From Begonia masoniana (lineage: Eukaryota; Streptophyta; Magnoliopsida; Cucurbitales; Begoniaceae): a stretch of DNA of 64,000 nt. The position numbers and the translations under genes were made by a program. The notes below the pieces were generated by a model, which was not told the origin of the DNA, did no database searches, and saw nothing but the letters and a program-made list of their open reading frames with translations. Positions 1 through 64,000 of this stretch are shown here, piece after piece; position 1 is the first letter of the stretch; every line of letters begins with the position of its first letter. The stretch lies in the NCBI GenBank assembly GCA_022432975.1, contig CM039502.1, forward strand, positions 73,055,497 to 73,119,496, in the 5' to 3' direction.

Positions 1-1018
1 AACTCATCTATTAGCCTAATGCTAAGTAAGTAAAGCAATAATGGAATGACAAGTTGAAACATGAAACCTAATTATGCAGTTTCTACTTTCTCATCTCAGT
101 TGCGCATCGTTTGTCTACTGATCAGATCCCATGATTCCCTTGGGAGTGGGATCAACTCTCCCAATGTCTACATCCTCTTCATTAGTTAAGGGGTGGATGA
201 GGTCCCTTAATAGCTGTTCTGATCCCTCAATTCCCTTGGGAGTGGGATCAACTCTCCCAATGTCATAAATCCTCTACATCAGTTAAGGGGTGGATTAGTT
301 CCCTTAACCGCTAATGCGTTTCAATCTGTACTCGTCTTTCCATATGATATATGAAAATTCATTTTCGTATTCTTTCAAAAACATGATGCATAACATACAG
401 AAAATACTCAAACATGCATAAACCTACTGTTTTGTGATGTAGGCCCGAAGGCACAGGCAGTACTTTACTTACTTGGTCTCCTGGAAAGAAAACTTGTTTG
501 CAAGCTACTTCGGGTATTACTCGAACCTATAACCATGGACAGAGCATACATTAAATTTCCTCTAGCCTTCATCTCAAACCACTATAAATCTAAGGGAAAC
601 TGTTTTGGAAACTCTAGTCATTGTGCATTCCCGATTTCAACTTAAATCGAAACTAACACTCGCTCACTGTTTTCTCCAAAACCTCAATATCATCCCTCCC
701 ACCAATAATAGATACAATGTAACTAGAATAGAAGCAAAACTCACCAAGTTCGGAGGAAATCGCTGGAGAAGGTCGAAGGGGGTCTCCTATCGCGCTCTGC
801 TAAGCTGAGGAGCTGAGAATGGGGAGGAAATGGAATAAAACAGTGGCGGCTACTTCGATAATAGTTTCCTTAAATACGTTATCCACCTTTAGATTTCTAA
901 TTACCCTTATGCCCTTGCCTAGTCATCCACTAACCCTACATTTAATATTGCCATAAAAAAAAATTGTGTCATTAGTTTAAAAGGAATGGAGAAATGGTTT
1001 AACAGAACCGGGTATTAC
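1..1018 (-). mobile_element. LTR, gypsy family A (partial, cut by window start)
   Basis: This stretch is closely similar to 57184-58189 and carries the same 96-bp tandem unit, the GATGTAGGCCCGAAGG motif and an end reading GGGTATTACA. The sense of the family is minus, because the chromovirus between its other LTR copies is coded on the minus strand. The downstream part of the LTR lies left of the window. No polypurine tract follows the end at 1018, so it looks like the outer edge of an element or solo LTR inserted into the DNA to its right. Confidence 0.8.
125..310 (-). repeat. Two 96-bp tandem units with two hairpins each (LTR A)
   Basis: Two units, with TTGGGAG starting at 140 and 236, each contain TTGGGAG/CTCCCAA and a TTAAGGG/CCCTTAA-type inverted repeat with loops of about 11 nt. 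The same units occur at 57305-57495 and, reversed, at 49680-49865. Confidence 0.85.
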
Positions 1019-2600
1019 ATACTCAACTACGCTACTGCCCAAATCATCTATCGAGTGCCTCTAATTATCTCTTGGTAATAACAATTCCTACATCTCCAAA
1101 ATTTTGACTTCACCTAACTCTACCCTCCATGGCCTAAAGCATTCATCACTTAGACCCTTAAATCTCTCTAACTTAGTTCTCAACTCTAGCTTTTCCTCTA
1201 ACTACATTCACTTAATTATTTTTTCTAATCTCATATTCATCAACACTTACATACTATCTTAACCTCATTTCTCCTAAGATATCTTAATACCGTAACACTA
1301 AGAACTCAGTACATAAACATCTTACCCAAAATCCTTAAGCTTTAACTTCCTTTCTACTCGCCTAACATATCGTTCTATCTCTCACACCTAATTACCTCGA
1401 ACAATCATGATATTTCATTAATCACCCTAACACTATCCATGTATAGCTCTCACTACTTAAATTATTAACTATCATTTCAAAGTATATTATAAATTCTCAA
1501 ACTTATGATCACTAAACTCAATTTAGTCAACTACTACTTCAGTCAGCACCAAACACTCTCAAATCATGAGGTCTAAACTAACTCGTTCCCAACTTATTCC
1601 AATCCTCAAAGTATACTCACTCACATAAGACTAAAATCTGCCGAATAGACCTTTTATCTAAGTCCTCAATTTTAAAAATCCTTTCTATTTTACTATCCCA
1701 TTTCTTAATAATCTAAGCTTTCATACATCTCTCAAATTCAACTTATTTCCAAGTTCACTAACATCGTATACATCATTCTAACTATATCTCTCAATACCCA
1801 ATAGTTTGACCCTCTAATATCTCAAGGTCTAATAGCTTTCAACTTGAAATAAATTTCTTCCTATTTCTATCCTCGATCTAATTAATATGAACACTCCTAC
1901 ATGATTCCTCAGATTCCACAATCACCCTCTTACCTCAAACAATCACATCCTCTAAAAGTGATAATCACAATTTACTTAAACTAGACGCTCAAATACAATA
2001 TACATTTACCACAATTTAGGGTGTCTCCCAGTAACTTCAAACTCCTCTCAGGTTCATCGTATCTCAGTACTCCCAAGGATTTGCTAACTATGGTCAAATT
2101 TCTATCTATTTTAATCTTATCCTTAAAGGTAACAATCCTAGACATACCATTCTTACAAACACCTAGATTAACACTAAGATATATCGCCTTACATTCCACC
2201 CAACATGTTCGCATACCACTAAAGATATAACTCATACCTTTCATAACGACTATCACTAAATTTAACTCGGATCGACCCTACCCTTTTTCTCACATTCCTA
2301 GGGTATCAGACTTACTCTCATCCTAAGATTCTCTAATATTTGTTTCAATTTCTCCAATAAAATTCCTAGCTATGCGAACTATCGATTACTACGTCTATAA
2401 ATTGACTAAAGGGATCCACCAAGGTTGTCTCGGTACACTCGGGGTTTCGTTCTACTCCTAAACAAGGTTAAGCAATCAATCTTAGCTATAAACAACTAAA
2501 AGCAAAGAAATACTTATAGTCGGTGAAGCACGCTGCATGGCGGCCGGCATTGTCGGGTAATCCTTTGAACGAATCGGCCATTTTGCTCTGATACCATCTT
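1019..2600 (-). mobile_element. Degraded non-coding internal region of a gypsy-type LTR element
   Basis: AT-rich and C-rich DNA with no frame that matches a retroelement domain. Its right end carries a primer-binding-site complement (GCTCTGATACCA, 2586-2597) directly next to the LTR at 2601. The text before that (TAATCCTTTGAACG) resembles the corresponding leader of the chromovirus near 62812-62823. Phrases near 1090 also resemble 54640-54670. I infer a large non-autonomous or fully decayed element oriented on the minus strand. Confidence 0.6.
2586..2597 (-). promoter_or_regulatory. Primer-binding site (initiator tRNA-Met type)
   Basis: The minus strand reads TGGTATCAGAGC, which is the usual plant PBS complementary to the 3' end of initiator methionine tRNA. 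It lies 3 bp from the LTR that starts at 2601, so that LTR is the 5' LTR of a minus-strand element. Confidence 0.85.
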
Positions 2601-3265
2601 GTAACGCCCTCGAACCCACCCTGGCTCGGTGCGTTACATTGCTAACCAATCCCACGCTAAAACATAATTTAAGATAAAACTGACACAGCGGAATGTAAAT
2701 CTAAGTCTCCCAAAGCTCTCTCTCATCTCATATCTAACTGCCTAGACTTACTGATTTCCCTTAATTCTAACCGTTGAATACCACAGCATCTTCACTAAAA
2801 ATTTTGACAAAGTAACGCCTGAAAAAGGCGCCTCCAAAATGCTAGGTACCTGCAAACGAATAAATCCCAACCAATCCAGAATATTCTTACACAATTATCC
2901 ACTCAACTATCCAGCATACGAAATCTCCATATAGCAGTAAAGAAAGAAACTATACTACTAACATCCCTAAGTGAAGAAAATTCATAGTATAGGGCGACGC
3001 ACCACCCTTAACTATGACTATAAACAACTAAAACAAATAACTATACAATAACTCTCAAAACATCAACCAAAAAGAAAGTTACGCATTCCCATCATTTCTA
3101 CAAACAAACATTTATAATAAACTACCCAAAAGACAAAGCCCACATCCCCCAAAGACCATGGTCGAGACGCCCCAACAAGTACCCGCACCGGCATACCGCG
3201 TACCTCACCGACTGCGTCCCAACCCTAGCTTTCCTCGTAGCTCTAACCTGTACTCCTGTCGTCAC

Positions 3266-4011
3266 CTACACCACAGAACACACACACACACGTAAGCTTA
3301 CGCTTAGCAAGTAGGGGATAACAAATATAAACAAGCACAATGCACACACAACAAACCGACTCAACACAACACAATCTCTCACACGTAACCCTAACACATG
3401 CAGTTTTTACTCGCTCAGTTGCTCTTGTTTCGTGTGCGTTTCGTTGCTCATTCACGTAATTCATCACAAATGCCAAACCACAACTCTAGTAGTCCCTCGC
3501 AGGTACCACCTTAACGCGACTGGGAAACTCTACCAGAGTTCCTCGCAGGTGCTACCCTAACGCGACTGGGTGACTTAACTCTGCTAGTCCCCCCGTAGGT
3601 ACCACCTTAACGCGACTAGGAAACTCCGCTAGAGTTTCTCGCAGGTGCTACCCTAACGCGACTGGGTGACTCTAACTCTGCTAGTCCCCCCGCAGGTACC
3701 ACCTTAACGCGACTAGGAAACTCCGCTAGAGTTCCTCGCAGGTGCTACCCTAACGCGACTGGGTGACTCTAACACAACCACATTACGTTTCAACTCACAC
3801 CGCTCTTTACGTTTCAATCTCACCATTCAAAACCATGCTAAAATCCGTTCGTTTCGTAGTTTCAAAACAATGATGCATGTCCAGGCAATACTCAAACACC
3901 AAATGAAATAAACAACCAACAACAATCAAACAAAGCAATCAAACAACAAATAGTTTCCTACTGTTCCGTGGTGTAGGCCCGAAGGCAACAAAACACACGT
4001 CCACTACTTAC
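3266..4011 (-). other. Putative structured LTR intron, family C
   Basis: On the minus strand the segment opens with CAG|GTAAGT (exon CTG at 4012-4014 on plus) and closes with GTGGTGTAG|GTGAC. The arm CCTACACCAC (3968-3977 on plus reads its complement) pairs perfectly with GTGGTGTAGG at the acceptor (3265-3274). The tandem array at 3485-3775 lies between the arms. Splice-site resemblance and pairing are seen directly; actual splicing is inferred. Confidence 0.5.
3485..3775. repeat. Tandem repeat, ~105-bp units made of two ~52-bp halves
   Basis: About three copies alternate the half-units CGCAGGTACCACCTTAACG and CGCAGGTGCTACCCTAACG, each followed by CGACTGGG or CGACTAGG. The array sits inside the putative LTR intron of family C. 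Confidence 0.9.
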
Positions 4012-5251
4012 CTGGTTGCTCTGTTTTCCCTAGCTCGCTTCTATCGATCAATTCCTTCGTTCGACGACCTAAATAACAAAAATTTAGCTTGATAAGTTCT
4101 CAATACAATCTAAGGAAATTTTCTATCTAAAACTAACAATACTTAAAACACATTACTCTCACAAATCACCAAAACCCGATTTTTACACAATTTTGACCGT
4201 CAAACTTCAAACGGTCATAACTTTCTCGTTTTTCAACGGATTTCGACGTGCCACCCCAATTCGGAAATCTCTACACGTCTATTATCCATTCAAACACTCA
4301 AATTAACCAAACAACACACGTAGCCAATTCGAAATGCACAGACCAGAACCGGTTACACATTTGTATAAAAAACTGGTTTTGTGTAATTTAATTCCAATCC
4401 ATAATCTAATCCCTCTAACCACCTAAACTAATGCATCCAACAATTAAATGATCAAAAATAGGAAAGAAAACCAACATTTAAGCTCAATTTTCGGAGGTCA
4501 CACTTAGGGTTTTCCAAACCCTAAGCAAATTCACCCAAAACCCACTAAAAACCCTTAAAAACTAACCCTAACCAACATTAAACTAAAAACCATTTATTTT
4601 TACCTCAAAAACCCTTGAAAACCTCTTGATGAAATGAAGAAATGAAGCTTCAATGGCTGCCAAGGAGAATCGTGGAGCAAGGGGAAGAAGATGATAAAAT
4701 TTGGTTCAATTTTGTCTTTTTAACCTAAAAGTTTTTCCACTTTTAATTTCCACCTAACAAGTTTTTAATTTTTACACTTAAACTCTCACTTTTTCCCGTC
4801 TCATTTCTTCCAACGTGATGGCTTCTTCTTTCACCCGTTTTCTATCATTTATTTCATAAATTTTTAAATTTCTATTGGTTATCAAAACTTTTGACTTTTC
4901 AAAATTGTTTTGGTTTGAATTTTCAACCATTCTTTACTTACTTTTTGACTTTTCAACTATTCTATTACCTTTTCTTCTCTTGACTTTTCCAATGTGAATC
5001 AACAATTAAATCCCACTTTTTCTTCCATTTATTTCACACATTTTACTTGAAATTTGATTGGTTTAAATACTTGGACTTTTCAAACCAAAAATTCTCAACC
5101 AATCACAAGTAAGTTTGAATTGTCAAAGTCTTCCACCATACTTCATCCACTCCAATTTCATATTTAATTTCCTAATACAACTCTTGCTAATTGAATTTCC
5201 CATAACCCTTCTAAGGCTACACTCGTTACTAGAAAAATCTCGAGTGTTACA

Positions 5252-6248
5252 GTCATCAAACGAGAATTTGTCTTCCCGACATCCTAAACATGTAACCATT
5301 TATTTTATGCATATTTTTATTTTCTTTATTTTCTTTTGAATACTTTTGTATTTTCTCTTTCTTTGGCAAAAATTTAGCCCTTTTTGTGAGAGTAAGGTAT
5401 ATCTATAAGCCTTACTCATAACATGCATTAGATTGTTGGTTAAGGATAGATGAATGCATGGTGGTTGGTTTTGGGTTGAAGACTAGTCGGCTTGACCATC
5501 GAGGAGGCAACAAAGAAGGGGATGAGGCCCATGCAAGGACAGCTAAAGGGTGCTCACAAGATTGATGACATGGCATGACAACGCCATGGATTAGAAAAGG
5601 CGCGGATTGCCATCTCCACCTTCAGATCTAGGGCACGCGCGCGGACAAGGCTTGGCCGCCCAAGTGGCCACTCATCTTGGCCGCCCATCTTCATCCTTCT
5701 ATCCAAACCCTAGCCGCTACCATTAGGGGTTATTTATAGGCATTGCTTAGTTGCATTGGATGACCTTTTGCCAATTTTCTTAATATACGAGTTACCTTTG
5801 TCTTTCAAAGAGAGAAGCATTGTTACCTTCAATGGAGGTAAGCAACGGATTTTCCAATTCATGAAAGGAGTAGGTCTCCCTTGCTTACTAGCTCAAGGTT
5901 GCTAGAGTAAGCTCGTATTGCCCTTCCTCATCATTCTTCATTGGAAGTTTGTTCTACGAGGGGGCTGAACCGGTGCCCGATAGTGGTTGTTTTTCCACGG
6001 GAAAGCAAGCGCCCATGAGCATAACATAAGATTGCTCTCGGGTCTACTTAGGGTTTTCATTTCCTTTTCCATCTCTACCTCATTGTTCTTTTCTTCACGT
6101 TACACTCACTATCACTTGTCATCTCATCTTCATTTTTGTGCTTTATTTTCATTACATTATTCGGTTTTCACTCACACATTCACCTGCACACATTCTTCAT
6201 TTTTTTTGTGGGTTTAACACGGGTCCTTTCTAGGTTCGGACCGTGTCA
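5252..6248 (+). mobile_element. Left LTR of element X (~1 kb, 5' part missing)
   Basis: This stretch matches 9674-10688 almost end to end, sharing CGAGAATTTGTCTTCCC, the GAGGAGGCAACAAAGAAGGG block, TTATTTATAGGCATTGC (a possible TATA region near 5730) and GGGTCCTTTCTAGGTTCGG. It ends in GTGTCA and is followed by a PBS-like sequence. The match starts exactly where the family C LTR ends, so the true left end was probably split off by that insertion. Confidence 0.8.
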
Positions 6249-7516
6249 AGTGGTTTCAGAGCATAGGAGGCTTTCTTTGAGTGCTTTTGGTCTAGTTGGA
6301 ACACTCTTTCATTGGCTGCATTGTTGTGAAAATTGGGTGACAATTTTTTTTTCATTCCATCGCACATTTCTCTAACCCTAAAATCTGCTTTGTGTGTTGT
6401 TGTGTTCTTCGATTTCCATATGATTTTCAGAAAGTTTTACTTCTTTTTTTTCCTGTTATTTTTAGTTCTTTTTGTTTAGAATATTATCCCTTAATAACCT
6501 ATTGAATATTGAATATGTGTTGAAGCTGGTTTGAGAGTCGCCAAAGGTAAGAACGTTATTCCCTTTCCTTTCTTTTTCAGTTTTTGTTCTTTTCTTTATT
6601 TTTCGTTATTATCCCCCATTTAGTTTTTTGTCTTTTCCTTTATTTACTTTCCAGCAAGATATTTTAATCATCGTACTTGTTGGTGTAATCGATTTTTAAT
6701 TTCCAGATTTATTTTTTGAAATGAATCAGATCTATTTTTGAATTGTGGGTGCTTGTTTAAGAAAATTTGGGTATCACATTTATGGAGACCGATTAGGCAT
6801 TTGCATTAAGGAGATTACAAATTGATTGATTAGTCATATATGCCTTGTTTTTAATTTTTATTTCTATTTTTTGTTACTTTACTCTTTTTGTTTCCGCCCA
6901 ATTAATCTATTCAGCACCTGAGAACCGAAATAAATGCATAATATGACTTGTTCAATTGCTCATTTGGTAATTTAAATGAATTTAATTGCATAACTTCTCA
7001 AATTAACAAAACTGTTTTGTGGAGCAAATCGATTTTGAACTTGTTTTAGCACCTAAATTTCTATCAACTTTATTGTTTAATTTTTTCATATTTGAACTCT
7101 ATTGTCTTGTACTAAATTGATATGATCTAATTAAGGCATAAAGTCATAAAATTTGGTAAAAATTAAATTACTTTAAGGGTGCTAAAAATCAAATCAACTA
7201 CATGAGAAAATGTGCTCATTAATTGCCTTGTGTTTTGTGTTATTTTAATTTCTAGATTTTTTTATTGCTTTTTAGTTTAATTAAGTATTCCTAACATCTT
7301 AATTAGATAATCATATCCCTAATCCTTTTAAAGTAATCAACTTTAATTTTTAAAAAATATTAATTAAATTAAAATTAAAATTAAAATTAAAATTTCAAAT
7401 TTCAGATTTCCTTCCAAAATACCCAAGACTTAAAGTTCACACCTTTTCTTAAGGAACCCTCCTAAAACTTTAAGTCACAAACTCCTACACTAGTTTAGGC
7501 ATTCCTTATCAACAAA
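6249..7516 (+). other. PBS and leader of element X, non-coding
   Basis: TGGTTTCAGAGCA at 6251-6263 is a one-base variant of the tRNA-Met PBS and lies 2 bp after the LTR. The rest is AT-rich leader without a supported gene. A short AATTAAA-type simple repeat lies near 7360-7395. Confidence 0.6.
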
Positions 7517-9532
7517 ATGGTGAACACTAGGAGGAGAATTATCCGAGGAGAATTTGATTTTGATGAACTCAACCATAGTCTATCTGTCGATTATAAGGAT
7601 AAGAATATCCATGACCAATCATATCTAAAAACTTGTGACAATAGATATCAATTAAGTTATTCTAGGATAAAAAGAAACATTCCTTCAATAATAGATAAAA
7701 TGATTAAGGAAGATCATTCAAGGTATTATCCTAACTCTTCCAATTATAAGAATCAATATAGTCATAATTATCCATCCACTTATGGAGAAAACTTAAAGGA
7801 TAAAATGAGGTTAAGGAATAGGATCAATCATCAATCAATTTTACCTCCCAAACCGATTGATGATAGGTGTGTAAGACAACTAGATAAGGTTATACACAAG
7901 CTAGAAGTTGTTAGCCAATTTTTGAACAAAGAGGTAAAAGAATCTTTGGAGAAAATTACAAAATCACTTACCACCCCCAGACCACCACCCCCTATGCGCC
8001 AAAAGCCTAATGAACTTGATGAAGAATCCCTAAGTGAGGGTGAGAATGAAAAGATCGAAGAAGAAACACCTAGCTTAAGTGAAGAGGAGGAAGCGATAAT
8101 AGAAGAAGTTAATTGTCATTCCGAAGAAGGTCCACTTCTTGTAATGGACAATCAAGTGGATGAAGAAAGAATTGGAAACGACCTCAAACTTTTTGGCTTG
8201 CTCACCCCAACCAAACCTAATAATGATGGTGGACTTAATGAGCAAAATGAAGGAACTTTGCTAGAAGAGGAGCATGACCAAAAGGACAAGACCATGAACT
8301 AAAGTGAAAACTACCTTTTTAGAGATAAACCTTCCACCCCTCGCCAAAGTTTGATGCGCCAAGAAAAAGAGGAATTACCACAAGGACTACCACTCATACG
8401 TGGTATCGGCCACCAATTGGATTGTTCAACCCAAGAATTCTCTCACATCAAGTGGTACCATAATTCCTTCTACAATGAAGTACCCACAACACCACCTTCA
8501 ATAATACCTTTTCTTAAAGTCGTTAAAGTAGAGGAGTCTTACCCCTCGAAGGAAGTGTCAACATGACATTTACCTTATCAAAAAAAGAAGGATTTTAGTG
8601 AGGAAAGTATCTTTGGGATTGAGAGTATGATCATTGGTCCACCTCACTCCATCCCATATGTTGGAAGAATCAACTCCCCTTCACACCAATTTTTGAAGGA
8701 GTTAACTTATGTCTTAGTTCCTATAACTATTGATACTTTTATCCTTTGTGGACTTAAGCAAACCTATGAGATAGTTACACTTAATGCATCCTTTAAATTT
8801 CTTAACTTACAATCAGGTGAACAATCAACCCAACTAGCCTTTCCATGTGATTTTCACAAATTTTACCATCGAACCAAGGAAAAGGAATCAGTTGATTTGG
8901 TAGCCAAAAGATATCTGTCATCCGGCCATTTGACCACCTGGATTCTAAGGATAGGTTGGAGTAAGGAGTATGGTCATGATGAGCTTAAATCTTGGGTAAC
9001 AACGAGATATTTACCCTCCGAACACTTAATAACTTGGCTTTTTAAGATTGGTTGGAGCCAAGAATATCTTAAGGTTCATTTAGATGTTGAGCCTACATTT
9101 GTGGTCATAAAGCTAGAAGAATTAATTCTTTGGATGAAGGAGTATAATAGGGACCTTGTGCTACCACATTGGGAATTCAACTACTTTCGAAATCTTCACT
9201 CCATCACCGAGCAAACACCCTTTAAAGTAGTGCTCGAATTCAATCTTCCCACCTTTACCAAAGAACTTTTTCCTATGACCACCCGACTACCATATCAAGA
9301 AAACTATTGGTGGTTGAAAGAATTTCAACTATATACCCTAATAGAGGACTACACTTTCATCATATTCAAATTGAAACGCTTAAAGAGTTTAGTTGAGACC
9401 CTTGGTACTAATTTGGGAGAGGATATCATCGAAAAGAAGTCAACCATAGGATTTGAGGTCAAATTCTCAAATCACCCAGAGATGATGACATGTCTAGGGG
9501 CCCAATCACTTGAAAACTCGATAAAGGCCTAA
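7517..9532 (+). pseudogene. 672-codon retroelement ORF of element X, two in-frame stops
   Basis: One reading frame runs from ATG 7517 to TAA 9532, broken only by TAA at 8300-8302 and TGA at 8564-8566, with no frameshift. The start MVNTRR recalls gag starts of plant gypsy elements. The first ~260 residues are basic, then proline-rich (TTPRPPPPMRQ), then strongly acidic. The C-terminal third holds two similar ~20-residue units (RYLSSGHLTTWILRIGWS and RYLPSEHLITWLFKIGWS). A segment near 9170-9290 (HSITEQTPFKVVLEFN) resembles the part of Ty3/gypsy integrase after the catalytic core. I see no zinc knuckle, protease, RT or RNase H. It may be a rearranged gag-integrase relic of a non-autonomous element; the overall function is unknown. 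Confidence 0.6.
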
Positions 9533-9674
9533 ACTTGATTTATTCTCTTTACTTATTATGATGTTTCTTTTATAGGTGTTGATCCAGTTGGAGATCCACA
9601 TGGGAGATTAACTCATTGGATATGGTGCAACCCCTCCACATGCTAGTATGGGATACACTGATGGATTTGAAGCG
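9533..9674 (+). other. 3' internal tail of element X
   Basis: Short non-coding stretch between the ORF stop and the point where the LTR match starts. It has no clear polypurine tract, so the right LTR may start further left than 9674. Confidence 0.4.
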
Positions 9675-10688
9675 TCATCAGACGAGAATTTGTCTTCCCG
9701 GCATCCTAAATGTGTAACCACTTATTTTATGCATATTTTTTTTTTTTTTCTTTTTAACACTTTTGTATTTTCTCTGTCTTTGGTAAACATTTAGCCCTTT
9801 TTGTGAGAGTAAGGTATATCTATAAGTCTTACTCATATCATGCATTAGATTGTTGGTTAAGAATAGATGAATGCATGGTTGTTGGTTTTAGGTTGAAGAC
9901 TAGTGGGCTTGACCATCGAGGAGGCAACAAAGAAGGGGATTAGGCTCATGCAAGGACAGCTAGAGGGTGCTAACAAGATTGATGGCATGGCATGACGGCA
10001 CCATGGATTAGAAGAGGCGCAGATTTCCATCTCCACCTTCTGATCTAGGGCGCGCGCGGACAAGGCTTGGCAGCCCAAGTGGCCGCTCATCTTGGCCGCC
10101 CATCTTCATCTTTCATCAACGGCTCTTGTTTCATCCTTCCATCCAAACCCTAGCTGCCACCATTAGAGGTTATTTATAGGCATTGCTTAGTTGCATTGGA
10201 GGACTTTTTGCCAATTTTCTCAATATACGAGTTATCTTTGTCTTCCAAAAAGAGAAGCATTGTTACCTTCAATGGAGGTAAGTCACGGATTTTCTAATCC
10301 GTGAAAGGAGTAGGTCTCTCTTGTTTACTAGCTCAAGGTTGCTAGAGTAAGCTCGTATTGCCCTTCGTCATCATCATTCTTTGAAAGTTTGATCTACGAG
10401 GGGGCCGAACCGATGCCCGATAGTGGTTGTTTTTCCACGGGAAAGCAAGCACCCGTGAGCATAACATAAGATAGCTCTCGGGTCCGCTTAGGGCTTTCAT
10501 TTCCTTTTCCATCTTTACCTTATTGTTCTGTTTTTCACGTTACACTCACTATCACTCACCATTTCATCTTCATTTTTGTGCTTCATTTCCATTACATTGT
10601 TCGATTTTCACTCACATATTCACCCGCACATATTCTTCATTTTTTTTATTGGTTTAACACGGGTCCTTTCTAGGTTCGGACTGTATCA
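9675..10688 (+). mobile_element. Right LTR of element X
   Basis: Direct repeat of 5253-6248 ending in GTATCA. It abuts a copia gag frame without its start, so element X interrupted that copia. The left boundary is uncertain because the matching LTR is itself interrupted. An antisense open frame at 9857-10090 is chance. Confidence 0.75.
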
Positions 10689-11770
10689 CCCCTTTTTCCT
10701 TCCGTGAATCAAAATCTCACAATCATACTTGATACCACAAACTACCTAATCTGGAATGCTCAAATGCTCAATGTTGTCATCGCCAACGGAATCGAAAATA
10801 TTCTAGATGGTTCATACACTACTCCTTCACAGTTTTTAGATTCCCTCTCCTCCCAACCCAACCTCGATTTCATTCTCTGGCAACGGTTCAACTGGCTCAT
10901 TATGAGCCTGATGTTTTCATCTATTTCAGAGACTCTGCTACCTCAAATCATCTCTCTCACAACCGCCTCCCAAATCTAGACCGTCTTTGCCCGGATGTTC
11001 GCATCCTCCTCTTTGGCCCGTATAACTGATCTTAGGAGCCAACTTCACTCCCTGTCCAAGGATGGTCTCACTGTCGCTGCCTACATTCAGAAAATCACCT
11101 ACCTTTGTAATACCTTGGCGCCATCGGAGAACCAGTTTTATACAATAACCAAGTGATTTACTTCCTCAACAGTTTAGGCAGCGATTGTAATTCTTTTGTG
11201 ACCTCTATTACAAACCGCCCGGATCAGCCGTCGTTAGAGGAAATTCATAGCCTTCTCCAAAGCTACAATTTCTGTCTGGAAAAACAAAAGATTGCAGTAT
11301 CTTTTCCTCTGCCAAGCCAATTCCAGGCTAACTTTGCTGCTCAGCTCCATTTCCGGTCACCTTGGAATCCTCGATCGCCCATCTTCTTCCCTCCCCTTCA
11401 ATGTGCTAGGCCTCAGCATACCACTGGTTCACCCTTCCCCCATTCCCAGTCCTGGCATCCAAACCGGCCCAAACGCAAATGCCAAATCTGCTTCAAAATC
11501 GGCCACACTGCTACAGCCTGTTATCACAGGTTGAATCTCTCTTACCGTGCCCCTGGTCCACCACCTCCCTACCTAACCCACTCTCCCCATAACCCGACCT
11601 ATAACGAAACCAATTTCCCAGCTTTTCTCTCCCAGCCCCGATATCCAGCACCTCAAGCTCAGTTCGTCGGTATCCTTTTGAACCAAACCATTCTCGACAA
11701 ACCTTCACCTTGGCTTCTCGACTCAGGTGCCACGATTCACTTCACCTCTCAACCGGCAATGCTCAACTAG
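10689..11770 (+). pseudogene. Copia gag and protease relic
   Basis: The frame enters from the element X junction without a start codon (position 10704 is GTG). The region NQNLTIILDTTNYLIWN fits the N-terminal copia gag domain. There is a stop after SQI (~10979) and a further break near 11150. A CCHC zinc knuckle (CQICFKIGHTATACYH, ~11485-11530) is followed by the aspartic protease motif WLLDSGATIHF (~11710-11745). In the intact family gag packages RNA and the protease cuts the polyprotein. Confidence 0.85.
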
Positions 11771-13100
11771 CCACGGCCTTACTCTGGACAGACCCAAATC
11801 TCCACGGCCAATGACGCTCTTCTTCCTATTCTCTCCACTGGTTTTGTTTCAATTCCTACTCCCAGTCGGTCTCTCCGTTTAAACTCTATCTGTCATAGTC
11901 CCCAACTTTCTCATAACTTAATTAGTGTCTCTCAACTTTGTCGTGATAATGATGTTTATATTAAATTTCATTCCAACTATTTTTTTGTTAAGGAACCTAC
12001 TACTCACCAGACTCTCCTTCGAGGTTCATTGAATGATGAGCTCTATCGTTTTCCTTCCATCAATCAGGCATTCTCCCTCACTGCTCGGCTGTTAGTCTCC
12101 CCTGCCACTTCTCAGCATCTCTGGCATCTTCGGTTAGGTCATCCTTCCTCCTTTATTTTGAAACATGCTTTACAATTTAGCAATGTTCCTTTTGTACAAA
12201 GAGAGATGACTCAAATTTTCATTCAATGTAAAATGAGCAAATCTCACCATTTGCCATTTCCAATCTTCAATTCTCATGCTAGTTTACCTTTTGATCTTAT
12301 ACATACTGATATTTGGGGATCATCTCCTATTACCTCTATTACTGGCGCACGTTATTTTCTTTTACTGGTTGATGATTGTACTCATTTTTCGTGGTTGTTT
12401 CCTTTGAAATTAAAAAGTGACGTTTACTCTACATTTCTAGCTTTCCACAAAATGGTCTTCACTCAATTTGATGCCTCTATTAAAGTTGTTCAGTCAGATT
12501 GAGGAGGAGAATTTCAATCCCTCTCGTCTCTTTTTCAATCGTTGGGCATCGTCCATCGTGTCTCTTGCCCATATACTGCTAATCAAAATGGTAGCGTAGA
12601 ACGTAAAAATTGTCACGTTGTCAAAACTAGACTAGCCTTGCTTTTTCAGTCTTCTGTTCCTCAACACTTCTGGCCATACGCCTTCACCACTGCCATTACT
12701 TTAATAAAACTTTTACCACCCCTGTTCTCAATCATAAATCTCCCTTCGAATGCCTATTCCACTCTCCTCCAACCTATTTCGATCTTCATGTCTTTGGTTG
12801 TTTATGTTTCCCTCTTCTCCGTCCTCTCAACAGACACAAACTCCAGTCCCGTTCTCTGCCTTGTGTTTTTCTTGGTCCCAGTCCTCTTCATAAAGGTTAT
12901 CTATGTCTTGATCCATACTCTTATAAACATGTCACCTTCTACGAAAACAGTTTTCCCTTCTCTTCCATTCATCCTTCGACCCCACCCATAACCCCCTTCT
13001 CAATTCCAATCTCCTCTATCCCAAATCCATCTCCAACTCTACCTTCTCCTGTCACCGGACCACCTGATCGTCCTCCATTATCTCAATCCTCACCTATTTC
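11771..13100 (+). pseudogene. Copia integrase relic
   Basis: A GAG-pre-integrase motif (HLWHLRLGHPSS, ~12118) precedes the integrase core: HTDIWG, LLLVDDCTHFSW, then QSD followed by an in-frame TGA at 12500-12502 before GGE. It continues with CPYTANQNGSVERK, which holds the third acidic residue. After ~12690 the frame is shifted. Integrase would insert the cDNA; this copy cannot be translated as one protein. Confidence 0.85.
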
Positions 13101-13200
13101 TTCCATACACCTTACTCCTCCTGATCAATCTTCTCCCACCATCTCTTCCCCCACTATATCTTCTCCCCCTCCTATTCCCCTGACTACCAATACCCATCCC

Positions 13201-14800
13201 ATGCGGATGCGGGCTAAAGCTGAAGTCTTTAAACCCAAAGCTCTCTCCATTATCACCACTCTTGAACCAAAAACCTTTCACCAAGCTTCCAAATGTCCAC
13301 ATTGGCTTGCCGCTATGCAACAAAAAATGTCTACTCTTTATGAGACAAATACTTGGGAACTAGTTTCACCCCCGCTTGGAGCAAAAATTATTAGCTGTAA
13401 ATGGGTTTTCAAGACAAAACTGAACCCCGATGGCACAGTGAACCGATATAAGGCACGTCTATAGGCCAAAGGTTATGACCAGATAGAGGGTGTCGACTAT
13501 GATGAAATGTTTAGTTCTGTAGTTAAACCTACTTCAATTCAAACAACCCTTTCCTTAGCTGTCTCATTTGGATGGACTATCAGACAATTAGACATCAGTA
13601 ATGCTTTCCTCCATGGGGACCTAACAGAAACAATGTTTATGTAGCAGCCACCAGATTTTATTAGCTCTTCTCAACCATTTGCAGTGTCCCTCCTTCACAA
13701 AGCATTGTATGGTCTCAAACAGCCTCCTTGAGCCTGGTACACCAAGCTCCATCATGCCTTACTCAACTGGGGATTTATAGCATCTCGGTCTGACTCCTCT
13801 CTCTTTGTTCATCGTACATCATTCTTTATCCTAGTCATGCTCGTATATGTCGACGACATTATTCTCACGGGTAACTCTACATCTCTTATTGAGGCATTAC
13901 TGACATATTTACATACACAGTTTAAGATTCGCGATCTTGGACCCTTATCTTTCTTTCTTTAGGTTGCTGTCACTCACATTTCCTCTAGCATACGCCTATC
14001 CCAGTCGAAACACATCTCTGAGCTCCTTCTTCGAGCTAATATGCTAGACTACAACCCGGTTTGTACACCTATGGTTGTTGGACCATTCCTATCCAAATAC
14101 TTTGGAACACCTCTTCGTGATGGTTCTCTCTACCGGAGTATTGTTGGTGGACTAAAGTACTACTGCCTTACTTAGCATAATATCGCCTTTGCCGTCAACA
14201 AGGTATCCCAATTTATGCATGGCCCTACTGAAGTTCATTGGCAAGCCGTAAAACAGATTCTACGCTATCTCAAAGGTACTTCTACCTTAGGTATCTCCTT
14301 CTCCAGATCTTCTTCTTGTGATTTAACATGTTACACAGATGCCGATTAGGCCTCCTGCCCTGATGATAGAAAAAGCACCAGTGGATTTTGTATTTTCTTG
14401 GGAACTAATCTCATCTCATGTTCTTCTACAAAGCAAAAAGTAGTCGCTCGATCCAGTACAGAATCCAAATATCGCAGTGTTTCCAATGGAGTAGCTGAAT
14501 TTCTCTGGGTTCAGTCCTTGCTCAAGGAGTTGGGTATTGGATCCACTATTGTTCCCCGCATTCTATGTGACAACGTCAATGCCACGTATCTTGCCTCCAA
14601 TCCCGTTCTTCACTCAAAATCAAAGCACATTGAGATTGACCTTCACTTTGTTCGGGATAAAGTTCTACAAAAAGAGTTATCGGTTCAGTTTACTCCCTCC
14701 AACAATCAACTTGTTGATGCTCTTATGAAGCCCCTCCCTCCATCGTCGTTTCAACGTTTACTTCTAAGATCTTCGGTCTCCACCCTTGATCTTGAGGGGG
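13201..14800 (+). pseudogene. Copia reverse transcriptase and RNase H relic
   Basis: RT begins around WELVSPPLG and KWVFKTKLNPDG, then has stops after KARL (~13462), in FM*QPP (~13644), in PP*AW (~13730) and after SFFL (~13962), while the catalytic YVDD survives near 13846. RNase H holds DRKSTSGFCIF (~14365-14397, after a TAG where the family has Trp) and SSTESKYRSVSNG. The frame ends at 14835 inside the 3' LTR. Several stops are of the kind made by C-to-T change. Confidence 0.88.
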
Positions 14801-14801
14801 A

Positions 14802-15097
14802 TGTTAGAGAAAGTATTTGGCTATGTTTTGTTTAGTTAGATTTTAACGAGGTTGTACGGTTTAGTTAGATTTTTGCCTTCTCGATTTTCACACTCATCAT
14901 TACATTCCTCTATAAACGATTGTAAATGTTTTTCTTTTCAGTTTTGAAAATACACAGTGAAAATATACAGAAAGCTTTCTTTATCTCCGAGCAGTTCTCC
15001 CTCATCTTCATCCACCTCTTCTTTGCTGCTCTCGTAGGTTATCTCTGTCAATGAAATTCCAACTCTGTGGATTGTCGGCCGCACTTCAAACCCTACA
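14802..15097 (+). mobile_element. 3' LTR of the plus-strand copia (right end uncertain)
   Basis: A purine tract (TTGAGGGGGA, 14792-14801) is followed by TGTTAGAGAAAG, the usual copia LTR start. The LTR probably ends near CCCTACA at 15097, about 296 bp, but no second copy is present in the window to confirm this. Confidence 0.6.
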
Positions 15098-15117
15098 TTG
15101 GAAACAAAGAGTTATAA

Positions 15118-15291
15118 GTGTCGACCATTAAAGGAAGTGTCGACCGTTACTGTAATAGAAATTTGACCCGAGAGCTCGAAGGTGTCGACACTTTGAGAGA
15201 AGTGTCAACCGCTAGGCCATTTTGATGGTTTAACCCGAGAGCTTAGAAGTGTCAACCTCTATGCTAAATAGAGCGATCCAAGTGTCGACCG
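15118..15291 (-). repeat. Doublets of GTGTCGACC words, ~65-bp period
   Basis: GTGTCGACC or variants begin at 15118, 15137, 15182, 15202, 15249 and 15282. They form three pairs spaced 19-33 bp, with pairs 64-67 bp apart. GACCCGAGAGCT is repeated between them. The word contains the palindrome GTCGAC. Confidence 0.8.
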
Positions 15292-16763
15292 CACAATTTT
15301 GTTTGAGAAGATCTTGTCGCCTAGGCGCTATGCACAATACAATATAATGGTATAACAATCTTTGTCAAAGTTTTTGGTAATTCATCTCAGCTTGAAAAAT
15401 TCATACTAAAACTACCAAGATTAACACTTTGTAAAAGAATGAACTTATATTAGCGCATTGGCATTCGCCTATTTAGAAATCCTCGTGTGTGTGTGCGTGT
15501 TCTTTTCATTTTTCTTCTAACTGTTGAATTAACTCATGTAGCTATGGGAAAAGATTAAATTCACCTTACTTAGGATCACTCCATTCACTTCAATCGTTCA
15601 TCGGCTTTGCCCACCAACCAACTAATAGCAACTATCAATTAAACAAACTAAAAGTCGATAGGTCTTTAAAAGCTTGTAATGTAGGGCTGTGTTAAAGGGT
15701 ATGAATTTTATGAATACAAATGAGTAATCAGAGCACAACCTATCCTTCCTTATTTCACCCACTCTTTTTTTTTCTTCTCAGCACTCGCTTACTCATTGAA
15801 CTTGCTCAAACTTTCCTATGATCTCTCACCCCCAAACTTAGTTCATTCAATATCACTCAAATTAACTCCTTTGTCATAATTACAAAGTAAAATAAATACA
15901 AAAAGCCTAAAAGTAAAACTAAACTTTTGGACTTGGTTTTTTTTTTTTTTTTTATAGCAATTCAGACTAATAATAACAAAGCAATATCAAAATAAATTAA
16001 CAGATGACAAAGGAGTTTTTATTCATCCTCACCACTACATTCTCCTACTCTCTTTCAAATATATTAATAATCTCCGTGCTCTTTAGAAAATGTAGAAAAA
16101 TAGATATGTGGCTATGGTAAAATATGTACAATTGAACAGTACATAATAGGCTCAAAAGGGTGACTATGGATGTCATTAAATGACACAATATGGTAAGCTA
16201 AGAATGCTCAAACAGTCCAATAATGGCCTAGGTCATTCTCTTAGTTTGGTAAAATTTCAATTCGCATTCGTGGATGTAGGCAAAATCAAGAAGGATTTTA
16301 CTCATTAGCACTCGTTATCATTATATTTGACTAGAGTTACACTTCCTTACCGTATTTACTCTCGTTCACTCATTTTTAGTGTTTGGGTTTCACTCTAATT
16401 AGACTTCATGAATGTAACACCAACAGATAGAATCAAACAAGAATGAAAATGTGCTCATGATTTTTTAGTCTAACTTTGTAAGTTCAAGTCAATGTAAACT
16501 AACACAAACCAATATTTTACTCAGCATTATTCGAGAAGCTATAAAGCATGAGTTTACTCAAAATTTAAATCATTGACACCTAAACTAAGATTTCAGAATG
16601 CAGAACCAAAATATAGCAAAGTACTAAGATACGCTAAAATCACTCCCAAACTTAAAACAAGCATTGTCCTCAATGTAGACAATAACAAGAAAGGTGAAAG
16701 AAGCGTACCTCATGATGAGCCAGACGTATCTTCATCCTCATTCTCTAGTGGAGGGTCATGCGG
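15292..16763 (-). mobile_element. 3' non-coding part of the Athila/Tat-type relic
   Basis: No supported gene. It lies after the downstream ORF of the gypsy relic. Its text (CACTCCCAAACTTAAAACAAGC near 16640) is the kind of sequence found before the 3' LTR in Athila-like elements. I found no copy of the 5' LTR here, so the 3' LTR appears lost or highly diverged. Confidence 0.4.
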
Positions 16764-17870
16764 CTAAAGCAAATGCGCCAGATAATTGGGAAAGGGTGGA
16801 GTCGAGTGTGTCGAGTAGCCATGGTGAGCATTGAAGGCGTCTATGTATTGTGCCGTGAATTGTGAATGCTGAAGTTGGCGAGATTGGAGATCAACCATTC
16901 GCTGCTCCATTCGTGATTGTCGGGCATTGAGAATGTCAGACATCTGCCCTTGTTGGATACCGAGATTCTCCACCATTCGCCCCACATCATCAATTGTATA
17001 CGAATGAGGAGGCATGGCAGAAGATGAGGAAGCGCCTAAAGCATGTGGTGTAGCGGAAGTACCATCATAGCGTTGTCGAATGGGAGCATCAATGCGTTCT
17101 TGTCGTGCTTCCGCTAAGGGAATCTGTGCACTTGTCATTGGACGGAAACCAGCATGCCACAAACGAGGCAGAGGCATTGGTGGAGGAGGGATTTATGCAT
17201 TGGCATCTGTTTCATCGAATCCTAGTCCATTATCACGAGAATTGCCATAGGGCCATGTTGTTATTCTGGAAATATTGGTGGGGCCATACACCAGTTGCTA
17301 GATCAATTGCTCGTCAGTGGAGCTCATGGGGACATTTGCTGCAACGTAGAAATGGGTGATTAGGACCGGGTGAATATGACCAGCAGTGATAGGGCCCTTG
17401 CAATATGCAAGGATATTTCGATGGATGATGCGGCCAACATTGATGGATCTGCCCGTTAATATGCAGTAAAGAAGTGTTGCCCGATCTCTAGTGAACTCTG
17501 TTTTCTAAGATGTCGATATGAGATTACCGCTGATGAACCAACATCATGCTTGAGCGTAACGATTCAGGCAGCTCATCAATAAATGTAGGGGTTGAGTCGG
17601 ATTCACAGTGGAATATACCCAAGTAGAGCCTCGATGCCCCATCTCACGTAGAATTAACTCGTAGTCGGGCCCTTCGGTCATCATCGTGTGGTATTCATTC
17701 GCAGGTAAATTTGCCAACCCAAACTTGACGTTAATTGTTGTAGCCGAAAAATCGATGACCTTGTTTTGCACTTTGACGGCCCCAACTTCTTTTGATGCCT
17801 TTAGGTTAGCATAGAATTCTCTGACGACACTCACGTTCACATCACCCTCCAGAATAGCCAAGGATTCCCA
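16764..17870 (-). pseudogene. Downstream ORF relic of Athila/Tat-type gypsy element
   Basis: Two frames, 17544-17861 and 16764-17177, lie after integrase in element order. The first contains VVREFYANL and KVIDFSATTINVKFGL, typical of the extra 3' ORF of Athila/Tat-like plant elements (often called env-like or a plant transposon domain). The second is glutamine-rich, possibly coiled (NARQSRMEQRMVDLQSRQ). The function of this ORF is not established. A frameshift and stops separate the parts. Confidence 0.6.
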
Positions 17871-18925
17871 ATTTCACTGCTGAAGCATGTCTAAAATGTT
17901 GTCATCTGTCATTCCGGGTTGAAATTAAATTTCACAAATGACTGCCTTATTCTCAGTCATGAAATCCTTGAAATAATTTTCTGCTTCAGCATTGAGGAAT
18001 GAGTGGTGGATTGCACTAAGTGAGGTTGAGCTGGAAAAAGCTTGTTTTCATTTTGGAGGCATCTTTAAATGTCACACGTGCACCTATAAATTTTTTTCCA
18101 CAAACAAAATACTAAACACCGAACCAAGATTAAGTGCCCACGAGTTTTTATTCATGTAAGAGAAATGCCAACTCACAAAATATAAGGAAAATTTTTCACT
18201 TTAAAAATCAGTAACTCTCACAGGGATTTTATCGAACACTTGGTGTGCACTAGTGAGAAAATCACACTCACGGCTAAGCTCTAATCCAAACAAACCTCCA
18301 AAGTTAAAATCAATGAAAAATCTCAAGTATACTAGTGAGAAGTTCACGTGAAACAACCACAACCAAGAAATATTCTAACGTGCACCAAATAAACTTAGAC
18401 TTAAGCAGCAAAAATTGTAACTTTTGGCAAAGAAATAGTGCAAACGAGAGAGAAAGTACCTGACTGTTCGCGCAGGAATGAAAAATGCAGCTCGAGAGTC
18501 GGTGAATCGAGAGGGAGCTGAGGAGAATCCTGCTGAATGGTGAAAGCCGATCGATCGGCTGATTGACCGAAAGGCTAAGGAGGAAAAGGACCGCAGGCAA
18601 AACAAAAAACAAAACTGCTGAAGGGTGAAAGCCGATCGATCGGCTTTCATCGTTCAATATATCTTTTATTTTTGTTTTATTTTTTTTAACTAAATACCAA
18701 AAATATAAAAACACAACAAAAATCAATGCCAAATCACAAAATAAAATGCATAGGCTAAAACTAAAACAAAAATAATAAAACTAAAATTATATGAATGGGT
18801 TACCTCCCACCAAGTGCTTGTTTTAACGTCTTTAGCTTGACGTCGGGCGAACCTTACTCGTTGGGTGTGAGTTGAGTGACAAATGGATCACTCTCAATAA
18901 TACGACCAAAATACGGCTTCACTCT
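17871..18925 (-). mobile_element. Non-coding region between INT and downstream ORF of the Athila relic
   Basis: No domain is visible; the frames at 18310-18732 have low-complexity content. Two copies of GCCGATCGATCGGC lie near 18547 and 18632, the word that fills the 5' LTR of the same relic. Confidence 0.5.
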
Positions 18926-20400
18926 TTAACCGTTAACCTTGAATGTACCCTTGTATGCTCCACGTAGCTCAACAGCACCATGAGGAAATACTTGAACTAC
19001 CGTAAATGGGCCCGACCATCTCGATTTCAGCTTAACCGGAAAGAGTTTCAGACGTGAATTAAATAGCAACACCTGTTGACCCGACAATAACTCTTTCTTC
19101 ATAATATGCTTATCATGCCACGCTTTTGTTTTCTCCTTGTAAATCTTGGAATTTTCATACGCATTGTTGCGTAATTCATCGAGTTCATTTATTTGGAGGC
19201 AACATTTGTGGCCGGTGGCTGTCAAGTCAAAATTCAATCTCTTCATAGCCCACCAAGCACGGGGTTCAAGTTTGACGGGTAGGTGACACGCTTTACCAAA
19301 TACCAACCAATATGGGGATGAGATTCGGTAAGCCCATAGTGCATCGTCCAATTTGTGTACCCAATCTTTACGTGAATTACTCACAGTCTTTTCGAGAATA
19401 ATCTTGACTTCTCGATTTGAGACCTCCGCTTGACTATTTGATTGGGGGTGATACCCTAATGCCTTTCGATGTTTGACGCCGTATTTTAAAAGTAGTGACT
19501 CAAATTGCTTGTTATAGAAGTGTGCACCTTTATCACTAATTATTGCACGCGGTGTGTCGAAATGAGTGAATATGTTCTTACGCAAAAACCTCAAAACCAC
19601 TTTTTCGTCATTGGTTGGCGAAGCTATTGCCTCGACCCATTTTGAAACGTAATCCACAGCGAGAAGTATGTATTTGTTGTTAAACGAGGTTAGAAACGGG
19701 CCCATAAAATCAATCCCCCATACATCGAAGAGTTCAACTTCAAGGATGTTTGTCAAAGGCATTTCATTTCGGCGGGATATTACCCGTACGTTGACATCGA
19801 TCACATGCTATGACAAAGGAATGTGCATATTTAAACAGAGTTGGCCAATAGAAACCACATTGAAGTACTTTTGTTGCTGTTCGATTTCCTCCAAAGTGAC
19901 CACCACATTCAAGAGTGTGGCAATGCTTTATGACTGATATCATCTCATTTTCAAGGATACAACGCCTTATTACTTGGTCAGCACAATGTCTATAAAGAAT
20001 TGGTTCTTCCCAATAATATCGCTTTACGTCGGAGAGGAATTTCTTCTTTTGGTGATAAGACAATTCGGGTGGTATGATCTGACAAGCAAGAAAATTTACA
20101 TAATCCGCATTCCATGGCAGTTCATAAATGGCGAGGAGTTTTTCATCCAAAAATTCATCATATATTTGCTCATCACTATCTTGCACATGGGCTTGAGTCT
20201 CTAGACGTGAGAGATGATCAGTGACAAGGTTTTCCGTCCCTTTCTTATTCTTAATTTCAATGTCGAACTCTTGTAGTAACAACACCCAACGAAAAAGGCG
20301 GGGTTTGAAGTCTTTCTTCTCCGTAAGATATTTTGTTGCTGAATGATCAGCGAAGACAACTACCTTGTTACCAATGACGTAAAGGACGACGGCAAGCAAT
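18926..20400 (-). pseudogene. Gypsy RNase H-integrase relic (Athila/Tat type)
   Basis: The 20399-19764 frame has RNase H text ([30 protein letters not shown]) and the zinc-binding HHCC region of integrase ([21 protein letters not shown]). The 19804-18926 frame has the integrase core: [21 protein letters not shown] and [17 protein letters not shown], so all three acidic residues are present. It overlaps the upstream frame in another phase, so a frameshift separates them. Confidence 0.88.
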
Positions 20401-20491
20401 TCTTTCTCAGTGGTTGCATAATTGAGTTGAGCGTCGTTAAGAGTGCGACTCGCATAGTGGATTGTCTAAAAAATTTTATCTTTCCTTTGAC

Positions 20492-20833
20492 CTAAAACTG
20501 TCCTACAGCAAAATCACTAGCGTCGCTCATGATCTCGAAAGGTAATTCCCAATCAGGTGCCCCAATGACTGGTGCCATTACAAGCTTTGCTTTTAAAATA
20601 TTAAATGCTTCCAAACACTTGGCCGTGAACATGAATGAGACGCCTTTTTCTAGCAAGTTACACAGTGGCCTAGTGATCTTGGAGAAATCTTTTATGAAGC
20701 GGCGGTAAAATCCCGCATGACCAAGAAAACTTTGCACTCCTTTAACCATAGTAGGAGGTGGTAATTTTTCAATTGCAACTATCTTTGCATGGTCCACCTC
20801 GATGCCTTGAGCTGAAACCCGATGTCCTAACAC
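20492..20833 (-). pseudogene. Gypsy RT 3' part, split by Cassandra array
   Basis: LGHRVSAQGIEVDHAKI and FYRRFIKDFSKITRPL are the conserved end of Ty3/gypsy RT and its connection to RNase H. The 5' half of the same RT lies at 22547-23065. The two are separated by the Cassandra insertion flanked by GCCTT. Confidence 0.9.
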
Positions 20834-20841
20834 AATGCCTT

Positions 20842-22462
20842 TGTAACGACCCCTTTTTCCAGCAAGATATTGTCTGCTCTGGGGATTGGGCCATAACCCA
20901 ATATCCTCCCCTCACGGCTTTGTTTGGCGAGGACTTCCCAGTCGGTCACCCAACCTGGTACTACTCTTGCCGAAGCATTTTTAACTTCAGAGTTCGTATG
21001 GGATCCGTTGTCAATTGTGCTCCAAAACGCGTCTTGCTATCTTGGGAGGGTCTCTTTACATATGTTTCATTTCCACATACTTCCCCAAGCGATGTGGGAT
21101 TGTGACGACCCCCTTTTTACGACCCGTCACCTTCCGGTTCGCCCGCGCAGACGTACTGTCATCCGGGTTCCGGTTCGTGCAGCCATCGTACACATACTTA
21201 CACATCCGAGTCATCACAATCACCCCCCCTTGGGGGCCCAACGTCCCCGTTGGCCACATTTTTGATTGGGTACAGGCTCTGATACCATTTGTAACCCCTT
21301 TTCCCAGCAAGATATTGTCCGCTCTGGCACGGCTTTGTTTGGCGAGGACTTCCCAGTCGGTCACCCAACCTGGTACTACTTTTGCCGAAGCACTTTTAAC
21401 TTCAGAGTTCGTATGGGATCCGTTGTCAATTGTGCTCCAAAACGCGTCTTGCTATCTTGGGAGGGTCTCTTTACATATGTTTCATTTCCACATACTTCCC
21501 CAAGCGATGTGGGATTGTGACGACCCCCTTTTTACGACCCGTCACTTTCCGATTTGCCCGTGCGGATGTACCGCCATCTGGGTTCCGGTTCGTGCAGCCA
21601 TCGTACACATACTTACACATCCGAGTCATCACAATCACCCCCCCTTGGGGGCCCAACGTCCCCGTTGGCCACATTTTTGATTGGGTACAGGCTCTGATAC
21701 CATTTGTAACCCCTTTTCCCAGCAAGATATTGTCCGCTCTGGGGATTGGGTCGTAGCGCAATATCCTCCCATCACGGCTTTGTTTGGCGAGGACTTCCCA
21801 GTCGGTCACCCAACCTGGTACTACTTTTGCCGAAGCACTTTTAACTTCAGAGTTTTTATGGGATCCGTTGTCAATTGTGCTCCAAAACGCGTTTTGCTAT
21901 CTTGGGAGGGTCTCTTTACATATGTTTCATTTCCACATACTTCCCCAAGCGATGTGGGATTGTGACGACCCCCTTTTTACGACCCGTCACTTTCCGATTT
22001 GCCCGTGCGGATGTACCGCCATCTGGGTTCCGGTTCGTGCAGTCATCGTACACATACTTACACATCCGAGTCATCACAATCACCCCCCCTTGGGGGCCCA
22101 ACGTCCCCGTTGGCCACATTTTCGATTGGGTACAGGCTCTGATACCATTTGTAACCCCTTTTCCCAGCAAGATATTGTCCGCTCTGGGGATTGGGTCGTA
22201 GCGCAATATCCTCCCATCACGGCTTTGTTTGGCGAGGACTTCCCAGTCGGTCACCCAACCTGGTACTACTTTTGCCGAAGCACTTTTAACTTCAGAGTTC
22301 GTATGGGATCCGTTGTCAATTGTGCTCCCCAAGCGATGTGGGATTGTGACGACCCCCTTTTTACGACCCGTCACTTTCCGATTTGCCCGTGCGGATGTAC
22401 CGCCATCTGGGTTCCGGTTCGTGCAGTCATCGTACACATACTTACACATCCGGGTCATCACA
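20842..22462 (-). mobile_element. Cassandra TRIM tandem array: four LTRs, three internal domains
   Basis: Four LTRs at 20842-21218, 21290-21633, 21705-22078 and 22150-22462 alternate with three 71-bp internal domains. Each internal domain carries a PBS complement (GCTCTGATACCA). Ends are TGTAACGACC...CATCACA, and the whole array is flanked once by the 5-bp duplication GCCTT (20837-20841 and 22463-22467). The LTRs carry 5S rRNA-like sequence, which identifies Cassandra. LTR 2 lacks ~35 bp and LTR 4 ~60 bp. It encodes no protein; it depends on enzymes of other elements. Confidence 0.93.
20932..21008 (-). promoter_or_regulatory. 5S rRNA-like segment in Cassandra LTR 1
   Basis: The minus strand reads GGATCCCATACGAACTCTGAAG then GGTTGGGTGACC...GGGAAGTCC, close to plant 5S rRNA with its C box. 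The A box region is altered (AAGTTAAAAATGC instead of AAGTTAAGCG). Equivalent copies lie near 21346-21422, 21795-21871 and 22240-22316. Confidence 0.8.
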
Positions 22463-23100
22463 GCCTTCTTTCACCATAAAGTGACACTTTTCCCAATTTA
22501 GCACCAGATTTGTTTCTACACATTGAACTAGCACTTTGGATAAATTTTATAAACATGTATCAAATGATGACCTAAATACCGAGAAATCATCCATGAAGAC
22601 TTCGATGTAGCGTTTAAGCATATCTGAAAAAATTGCCATCATACATCGTTGGAAGGTTGTCGGAGCATTGCACAATCCAAAGGGCATCCGGCGAAATGCA
22701 AACGTGCCATATGGACTTGTAAAAGTAGTCTTTTCTTGATCTTCTAAGGCGATGACGATTTGGTTGTATCCCGAGTAACCGTCATAATAAGAATGTTCGA
22801 ACAGCCTATCAAGTATTTGGTTAATGAACGGCAAGGGAAAGTCGTCCTTGTGTGCAGCTTTGTTCAGTTTCTGATAATCCCTGCAAATTCTCCACCCTGT
22901 GACAGTTCTAGATGGTATGAGCTCATTTTTGTCTTTTTTTATTACTGTCATCCCACTCTTCTTCGACACACATTGTACTGGGCTCACCCAAGAGCTATCA
23001 GATATCGGATAAATAACCCCAGCGTCTAACCACTTCAGCATTTCTTTTCGCACTACTTCTTTCATTATCGGGTTTAAACGTCGTTGGTGTTCAACCGATG
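22463..23100 (-). pseudogene. Gypsy RT 5' part (Athila/Tat type)
   Basis: The frame 23065-22547 reads LDAGVIYPISDSSWVSPVQC, then ELIPSRTVTGWRICRDYQKLN, MPFGLCNAPTTFQRCMM and VFMDDFSVF. The catalytic FMDD is intact. The ELIPSRTVTGWR insert is characteristic of the Athila/Tat side of plant gypsy elements. The frame is lost just before the Cassandra insertion. Confidence 0.92.
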
Positions 23101-23101
23101 G

Positions 23102-23897
23102 TCAATGATCTTCCTCCATTAAAATGCGATGAACACAGAATGAGGAGCTAATTCCTTTTATGTCTGACAGAGTCCATCCAATAGCAACCTTGTAAGTCCG
23201 AAGTAGTAACAATTTTTCTTCTTCCGTTGTAGATAATTCAGCCGAAATAATAACTAGAAGAGTAGAATTGTCACCAATGTATGCATAACGCAGATGCGAT
23301 GGTAGAGGCTTAAGCTCAAGAGCCGACGGGCTTTCAATAGATGGTAGAACCCGTAGTGATGATTCCCCTAAACTTTCAAAGTACTTTCTTCGGTTATGCT
23401 CGAATGAATCCATCCACAGAACATAATCTTGTACATCTAGTTTATCATCAAGAAAAAATTCATGGTTTAATAGACAAGCTTCAAGAGAGTTTCGTGGTTG
23501 AAGTGAAGCTTCCATTATCACAGTGTTAAAGTCTTCCACCTGAAACACATCGTCGCTAGCTTTCGGGTACTTCATTGAATTGAATACGTTGAATGTCACT
23601 TCTTCTCTTGAACCGCAATTTGAGCTCCCCTCTTTGCACATCAATCAATTCACCTCTTATTACTAGAAATGGTCGACCCAAAATGATAGGGATATCTAGG
23701 TCTTCTTCCATATCCATAACCACAAAGTCAGCAGGAAAAATGAATTTGTCGATCTTGACTAGGACATCTTCAATCACTCCACGTGGATGTTTGATAGAGC
23801 GATCCCCCATTTGTAGAATCACTCTCGTGGGCATCGCTTCGCCAAGACCCAGCTTTTGAAAAATAGATAATGACATTAAATTGATACTTACCCCCAA
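23102..23897 (-). pseudogene. Gypsy protease and linker relic
   Basis: The frame 23897-23556 has SINLMSLSIFQKLGLGE and DIPIILGRPFL, the retropepsin fold of Athila-type elements. It starts inside the domain: the active-site Asp is upstream of a TGA (~23911) and reads DLGVS. The frame 23644-23102 contains ALELKPLPSHLRYAYIG, the usual linker before RT. Confidence 0.85.
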
Positions 23898-25740
23898 ATC
23901 ACATAATGCTCATTCAAAAATGGATTCCCCAAATGCGCATGGAACGGTAAAGCTTCCTGGATCTTTTAGTTTTTGTGGGAGCTTTCGTTGAATAATAGCG
24001 TTGCATTATTTGGTCAGAGCAATTGTGCCACATTCTTCAATTTCGCATTTGTGAGACAAGATTTCTTTTAAAAATTTTGCATAAGTAGGCATTTGCTCGA
24101 GAGCCTCGGCGAATGGGATGTTGATGTGTAGTTGCTTAAACATTTCAAAAAATTTTCCAAACTGCTTGTCAGTCTTGACTATCTTTAAACGTTGAGGAAA
24201 GGGAACCCGTGGTGTGATTTCTTAGTCTTGGTGATGGAAACTTTTGTAGCTGTTGGGCTTCACTTTCATATGGAGATAATGTTGTTAAATCTTTACTTTC
24301 AACGTCAATTGCCTTATTCGTTTCTTGCTCAGAATTATCAATCACCGTCCCACTCTTAAGGGTGATGGCGTTGCATTGATCTTTCGGATTTATTTCTGTA
24401 GAACTCAGTAAAGCACCTTGAGGTCGTCCATTCAGTACGTTAGCGATTTAGCCCACTTGTGTTTCCAAACTTCGGATTTGAGCAGACTAATTCTGTAGGG
24501 TTGTCTGTGTCTCAGCCAAGAACTTGTTAGTGTGCTCACCCATTTTGGCAATTATATCCTCAAGATTTGGCTTTCTTTCTTGGTATGGTAGAGTTTGTTG
24601 AGAAGTTTGTGGCATCTGCATTGCATTGTTCTGATTTTTTCATGAGAAATTGGGATGATTGTTGCGCGCCCACGTATAATAGTTATTTGAATTTTAAAAA
24701 TTTGGTCTATTATAATTCCCAACAAAGTTTGCTTGCTCTAACAGATTATTTTCCATTTGATTTCCTTCTTGGCATTCTTCACTTGCATGCGGTCCTTGAC
24801 ACCATTGGCATGCTCATATTGGAGAATAAATCGAGTTGACTAGAGCTTGGTTATTCTGTAGTTGCTTGGTTAGAGATGCGATTTGAACAGTCAAAGCCTT
24901 TACTGCGTCCATCTTAGGAGTGCTCGGTTGCTTTTTCAAAATTTGCTGCTCGACAAGACATTGGTCATTATTCAATGCTAACTCCTACAGTAAAGTAAAT
25001 GCTTCTAATTCTGTCTTTTAGAGAAGTGAACCACCGGCAGCTGCATTAACCAGAGTCCTTGTAGAGGCTGATAAACCAATAAAAAATGTTTGAATTTGCA
25101 TCCAACGTGGCAAACAATGTTGTGGGTACTTCCGTTATAATTCCTTGAAACGAGCCCACGATTCATATAGCGTCTCCCCGTCGAATTGGCTGAAATTAAC
25201 AATCTCATTATGGTACTTCGCAATCTTCTCAAAAGGGAAAATTTAGAAAGAAACTTTTGACATAGCTCAGCTCATGTGGTGATGGAATCAGCCAGCAACG
25301 AATTTAACCAACTTTTTGCTCAGTCTCTTAATGAGAATGGAAACAATCGTAGCTTTACAGCATCATCAGAGAAATTATGAAATTTGAAGGTATCGCACAC
25401 CTCTACAAAGTTGGCAATGTGATCCTTTGGATCATCGGATGGCAAACCGCTAAATTGTGACTACTGAATCATATGAATGGTCACCGGCTTGATCTCAAAA
25501 TTGTGGCCTGTAATTGCTGGTTTACGAATTGCAGATTGGACACCGATCACAGATGGCATCCCATAATCTAATAATGTTCGTGTCTCAACTTCTTCAATTT
25601 GTTCAAGATCCATGGCTGCTGTCCTCGTTTCCTTTCGATTTTTACGACAGGTCCATTCAATTTCTGGATCGATCGGAACTAGGTTGGCAACACCATGTTT
25701 TCGCATACACCTGAAAAGAAAGATAAAAATAAACAAATCA
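23898..25740 (-). pseudogene. Gypsy gag relic (Athila/Tat type)
   Basis: The N-terminal frame 25736-25461 includes FEIKPVTIHMIQ; the next frame pieces read [18 protein letters not shown], typical of Athila-like gag capsid. Many stops and shifts break the rest; 24500-25000 has only short frames. In the intact family this protein forms the particle. Confidence 0.75.
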
Positions 25741-27330
25741 AAAAATTGAATTCAAATATAAACTAGAATTATTTAATTTAATAATAGCGAACAAATAGTC
25801 CCCCGCAGTCTTGTCAAAAAATTGTTGCAAAAAATCTTACGCAAGTGAACGTGTCACAAAAGTAATAAAGTGTATAAATACGAGTGGAACCTACGAGGAC
25901 TAATTTCACTAATTATCAAACACAATTAATTCCAATTTATAATGAATATGAAACTTCTATAATCTTGATTTAAAATAAAATCGCAAAGTACTTAAATTAA
26001 ATGAGGTTTAGAATGTAATGAAGAAGTTCTAGGGTTTCCGATTTCAACTAAATTAATCTTATTTAATTTTCCTAATCCAAATCATTACTTTCTATTTTTA
26101 TGTATTGATGACAATCTGACAAAACTATTTATCAATCTCTCTCGAGTAATGATAAACTTATTCAACTAACGAATTATTACCTCTCGGTCTCTAATCCTGA
26201 AAATCAATTGAATACATTAAGAATAAGAAGTTAAACTACCACATGAACGCATTGGCTATCTCTAGTCTAACATAGTTTTCATGATAAATTGTTCAGTGCA
26301 CGATTATTTATTACCTCTCGATTTCAAAACAATCCTACGAACATGTTATTGTTAATCAGGCAGTCGCAAGCATTAAGGACAGAATAAATTACTCAACACA
26401 ATATTGAAAAAAAAAATTAATAATTTGAATTATAGAAAAACTAAATAATCATAATCCGGCTACATCGTAGCCCTAGAAGAAGAAGTTTAGTTTATACTAA
26501 AGTAACGGAAACAAATAGAATAAATAGAGATGTTCATAATTGAAAAAAGAAGGAGAAGGAAAAACTAAGGTTGTCGATCCGAATTCTTCTTTCCCGATAC
26601 TCTTGCTTTGTTCCCGTCTCCGTCTTTATCTCTCAATCTCCTCCCTCCTTAGGTTAACTTGTAAACTCATTCTTTACTAATATGTCGCCACCTATCAGCC
26701 TCAACGGTTGAGATTAAAACAGATTAGAGCAATTAAAATGGCCGATCGATCGGTTGAAGTGTAGCCAATCGATCGACTTAACGACTGCTTCACGTAAAAC
26801 TATCTCTTCAGCCGATCGATCGCTTGGAAAGTGGCCGATCGATCAGCAGTCTTTTTGCTTGATTTTGTAATTCACCTCAGCCGATTGACCGCCTTGGGAA
26901 TAGCCGATTGGTCGGCACTTTCGTTGGATTTCTCTTCAATTCAGCTTCTTTAACCGATCGATCGCCCAAAATTCTGCGATCGATCGGCTGAGCTTCTGTC
27001 TTCTCTTTAAATTCTTCATTTTTAGCCGATCGATCGCCTAGATTTGGCCGATCGATTGCCAAGATTTGGTCGATCGATTGGTTACTTCTCTGCCGAAATA
27101 ACTTCGTCTTTTCTTCAGTCGATCGATCGCCTGCACTATAGCCGATCGATCGGCTCCTCTGCATATTATTCTGTCCTTATTTTCTATCCCGGATCGAATT
27201 TGCAAAACCTGTAATTGTTTAATTTCTCTACACATTTGCATCAAAGGTATTAGAATCATTCACATATTTGAGTAAAGCTTATCAAATCATGTATAAAAAA
27301 GTACAATAAAGTGTGTAAAATACACACTCA
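25741..27330 (-). mobile_element. 5' LTR and leader of the Athila/Tat relic
   Basis: On the minus strand the LTR probably begins TGAGTGTGTATTTTACAC at 27330 and ends near 25820. A degenerate PBS (GACTGCGGGGGACT, ~25798-25815) resembles the end of the Asp-tRNA-type PBS of Athila elements. The LTR abuts a copia frame at its GAG-pre-integrase motif, so the gypsy inserted into that copia. No ORF here is real; the frames at 26877-27259 are translations of the repeat array. Confidence 0.6.
26741..27153. repeat. Array of GCCGATCGATCGGC palindrome doublets, ~70-bp period
   Basis: Thirteen copies of the palindrome-like word start near 26741, 26764, 26811, 26833, 26880, 26903, 26953, 26976, 27024, 27046, 27068, 27118 and 27139. 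They occur mostly in pairs 21-24 bp apart, and pairs recur every 69-73 bp before one expanded unit. Confidence 0.9.
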
Positions 27331-28566
27331 TTAGTGGCCAAATCTTATGTTCCACAACTCAGTTTCTTTTCCATGATCTTCAAATACATGTGAGGTTTCA
27401 CCTGTTACTATTTTTCCTTGCAGAAGATGTAATTCATTCTGCAATAATCCTTTCATAACAGTGAGAGCTCCCTTTGAAACTGTCATTATGCTGTCTTCAA
27501 CCTTAACAGTACAACCTGAGCTATCAAGCATTCCGATTGAAAGTAGATTTCTTTTCAGTTTCGGAACATATCTGACATTCAGAATTGTTCTTATCTGACC
27601 ATCATACATAACAATTTGCACACTGACTTCACCTTCAACATTACACGCTTGATTGTTTCCAAGAAGAACTTGTCCACCTGAACACTTTCTAAAATTGGCT
27701 AACCATTCTTTCCTTGGAGACATGGAAAGAACAACTTGAATCAAGTACCCACATGTCTCTTGAATTTGTTTATGGTGCAATCAGAACATCCGATGACTGG
27801 TATCCATCGACAACCACTGATGCATCTCCCTGTTCAGTCTTTCTTTCAAAACAATTCTGTTTGAGATGACCTTCCTTGTGACAGTAGTAACATCGCCTCA
27901 CTGTTTTGGATTTCAAGTGAGACATGTTTTTATTCTGTCTCTGCTCTCTTGTTTGTGAACGCCCTCTCACAGTAATACCTTCTCCATTAGAATTTTCATG
28001 TATAACATATGGTTGTTGTAACAGTTTGAAATTCAGCATTGCCCTAACCTCATCCATTGTCAATGTTTGTTATCCATATAGAGCATAGTATCTACGAAAT
28101 GATCATAAAATTTTGGCAGTGAACTCGGGAGAATTATCGCTTGATCCTCTTCTACCACTATAACACCAATGTTGTTTAGATCCATAATTATTTTGTTAAA
28201 ATCATCTATATGTCTCCCCATTTCAATAGATTCCTCCATCTCCATATTATACAGTTTTTTCTTTAGGTAGAGTCGATTAGCTAATGATCTCTTCATGTAT
28301 AAATATTCTGATTTCTGTCATACCTTCAAAGCCTTATTTAGTAACCTCGCGGAGAACTTCATAACCAAGGGAAAGAAGAATAGCGCTATGTGCCTTGGCT
28401 TCCAATTCTTCTGCTCTTTCTTTGTCATATTCTTTTATTTTTGTAGTGGAGTATGCATCAATAACTTGAGCAACTCCTTGTTGCACAAGAAGTGTTTTGC
28501 ATCTTCACTCTCCATAAGCTGAAATCATTACTCCCACTAATCATGGAAACTTCAAATTTCGCCATT
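27331..28566 (-). pseudogene. Copia gag-protease relic, truncated by gypsy insertion
   Basis: Gag starts at ATG 28566 (MAKFEVSMISGSNDFSLWRV) with later pieces at 28296-28060 and 28063-27770, the last holding a CCHC knuckle (CYYCHKEGHLKQNC). The frame 27780-27331 covers the C-terminal protease region (ILNVRYVPKLKRNLLSIG) and the GAG-pre-integrase motif ending LWNIRFGH. The rest of pol is absent because the Athila LTR begins here. Confidence 0.85.
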
Positions 28567-28765
28567 TTCTGATTTTCAAGTTCAACTTCTTGTTCTTGAT
28601 CCAAAGTTTGCTAATCTATCTTGATCCATGCTCACCGCACCAATTGTTGTGGATTGAGATTGAGATTGAGATTGAAATTGAGATTGATGTAAACAAAATA
28701 TCAAGAACAATAAAAATAATAGGAGTTGTTGATTTACGTGGTTCGAACAGGTCTCATACATCCAC
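28567..28765 (-). mobile_element. Leader and LTR start of the copia at 27331-28566
   Basis: The leader has a PBS-like TTGGTGCGGTGAGC (~28630-28643, minus strand) and a (GATTGA)n simple repeat at 28652-28687. The sequence TTACGTGGTTCGAAC at ~28734-28748 is common in plant copia LTRs. It is interrupted at 28765 by Cassandra. Confidence 0.55.
28652..28687. repeat. Hexanucleotide repeat (GATTGA)n
   Basis: About six GATTGA units, one imperfect (GAAATTGA). Confidence 0.9.
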
Positions 28766-29714
28766 TGTGACGACCCGTCTTTCAACGGACTGATAAGGAA
28801 CCACCTATTCTCCGCGGATCCTGGGGCTGACCTGGGCCGGAGGTGGGTAAAGCTCCGCGGATCCTGGGGCTGACCTGGGCCGGAGTGGTTTCTCCGTTGA
28901 AGCAGGGGCCGTTACGAACCCACATTGCTTGGGGAAGTACATGGAAATGAAACATATGTAAGAGATCCCTCCCTAAATAGCAAGACGCGTTTTGGAGCAC
29001 AATTGACAACGGATCCCATAAGAACTCCGAAGTTAAGCGTACTCCGGCGAGAGTAATTCCAGGTTGGGTGACCTCCCGGGAAGTGCTCTCGCCAAACAAA
29101 GCCGTGAGGGGAGGATATTGGGCTGCGGCCCAATCCCCGGAGCGGACAATATCTTGCTGGGAACAGGGGTCGTTACAAATGGTATCAGAGCCTGTACCCA
29201 ACCGGAAATGTGGCCAACGAGGACGTTGGGCCCCCGAGGGGGGGTGATTGTGACGACCCGTCTTTCAACGGACTGATAAGGAACCACCCGTTCTCCGCGG
29301 ATCCTGGGGCTGACCTGGGCCGGAGTGGTTTCTCCGTTGAAGCAGGGGCCGTTACGAACCCACATCGCTTGGGAAAGTACATGGAAATGAAACATATGTA
29401 AGAGATCCCTCCCTAAATAGCAAGACGCGTTTTGGAGCACAATTGACAACGGATTCCATAAGAACTCCGAAGTTAAGCGTACTCCGGCGAGAGTAATTCC
29501 AGGTTGGGTGACCTCCCGGGAAGTGCTCTCGCCAAACAAAGCCGTGAGGGGAGGATATTGGGCTGCGGCCCAATCCCCAGAGCGGACAATATCTTGCTGG
29601 GAACAGGGACTCCTGGGAAGTGCTCTCGCCAAACAAAGCCGTGAGGGGAGGATATTGGGCTGCGGCCCAATCCCCAGAGCGGACAATATCTTGCTGGGAA
29701 CAGGGGTCGTTACA
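28766..29714 (+). mobile_element. Complete Cassandra TRIM
   Basis: LTR 1 (28766-29177) begins TGTGACGACCCG and ends GTCGTTACA; LTR 2 spans 29249-29714. The PBS TGGTATCAGAGC is at 29180-29191 and a purine-rich run (GAGGGGGGG) precedes LTR 2. The 71-bp internal domain has no ORF. The element is flanked by a perfect 5-bp duplication TCCAC (28761-28765 and 29715-29719). LTR 1 has an extra ~47-bp tandem copy of TCCGCGGATCCTGGGGC, and LTR 2 repeats its last ~100 bp. The open frames here are chance. Confidence 0.95.
29009..29084 (+). promoter_or_regulatory. 5S rRNA-like internal promoter in Cassandra LTR
   Basis: ACGGATCCCATAAGAACTCC, GAAGTTAAGCG (A box), GCGAGAGTA (intermediate element) and GGTTGGGTGACCTCCCGGG (C box) follow in 5S order and spacing. 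In plant 5S genes these boxes recruit TFIIIA and Pol III. LTR 2 has the same block at 29449-29524. Confidence 0.88.
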
Positions 29715-29719
29715 TCCAC

Positions 29720-29793
29720 GAGAAGCCGACTTTATTGAAACATACCTAATAGAGAAAATTCAGTACCCAATTCAAATCTAATCACCTAGATCT
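29720..29793 (-). mobile_element. Copia LTR fragment between Cassandra and MITE
   Basis: Continuation of the LTR interrupted at 28765; it ends at the MITE target duplication. Confidence 0.5.
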
Positions 29794-30540
29794 AGGGGTG
29801 GGCATAACCGGACCGCGGACCAAAAACCGGACCAGACCATCGGTTTCGGTCCCACCTCCCAGGACCATGGTCCAGTCCTCGGTCCACACTTCATAGGACC
29901 ATCGATTTTTGGTCCGGTCCTCGGTCCATGGCTCAAATTCTAGAAAAATTGAGACAGGACCGAGGGTTAACAAATTAGTCTGTTTTTTAAACTAAACCCT
30001 ATTTAGTCATTCACTATTTCACTTCACTTTCTCCTTTCCAGATTCCAATTTCCAGAATCGAGTCCCTGACCCTAGCGAACTCCCTGATTCCCGACATTCC
30101 CCGAAGGCGAACGCCCGACCTCGACCCTGACCCTGACCCCGACCTTGAAGCCCGTGCTCCGTGTCTGTTCTCCCTGCTCGATTCTCGTTCGCGCTCGGCT
30201 CTGTCTTCGGATTCGCGCTCGGCTTTGTCTTCGGATTCGCGCTCCGCTCTTCTTCAAAATCGTCTCAGATCTGGAATCGTGTCAAATCTGTTATTGTCTC
30301 GGCTCTTCTTCTGGAATCGTCTCAGATTACTTTACTGTGTTTTGAATGATTTTGGTGTTGAAAAAATGGAGAGATTCATGAAAAATTTGATTGTTGGAAA
30401 AATTAAATAGGTGGGAGGAACCGGGACCGAACCGGTCCAGTCTTGATTCCTCCCATGGCCGGTTCCTGTCCTCAAAATTTTTTTCTCGAAGGTTCGGTTA
30501 GGGCTCGAAACTGGACCGACCCAGACCATGTCCACCCCTA
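29794..30540. mobile_element. hAT-like MITE (747 bp)
   Basis: The ends AGGGGTGGGCAT and ATGTCCACCCCTA are near-inverted repeats. The flanks CTAGATCT (29786-29793) and CTAAATCT (30541-30548) form an 8-bp target duplication with one mismatch, as expected for hAT transposons. Subterminal regions are full of GGACCG/CGGTCC motifs in both orientations. There is no transposase; the frames inside are not supported as genes. Confidence 0.8.
30185..30250. repeat. ~24-bp minisatellite inside the MITE
   Basis: TTCGCGCTCGGCTCTGTC, TTCGCGCTCGGCTTTGTC and TTCGCGCTCCGCTCTTC follow in tandem. The region 30060-30260 is GC-rich compared with its surroundings. Confidence 0.8.
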
Positions 30541-31060
30541 CTAAATCTATCTTCACTCTCTTCCAATCTCCAGAGAGCCCTAAAGATCGAAGCATATCAG
30601 CAGTAGCACCTCTCAAAATAAGTATTTCTCCTCTCAATTTTCTCCATTTCTCACAAATTACCAACTGTATAAAAGTTACAACACTAGTACACTCAAGTTA
30701 AAAGCAAAACTTCTTTAACTCTCTCTTCTTCAGCTTGTAACTTCCGTCTGGATAACTACCATTGTTATTTGTCCAGGTGGCTAGCTAAAATTGTATCATC
30801 CAGCTCAAAAAGATAGTGGCTGGTTACTAACTCTCAATTGACGAAGTTAAAAATATTAATGGAAATTTTTTCTTTATTTTAAGATTTATTTTGATATTTA
30901 CCCTTGTGTTTATTTATATTTACCCTTATTTGTTACTTGGATGTAACTATTTATCACTCACTATGATAAGACTAGCAAATTGAGCATAAGAGTTCACATC
31001 CATAGACACCACAGCAGTGTCAAGCCACTGTTAATATCTATATATATATTTCACTTTCCA
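30541..31060 (-). other. Copia LTR remainder and gene-flanking spacer
   Basis: 30549 to roughly 30780 looks like the rest of the copia 5' LTR; its outer end cannot be fixed without a second copy. The remaining DNA to 31060 is AT-rich with no gene. Confidence 0.4.
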
Positions 31061-31064
31061 ACAA

Positions 31065-31070
31065 TTTATT
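31065..31070 (-). terminator. Possible poly(A) signal of CSLA
   Basis: TTTATT on plus is AATAAA on the minus strand, about 356 bp after the CSLA stop codon. It is a short motif in AT-rich DNA, so support is modest. Confidence 0.35.
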
Positions 31071-31425
31071 ACTTGTCAAACAAATAAACCCAAAAAATAA
31101 AAAACTACAAAATCTCACAAATTACAAACATTCCATTAGAGGAGGTGTAGAGCTGTAACACCAAGAGGCTGCTTCCACTTGCTCCATATTCCATTCGATG
31201 GCAGCAATTTCTGCCAAGTCCTGTCTCCTTTTCTTGAATATTCACAAGGGATTCAACTTCATTGTTCTAATTGCTAAAAAAATTACCATTTTCTTCTTCT
31301 TTCTTCCTTTTTTAGAGACTAATTTTAAAGGAAACTTGCTAACCTATCAAAGGAGGATGAGACGATCAGTACATAAGGAAATGAACGAACGGTCCGACCA
31401 ATTACGCGAAGAAATGGGAAAATAC

Positions 31426-34400
31426 TTAGGAGCTTGGAATCATAGTGCCAATATATCCAAACCCCATGATGAAGAAGGCAATGGCTTGAATGAAAAGGAA
31501 AATGAAGAAGTGGTTTTTCCCGATCATAACATCGCAGCATCCGCAAAAGAAGAGATACCCTCCGACCCCGACCTCCAACATGTGAATTCTGCAAATGTAG
31601 GATCGAAACAACTAGAAGATAAACAAATGAACAGCTCTGAAAACCCGACTTTAGTAATGTCGAAATTGGCGGCTTACCTGTCTCCTAGTCGGAAACGAGG
31701 CTTTTTGGGGGCTTTCGTGCCTGATTTTGCCTTGAGGACGTCTCCTAGTTTCTCTGTGACGATCCATTCATTCACTCTGCTTGCCTCCAGCAGACCAATT
31801 ATGGTAGCTTTGGCTCTGTGCAATGACATTACATTCTCGAAAAGAATCCAAAATACCATTAAGTGGAGCGACCTGAAAGTGGAAGAAAAATGATCAATAA
31901 AGGAACATAATCATGAAATAGATGTAATGACTCAATTTCACAAAAAAAAGAATAAAGAAAAAAAATGCTCATTCATTGCATAAATTTGACAAATTAGATA
32001 TCACAACCCAATTTCTAGCAACCCGGTACAATATTATAAACTTTGAATGTAAGGGGTCACGATTTTGTTTTTGAATTTTGATCTCGAAAAGTATTGTATG
32101 ACTTTCTACCTTTTTCAAGAGATGCGAGAGTAGACAATTTTTAAGTTCTCGACGTTGTACGTGAAAGGATTTATGACTTATCAAACTTCAAATCTTTAAA
32201 ACTTATCGTCCAATTTATACGAGTAAGAATCGAAGCATAACCTTGGAGTTCCGATAGCATTAAGGATGGTGATAGTAGTAGGAACATAAACTGCACCCCA
32301 TTTCGGAACAACAACTTCAGGCACAACCACAGTGGCTGGCATTACAATGCAGTAGAAGAGGAATGCGTTGACGTGGGCTATGATTTTCCGAACGAAGAAG
32401 AAGCTGTATATAACGTGGACTTTTTTCCACAAACTCACTTTCTGCCATAAACAAACAAATATTTCATCATGGGCAGTTGATGGATACTATCTGGAAAAAA
32501 GGGCAGAAAAATTTACCTTGTTTCTGATAATCTCAATCACCATTTTCCTGAACAGGTTAGCCGGACCACAAGACCATCTGTGCTGTTGGTATCTGTAGGC
32601 CTTGAAAGTACTGGGCAACTCATTTTTGACCTACGTTCACATCAACAATTTGCCTTAGAAATCTGTATTTTAATCGATAGAAATTAAAACAAATGATTAA
32701 TTAAGTACTTTGAGATTGCCGAGATAGAGGAATTTCCAGCCCTTGAGACTAGCTCTGACTGCCAAATCCATGTCCTCCACTGTCGTACGGTCCTTCCATC
32801 CTCCAGCTTCGCTCACTGCGGCAATTCTCCAAACACCTGCTGTGCCTGAAAAAAAAAATTCACGACAAATCAAGGTAAAATCCAAAACTCCATGATCAGA
32901 ACAAGAAAAGATTGATTAATCAAGAACGAGAAACCCACCGTTGAATCCAAAAAACGCGTAGGTAGAAGAGCCCACTTCTTGCTCCACAGTGAAATGGTAA
33001 TCCAAAGACATTTCTTGCAGTCTCGTCATCAGGCACTCGTCGGAGTTCACTGTAGAAGAACCGCCATTAATACGTAATAATGAAAGACATGAGAGATAAA
33101 ACGAAGTGTCGGTGAGAGAGAGTATGGAGAATAAGACAGTGACTGGAAAATGAGGTCCACCATTATTAAGCCGGCACATGGTAGTGCTGGGCGAGGAAAA
33201 GATGCAGAATTGAAGGAAAATACTCCATTACTCCGACCAGTATCCACTGCCCGCATTAATGAAGGCAAAATCGGATTGGTGGCGTACCTAAAAATAAAAT
33301 CTTTCCTCTTCCTACTGTCGTCTGGTTTGATTGACCCACATGGCCTGCAGTTCTTACTTTAAACTTTAGCATTGACCTAACCATCTCTCTCTCCTTCTCC
33401 TAGATCTCCTCTCATCTCATCAATCATCATTCTTATTGAAAATGAAATAAATAATTGAATTTCATAGAAATGTAATTAATTATATATTTTTAACAATTTG
33501 TCTCATTTGTTTTAATTTCTTCATGTTTACAAATAATTTTAGCTTCTCATTTTCTTATGTTCTCGTATTTAATACAATAAATTATAAATAATTAAAATAA
33601 AAAATTATAGCAATTATTCTTATTTTTTAAGAGAATGCTAGGTTTATTTTCTGCAATTTAATGTTAAAGTTTACGTTGACAATGGTTTTGTTGAACATAA
33701 TTAATCATTTATCAATTTAAAAAAGGTGCTAAAAAGGTTCCACGTGGAGAAACGAAAACGACCAGCGTGGATGATAGTGAGATTCCCCCGCTGACGTGAC
33801 ACTAACGGGGCCCACGTCACGGACTCACCGACAGTTTTGAGGAAACAAAACTAATGAAAGCTTCCCCTCCTTAATTACTACATAATTAACGACCAAACCA
33901 ACGATTAAGGAAAGAAACGAATTAACGAAGTTTGAAAGGCTACGCGGAATTACCGAATTTCCAACGGGCCTGAACGAGGGCGATTTCAGGGTTGTGGGCG
34001 AGGAAAGGGACGGTTCGACAGAGGAAGTCCGGCTCCGGTTGAAAATCGGCGTCGAAAATGGCCACGTAGTCGCACATCTTCACGTAGCTATGCTTCATCC
34101 CTTCTTTCAGAGCTCCGGCTTTGTACCCATTCCGGTTGTCTCTTACCTCGTACTTTATGTTTACCCCTTTGCTCGCCCATCTTTGGCACTCCAAATCCAC
34201 CATATCCTGCATTTTTAACCAGTTTTAGCCCCATCCAATATGTTAAATCCAAGGCTGAACAGTTTTTTTGGCCGGAAATTGAAGTGTTTGCTAGATCAGA
34301 AAGTTGCAGAGAAAAAATGTTTGATGTTTGATGTTTGCCACTCATCTCTGTAGTATTACCTTGATTAATGGATCTGTTGAATCGTCGAGGACTTGAATGA

Positions 34401-34878
34401 TGATCCGATCAGACGGCCACGAAAGGCCACAAGCTGCTCTGATCGAAAGCTGATAAACCTGCACCATTAAACACGTTAGTTTGAGCTCCAAAATTGGCGG
34501 TAGTCGGAGAAACGACATGGAAATGCGATGAACAAAGAGAAAGACGACCTCTCCTTCGTTGTACATTGGAATTTGCACTAAAACCATCGGATAAACAGAG
34601 TTTCCGAGCTCGATGTCGTCTTTCAGGGGCTCCCATTTGTAACGCTTCTCCGGTTTCCGACCAAATAGTTTAATGAGAACAATTACACACCCCATATAAA
34701 CCCTCTCGATAAACAGCATCAACGACATGATCAAACAGAAAAAAACTGTGATTCTCAACAGAGGAACGACCAACGGAGTTTTGATCGAATTCCACATCAA
34801 CGTAATTTGCGTAGAAATGTCGGTTCGAGCGCCGAGAAACGAATCGGGAAGAAGAGTGGAAGTTGAAAGCCGCTCCAT
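31426..34878 (-). CDS. CSLA: Glucomannan 4-beta-mannosyltransferase (CSLA family), nine exons
   Basis: Exons (minus strand order): 34878-34549, 34458-34360, 34206-33954, 33049-32939, 32845-32709, 32630-32517, 32441-32242, 31872-31678, 31588-31426. All introns are GT-AG, phases join, and the total of 1602 nt gives 533 residues, the usual CSLA length. Family role: a Golgi membrane GT2 enzyme that polymerises GDP-mannose (and GDP-glucose) into (gluco)mannan. Visible motifs: N-terminal membrane segment (~35-60), DDS (135-137), DAD (195-197), TVEDMDL with E288-D289, QQHRW (325-329), and several C-terminal membrane segments. Unusual residues are Gly109 in NEGEV, Arg117 in SIRAACG and Cys206 in FLCRT, where I recall Arg/Lys, Gly and Trp. 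CSLA9-like is the closest recalled subtype. Intron 3 (904 bp) and intron 7 (369 bp) hold nothing else that I recognise. Confidence 0.95.
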
Positions 34879-35044
34879 TTGTCGGTTTCTTTTTTCAGTG
34901 AAAGCAGAAGGAAAATAGAGAAGAAAAGACGATTGCTTTGAGTTTCAGAGAGAAGAAAACAAGATCTGGACGAACACAAAAGGATTTTTCTTTAGCAAAA
35001 GAGAAGGAATAATTCTTTTTCTTATGATTTTACTTCGGCTATAC

Positions 35045-35046
<2 letters not shown>

Positions 35047-35075
<29 letters not shown>
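35047..35075. repeat. A29 homopolymer
   Basis: Uninterrupted run of 29 A on plus, in the CSLA leader region. Confidence 0.95.
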
Positions 35076-35331
35076 CAATGTAGAAAGAAAGAAAGAGCTG
35101 CAAATGCGAGTCAGTGGCTCAACCCCACTTCCATAACTAGAAGAAAACCCAGTTTCAATGTCAATCTTCCAGACCCAGAAACACAATCATTACACTGCCA
35201 AAAAACCACCTCTCTCTCACGAAAAAAAAAAAAACCGCAAAGAAAATGCTTTCCTGCTTCTGAATCAAACAGAAGCAGAACAATGCAATAACAAAAAAGG
35301 AAACTCTGGCCTGGAGAAGAAGATACAGAAA

Positions 35332-35356
35332 GAAGAAGAAGAAGAAGAAGAAGAAG
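35332..35356. repeat. (GAA)n microsatellite
   Basis: Eight GAA units on plus, in the CSLA leader. Confidence 0.95.
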
Positions 35357-35381
35357 AGAAGGAGAAATATGCTATATAAGT

Positions 35382-35399
35382 TCTCTCTCTCTCTCTCTC
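35382..35399. repeat. (CT)n microsatellite
   Basis: TCTCTCTC run of about nine dinucleotides just downstream (sense direction) of the expected CSLA start. GA-rich sense tracts are common in plant leaders. Confidence 0.95.
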
Positions 35400-35436
35400 A
35401 CCTCTGTGGTGTTAGTGTTCTCTCATTTATTCCCTC

Positions 35437-35442
35437 TTTATA
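35437..35442 (-). promoter_or_regulatory. TATA box of CSLA
   Basis: TTTATA on plus gives CTTATAAAG on the minus strand. With the usual ~30-nt spacing, transcription would start near 35408, just before the GA tract. Confidence 0.5.
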
Positions 35443-36361
35443 AGCAAAAAATAATGCAAACTCCCCTCCCTCCAAGTCCATAAAGAAGCCCAACTGTTCC
35501 AACCAACCACAATCGTGCGGCTTGTGTAAAAGTAGAAACGACAGGGTTGAAATACGATCACAGCGCCGACACCGGACGTCATTTCCCGGTGGAATATTCG
35601 TAAAGCACATGAAGAGGGTGAATTTGTGAAGACATTAGCAAAAAGAACTAGGGGAAATAAAATGTCGGTCCTCAAAAACGAGCCGTGTGACAGCTCAGCC
35701 TGGTTCTGTTTTTATCGTTCCTTTTTCACGAAGCTTCATTATCGTCCCTTAAATTCTCCATCCAACAAAATGGAAAATAAAAACTAAAATAGTGAAGTAA
35801 TTTGAGAACCAAATGATGTCCTATTTTGTCTTCTAGGGTTAGTTTATTTTATATTTTTTAGGAAAAAATGTGGAACTTAAGCCAGAAAACAGACCCACGT
35901 GAAGCAAATATGTATTTATCATTGATCTTATTTGAAATGATACATAAATAATTGGAGCGTAGAGGAAGTATCAACCGAAGTAATTAATAAACTTCAAAAG
36001 AGAGTTCTTTCAGTAGGAAAATAATTAGGCAAATCGTATGATTTTCTGCTATTTTTTCATCAAAATCTATGTGAAATTTGACAAGTTTAAAACGTTTTTG
36101 GAAACCTATTTAAGATTTTTTAGCAAGTTTTAATGACTTTTTATAGCCTTTTTTCATGCAGATTAGGCACATAAAAGCAGATTTAGAAAGCTTAATAGAA
36201 AGAAAAAAATCAAGGGGGGATTTGGGAGAGAGAGCAGAGAGTCGGTGGCTGTTGTTTTTGGTAAGGAAGAACAATCCCAACATGATGTTTAAAAAAAAAA
36301 ATCTGCACTTTAAGAAAAAAGAAAATAAGAGAGAAAGGGGGAGTGTATGATTGTGGAAAAG

Positions 36362-36396
<35 letters not shown>

Positions 36397-36654
36397 GGGC
36401 CAAATTTCTGTGAAAAAGGTAATCTGGGTGACATCAAGCTTTGTTTTTTTTAAGGGAATGTTATGGAGAGGATGTATCGACCACTAAACGACGCTCCAAA
36501 ATTCTTTTAATTTTAAGGGCCTAGCTCGTATTAAGAAAGGTGTACAATTTTATATCTTTTGACAGAACTGAAAGTGAATGACTTATTAGTAGTATTTTAT
36601 TTGATCTAGTCCAATGCATTTTGGGTATAACCTAAGAACAAAAACACTGTAAGT
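35443..36654. other. Upstream intergenic DNA
   Basis: No supported gene. It contains an A30 run at 36364-36393. The antisense frames over that run are low-complexity. Confidence 0.6.
36364..36393. repeat. A30 homopolymer
   Basis: Uninterrupted A run followed by GGGGGG. Confidence 0.95.
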
Positions 36655-36949
36655 TGTGGTCCAAAACAGATAACTGTACTAACGAGACAGAAACTCCATA
36701 AATGGTATGAGAGTCAATGTCCAACTGAAAATATGGTCGTCAAGGACATCATGCTCCAATGGGAAAAGATTATGGCAATCCATTTGTAAAAACAAGAACG
36801 ACCTAAAATTCTGTTAATTGTTAGAGCCTACACAATACTTTGATCAGGTTCACAATCCCACCTCACTGCAGGTTGTGGTCCAAAATGGATAACTGTACTA
36901 ACGAGACAGAAACTCCACATGGTATGAGAGTCAATGTCCAAATGAAAAT
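36655..36949 (+). repeat. Host tandem duplication (~219-bp unit), second copy split by copia
   Basis: TGGTCCAAAACAGATAACTG...CACCTCACTGCAGGTTG (36655-36873) repeats from 36874. The second copy stops at the copia target site GAAAAT and resumes at 41339 (ATGGTCGACAAGGAC) to ~41478. The intact first copy shows the empty site. Confidence 0.85.
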
Positions 36950-37102
36950 TAAAAAAATAAAGAGAAAATAAAGACTTCTCATTAACACTTTGAAGTGCAA
37001 AAGATATACATAAAGAGGTTTATATAGCTATAGTAAATAAAGAGAATAATCAAAGACTAAAATACCCTCAGAACATTAATATAATAATAATATATGCTAA
37101 CC
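36950..37102 (-). repeat. 3' LTR of copia
   Basis: Matches 40793-40815 plus 41204-41333. It is directly preceded in the sense direction by the purine tract GAAAGGGAGG. Confidence 0.88.
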
Positions 37103-37114
37103 TCCCTTTCAAAC

Positions 37115-38832
37115 TCACGATGCGACAACTATAAGCATTGAGAGTTTGTTAGACAAAAAACAGAATCGTGAAGCGGAGTGTGTCTTGGTAAACAAATTAG
37201 CAATCTGTAGAGAAGAAGAGACAAAAAGGAAAGTGATGGTGCCAAGCTGAAGACGATGGCGGGTGACATGACAATCAATCTCAATATGCTTGGTTCGCTC
37301 ATGAAAAACAGAATTACGCGCAATCTGAATAGCACTTTGATTGTCAAAACGTAACAGAGTAAGATGACGAAGATAAACACTCATATCCGCAAGCAATCGA
37401 CGTAACCAAACAATCTCACAAGTAGTCGAGGTCATGGCACGATACTCAGTTTTAGTAGAAGACCGAGAAATAACATCTTGTTTCTTACTCTTCCACGAAA
37501 TAAGTGAATCACCGAGGAAAATACAAAATCCAATGGTGAACTTGCGATCAGTAGAATCACCAGCCCAATCAGTATCGGAGTATGCACGTAGCTCGAGAGA
37601 TAACATAGAAGGGAACAAGAGACTCTGAAACTGAGTGTCTCGAAGGTATTTGAGAATACGAAGAGCAGCAGCCTAATGAACAGTAGTAGGAGCAGTAACA
37701 AACTGACTAACCACATGAACAACATTCGCAATATCTGGACGAGCCATAGTAAGATAAACCAAGTTGCCAACAATAGTACGACATAAATTTGGATCCGACA
37801 AAAGAAGACCATCCGACTGAGAGTACCGAGCATTAGTCTCTAGAGGAGTATCAACAATCTTGTTGTCAGTGAGACGTGCACGCTCAAACAGATCAGATAT
37901 GTACTTTGATTGGGATAAGAGATAACCTTTTGGGGAATTAGCGACCTTAATACCCAGAAAGTAACATAGCAAACCCAAGTCTTTCATAGCAAAACAACTG
38001 GCCAACCCAAACTTTAAACATTTAATCACATCACAATCATCACCAGTAATAATCATGTCATCAACATACAATGTTAACAAAATACGACCTGCACTTGTAT
38101 GCCTAGCAAACAATGCGGAATCATGATGACTAGGACAAAAACCAAGCGAAGTGATTACTGTGGAGAACTTCTCAAACCAAGCACGAAGTGCTTCTTTGAG
38201 ACCATAGAGAGTTTTACGAAGCCAACAAACTTCATCGGATTTGTGGGCGACACCAGGAGGGGGCATCATATAGACTTCTTCATGAAGATCATCATTCAAG
38301 AAAGCATTCTTGACATCCATTTGAGATATTTTCCATCGACGAACAGAGGCAACCGCAATCATAGTGCGAACAATCGTCATCTTTGCACAAGGGCAAATGT
38401 TTCTTCATAATCAATGTCATACTTCTAAGAGTAGCCCTTAGTAACAAGTCGAGCCTTGTATCGTTCAATAGATCCATCATACTTAGTTTTAATCTTATAA
38501 ACCCAACGAAAACCACTTGTACGTTCTCCATATGGCAACGGTACCAAATCCCATGTATGAGTCTGATAAAGAGCAGTAAGTTCCTCAACAATAGCATCCT
38601 GCCAAAGTGGGTCACGAATAGCCTCTCTATAGGACAAAGGCTCAGAAAGACAATGAACAAAAGCAACAAATGAAACAAAAGAACTAGAATAGGAAGAGTA
38701 ATAAAAATTAGGTAGTTTAGTAGACTTACGAAGTCGAGTGGATTGACGAAGTGGAGGAACATCCGCAATCTCAGGAGTTGATTGAGTGGTCGTAGGAGTA
38801 GGAGAATGAGAGGTAGATGTCTCGGGAACCAA
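37115..38832 (-). pseudogene. Copia RT-RNase H relic
   Basis: RT: WDLVPLPYGERTSGFRWVYK (38580-38520 region), DVKNAFLNDDLHEEVYM, CWLRKTLYGLK and the catalytic LYVDDMIITGDD (~38070). There are breaks at 38425 and 38380. A TAG after TVH (~37673) separates it from RNase H, which reads YSDTDWAGDSTDRKFTIGF and SRSSTKTEYRAM. RNase H ends at 37115 next to the purine tract. Confidence 0.92.
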
Positions 38833-40309
38833 AGTATCAGATTCTGTTGATCTATCAGTAGGAGCAGCTTCCTCAGTGTCAATATCAAAAGGATCAATGT
38901 GAATGAGATCTTATTGAGTCATATGATGTAAACTAGCAGGAATAGAGAAGAAGGGAATATGTTCTAAAAACACAACATGACGAGAGATGTACAATTTTTG
39001 ACTAACAGGATCAAAACAACGAAATCTCTTTTGACCAACACCATAACCCAAAAAAACACACAAGACGGACTGAGAAGATAATTTATTACGCTCGACGTAT
39101 GATCGAAAAACAAAACAAATACAACCAAAGACTCGCAAGGAGAAATAATCTGGCACATGTCCATACAACTTTTCAAAGGGAGACAAACTGAAATTATGAA
39201 AGGTTGGAATTCTATTAATCACATGAACAGCGGTAAGAATTGCTTCGCCCCAAAACTCACTAGGAACATCGGCTGACAACAAAAACGACGGGTTGTTTCA
39301 ATAAGATGCCGATGTTTCCTTTCAGCAACTCCATTTTGTTGAGGAGTGTTAGTACATGAGGTTTGATGTATAGTCTCATCAGAAGCAAATAAATGAGAAA
39401 AATCGTTAGAAGTGTATTCACCTCCCAAATCACAATGAAAACACTTGATGACGGCTGAGTGTTGCGTTTTTACAAGAGCCCTTAAATTGGTGAAAATGTT
39501 AAGATAATCAGACCTACGTTTCATAAGGTAAATCCAAGTATAACGAGTGCAATCATCGACAAACGAAACATAATATCTTGAACCCCCTTTTGTTGGAACA
39601 GGAGAGGGTCCCTAAACATCAGAATGGACAAGATCAAATGGAGCAAAAGAAAAAGAAAGACTCTTAGAAAAAGGTAAGGTTGAAAATTTGGTTAGTTTAC
39701 AACCATGACAATCACAACTGTCATGATTGTCCAAATGTCCTAATGCTCATGTAGATACCAAAAAATGCAAATGAGACGCTGAAACATGACCTAAACGAAA
39801 ATGCCATAAATAAAAATTAGAAGACGAAATATTCAAACGAAAAGAAGACAAATTCACACAAGAAGCTGCAACATCTGATACTTTGAGTTGATCCGAGTCC
39901 CCCTGCCTACGACCTGTCTCAATCACCTCTGAGAGCGTGAATCCTGTAGGGAACAAGTGGATGAAGAAAATGAGACTAAGTATCCAAACTCACATAATTG
40001 ACTAACAGAAATAAGACTGACAGCAAGATTAGGAATATAATAAACATCAGAAAGAGACACAAGAGATGTAATAATAGCACCAACACCTACTAACGGCATA
40101 GAGGTATCATCAGCAGTCATAATTGATACAGAAGAATTTGGGGATAAGTAAGCAAAAGAAGATAAATTGAGAGACATATGATGAGAGGCACCTGAATCCA
40201 AGACCCATAACGAAGATGATATACCTGAGGAACCAGACGAGAACAAACATTTACAAGAGACAGTCAATATAGCATGGAGTTGTGAGGCAAAGAACTGCTG
40301 AAAACCCAA
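38833..40309 (-). pseudogene. Copia protease-integrase relic
   Basis: The protease motif LWVLDSGASHHM lies near 40210. Next come the GAG-pre-integrase motif LWHFRLGHVSASHL (~39800) and the integrase core (LGGEYTSNDF, TNTPQQNGVAERKHRH). The family's Trp codon near 39613 reads TAG, and a frameshift near 39280 splits the integrase. The acidic third residue (VAERK) is kept. Confidence 0.9.
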
Positions 40310-40792
40310 ATAATTTCCAAATCAACAAAATTCACAAATAGTCCAACCAAAACAACTGAATCCAACAATAATCTCCAAATAATCTTCAAATCAACAGAAT
40401 CCACAAATAGTCCAACCAAAACAACTGAATCCAACAATAATACTCAAATAACAAAATCAACAGAATCCAAATAAAACAACCAAATCTAATCAAAGAAACG
40501 CAATCCCGCAATAACGAATCAAAAGGGGGAAATTGAAAATACCACATGCAAGAACAAATACTCGAATCCAATCTAGGCCACAGTACTGTTCACGAACTAA
40601 CCCAAATACCCGAATCGAATCAAACATAAGGCACTGTTCATCACTGTTCTTCAAGCTGGTCATCATTGTTGTGGTACTGTTCATGAATTCACGTATGGTT
40701 CATCACTTCGCTGCACTGTTCACGAACTCCACACGCACTGTTCACTGAAACCTTAATTCACAAAAGTCCTAGATCGTCGTGCTCTGATACCA
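40310..40792 (-). other. Gag-deleted leader of copia with tandem repeat
   Basis: Only ~480 bp separate the protease frame from the PBS, too short for a full gag. The part 40312-40470 repeats ATCAACA(A/G)AATCCACAAATAGTCC and AACAACTGAATCCAACAATAAT about 2-3 times with a ~70-bp period. Confidence 0.7.
40781..40792 (-). promoter_or_regulatory. Copia primer-binding site
   Basis: GCTCTGATACCA on plus is TGGTATCAGAGC on minus and directly adjoins the LTR. Confidence 0.9.
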
Positions 40793-40815
40793 TAAAGAAA
40801 TAGAGAGAAAATAAG

Positions 40816-41198
40816 TGTGATGACCCGAATGGAATGTGTACGTATGTGTACGACTGCGGGGCAAACCTCGGGTTGCGGGGTGGATGGATCCCGGATTCGA
40901 GTATAGGCGAATCCCGGGTCGTAAAGAGGGGTCGTCACAATCCCACATCGCTTGGGGAAGTATATGGAAATGAAACATATGTAAAGAGGCCCTCCCAACA
41001 TAGCAAGATGCGTTTTGGAGCACGATTGGCAACGGATCCCATAAGAACTCCGAAGTTAAAAGTGCTTCGGCGAGAGCAATTCCAGGTTGGGTGACCTTCC
41101 GGGAAGTTCTCGCCAAACAAAGCCGTGAGGGGAGGATATTGCGCTACAGCCCAATCCCCAGAGCGGACAATATCTTGCTGGGAAACGGGGTCGTTACA
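40816..41198 (+). mobile_element. Cassandra solo LTR nested in the copia 5' LTR
   Basis: It runs from TGTGATGACCCG to GGTCGTTACA, flanked by a perfect ATAAG duplication (40811-40815 and 41199-41203). The 5S-like core at 41032-41106 keeps AAGAACTCCGAAG and GGTTGGGTGACC but has AAGTTAAAAGTGC in place of the A box. The first 100 bp resemble the array at 20842-22462 more than the element at 28766. Confidence 0.93.
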
Positions 41199-41338
41199 AT
41201 AAGGATTGTTCATTAATACTTTAAAATGTAAAATATACACATAAAGAAGTTTATATAACTAGGGTAAACAAAGAGAATAATCAAAAACTAAAATACCCTC
41301 AGGACATTAATATAATAATAATATATGTTAACAAAAAT

Positions 41339-41478
41339 ATGGTCGACAAGGACATCATGCCCCAAATGGGTAAAGATTATGGCAATCCACTTGTGAAAAC
41401 AAGAACGACCTAAAATTCTATTAATTCTTAGAGCCTAGACAATACTTTGATCAGGTTCACAATCCCACCTCACTTGAA
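41339..41478 (+). repeat. Second half of the host tandem copy
   Basis: Continues the unit interrupted at 36949; see the duplication at 36655. Confidence 0.8.
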
Positions 41479-42721
41479 AGAAATGAAAGTGAATGATTTA
41501 TACGTAGAGTTTTCCTCCCGACATAGTACAATATGTTTTACGATAAACCAAAAATAAAATTCGTGCGAGATTCGATCAAAAGCAAACAATATTGTACTAA
41601 GTACATGAGACTCCACAACAGAGGTTAAATTCTAAAAATAACCCTTTCGTGCAAGAGAAGAAACTAATTCTAAAGAAATGATAAGATAATTGTTTAGGAG
41701 AAAATCCTCCTCAAACTCGCTTGTTCACTCGTGAAGACGGATAATGGCAACTGCATCCAACTTTAGTTTCCTAGTTCTATTTTAATCTCTTGACTTTTGT
41801 TTCTTTTTAGAACAACTTGTAAACAAAATGACTGTTTGTCAAAACTATTATAGGCTAATTTTCTTAGATTGGGATTTATGATTGAAATATGCATGTTTTA
41901 GTTTTTGTCTAACTCATCAAATGGTTTTATCAATATTGTTTTTGAAGTTTTAATTTCATTCGTTAATTGAAAAATTGTGAATGAAATATCTTGATCTATT
42001 GATCCATATTAATTAGTGTGATGGTGATTTACTTTAGAAATAAAGCTCATTACTTCGTAAGTTTATAGGAATATAATCTTGTTCTACATTACTCGTTTGA
42101 AACTTGAGCATATTGGTATTTTATTTTGTCTTTTGCATGAAAATACATTGTGTAAAATAAGTAAGGTAAAACACATAAGTATAAGCTAATTTAGATTTTA
42201 TTAGTTGTTTCAAATACTAGTGTCATGACTCAAAAAGGACATGTGATAGAAATAGGAAACGATCCAATATGTGGGAGGATCGATCAATTATAAAATTTAA
42301 AGTCAAACTCAAAACATGTGGGCTTACACAATATCCAACAATGACATCACAAATAGCATAATAATATATGTCCAAAATAAATGACAGTACAAAAAATAAA
42401 TGACTGTAATATGTTATGATCCCAAGATAAAATATCAAAAGAGGAACAAAACATCACCAAAGGAAAAATAAGCTCAATGAGAATGAAATAAAGATATAGT
42501 AAATACTGGAATCGGTATTGGTCGGATGATTCAAAAGCATAATGCATGCATCAAAAAAATCATGTATCAAAACAAAGGATAAAAATGTCATCCGAAAAAT
42601 AGGTCCAGAAGAACTGTCAATAGGGTTAAGTAACAAATGGTCCACTATAATGTGGTCAGTTATAAAAATAGTGGCACTATTGTATTAGTATAAAATCATC
42701 AGTGAAAAAAAAGTCACTCAC
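41479..42721. other. Intergenic AT-rich DNA
   Basis: No gene or recognisable element. GAAATGAAAGTGAATGA at ~41486 resembles 36568 and may be a further partial copy of the host repeat. Confidence 0.5.
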
Positions 42722-43238
42722 TGTAGAGTCCTCAGTACTTCTAATAAAATATTGTCTACTTTGAACTGAAACCCGTTTAGTTTTATTACTGAGATTAAGC
42801 TAAAATGTGTTGTATTAGGTAAGGAGATGAATTCTTTTTAGAAATCATTCATTTTTCATTGTCGCAAGTGATGTGAGATTGTGCACCTCATTTCGTATAG
42901 GTTGAGTTCTCACAATTAACAGAATATTGGGTTGTAATTACATTTACAGTGTGGGCTATCTTAGGCCCGATATCCATATTAGTCACACTTCTTGTTGTGT
43001 TATGACTCTGATACCATTTGAGAAGTCTTCAACTCTGGTATTAAAATATTATCTACTTTGAACCAAAGTCCACACAGTTTATTCGTGAGATTAACCTAAA
43101 ATGCGTCGCACCAGTTAGGAAGAAGATTTTACTTTTCACTCACCGAAACGATCTGGAATTGTGCACACCACCGGTATGGGCTACGCTCTCACAATCAACA
43201 GAATCTTAGGTCAGCCTTGCCTTCACAGGGTGGACTGT
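42722..43238 (-). mobile_element. Second TRIM family: two short LTRs, PBS, partial third segment
   Basis: LTR-like direct repeats at 42722-42914 and 43019-43193 share TAAAATATTGTCTACTTTGAAC, GAGATTAA(G/C)CTAAAATG and TCTCACA. They are separated by a 104-bp internal domain with a PBS complement (ACTCTGATACCA, 43005-43016). After the second LTR, 43194-43238 repeats the start of the internal domain (ATCAACAGAATCTTAGG), so the copy is part of a truncated tandem array. No ORF and no 5S sequence are visible. Confidence 0.7.
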
Positions 43239-44035
43239 AACACTCACGGACTCCAAACACACCATATCATAAGCATATAAGAAAAATGATACTCAATGAT
43301 TGCAAACATAATCAATAATTCTCATCAAGTTTAGGGTTTGGCACATAGAGACACAACATAGTTAGTTGTCTTATTACTCTATTCACGTAACAAACAAACA
43401 CATATTTCAACGGTCAAATATGCATATAAAAAAAAGTGACCTTCACTCAGGTCGATCGTATCCCCGTGCACACGATTGATATGATCGTCAGTAAAAATGA
43501 AGATGCACGCATAATAACAATATGACAGGGAAACATATACACAAGAAAAAATTTTCGTAATATATGAGATATATCTCAAAATAGGTTTTAGAAACTATGA
43601 TGAATAAATAAAATTTCTACCTCAACCGATAAATACCATTGAACCATCAAAGTCCAAGTCCAAAAAGTCTAAATAAACGCCAATCTTCAAAATCCATCAT
43701 AAATCCATCATCAGTAGGTTTGTAAGAATCTATGAAACTTACAAACTAATCTTCCGATCTGGTTCGGTTTGGTCAAGTTCGAGTCGGTACGGTTAGTGTC
43801 AGATCGACTAGGTCGGTCTAATCCGCTCCTAACTGGGTTAGGTCGATCGATCTGATGATTCGACGATGTCTTGAAGAAAATCCATAATTAAATTGAAATA
43901 AAAAAGGGGTAGAAGTTCAAATTTTTAACATAATAATATCATCTAAATGAAAATTAGACTAATAGTCAAATCTCTTGATTTTCCTTACAAATTTATGCAC
44001 CAAATATGTTGTTTCCATGACAAACTATGTGTAGG
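43239..44035. mobile_element. LTR-like fragment, unclassified
   Basis: TGTAACACTCACGGACTCC at ~43246 looks like an LTR start. The part 43760-43865 is rich in TCGGT/CGATCGATC words like those of other LTRs here. There is no partner copy and no gene. Confidence 0.35.
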
Positions 44036-44936
44036 ATCGTTATTGTCTGGGCGGAGGGGGGTGAATTAGACTTTTTAAATTTGTTTTCTTAATCTAATCA
44101 ATATCTCTCTTGTATTCAACTTCTAATTGACAGCAAACAATCAAGCAATAAAAGTAAAGAGAGAGAAAAAAAACAACACCAGAGTTTTTACGTGGTTCGG
44201 CCAAAACCTGCCTACGTCCACGCTTCAAGGTTTCTCCCTTGAAGATTCTTTCCTTCTCCTCAGAGAAAAACCAGATCGCATTTCACGGGCGTCGATCTAC
44301 TGCCTTTTACAAAAACCAGATTGTTCTTCACGGGCGACAATCCACTGCCTTTTACAAAACTGTAAGAATGTAATTTTCAACTCACTCTACAGTTTCTCAA
44401 AATGATGAATCTCAAGTTTAAGAAAAATAGAGAGATGTAGAATAAAATACAGAGAGTATTCAAAGTTATCTGCTCGTAAGAGTTCGAAGATAATTTTCGC
44501 AAAAAGTTCTTTCTCCCCAGCTTCTTTTTCCTTTTTATACTCTGTCTGTTATGGGCTTCAGTTCTTTAGGGCTTCTCATCTGAATATGGAAATATATCCG
44601 TTGGAGAAACATCCGTACATAGATAGCTAGCCGTTGCGTTCTGAAGTCGCTTTCGTTCTTCGCCATTAATGATCTGGAGTTAAAGCTCTGGACGAGTGTC
44701 ACTGTTGCTTTGTGGTATTTTAAATTTCTGGCGCTAAGACTTTGGACGAAGACGCTATTCTCTTAAAAGTGAACGAGAGTCTGTCTTTTGAGCGTGAACG
44801 ACTACGTCTTTAGTTGTCGTGGACGACTACGTCTTTAGTTGTCGTGGACGACTGAGTCTGACTTAAAAACTACCTGACTTTCACGTGGAATTTTGGACGA
44901 GTGAATCTGGCAGAAGTCACCTGATTCTCACGTGAC
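44036..44936. mobile_element. Copia-like LTR fragment running into the gap
   Basis: GGAGGGGGGTGAATTAGAC and TTTTTACGTGGTTCGGCC are phrases common in plant copia LTRs. A 27-bp unit GACGACTACGTCTTTAGTTG repeats twice at ~44797-44850. The end is lost in the N gap. Confidence 0.45.
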
Positions 44937-45036
44937 NNNNNNNNNNNNNNNNNNNNNNNNNNNNNNNNNNNNNNNNNNNNNNNNNNNNNNNNNNNNNNNN
45001 NNNNNNNNNNNNNNNNNNNNNNNNNNNNNNNNNNNN
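44937..45036. other. Assembly gap (100 N)
   Basis: Exactly 100 N, the usual placeholder for a gap of unknown size. Confidence 0.99.
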
Positions 45037-45494
45037 CTTATGCCCATGCTGCCGACATATACACGCGCCATCTTTTAAGTTCCGCATACTAATGTAAAAC
45101 TTGACGGCTCATTCGACATTCGCACTCGTTTTCTTCGGCCTACCCAGGTGGCGAGTATTGGGTGGGATGAGTTCTTATATTGTTCTACAGCCACAAATGG
45201 TGGCCGCTTAAAGGTTTGAATAAACTGTGAGTAAATCCTGCCAAGTAAGTTGCCCAGTGATAGCAACGATGCAGTATACTTTTGGTGCCATTTTTTTTTT
45301 CCCCCCACAACTTCTTCTTAGCAGAGTTAGGTGTGGTTGCCCTTCAATCCCTCCTACCAAACACTAGTTCTTCTTCTCAGTCAAAACCCATCCACAAAAG
45401 TTTCTATTGTTATCATAATCATCGTTATCATTATTAGGGTAAACTATAATTTAAATATTGATTTTAAAGGTCATTTACAACTGACACATTAACT
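45037..45494. other. Intergenic DNA after gap
   Basis: No supported gene or repeat. Confidence 0.5.
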
Positions 45495-45812
45495 TCCTTG
45501 AACAAAGTAAATCTGACACTTTTAGGTATCATCAAATTACTTTTTGTCATGCGATAAATCTCGTATGTTCTACTTTTTAAAGATGATTTTTAGATCATTT
45601 CTCTAGTATATTACTGCAGTTCTTTTACTTTCAACAATAGAATATAACTTATAATTTTACGGGTCTAGAAGTGTGTTAGAATTGAAAAAAAAATTTATCG
45701 CATATATTCAACGCAATGAATTTAATAAATTAAATAATAACAATATTATATTTGTTGATGACAAAAATTTAAGGTCTATTTTGTTTGAAAAAAAAGTTGG
45801 TCTATTGAAAAC
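45495..45812 (+). repeat. Dispersed direct repeat, copy 1
   Basis: CCTTGAACAAAGTAAATCTGAC...AAAAGTTGGTCTATTG matches 46931-47224 with many point differences and one ~25-bp indel. Possibly LTRs of a small decayed element; no PBS was found. Confidence 0.75.
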
Positions 45813-46440
45813 GTCAGTGTTTAACTAGCTACAATAGCACTTTATTTTTATTTTTGTTGTCGTTGATGTTATTATTATTACAATGATTGTTATTCTTATT
45901 ACCTAACTCAGCTCTTGAAATTCAGAGCACCTACCCAACCTACCTACATTCTCTTCCTCGCGGTGGAAGGTCACTCTTTTAGCCTTACCTTGCCCAATCT
46001 GTCTTTCTTAGTCAGCATTTTCTTTTTTTAATTTTTTTTTTTTTTTGGGGAAGAGTTTCAGAAAACGCTTTTGTTGTTGTTGAAAAACTGTTTTGAAAAC
46101 TATATTAAAATCTAAAGTTGGTAACCAATAATGGGCCTTTTTCATGGCCCAAGAATAAATTGATCCGGGTTGACCCATCAAGATGGCCCAATGTAAACCA
46201 CTGTTTCCTGCTAATAGTTTTTGGTCTACAAAATAATAAAATAAGAAAATTATAGGTTGTAAATAGCTAAAGAGTTTCACAATTAACTTTTAACTTAAAA
46301 GAGAGGATCTCTGTATTTTTTTCTAACATTTAAAAAAATAAAAAAATAAAAAATAAATAAATAAATTTGATTTGGTTGTATCCTTATGCCGTCCACTCTT
46401 TATTACCTGCTTCAGTGAACAGAAAATTTAGACTGTAATT
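45813..46440. other. Spacer between repeat copies
   Basis: AT-rich, with (AAAT)n-like runs near 46333-46364; no gene. The antisense frame 46008-46280 is low-complexity. Confidence 0.5.
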
Positions 46441-46930
46441 TCATCATTTTCTCGTAGGGAAAGAAAATTTTCAGACTGGTTTCATCATTGGTGTCATTGT
46501 TCCTCATTTCAACTTGAATTTTCTTCTTTCTCTGCTATATTCTCTCTTCCTGCGTTCTTTGCATCTGCTCAGATGTGAAATTTCTTGGAGAAGAGATTTT
46601 TTCTCAATGTTCAGAAGACTCTAGAGAGAATGAGAAGTGTTTCACTTAGGAGGAAGAGAAGAGAGGAAGAACATGGCTTTTTCAACAAGTTGAACACTTG
46701 GCATTCATCCATTGGCTTCCTCCCACCAACCTTAATTGGCTTCCTATTTTGCCATTCCATTGGTTCCTAACTAAATTGTTATTTAGTTCTTCGATTCGGT
46801 TTTTTCCCAAAAATCCGCTTTTTCCATAAAGCATCACAACAAACTCCAATAAAATACGCATTTTATTAATGGTAAATTAATCCCGTTTAATAATTTAAGG
46901 AATATTTACACGGCTAAAATGCTGGGTGTT
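46441..46930 (-). mobile_element. LTR-like fragment ending GGGTGTTATA
   Basis: The right end (ATGCTGGGTGTTATA, ~46920-46931) has the form of the gypsy LTR ends seen elsewhere in the window. The left end is not defined. The open frame 46585-46770 has no family match that I recognise. Confidence 0.4.
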
Positions 46931-47224
46931 ATATCCTTGAACAAAGTAGATCTCACACTTTTAGGTATTATCAAATTATTTTTTGTCATGCGACAAATCG
47001 CGTATGTTTTAGTTTCTAAATATGATAATTTTTAGATCATTTCTTTGATATATTACTATAGTTCTTTTACTTTCAGCAATAGAACATAACTTATGATTTT
47101 ATATCGGGTCTTGAAATGTGTTAGAATTGAAAAAGAAAATTTATCAAATATATTCAATGCGATGAATTTAATAAATTAAATAACAACAATATTATATTTT
47201 GTTTAAAAAAAAAAGTTGGTCTAT
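46931..47224 (+). repeat. Dispersed direct repeat, copy 2
   Basis: Partner of 45495-45812; it begins exactly where the LTR-like fragment ends. Confidence 0.75.
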
Positions 47225-48385
47225 TGTATATGATTATGCAGGGAATATATGACTGCAAGATGAAACATATGCCAACTTTTTTGTTTTGAATTTTAAGCAT
47301 AACAATTTTGTTGAGTGTGTACATAACCATGTTTTATCAACATCAAGATAGAATGACGCAATGAAATAATCAATATTTTACGGATGTTTAATTACTATTT
47401 ACTTATTTTTCTCGTTTTCATTTTCAGATTGAAGAAATATTAATTTCCTTTGGAGCACTAAAGGTAATATTTCTTGCTTTTGATTCTTCTCTCTAGAAAG
47501 TTGATGTAACATCTGCGAGGTTGTAAGATTTTCTACAAGGTATGATACAAGCTAAATTTGATTTGGAGTGAAGACCTCTATGGTCAACCAGTACTACAAG
47601 ATCAAAAGTTAATACTGATCTCTTTTATTGGTCTAAAGTTGTAAGGTTCTCACTTTGGCAAAGTCTTGATTTTTTTTTGCTGGTTTTTTTCAATTTAAAC
47701 CCTAACCTATAAGTTTTTTTTTTAAACTATCAACCATATCAATACAAACCTTAAGCTATCCAAAACCTAACAAATTAAACTTTGGCGTATGGCCGATCAC
47801 TATCTTTTCGCTCGCAACTGGACGACCGATCTAAGAACAACAGCCGTCTGTTCTGTACAGTCCTATGGGCACTGGACACGTCGGATCAGCTGGACAATTA
47901 GAGGGTGGAGATTGTCCATTCCACGTGCAGTGCACGAGACTCATTAACGGTCGACTGTTCTTCGAGAAATGGTCGTCCATTCCACGGAGCATTATGAGAA
48001 TGATCGGATGTGCTCTAAAAATGGCCACTCATTTCATCATTAGGGACGGGAACGGACGACCGTTTTAAGAACTTGGTCGTCCGTTGTTAAAATTAGGGCT
48101 AAGAACGGAAGGTCACCACTTCGACGACGGTCGTCCATTCCCTGACAGTATATAAGGACATGGACGCTAAAACCCGCGAATCCTTCAGAAAAATCTGAAT
48201 CCTCTCTGCCATTTTGCGTTTGTTTTTTTTTTTTTAAATTCTGACCGATTCACGCCCCACTTTGTTCATTTCTCCATTCTCAATTGTTTTGTTCGATATT
48301 TATCCAAAACTTGAAAAATCTGAGCCTAAAATTTCAAAACCCACAAATCACAAATTCGGCATAAATTCCTAAAAATTCCCCCGAA
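47225..48385. mobile_element. Probable LTR/leader DNA rich in GGTCGTCC words
   Basis: No ORF. The part 47810-48145 carries repeated GGACGACCG, GGTCGTCCATTCC and GGTCGTCCGTTG words. TATATAAGG at ~48151 is a TATA-like site with a leader-like stretch behind it. I infer the LTR of an unclassified element preceding the frame at 48386. Confidence 0.4.
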
Positions 48386-48980
48386 TTGGCTGAGAGATTG
48401 GTTATTAGACGAAAGGTTGGGCCGACGGAATGTTGGGCACCGTCAACGTTGCAAGGAGGTCTGGCACAAGGTGGCCCAAAAAAACATTGGGCACGTCAAT
48501 TCCAGACGTGCCGCGAAATTGGCCTGGTCTTGTCGATTGAATTTCGCAATCAGATATGTCAAGAGCAATTTGAGCTGGATTTGTTACACCATTTGGTGAT
48601 GCATTCGAAGACCGTCAACTTAAAGGTTGGAAGTCCTTGGAGATCCAGAAGATGTTCGACATAATCGACCTGCACGAGGTCTACAGTGTGCGGATCGAAA
48701 ATTGCGACCGAATTGTTTGCCTATTTTATGCGAACATGAGCTTTACCGAGAGGTCGGGAATTATAAAGACGTACATCCTGAGTACAGAGATTGAGATTAC
48801 TTCAGAGATGGTTAATGAGTTGATCGGGTTTGTCGAAGAAGGGGCGGAGAGATACTACCATGCTTCTCGGGATTGTTATTTTGTCTGATCGGCCGAGGGA
48901 ATGAAGTTCATTAGTCAAATTCATGGCAACTCTGACATTACGGGGTTCGTTAAGCCAAGAACCAGATACTTAAATGTCAG
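48386..48980 (+). pseudogene. Retroelement ORF relic (Athila/Tat downstream-ORF type)
   Basis: Frames 48386-48664 and 48637-48888 overlap out of phase. The second contains VYSVRIENCDRIVCLFYANM and EITSEMVNELIGF, whose layout matches the VREFYANL...IDFSxxxIN block at 17544-17861. The coding trace goes on to ~48980 (FVKPRTRYLNVS), where the solo LTR interrupts it. Confidence 0.45.
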
Positions 48981-49518
48981 TGTAGCACCCGATTTCATTG
49001 AGCCAACTTATTTTGTCAACTAGTAGTGAATGTTTTATAGGTGAAATTGAGAGAAATTAGTGATTAGGCTAATGAGTGACTAGGCGAGGGCATAATGGTA
49101 AATTGAGATATAAAGTGGATAACCTATTTAAGGGAAGAAGTTATGCGTTTAATGCACAGTAGCCGCCACCCTATTACCATTTCCCTTCGTTGATTTTCAG
49201 CTCAGCTCAGCAGACTTCCTTCCGACATTTTCCTCTCTGATTTTCTCCATTCTAGGTGAGTTTTATTTCATTTTACTTGCTGTTTTAGTGATTAGATAAC
49301 AGAGAGATTGTAGGGGAGTGTTCGTGAATGCTGTGAGTGAGAGTTAGTTTCGAGTTTTGGGGAGAACCAGGAATGCTCGACGAACAGAACTTCCAACTAG
49401 TTTCCCTAAGATTTCTAAATAGTTTAGAATGAAGTTTAGTAATGCGGTGCTCTGTTTACGATTATAGGTGAGCAGACTTCCGAAGTAGCTAACAACCAGA
49501 CAATCTCCAGGAGACCAG

Positions 49519-49999
49519 GTAAGTTAAGTATGCTTGTGCCTTCGGGCCTACATCACAAAACAGTAGGATTATGTTTGCTTGAATGTGTTTGTATGTCATG
49601 CATTATATTTTGAAAGTATGCAAAAATGAATTTACATGAAATGGTATGGTAAGGAATGAACAGACTGTAACAGATAAACTATTAAGGGAACTAATCCGCC
49701 CCTTAACTTATGAAGGGATTTATACTTTGGGAGAAGTGATCTAACTCCCAATTTCACAGGGGGATCTGAACAGTTGTTAAGGGAACTAATCCGCCCCTTA
49801 ATCGAGGGAGAGGATGTATGACTTTGGGAGAAGTGATCCAACTCCCAATTTCACAGGGGGATCAGATCAGAAACGAATGCATATGCAACTGAGATGAGAA
49901 AGTAGAAACTGCATGTTTAGGAATTTATGTTTCAGCATTCCATTTCATTACTGCTTTACTTACTTAGCATTAGGCTAATAGATGAGTTTTGTGATGTAG
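49519..49999 (+). other. Putative structured LTR intron, family A
   Basis: The donor is CAG|GTAAGT (boundary 49518/49519) and the acceptor GATGTAG|GTGAAG (49999/50000). CCTACATCACAAAAC (49547-49561) pairs perfectly with GTTTTGTGATGTAGG (49986-50000), so the acceptor AG is inside the stem. The hairpin units at 49680-49865 lie between the arms. Splicing is inferred, not shown. Confidence 0.55.
49680..49865 (+). repeat. Two 95-bp hairpin units in solo LTR A
   Basis: TTAAGGGAACTAATCC starts at 49682 and 49777. Each unit has TTAAGGG/CCCTTAA and TTGGGAG/CTCCCAA stems with 11-nt loops. Confidence 0.9.
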
Positions 50000-50379
50000 G
50001 TGAAGAAGTGACAGCAGGTGTGTTCTCTGAGTTTGTTGAGAACTAGGCAGGTTGGAGGGGTGCATTCATGCATCGATCTGGCAACTGATGAGGCGGTTTA
50101 ACTGGTGGCAGTAGATGAGAAGGTTCGGTGAACCATGATTCAATTTAAGTATGTTGAGAGTTTTTATGACAGTGGTAGTTTTGATGTTTTGAATACAATT
50201 TGAGACTTTTCTGATAATGATACTCTGTTGGTTTTAATAGTGGTTTTTACCAAATTTTGGAGTAATACACGGATTTAAGTAGTTTTGAACGGTTTTTAGT
50301 AAAATGCTTAAGTTCTTTTGGTAGTCGGAGTTTTCTTTGTTTAGAGTAAAATTGTTGCTATGCTGTTTTTGTTGAGTGT

Positions 50380-50770
50380 TTTTGATCTATCGGTAGATGA
50401 TGTCTATCGGCAGATGTTGAGTATTTTTGATCTATCGGTAGATGATGTCTATCGGCAGATGTTGAGTATTTTTGGTCTATCAGTGGATTTAGTCCATCGG
50501 TAGAAGTCGAGAGTTTTGTCTATCGGTGGATTTAGTCCATCGGTAGAAGTTGAGAGTTTTGTCTATCGGTGGATGTAGTCCATCGGTGGATGTGAGTATT
50601 AGAATTTGTCGTTTTGTGACCGGGTGATGTCGAATATTATATCTATCGGAAGATGTAAGAAGAAATTTGTCGTTTTGCGATCGGTAGATGTGAATTGAGG
50701 ATTTTTGTCGTCTAGTGATCAGAAGACGCAGCTTGTTCTATTGGTAGATGTGAGCTGAGAATGTTTGTCG
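50380..50770 (+). repeat. Doublets of TCTATCGGTAGATG words, ~59-bp period
   Basis: GATCTATCGGTAGATG followed 17 bp later by TCTATCGGCAGATG repeats with ~59-bp spacing, then decays into TCTATCGGTGGAT and GTCGTTTTGTGA units. The word is nearly self-complementary. Confidence 0.85.
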
Positions 50771-51112
50771 TTTTGTGAGCTGTGAATGCGAGTGTAAAAC
50801 GTTGTCGTTCTGTGAATGGAAGATGTAATTTGTACGGCTTCTACCGCCGAGACTCTTTTGTCTCTATATCTACCGCTGGAACTATTCAGCGACAGATGTG
50901 TTCTGTTTTCTTTTCTTTTTCAACCAACTGTCTTCAATATTTTAACTATTTAATAAATGTTGTTCATACAAATGTTTTTCTGCTGTAAGTTTTAATGTTT
51001 TAAGGGTCAAGTCTTGATTGTTGAATGAAAATTTTAAAATTTTCTCAGAAAGTCATAGTTCGGTTTAGTATTATGTGTGGCGAACCGGGTTCAGATAACT
51101 CGGGGTGTTACA

Positions 51113-51183
51113 GTAAGAGCTTGAGTTGTTCACAACATGCTGTCTCACACCCTTCTACCACGGCATGGACATAGAGATCTCAT
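51113..51183 (+). other. Short flank between two LTR insertions
   Basis: 71 bp continuing the ORF relic interrupted at 48980 (contains TTCACAACATGCTGTCTC). Confidence 0.4.
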
Positions 51184-52142
51184 TGTAACGACCCAAACTC
51201 GAAACCCCTTTTCCTGGTCGTCACAAAACCTTACTTGACATTGACTTTGACTTAGACTGTTCCGCGTAAATTTCTTTTTTTTTTTATTAAACTATTTAAA
51301 CATTTAAAACAAGGCTAAAACAATTATTCGGTAAATATCGACTTGGTTTTTGAGTCCTTAAAATTCTTTAAAATGCGTGGGGTACGTTCGTAAAATACGT
51401 TTAAAATGTATGTAAAAGGTCGGGTTGAAACGTGTTTTGAAAAGTTAAAAATAAGAAAAATTCATTTTTTTTTGGGTCATGTGTGGTCCGGCGCGCGAGT
51501 GTCGTCCAGATAGTGCACGCGCAGCGCGCTGTCGCTGCACGCAGCAGAGCGCCGATCGATCGGCGTTGGGCGCCGATCGATCAGTGCTCTCTCTGCCCTC
51601 GCCCCAGCACTAGCGACGATCGCAGCGCGCACCTAGCGTGCCCTCCTTGCCTCTTTCGCGCCCATCTTCTTTCTTTCATTTTTTTCTTCACTTTTCTTCA
51701 TTCTTTTCACTTACATTTCACACCCACTCTTACCTTAAAATTTTCTGAACATAAAACGCTTCAAACCCCGAAAACTCGACTCGAAATCGTGCCAGTAAAC
51801 GTACGCAAAAACATGTTGAAAATTAACGAAAATGAACTGCATGGGTCGGTTTGAAAACTAACCATATCCCTACGAATTTAAAACTCTCAAGCAGTTCCAG
51901 TATATTTCCAAATTAAAAACTTCACTTCATATATATTCTAATACCCTAGCATTTACATCAAACGACTTATCCATGCATACATTTTTCCATATCATTTCCA
52001 TTCAACCTACTCAAAATACCTATACTCAAATTCCCACAGGTCAAAATCGCATTGACTGTTCAGTGCACTCCCACGGGCACCCTTCTTCAACCTGCGTGTT
52101 CATCTAGCGGAGGAACGTCTTCCTCACTTGTTTCGAGTTCAC

Positions 52143-52592
52143 CTACACCATAAAGATGCCTATGAGATAAATCTCAGTAAATTCTACGTAAATGTCAATG
52201 CATGAATATGTATATGCAATTTTCATTAATTTCGTCCATTCATTTTATTTATCATTCCATATCAGTCGTCTTAGTCGTCTCATTTTAGTCGTCTCAATCA
52301 TCTCATTTCAGTCGTCTATTTAGGACGTCTCATTTCATTTTCTTTCATGACTTCGTGCATAAATCCATTTTTCATGACATTTGTAAAACGATGATGCATG
52401 GCAATTTAATACATAACATAAACACAAAACACATGTATACCATCAAAACAACACAAAAGTATAACTTATAAAACAACTAAACCTAAACTATCCATCCCAA
52501 GCGTAAAAACATACATTGCACCAAATATCCTCAACAATAAAACTCGACTTATGGTGTAGGCCAATCAGCCACAGTAAGTCATAAGAACTTAC
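52143..52592 (-). other. Putative structured LTR intron, family B
   Basis: On minus: CAG|GTAAGT at 52593/52592 and TATGGTGTAG|GTGAAC at 52143/52142. The arms CCTACACCATAA (complement of 52549-52560) and TTATGGTGTAGG (complement of 52142-52153) pair over 12 bp. The AGTCGTCTCATTT repeats at ~52262-52345 lie inside. Confidence 0.5.
52262..52345. repeat. Short tandem AGTCGTCTCATTT repeats
   Basis: Four to five imperfect units (TCAGTCGTCT, TTAGTCGTCTCA, TTAGTCGTCTCA, TCAGTCGTCT, AGGACGTCTCA). Confidence 0.8.
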
Positions 52593-53694
52593 CTGTCGTC
52601 CTTAGCACACCGAGCACCGTCTGCAGGCTTTGTTCACCTATAAAATTTCACTATGTCCTTTGTTAAAATCGAGCCTCAACCATGAAATTTCGTAAACTAA
52701 CGGAACTCCTAACTAAAGGAAATTTCATAAAATTCTAATTTTCTTCTCTCGGGCATTTCGTCGAGCAATTTACACTCACAAATTCTAAACCTCCATTAAT
52801 GGAGTTTTCCATAACCTCCAATCACCAAAAATCGCAACGCAAGCAATTATACTATCTAACTATGTCCAATAACCGCAAATACGACATTACTTAACCATTT
52901 CTAACAAAACCCGACTATTTTTACAAAAATCCTACGAAACCCTAACCGTTTAACAACCTAGAAATCGAGAACTAAAGTTCCAAAACTATAGATTCTTACC
53001 TAGGACGTCAATTGGGGAAGGAAACGTGAAGAAAACGGTTGATAAGAGGAGCGGGTCGCCGGCGTTTGGAGGATCGGAGTGGGGAGGGCGTGAATCGCCT
53101 AAGGAGAAATGAATTCTCCTTTTCTGCAGAATGAGCTACGAGAGAGGGAGGAGAAATTGTTATGTTTTTATTAAAATTTAACTTGTCAAATTACAATTTT
53201 ACCCTCCACTTGATTTTCTATTTATTTCGTCTATCGATTCGGTTTCTCCAAATTTTCTTATTTCACCAATAATTCCAATTTATTAATAGGGCTCTAATAA
53301 AACTTTTTGTTCGTCAAACGGATTTAATTTACTATTTTTACGAATTAAATCGTTATAGGGTTAAAAACGGAAACTCGAGCGTTACACTACCGATTCGGAT
53401 TTCCAAATATCCCACATTTCTCCTAAAATTCATATTAATCGTAAGGGTTCTATTAAAACTTTCCGTTTACAAAACGGACCCAGTTTACTAAAATACCATT
53501 TATATTACGAGAATATTAAAACCCGTAAAAACCGTCGTCACATCTCCAAAAATTTCCTTATTCCTCCAAATACTCCAATTCATTCATATAGTTCTAATAA
53601 TACTTCCCGTTTGCAAAACGGGATAAATCCATCATATTTACGAAATTGCCATTACATTCCAAAATCTCGTAAACCCAAAGGACCGGGTGTTACA

Positions 53695-55977
53695 TTCCAT
53701 CTATCTTAATTAAAATTTTGTCCTCAAAATTTGACTTAGCTTATAGTCCTTTACATTATCGTCTTATGTCGTGGAGCCTTATGCTTCAATTTATAATTGC
53801 TCTGTTCCATTCGAGTGCCTTTTCTCCATCTTTAAAACTAATTGAATTTTTCGTTGGAAACTTTGGTTCTATCTTATACTTAGGGTTAATCTCTATGGTT
53901 CTAAACCAAACTCCTAACCCATACTCTTCAACATTAATCTCAAAATCGCATTCCCTACTCTCAATTGGATTAAACACGTCTTTACTCAAGTATTGAGCAC
54001 TATCAATTTCTAAATCTCCAATTAGATAGCCCAACGACATATTCGGTGACTTTAAAACTTGCGCATGCATCGACTTTCGCTTAATCACTCACAGATTAAA
54101 TCTCCTAATAATGCTAACTTCAAAGTTTTCTTTCATCAACATCTTTCCTCTGTTGTTCATTTAGATCATAGCTATACCTAAACTTTTTAACGTCAGCTAG
54201 ACCGAATATCATCTAAAATTTTCTTTCAACTCCTGGGCTGTAACCTAAACTTCTGCATAATTTCATCAACTCTGTTCGTAGTCAGAATGCAGGCCAACTC
54301 AATTTTCTATATTTTTCTCTAGTAATAATCCCTCGTAATCTATTTTATTAACAGTATCTCTTAGTCACATAATTTCTTGGGCAACTCGCCGATTGTTGGT
54401 GACTATTTCGGTGTAGGCTTCTCAACTAAGTTCCCATTGCTATACCTTGCAAACTAAATCATCAAAATGCCTCAAGGTCTCAATGAGTCCAACTGGTGCT
54501 AACGTCGCTACTTTCTTAAAATCCTTGTTCCTTTATGAATAAAATCTTATAAACATCGCATTTCATTCAAATGCTACCCTCGTATTTATGGTTGTAATGC
54601 CATCCTCGATTACACTATGGCCTTAACCACCTATCAGGTACTGACGATTTCTACATCCCCAAAGTTCTAAACTCTTCCAACTATGAACTTTATCGCTCAT
54701 TCGCTCATATGTCCATTGACTTCACTTAGTCAATCATCACTTAAACTCTCGAACTCCTCCATTTTTAATTTATCCAATTATCTTCACTTATCTTTAAGCC
54801 CACATATCATTACTTCCAATCATTCCTAAGATCTCGACACTTATAACTATACTTAATCTCTCACAGGATTTCTTCCCATATTTTTTTTTTCTAACTGATC
54901 TACCTTCTTCCGTTCTTCTCAATTTCCTTACAACTATTCGTCCCACAACCCTCTCGTTTGTAAACTTGTTGTAGTTAAGTTCACATCCTTAATCCAAATT
55001 TCCTTAAGTTCTCCAATCTTACCCTTTTATTTTCCAATAATTTGAAACATCTCTTCATTAAGGCTAACCCTTCTAGTTCCTCGAACACTGATGTTCCTAC
55101 TTCCATACCAAAGGTAAGCCTCAGGTTGTGACTTTTATCTTGAACTATATTAACTATAGGCTCATAACTAAACCCCTATACTTTTAAGCCCAAAAGAATT
55201 TACAATTTCTTATTTTGTCACCATTTTCTACAAGTGATATTCACTCTTGTCGATTCACCATTTCTCCTAACGTTGTACACATCACACTTAACCTATAAAC
55301 ATGACTCTTAATTTAAGGTGTTAAACCCTTCTTTGATTAGTTAGAATGTTTGAGTTTCTCAGTTACTCCAATTCTTATGTTTTAGTTCCACATTGCTTAA
55401 TCAAGTAAAGTACCAATGGCCTGAGACGTCTACGCTTTATTCGTCCCTTAATGCCCTCGAAATTTATCAACGTTCCAACTCTGATTTGACCCCTTTATTT
55501 TATTCACGGGCATTGGCTAGTACAAACACGACTAAATTGCACCTCAATCTTTCGTCCACAACTTAGTATTAATCAATCACGTCCTCTAAAATTTCCAAGT
55601 AAAAGCCACTTCTCCTTCAAATATTGTTTTCGTCTAAATACTTTCAACCTCACAAGGATTTAAATTATACGAGTTCTTACTAGGTCTTCTATTCACTTAG
55701 ATGTACTATTGTACCTCGACAATCTAGGGTATTCCTCAATAAGTTTCATATCTAAGCTTCGAATTTCTCTCTGAAGCGTCATATTCTAAAACTCCGAGGG
55801 TTTGTCAATCAGGGTCCAGTTTCTATCTACTTAAATCTTATACCTTATACATTGTATCCCTCTAATGGTAATTAAACTCTAAGTGCACAACTTCTTATGG
55901 TTAAGTAAGGCTAATCCTACTAATGCATGATTCTCTTTCTATAAGGTATATATCATCCTATATTTAACCTACCGTAT
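53695..55977 (-). mobile_element. Degraded internal region of the family B element
   Basis: AT/C-rich DNA with no retroelement domain; the frames at 53718-54088 are not recognised. It is interrupted at 55977 by the chromovirus. It resembles 1019-2597 in style and in several phrases. Confidence 0.5.
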
Positions 55978-56319
55978 TGTAACGCCCCGAGTTTCTGAAC
56001 CCAGTTTGTTACTCATAAACTTGAACTTGACTAAGAAGCTTTGGACTAAATTTAAAATTTCGCTCGAAAGCCTAAATTTGATATTTTCTAAAACCTCAAA
56101 ACATTTAGAGACTTGCAGCGGAAATCATTTGAGCAAAAATAGAGTTAAACAAAACTATAGAACAATGTTTGAATAATCAGTTGAGATGTTAGGGAACATT
56201 CGGCCAAAAGAAATAAGGTTTAAATCGCGAAATACTTTGATAGTTGCAAAGTCAAACTTGTCTGCCGCTGTACAAAGTCAACAAGAGGGCAGAAATAAAA
56301 CTAAAGGTCTCCACCGATG

Positions 56320-56730
56320 ACCTCAGCCGGAGGAGTCATTCTTCTAGCTTCAGCCGATCGCAAAACGACAAGTTTTGCTACTGCATCTACCGATGACGTT
56401 AGCCGGATGATTCGTTCATCCCGCCTCAGCTGATCACTAGACGACAAGTCTTTTACTCACGCCTTCCGGTATAAAATACTCGACATCATCCGGTTACAAA
56501 ACGACAATTCACATCCTACATCTTCCGATGGATTCAACACACGACATCCACCGGTGACTAAATGACAAAACTTCTACTACATCATCCGATGGATTTAACA
56601 CTCGACATCCACTGGTCACTAAACGACAAATGACATTCTACATCATCCGATGAATTTAACACCTGACATCCACCGGTCACAAAACGACAAATTTTCTACT
56701 TATATCTTCCAATGGCTTCCACTGAAGACA
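56320..56730 (-). repeat. CATCCGATGG/CATCCACCGG doublet array, ~62-bp period
   Basis: Units beginning near 56521, 56582 and 56643 read CATCCGATGGATTTAACAC, then CGACATCCACCGGTCAC and AACGACAAA. More diverged units extend to 56320. It is the reverse-strand counterpart of 50380-50770; the copy in the other LTR is at 63190-63600. Confidence 0.85.
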
Positions 56731-57304
56731 TCTTCTGATAGACAACAGAACAACAACTCAGCATCTGCCAATAGACATCGTCTATCAATAGAAAACAGAG
56801 TGACATTTCAACTACTCCTTGCTATACAAACACAACCCTGACTACGAAAAGGAATTTACTTACTTCACTGTAACTATTCAGAAACAATTCAAAACATTGC
56901 ATTACTCAAGATCCAGTGAGAACCAACATTAAAACTCAGCAAAATACTATTATTAGAAAGATCTCAAAGTCGTATTCAAAATATTGAAACCACTACTGTC
57001 ATGAAATCTCAACACACTTAAATTGAAACATTGTCAACTAAACCTTCACACCAACAGACATCAGTTAAACTGCCTCATCAGGATACCAAAGCGTGGCATG
57101 AATGTGCTTCAACAACTTCTCCTATTCCTCAGTAAATTCAGAGAACTCTTCAGTAGTTACCTCAACACCTACATCACAAAATTCATCTATTAGCCTAATG
57201 CTAAGCAAGTAAAGCAATAATGAAATGATATGCTGAAACATAAAACCTAAACATGCAATTTCTACTTTCTCATCTCAGTTGTACATTCGTTCGTTTATTG
57301 ATCT

Positions 57305-57495
57305 GATCCCTCGGTTCCCTTGGGAGTGGGATCAATTCTCCCAATATTATACATCCTCTACTCGATTAAGGGGCGGATGAATTCCCTTAATAGCTATTCT
57401 GATCCCTCAGTTCCCTTGGGAGTGGGATCAATTCTCCCAATGTTATACATCCTCTACTCGATTAAGGGGCGGATGAATTTCCTTAATAGCTATTA
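57305..57495 (-). repeat. Two 96-bp hairpin units (LTR A)
   Basis: TTGGGAG starts at 57320 and 57416; same structure as 125-310. Confidence 0.9.
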
Positions 57496-58189
57496 CATTT
57501 CAATCTGTACTTGCCTTTCCATGCCACTACATATAAATTCATTTTCGTATTCTTTCAAAAACATGATGCATAACACGTAGAAAATACTCAAGCATGCATA
57601 AACCTACTGTTTTGTGATGTAGGCCCGAAGGCACACACAATACTTCACTTACCTGGATTCTTGGAAAAATGTTTGGTTTCTAACTACTTCGGGTTCTGCT
57701 CAAACCTAAAACCGTAGACAGTGTATTAGTTAAACTTCATTCTAAACTATCCAGGAGTCTAAGGAAATTAGTTTGGAAGCTTAGATCTTCGTGTATTCCT
57801 GATTCTGCACTTAACCCGAAACTACACTCATTCACAACACTCCCAAAACACATACATTGTACTCCCTCTGTTATCTAACCGTCAAGTCATAAGGAAAAAT
57901 GAAGGAACTCACCTAAGTCGGAGAAATCGCTTGAGAAATCGAAGGGAGGGCCTCCTAGAGCACTCTGCTAAGCTGAGGAGCTGAGAGTCGAAAAGAATTG
58001 GAAAACAGTGGCGGCTACAATGCATTAAATCCAAAAATCTATTCCTTAAATACGTTATCCATTTTAAATTTCCAATTACTCTTATGCCCTTGCCTAGTCA
58101 TCCATTAACCCCACTTTTACTATTGTCATTAAAGTGTGTCATTAATTTAGAAAGAAATAAGACTTGGTTCTATAGAACCGGGTGTTACA

Positions 58190-59437
58190 ATCTACCTTTC
58201 TTAAAAAAAATTTTGTCCTCAAAATTCAGTACCTGAATAACTCTGGATATCGGTCCATCATGTCTTGTTGGCGCTCCCAAGTTGTCTCCTCTATGTTCTG
58301 GTTGTGCCATAAGACTTTTACCAGTGGAACTTCCTTGTTGCGCAACACTTTTACTGCATAGTCTAGGATCCTTACTGGTTTCTCCTCATAAGTAAGGGTA
58401 GGATGAACTTCAATGTCCTGCTGTTCCACAACTTGATTTGAGTCCCTTATGCACTTCTTTAACATAGAAACATGGAACACATTGTGTATCCCCTCCATAG
58501 AAGCCGGTAGCTGCAGCTGATAGGCTGCGTTCCCAACTCTCTTCAGAATAGTGAATGGTCCAATAAATCTGGGGTTCAACTTTCCTCTCTTCCCAAATCG
58601 CACAACTCCTTTGAACGGTGACACCTTGAGAAAAACTTCATCACCTATCTCAAACTCCAATTCTCTATGCCTGCAATCTGCATAACTTTTCTGTCGACTT
58701 TGAGCTGCCAAAATTCTCTGTCGGATGAGGGCAACCTTCTCAACAGTTTGCTGCACAAAGTCAGGACCAAGCAACTGTGCTTCACCAACTTCATCCCAGT
58801 ACAAAGGCGATCTGCATTTTCGTCCATACAATGCTTCATACGGTGTCATTCCTATTGTTGCCTGAAAACTGTTATTATAGGAAAACTCCACCAATGATAA
58901 GTATTTACTCCAAGATCCTTGAAAATCTAATATGCAAGCACGGAGCATATCCTCTAAGATCTGAATAGTTCTCTTGGATTGTCCATTTGTTTGAGGGTGG
59001 AAAGCTTTACTGAAATTAAGCTGCGTCCCCATAGCCTTGTGCAAACTCTTCCAAAACTTAGATGTAAATCTAGAGTCTCGGTCTGAAACTATAGTGCTTG
59101 GAACTCCATGCAGTCTAACAACTTCATGTACATACAACTCAGCAAGTTAGTCCATCGAGTATGTCATCTTTATCGGTAGAAAGTGGGCAGATTTGGTTAA
59201 ACGATCAACTATCACCCAGATTGCATCATGTCCCTTTGCTGTTCTAGGCAATCCCACAACAAAATCCATCTTTATTTGTTCCCATTTCCATTCAGGGACT
59301 GGTAGAGGTTGCAATGTTCCTGAGGGTCTCTGATGCTCAGCTTTAATCTGCTGACAACACAAACATGATCCTACATACTCTGCCACACTCCTTTTCATAC
59401 ATGGCCACCAATAATGCTGTTTAAGATCCTTGTACAT
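58190..59437 (-). pseudogene. Chromovirus integrase with C-terminal chromodomain, relic
   Basis: HHCC finger region (59437-59330: CCQQIK preceded by WWPCMKRSV), core [38 protein letters not shown] and [17 protein letters not shown]. The residue aligned with the catalytic Glu reads Lys in QSKRT. A stop (TAG, ~59147) splits the core. The frame 59137-58226 ends with [18 protein letters not shown] and [16 protein letters not shown], a chromodomain typical of Tekay/Del chromoviruses that directs insertion to chromatin. 58190-58225 is the region next to the 3' LTR. Confidence 0.92.
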
Positions 59438-59464
59438 CTTTGTACTTCCGGGGTGAACAGAAAA

Positions 59465-61873
59465 TCAAGAAGAATGTGCTTCAGAAAGAATCTCATCTCG
59501 AAGTTCCTTAATGGCAGGAACAAACCATCTATTTCTAAACTTAAGGATTCCATCAGCGGAATAGTTAAAATCTGATTTGTCCGTAGAATCCATGCTTAAC
59601 TTGTACTTGTTACACTCGTCATCATTCATCTGAGCTTCCTTTATTTTCTCTAAAATGGTAGTCTTTAAGGTTAAGGCTGAAAGTATAGCTGATACACTGG
59701 ATACTGCTTCTAGGTTAAACCTTTGGAATTCTGACTCTAAGGCTAATGGTATATTGAAAATCATAGTTGGGGTTGGTGTTGTTACTCTACTCAAAGCATC
59801 TGCCACAACATTTATTTTGCCGGGATGATATTTAATCTCGAAATCATAGTCCTTTACAAATTCCAACCATCGACGTTGCCTCATGTTTAGTTCTTTCTGT
59901 GTGAAAATATACTTCAGGCTCTTATGATCTGAAAATATCTCGCAAGATTGTCCATACAAGTAATGCCTCCAAATCTTAAGTGCAAATACCACTGCAGCTA
60001 ATTCTAAGTCATGTGTAGGGTAATTCTTCTCATGTGTTTTCAACTGCCTAGAGGCATAAGCTATTACATTTCCCTCTTGCATCAAGACACAGCCAAGTCC
60101 AACCTTGGATGCATCACAGTAAATGCTAAATTTACCATCTTCAACTGGAAGGGTTAAAATTGAAGCATTGGTCAGTTTCTTTTTCAGGGTCCGAAAACTA
60201 TGCTCACATTCGTCAGTCCATATATATTTCACATTTTTCCTTGTTAACCTAGTAAGGGGTGTAGCAATCTTCAAAAATCCTTCAATGAACTTTCTATAAT
60301 ATCCTGCTAGTCCAAGAAAAATCCTGATATCAGTAGCATTCCTCGGTTGGGGCCATTCATTAACTGCTTGAACCTTAGCTGGATCGACAGATATACCATC
60401 CCCAGAGATAACATGTCCTAGAAAGTGAACTTGGTCTAACCAAAATTCACACTTAGAAAACTTGGCGTATAGTTGGTGCTGTTTTAATACCTCCAACACC
60501 AAGGTCAGGTGCCTAGCATGCTCATCCTTAGTACGTGAATAGATTAAAATGTCATCTATGAACACTATGACAAACTTATCCAAATACTCATGAAACACTC
60601 TATTCATGAGATCCATAAAGGCTGCTGGTGCATTTGTCAATCCAAAGGACATGACCAAAAACTCAAAATGTCTATACCTTGTGCGAAAAGCAGTCTTAGG
60701 AATATCCTCAGATTTGACTTTCAATTGGTAATAACTGGACCTAAGGTCAATCTTAGAGAAAACACGTGTACCATTAAGCTGGTCAAATAAATCATCAATC
60801 CTTGGCAATTGATACTTGTTCTTGACAGTTAACTTATTTAATTCCCTATAATCAATGCACATTCGCATTGACCCATCTTTCTTTTTGACAAAAAGGACAA
60901 GTGCACCCCACGGTGAAAAGCTTGGGCGTATGAACCTTTTCTCCAACAGATCCTCCAACTGCTTCTTTAATTCCTTAAGTTCTGTTGGTGCTAGCCTATA
61001 TGGATTTTTAGACACAGGCTCGGCGCCGGGGTAAACATCTACAACAAATTCGATTTCCCTATCTGGTGGTAAACTAGGAAGGTCATCTAAAAACACTTCA
61101 GGGAAGTCTTGGACAATTAAGACATTTTGGGGTGTTGCTTTTCCTACGAATTGTGTATCTAGAACACTAGCCAAGAAGCATAGGTACTCTCTGCATGGTG
61201 AGGGTCTACAATTTATCGAAGTCATAACAGACATTTCCTCATTCTTCCTGAAAGCTTGGAAGGTATGATTTAAACCACCAGGGGGTTGGAATCTAACTAC
61301 TCCAGTCCTACAGTCGATTGTGGCATAATGTTTAAACAGCCAATCCATTCATAGGACTACATCAAATCCCATTATATCCATAATAATGAGATCAGCAGGT
61401 AGACTCACGCTTCCTACTAACACATCACTGTCAAGCATCACCTGGTTAGAGTGCATGCGTTCACCAGAGGGTAAAGCAACACTAAACACATGCAACTGTA
61501 CATCTAACTTAATAGAAAATGTAGATGCTATAAATGAATGTGTTGCACCAGAATCTATCAATGTAAAAGCAGGTATAGAGTTGACCAATATAGTACCTGA
61601 CACAACAGCAGGCTGCTCATCATCGCCCGACTCCATCATGGAGAATATCATCGGCTTAATCATAGCAGGGCCATTCTTAGGAGCTGGACAGTCCCTAATG
61701 ACGTGGCCAACCTTGTTACAGTTGAAGCATCGGGTGACTCTGGGCTTCGGGCAATCCCTGTATGTGTGTCCAATTTCCTCGCAATTGAAACACTTTCCCG
61801 AATCGAACCTGCATTCACCCAGGTGACTCTTCGAACATTTCGGGCATAGGGGAAACTTCCTGGCATCCGGCAC
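59465..61873 (-). pseudogene. Chromovirus protease-RT-RNase H relic
   Basis: The frame 61873-61349 has two CCHC knuckles (CFNCEEIGHTYRDC, CFNCNKVGHVIRDC) and the protease motif TLIDSGATHSFI. A TGA at 61349-61351 separates it from the 627-codon frame 61348-59465 with RT ([50 protein letters not shown]) and RNase H ([35 protein letters not shown]). A TGA after AHSS ends it before integrase. Confidence 0.94.
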
Positions 61874-62715
61874 TTTCTTTCCTGTTCCTTGGCTATGCTG
61901 GCCTTCACTAGGTCTCTTTATTCCACTTTGATGATGTGGCTGGACCGACTTTTATGGGACCTCTTTTGGTCCAGCACACTTCCTTTCAGCTTCTTCCACT
62001 TCCAGAGCAGTGGACACAACCTCGCTGAATGTCAAGCCTTTAATACCACAAAATTTAACCCCTCGGTAGATTTCTGGCTTCAGTCCATGCACAAATTTGA
62101 ATGCATTGTCCTCGTCCCTGTGAGCAAAATGTCCAGCAAACCTGGACAGGGACTCGAACTGCCTACTGTACTCGGCTACAGCCCTGTCTGCTTCAAGTTT
62201 AGAAATTCAAACTTCTTTGCGGTTTGGACAGTACTGTTGAAATACTTCTTGTAGAAAATGTCTTTGAATTGCGACCAAGGCATCGCCAAGACATCAGTGG
62301 TGGTCTCTATTGTTTCCCACCAGAGTTGAGCTTCACCAGCCAAGTGAAATGTCGCCAACGTGACCTTGTCTCCTTCTCCTATGTTGGCACACCTAAACAT
62401 ACTTTCAATCTTCCTAAGCCACCCTTCAGCAATAACTGGATCAGATGACTGTCCATCAAACGTGGGTGGTCTTAGTCTCCGGAATCTATCTCCAGAATGT
62501 TCATTGCTAGAACCCGAGTTGGCACTTCCTTGCACCTCTCGGTTCAACAGTACTCCTAGTTGGTCAGACTGTTGGTGCACTAAATCAGTTTGCTGACGCA
62601 CTAAGTCTGTCAGCTGCCTAATCACACTAGGATCCTCTTCACTTCTCACATTTGGCATTTCTCTTGGCACTCTAGGTCTCCCTGGGCATCTGGCCATTAT
62701 ACTAAATTCCTGCAC
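61874..62715 (-). pseudogene. Chromovirus gag relic
   Basis: ATG at ~62697 (MARCPGRPRVPREM), a coiled stretch of DLVRQQTDLVHQQSDQ, then the capsid text FDGQSSDPVIAEGWLRKIES and LAGEAQLWWETIE. There is a frameshift near 62180 and a TAA near 61951 before the zinc-knuckle region. Confidence 0.9.
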
Positions 62716-62852
62716 AGGGTTAATTACACTCTTAAATATCTACCAACTAAGGTTAACTTAAACACTTACAGTTGTTGAAGTACTTCCATGCAACGATCGA
62801 CACTGATGAGTAATCTTTTGAACGGTTTAACTGAATGTCTCTAATACCATAC
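62716..62852 (-). other. Leader and PBS of chromovirus
   Basis: CTCTAATACCAT (62839-62850) is a one-base variant of the tRNA-Met PBS complement, 2 bp from the LTR. Confidence 0.8.
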
Positions 62853-64000
62853 TGTAACGCCCCGAGTTTCTGAACCCAGTTTGTTACTCATAAACTCGAA
62901 CTTGACTAAGAAGCTTTGGACCAAATTTAAAATTTCGCTCGAAAGCCTAAATTTGACATTTTCTAAAACCTCAAAACATTTAGAGACTTGCAGCGGAAAT
63001 CATTTGAGAAAAAATAGAGTTAAACAAAACTATAGAACAATGTTTGAATAATCAGTTGAGATGTTAGGGAACGTTCGGCCAAAAGAAATAAGGTTTAAAT
63101 CGCGAAATACTTTGATAGTTACAAAGTCAAACTCGTCTGCTGCTGTACAAAGTCAACAAGAGGGCAGAAATAATACTAAAGGTCTCCACCGATGACGTCA
63201 GCCGGAGGAGTCATTCTTCTAGCTTCAGCCGATCGTAAAACGACAAGTTTTGCTACTGCATCTACCGATGACGTCAGCCGGATGATTCATTCATTCCGCC
63301 TCAGCCGATCACTAGACGACAAGTCTTTTACTCACGCCTTCCGGTATAAAATACTCGACATCATCCGGTTACAAAACGACAATTCACATCCTACATCTTC
63401 CGATGGATTTAACACACGACATCCACTAGTGACTAAACGACAAAACTTCTACTACATCATCCGATGGATTTAACACTCGACATCCACCGGTCACTAAACG
63501 ACAAATTACATTTTACATCATCCGGTGAATTTAACACCCGACATCCACCGGTCACAAAAGAACAAATTTTCTACTTATATCTTCCGATGGCTTCCACTGA
63601 AGACATCTTCCGATAGACAACAGAACAACAACTCAGCATCTACCAATAGACATCGTCTATCAATAAAGAACAGAGCGACATTTCAACTACTCCTTGCTAT
63701 ACAAACACAACCCTGACTACGAAAAGGAATTTACTTACTTCACTGTAACTATTCAGAAACAATTCAAAACATTGCATTACTCAAGATCCGGTGAGAACCA
63801 ACATTAAAACTCAGCAAAATACTATTATCAGAAAGATCTCAAAGTCGTATTCAAAATATTGAAACCACTACTGTCATGAAATCTCAACACACTTGAATTG
63901 AAACATTGTCAACTAAACCTTCACACCAACAGACGTCAGTTAAACCGCCTCATCAGGATACCAAAGCGTGGCATGAATGTGCTTCAACAACTTCGCCTAT
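62853..64000 (-). mobile_element. 5' LTR of chromovirus (family A, cut by window end)
   Basis: Starts TGTAACGCCCCGAGTTTC and matches 55978-57137 with few differences. The doublet array at 63190-63600 corresponds to 56320-56730. The intron region lies beyond the window. Confidence 0.93.

Follow-up and report, generated by a model that had tools for sequence, protein, structure and literature searches.

In retroviruses the leader carries a structured splice donor, and only the unspliced RNA takes the intron into new copies. The LTR introns of Begonia masoniana described here resemble that arrangement in having a structured donor in the leader and an intron present in unspliced RNA only, but their donor and acceptor both lie in the LTR and are linked by interleaved covarying helices, which is not the case for the retroviral pair.

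According to the available part of a 2025 review, plant LTR elements are generally intron-free, the notable exceptions being Ogre and EVADE (PMC12786077). In the accessible sections of a 2019 survey of plant LTR elements, "intron" turns up solely in connection with Ogre and the reference cited for it (PMC6317226), while those of a sunflower nanopore study report splicing in other elements, with no Tekay in the expressed set (PMC7730604). As far as these excerpts describe them, Ogre and EVADE are like the Begonia case in that a plant LTR element has an intron spliced only in part and that spliced and unspliced RNAs coexist (PMC12786077; PMC6317226). In EVADE, however, it is the protease part that is removed, whereas the Begonia intron, the fold of which is conserved, lies within the LTR; on this position, an Ogre/EVADE-type intron acting on the gag-pol coding region was ruled out.

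Structured introns are also described outside plants. The zipper and downstream stems of yeast introns, in the portion of the source available (PMC12350175), differ from the Begonia design, in which the splicing signals themselves lie in helices, two of these (P0 and P1) are interleaved, and the whole recurs over several LTR families; set against the stem definition given there, P0 begins at nucleotide 1 and the end of P1 lies past the likely branch point. The nonconventional introns of euglenids share a fold that joins both intron ends, but in the sections available they are without conserved borders or a U1-complementary 5' end, whereas the Begonia introns have CAG|GTAAGT and TAG (PMC6221363; PMC4770533); with borders this canonical, a euglenid-type intron was ruled out. 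Among the titles and abstract openings listed, from literature lying mostly outside subscription journals, no structured LTR intron was described.

Structured introns in the window

The window, which is the whole 64,000-nucleotide stretch analysed (GCA_022432975.1, contig CM039502.1, positions 73,055,497 to 73,119,496 of the forward strand), contains LTRs of three families, A, B and C, with structured introns built in one order. The 5' strand of helix P0, comprising the 5' splice site and the nucleotides next to it, is followed by hairpin HP1, the 5' arm of helix P1, a variable middle, the 3' strand of P0, hairpin HP2 and the 3' arm of P1, which closes with the terminal TAG. The features are as follows.

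48981-51112, plus strand: LTR A (TGTAGCACCC...GTGTTACA), solo-LTR-like
49256-49467, plus: leader intron 1 of LTR A (GTGAGT...ATAG), delimited by eye; the matching intron is missing from a spliced retrocopy
49519-49999, plus: leader intron 2 of LTR A, the structured intron, 481 nt; the spliced retrocopy has its exons joined at this junction
49519-49528, plus: P0 5' strand of LTR A, the 5' splice site GTAAGT and 4 nt
49538-49547, plus: HP1 of LTR A, GCC-UUCG-GGC, immediately 5' of P1; recurrent, covariation test failed
49548-49561, plus: P1 5' arm of LTR A
49954-49963, plus: P0 3' strand of LTR A, CTTTACTTAC
49964-49978, plus: HP2 of LTR A, TTAGC-ATTAG-GCTAA; its 3' strand carries yUnAy at the base
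49986-49999, plus: P1 3' arm of LTR A, with the terminal TAG of the intron at its end
2600-5251, minus: LTR C, followed by PBS-like TGGTATCAGAGC at 2596
3266-4011, minus: structured intron of LTR C, 746 nt
4011-4001 with 3317-3307, minus: P0 of LTR C; HP1 at 3986-3977
3976-3962 with 3280-3266, minus: P1 of LTR C; HP2 at 3306-3293
52143-52592, minus: structured intron of LTR B, 450 nt
52592-52584 with 52185-52177, minus: P0 of LTR B; HP1 at 52570-52560
52559-52548 with 52155-52143, minus: P1 of LTR B; HP2 at 52176-52163
55978-58189, minus: 3' LTR of an A-family Ty3/gypsy element
57169-57652, minus: structured intron of this 3' LTR, 484 nt
57652-57643 with 57214-57205, minus: P0 of this intron; HP1 at 57632-57623
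57622-57609 with 57182-57169, minus: P1 of this intron; HP2 at 57204-57190
58226-62739, minus: gag, zinc-knuckle/protease, RT-RNase H and integrase-end (SH3_Tf2-1) frames, four separate frames (Pfam)
1-1019, minus: A-family LTR truncated by the window edge; P0, HP1, P1 5' arm and HP2 present

The A-family host is a Ty3/gypsy LTR retrotransposon, as given by its order of gag, protease and RT-RNase H together with LTRs and PBS, an assignment that holds for the A family only; for the other intron-bearing families, just two of 28 loci of at least 3 kb (L122 and L144) matched A-family element proteins. The window element matched SH3_Tf2-1 and gave no Pfam match to a chromodomain; it may be Tekay-like. 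The PBS-like TGGTATCAGAGC of LTR C presumably matches initiator Met tRNA. When the RT of the window was used in a protein search, the named relatives among the best 120 of 7,983 were nearly all flowering plants; one Ty3/gypsy RT near it (P0110), filed under a Snodgrassella MAG, is probably plant contamination.

The flanks of LTR A (GTCAG and GTAAG) mismatch at one of five bases, nucleotide 7 of its P0 (T) stands opposite a T, and the donor of the truncated A-family LTR is flanked by CAA, not CAG. By eye, a first leader intron 5' of the structured one is also present in LTR B (52999-52638) and in the complete A-family LTR of the element (57912-57706). At 20916-22333 (minus), 28991-29537 (plus) and 41012-41124 (plus) the window further contains seven 5S-rRNA-like stretches (Rfam, 39-49 bits), of which six belong to repeat units spaced 415-446 bp.

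Helices of the intron and their covariation

A first-pass annotation of this DNA had proposed a covarying long-range stem enclosing a putative leader intron in the three LTR families. Its arm pairs, 49547-49561 with 49986-50000 in LTR A (plus), 3968-3977 with 3265-3274 in LTR C (minus) and 52549-52560 with 52142-52153 in LTR B (minus), were all verified where it had placed them, and the junctions it predicted, 49518^50000, 4012^3265 and 52593^52142, are consistent with the sequence. The stem is real and corresponds to P1, but it is only one helix of a larger design: absent from that annotation were the pairing of the donor (P0), the branch-point-like motif in HP2, the interleaving of P0 with P1, the roughly 44,000 motif copies and two additional A-family copies in the window, one at 57652-57169 (minus) with both P1 arms and one running from 472 to beyond base 1 (minus), the 3' arm of which falls outside the window.

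Between families, similarity is confined to the two intron ends, and the middles differ. In P0, GUAAGU and the bases after it pair with a segment some 35-50 nt upstream of the intron end. The inner 3' strand reads CTTAC in 38, CTTGC in 10 and TTTAC in two of 50 introns, all able to pair with GTAAG, although selection was partly based on that string. Beyond this core the extension is family-specific, with AGAG facing CUCU and AAAG facing CUUU within the A family, and one AGAG copy facing CUUU. The P0 3' strand is contiguous with HP2 as anchored. HP1 lies immediately 5' of P1 in the best fit of 32/50 introns, its stem length being chosen by the fit. The stem length of HP2 was likewise fitted. 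In 50/50 introns the HP2 3' strand has at its base, near the 3' end of the intron, yUnAy, which we take as the likely branch point, and 20-22 nt separate HP2 from the intron end in 45/50. CTTAC was ruled out as a branch point, since 10/50 introns have CTTGC. Pairs 1-8 of P1 are standard in 392/400 cells (50 introns), and pair 6 occurs as T-A in 26, C-G in 15, A-T in seven and G-T in two. As P0 and P1 interleave, their joint formation would give a pseudoknot in which all three splicing signals are paired; we infer that they share one conformation, and they could instead be alternatives.

Two further observations concern families A and C. The intron middles carry tandem repeats of near-equal period, 95-97 bp (122-313, 57302-57493, 49682-49870, 3480-3769). 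A second GTAGG also stands right after the P1 5' arm (49560-49567; 3964-3957), so that, in place of P1, CCTAC could pair locally in a short hairpin, possibly a switch or a decoy of the acceptor arm.

P0, P1 and HP2 covary. A tree-aware null was applied to 51 distinct introns (from 54) with 127 columns, 200 simulations and column pairs at least 4 apart. Two pairs reached E < 0.05, both predicted: one in HP2 (E < 0.005; G-C 19, A-T 16, T-A 14, A-C 2; n = 51), which is the strongest covarying pair of that hairpin and sits at the free base n of yUnAy, and pair 6 of P1 (E = 0.015; T-A 27, C-G 15, A-T 7, G-T 2; n = 51). The third rank was taken by a non-pairing column pair (E 0.36) and the fourth by the best P0 pair (E about 1.1).

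Complementarity was also compared after swapping partners among cluster representatives at 28, 12 and 8 clusters (20,000 permutations, floor p = 5e-5), using an anchored set of 50 introns from which L177, missed by the anchor pattern, was left out of the 51. P0, P1 and HP2 favoured their own partners at all three levels (p 5e-5 to 5e-3). At 28 clusters, the own and swapped scores were 13.4 and 9.8 for the variable part of P0, 15.4 and 11.1 for the distal arm of P1, and 12.6 and 9.9 for HP2 (p = 5e-5 each), with the own partner best or tied in 7/28, 7/28 and 20/28, respectively; at 8 clusters, p was 6.5e-4 for P0, 3.5e-4 for distal P1 and 5e-3 for HP2. HP1 gave no covariation by the partner swap (p 0.5-0.9) or the tree-aware test. 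In a positional scan of 27 representatives, the own-partner excess was maximal at the predicted P0 (z 5.7, 5.9) and P1 (z 6.0), with runners-up at z 3.6 (P0 window) and 2.0. The earlier claim that the P1 arms change together is upheld by the own-partner excess and by pair 6, and burial of the acceptor in a stem gains support from the tree-aware null, the partner swap and the scan.

Of 20 regions retrieved later, 14 were usable, two being dropped without a usable site and four with fewer than 10/13 P1 pairs. Own against swapped scores were 14.5 vs 13.1 for P0 (p = 0.015; n = 14, relatedness uncontrolled) and 15.9 vs 11.6 for P1 (p = 5e-5; relatedness again uncontrolled, and P1 itself chose the acceptor); the GTAAG partner was present in 14/14 and yUnAy in 13/14. 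Energy ensembles, which cannot hold P0 and P1 together, favoured P1 (mean probability of the first 8 pairs >0.5) in 31/54 introns. Nucleotides 1-5 of P1 say little, because the search pattern prescribed them, one A-to-G variant that was tested apart; the searches likewise prescribed GTAAGT and TAG, and selection partly prescribed the inner strand of P0. Among copies of that variant, CCTGCA (C1:14604916, C1:44240351 and others), a recognisable 3' end was found in 15/20 regions and read TGTAG in 15/15, so that the pair becomes G-U and the pairing is neither broken nor proven; the compensated acceptor TGCAG, expected in such copies, occurred in 0/15 with a recognisable 3' end.

Genomic copies and a spliced retrocopy

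The whole 795-Mb genome was scanned for a donor-plus-arm pattern, CAGGTAAGT followed by a gap of 1-31 nt and CCTACA, which gave 22,063 + 21,835 = 43,898 matches against 13 for the reversed control. Among the matches listed, all of them within the initial 10.6 Mb of contig C1, HP1 preceded CCTACA in forms that include GCC-UUCG-GGC, GGCC-GAUU-GGCC, GGCC-CUUAA-GGCC and GGUC-AUUAA-GACC. At 56 donor-plus-arm sites, from 288 kb and 20 small regions, a 3' candidate was present at 44 and no 3' partner lay in reach at 12, so the motif does not always represent a whole intron; four of the 44 candidates were discarded as spurious (L163, L135 at 6167, L140, L138) and 40 kept.

Relatives elsewhere were also sought. 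A pattern scan of viral_contigs matched at least 120 stretches; of the 120 listed, none had TTCGGGCC, and one (L079) had a perfectly matching 9-nt partner no more than 1,500 nt away, which was put down to chance. Stricter patterns had no match in viral_contigs; in genome_contigs they hit seven contigs titled bacterial, attributed to chance by these titles. No relative was confirmed in the search of RT-protein loci.

Removal of the intron was followed with a 24-nt junction probe joining A-family exon 2 to exon 3 (at most 2 mismatches). At least two matches were obtained, both mismatch-free and lying on the same contig at a distance of 6,085 bp (G000:C9:42278031 and 42284116; L216 and L217), against none for the reversed control. 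The two look like the LTRs of one element: the LTRs are 1,410 bp long, CACAC stands at both outer flanks, albeit in CA-rich surroundings, the 5' LTR is followed by a PBS, and the stretch 5' of the 3' LTR matches the integrase end of the window element. They agree at 1,471/1,506 aligned positions, a rough figure given that the alignment extends past the LTR ends. Both are without intron 1 and intron 2 in sequence, the latter missing at the predicted junction, and the alignments of L217 agree with this. The break of intron 2 is fixed by the CCAG of exon 2, while that of intron 1 can be placed only within AAC.TAG, a word common to exon end and intron end.

The absence of both introns implies that they were spliced in vivo and that spliced RNA can enter the genome; splicing at these borders is thereby supported through one retrocopy, indirectly by way of reverse transcription, and with it the earlier claim of a leader intron. 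A similar donor-side probe found 9,950 intron-bearing matches, but 9,950 against two is no rate, since the junction probe needs an exon-3 form limited to some A-family copies. Only one intron-less element was found, and a spliced-junction probe for a second family (L129) had no match. That the intron is kept despite the spliced copy weakly suggests, from one event, that loss does not pay.

By its borders, CAG|GTAAGT and TAG|GT (which were part of the selection), its branch-point consensus and its removal at these borders, the intron is classed as a spliceosomal GT-AG intron, with spliceosome dependence predicted.

Possible roles of the fold

We give an even chance to the reading that these are masked leader introns of Ty3/gypsy LTRs, which would keep most RNA unspliced for reverse transcription. 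P0 would cover the 5' splice site, HP2 would hold the likely branch point and P1 would cover the 3' splice site, in an interleaved (pseudoknot) fold with HP1 stacked on P1. With donor, likely branch point and acceptor each held in a helix, strong splice sites would be hidden and splicing slow or partial, leaving unspliced RNA as the template for reverse transcription, so that the intron would be retained in most new LTRs; spliced RNA would probably serve translation. That P0 begins at nucleotide 1 suits masking. The restraint of splicing and this division of labour are inferred, as is the role in balancing spliced against genomic RNA that the first-pass annotation had suggested. More tentatively, an internal mimic of the 5' end of U1 snRNA, ACUUAC in the A family, may hold the 5' splice site.

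The covariation itself is also compatible with a fold that speeds splicing and with one that marks unspliced RNA. As a scaffold, the fold would profit from the likely branch-point A ending HP2, the first G of the intron beginning P0 and the contiguity of the P0 3' strand with HP2, by which the partners of the first step could abut. The uniform distance from HP2 to the intron end and the related stems of yeast introns, as excerpted (PMC12350175), point the same way. Against this, P0 pairs the U1-binding nucleotides themselves, and we consider an accelerating role rather unlikely. A signal for packaging, dimerisation or nuclear export in the unspliced RNA, overlapping the splice sites as a by-product, seems unlikely too. 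In retroviruses a packaging signal inside the intron marks the genomic RNA; here intron-bearing copies greatly exceed the single spliced element, and selective packaging alone could explain intron retention in genomic copies. A pseudoknotted export element is described for a mouse element, the musD MTE, in the available part of the review (PMC12786077). Packaging would not need P0, HP2 and P1 each to coincide with a splicing signal, however, nor the top covarying pair of HP2 to fall at the free n of yUnAy.

A self-splicing or new catalytic intron, to which the likely reactive nucleotides at helix ends of an interleaved fold might point, is highly improbable: CAG|GTAAGT and yUnAy fit the spliceosome, the intron middles are dissimilar between families, and no group II or other ribozyme family of Rfam reached its gathering score within the window, the search of 49400-50100 returning one weak bacterial sRNA match only (E 0.16). 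Hardly more credible is that the arms look paired merely through shared ancestry of the LTR families and chance. Many LTRs do have TGTAACACCC-like starts, but the partner-swap and positional tests compare the complementarity of cluster-specific segments, and pair 6 of P1, like HP2, is seen in several base-pair types.

To the question of how LTR retrotransposons allot their RNA to translation and to reverse transcription, the masked leader intron would offer a compact, testable RNA device, with about 44,000 motif copies in one genome and their natural variants as material for structure-function work. The retrocopy adds a natural record of the retrotransposition of spliced RNA, in the single instance found. 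If conserved helices do hold all three signals of a spliceosomal intron, this would provide a new model of how structure controls splicing in plants, in which the fold may decide what share of the element RNA is left whole for copying into new insertions.
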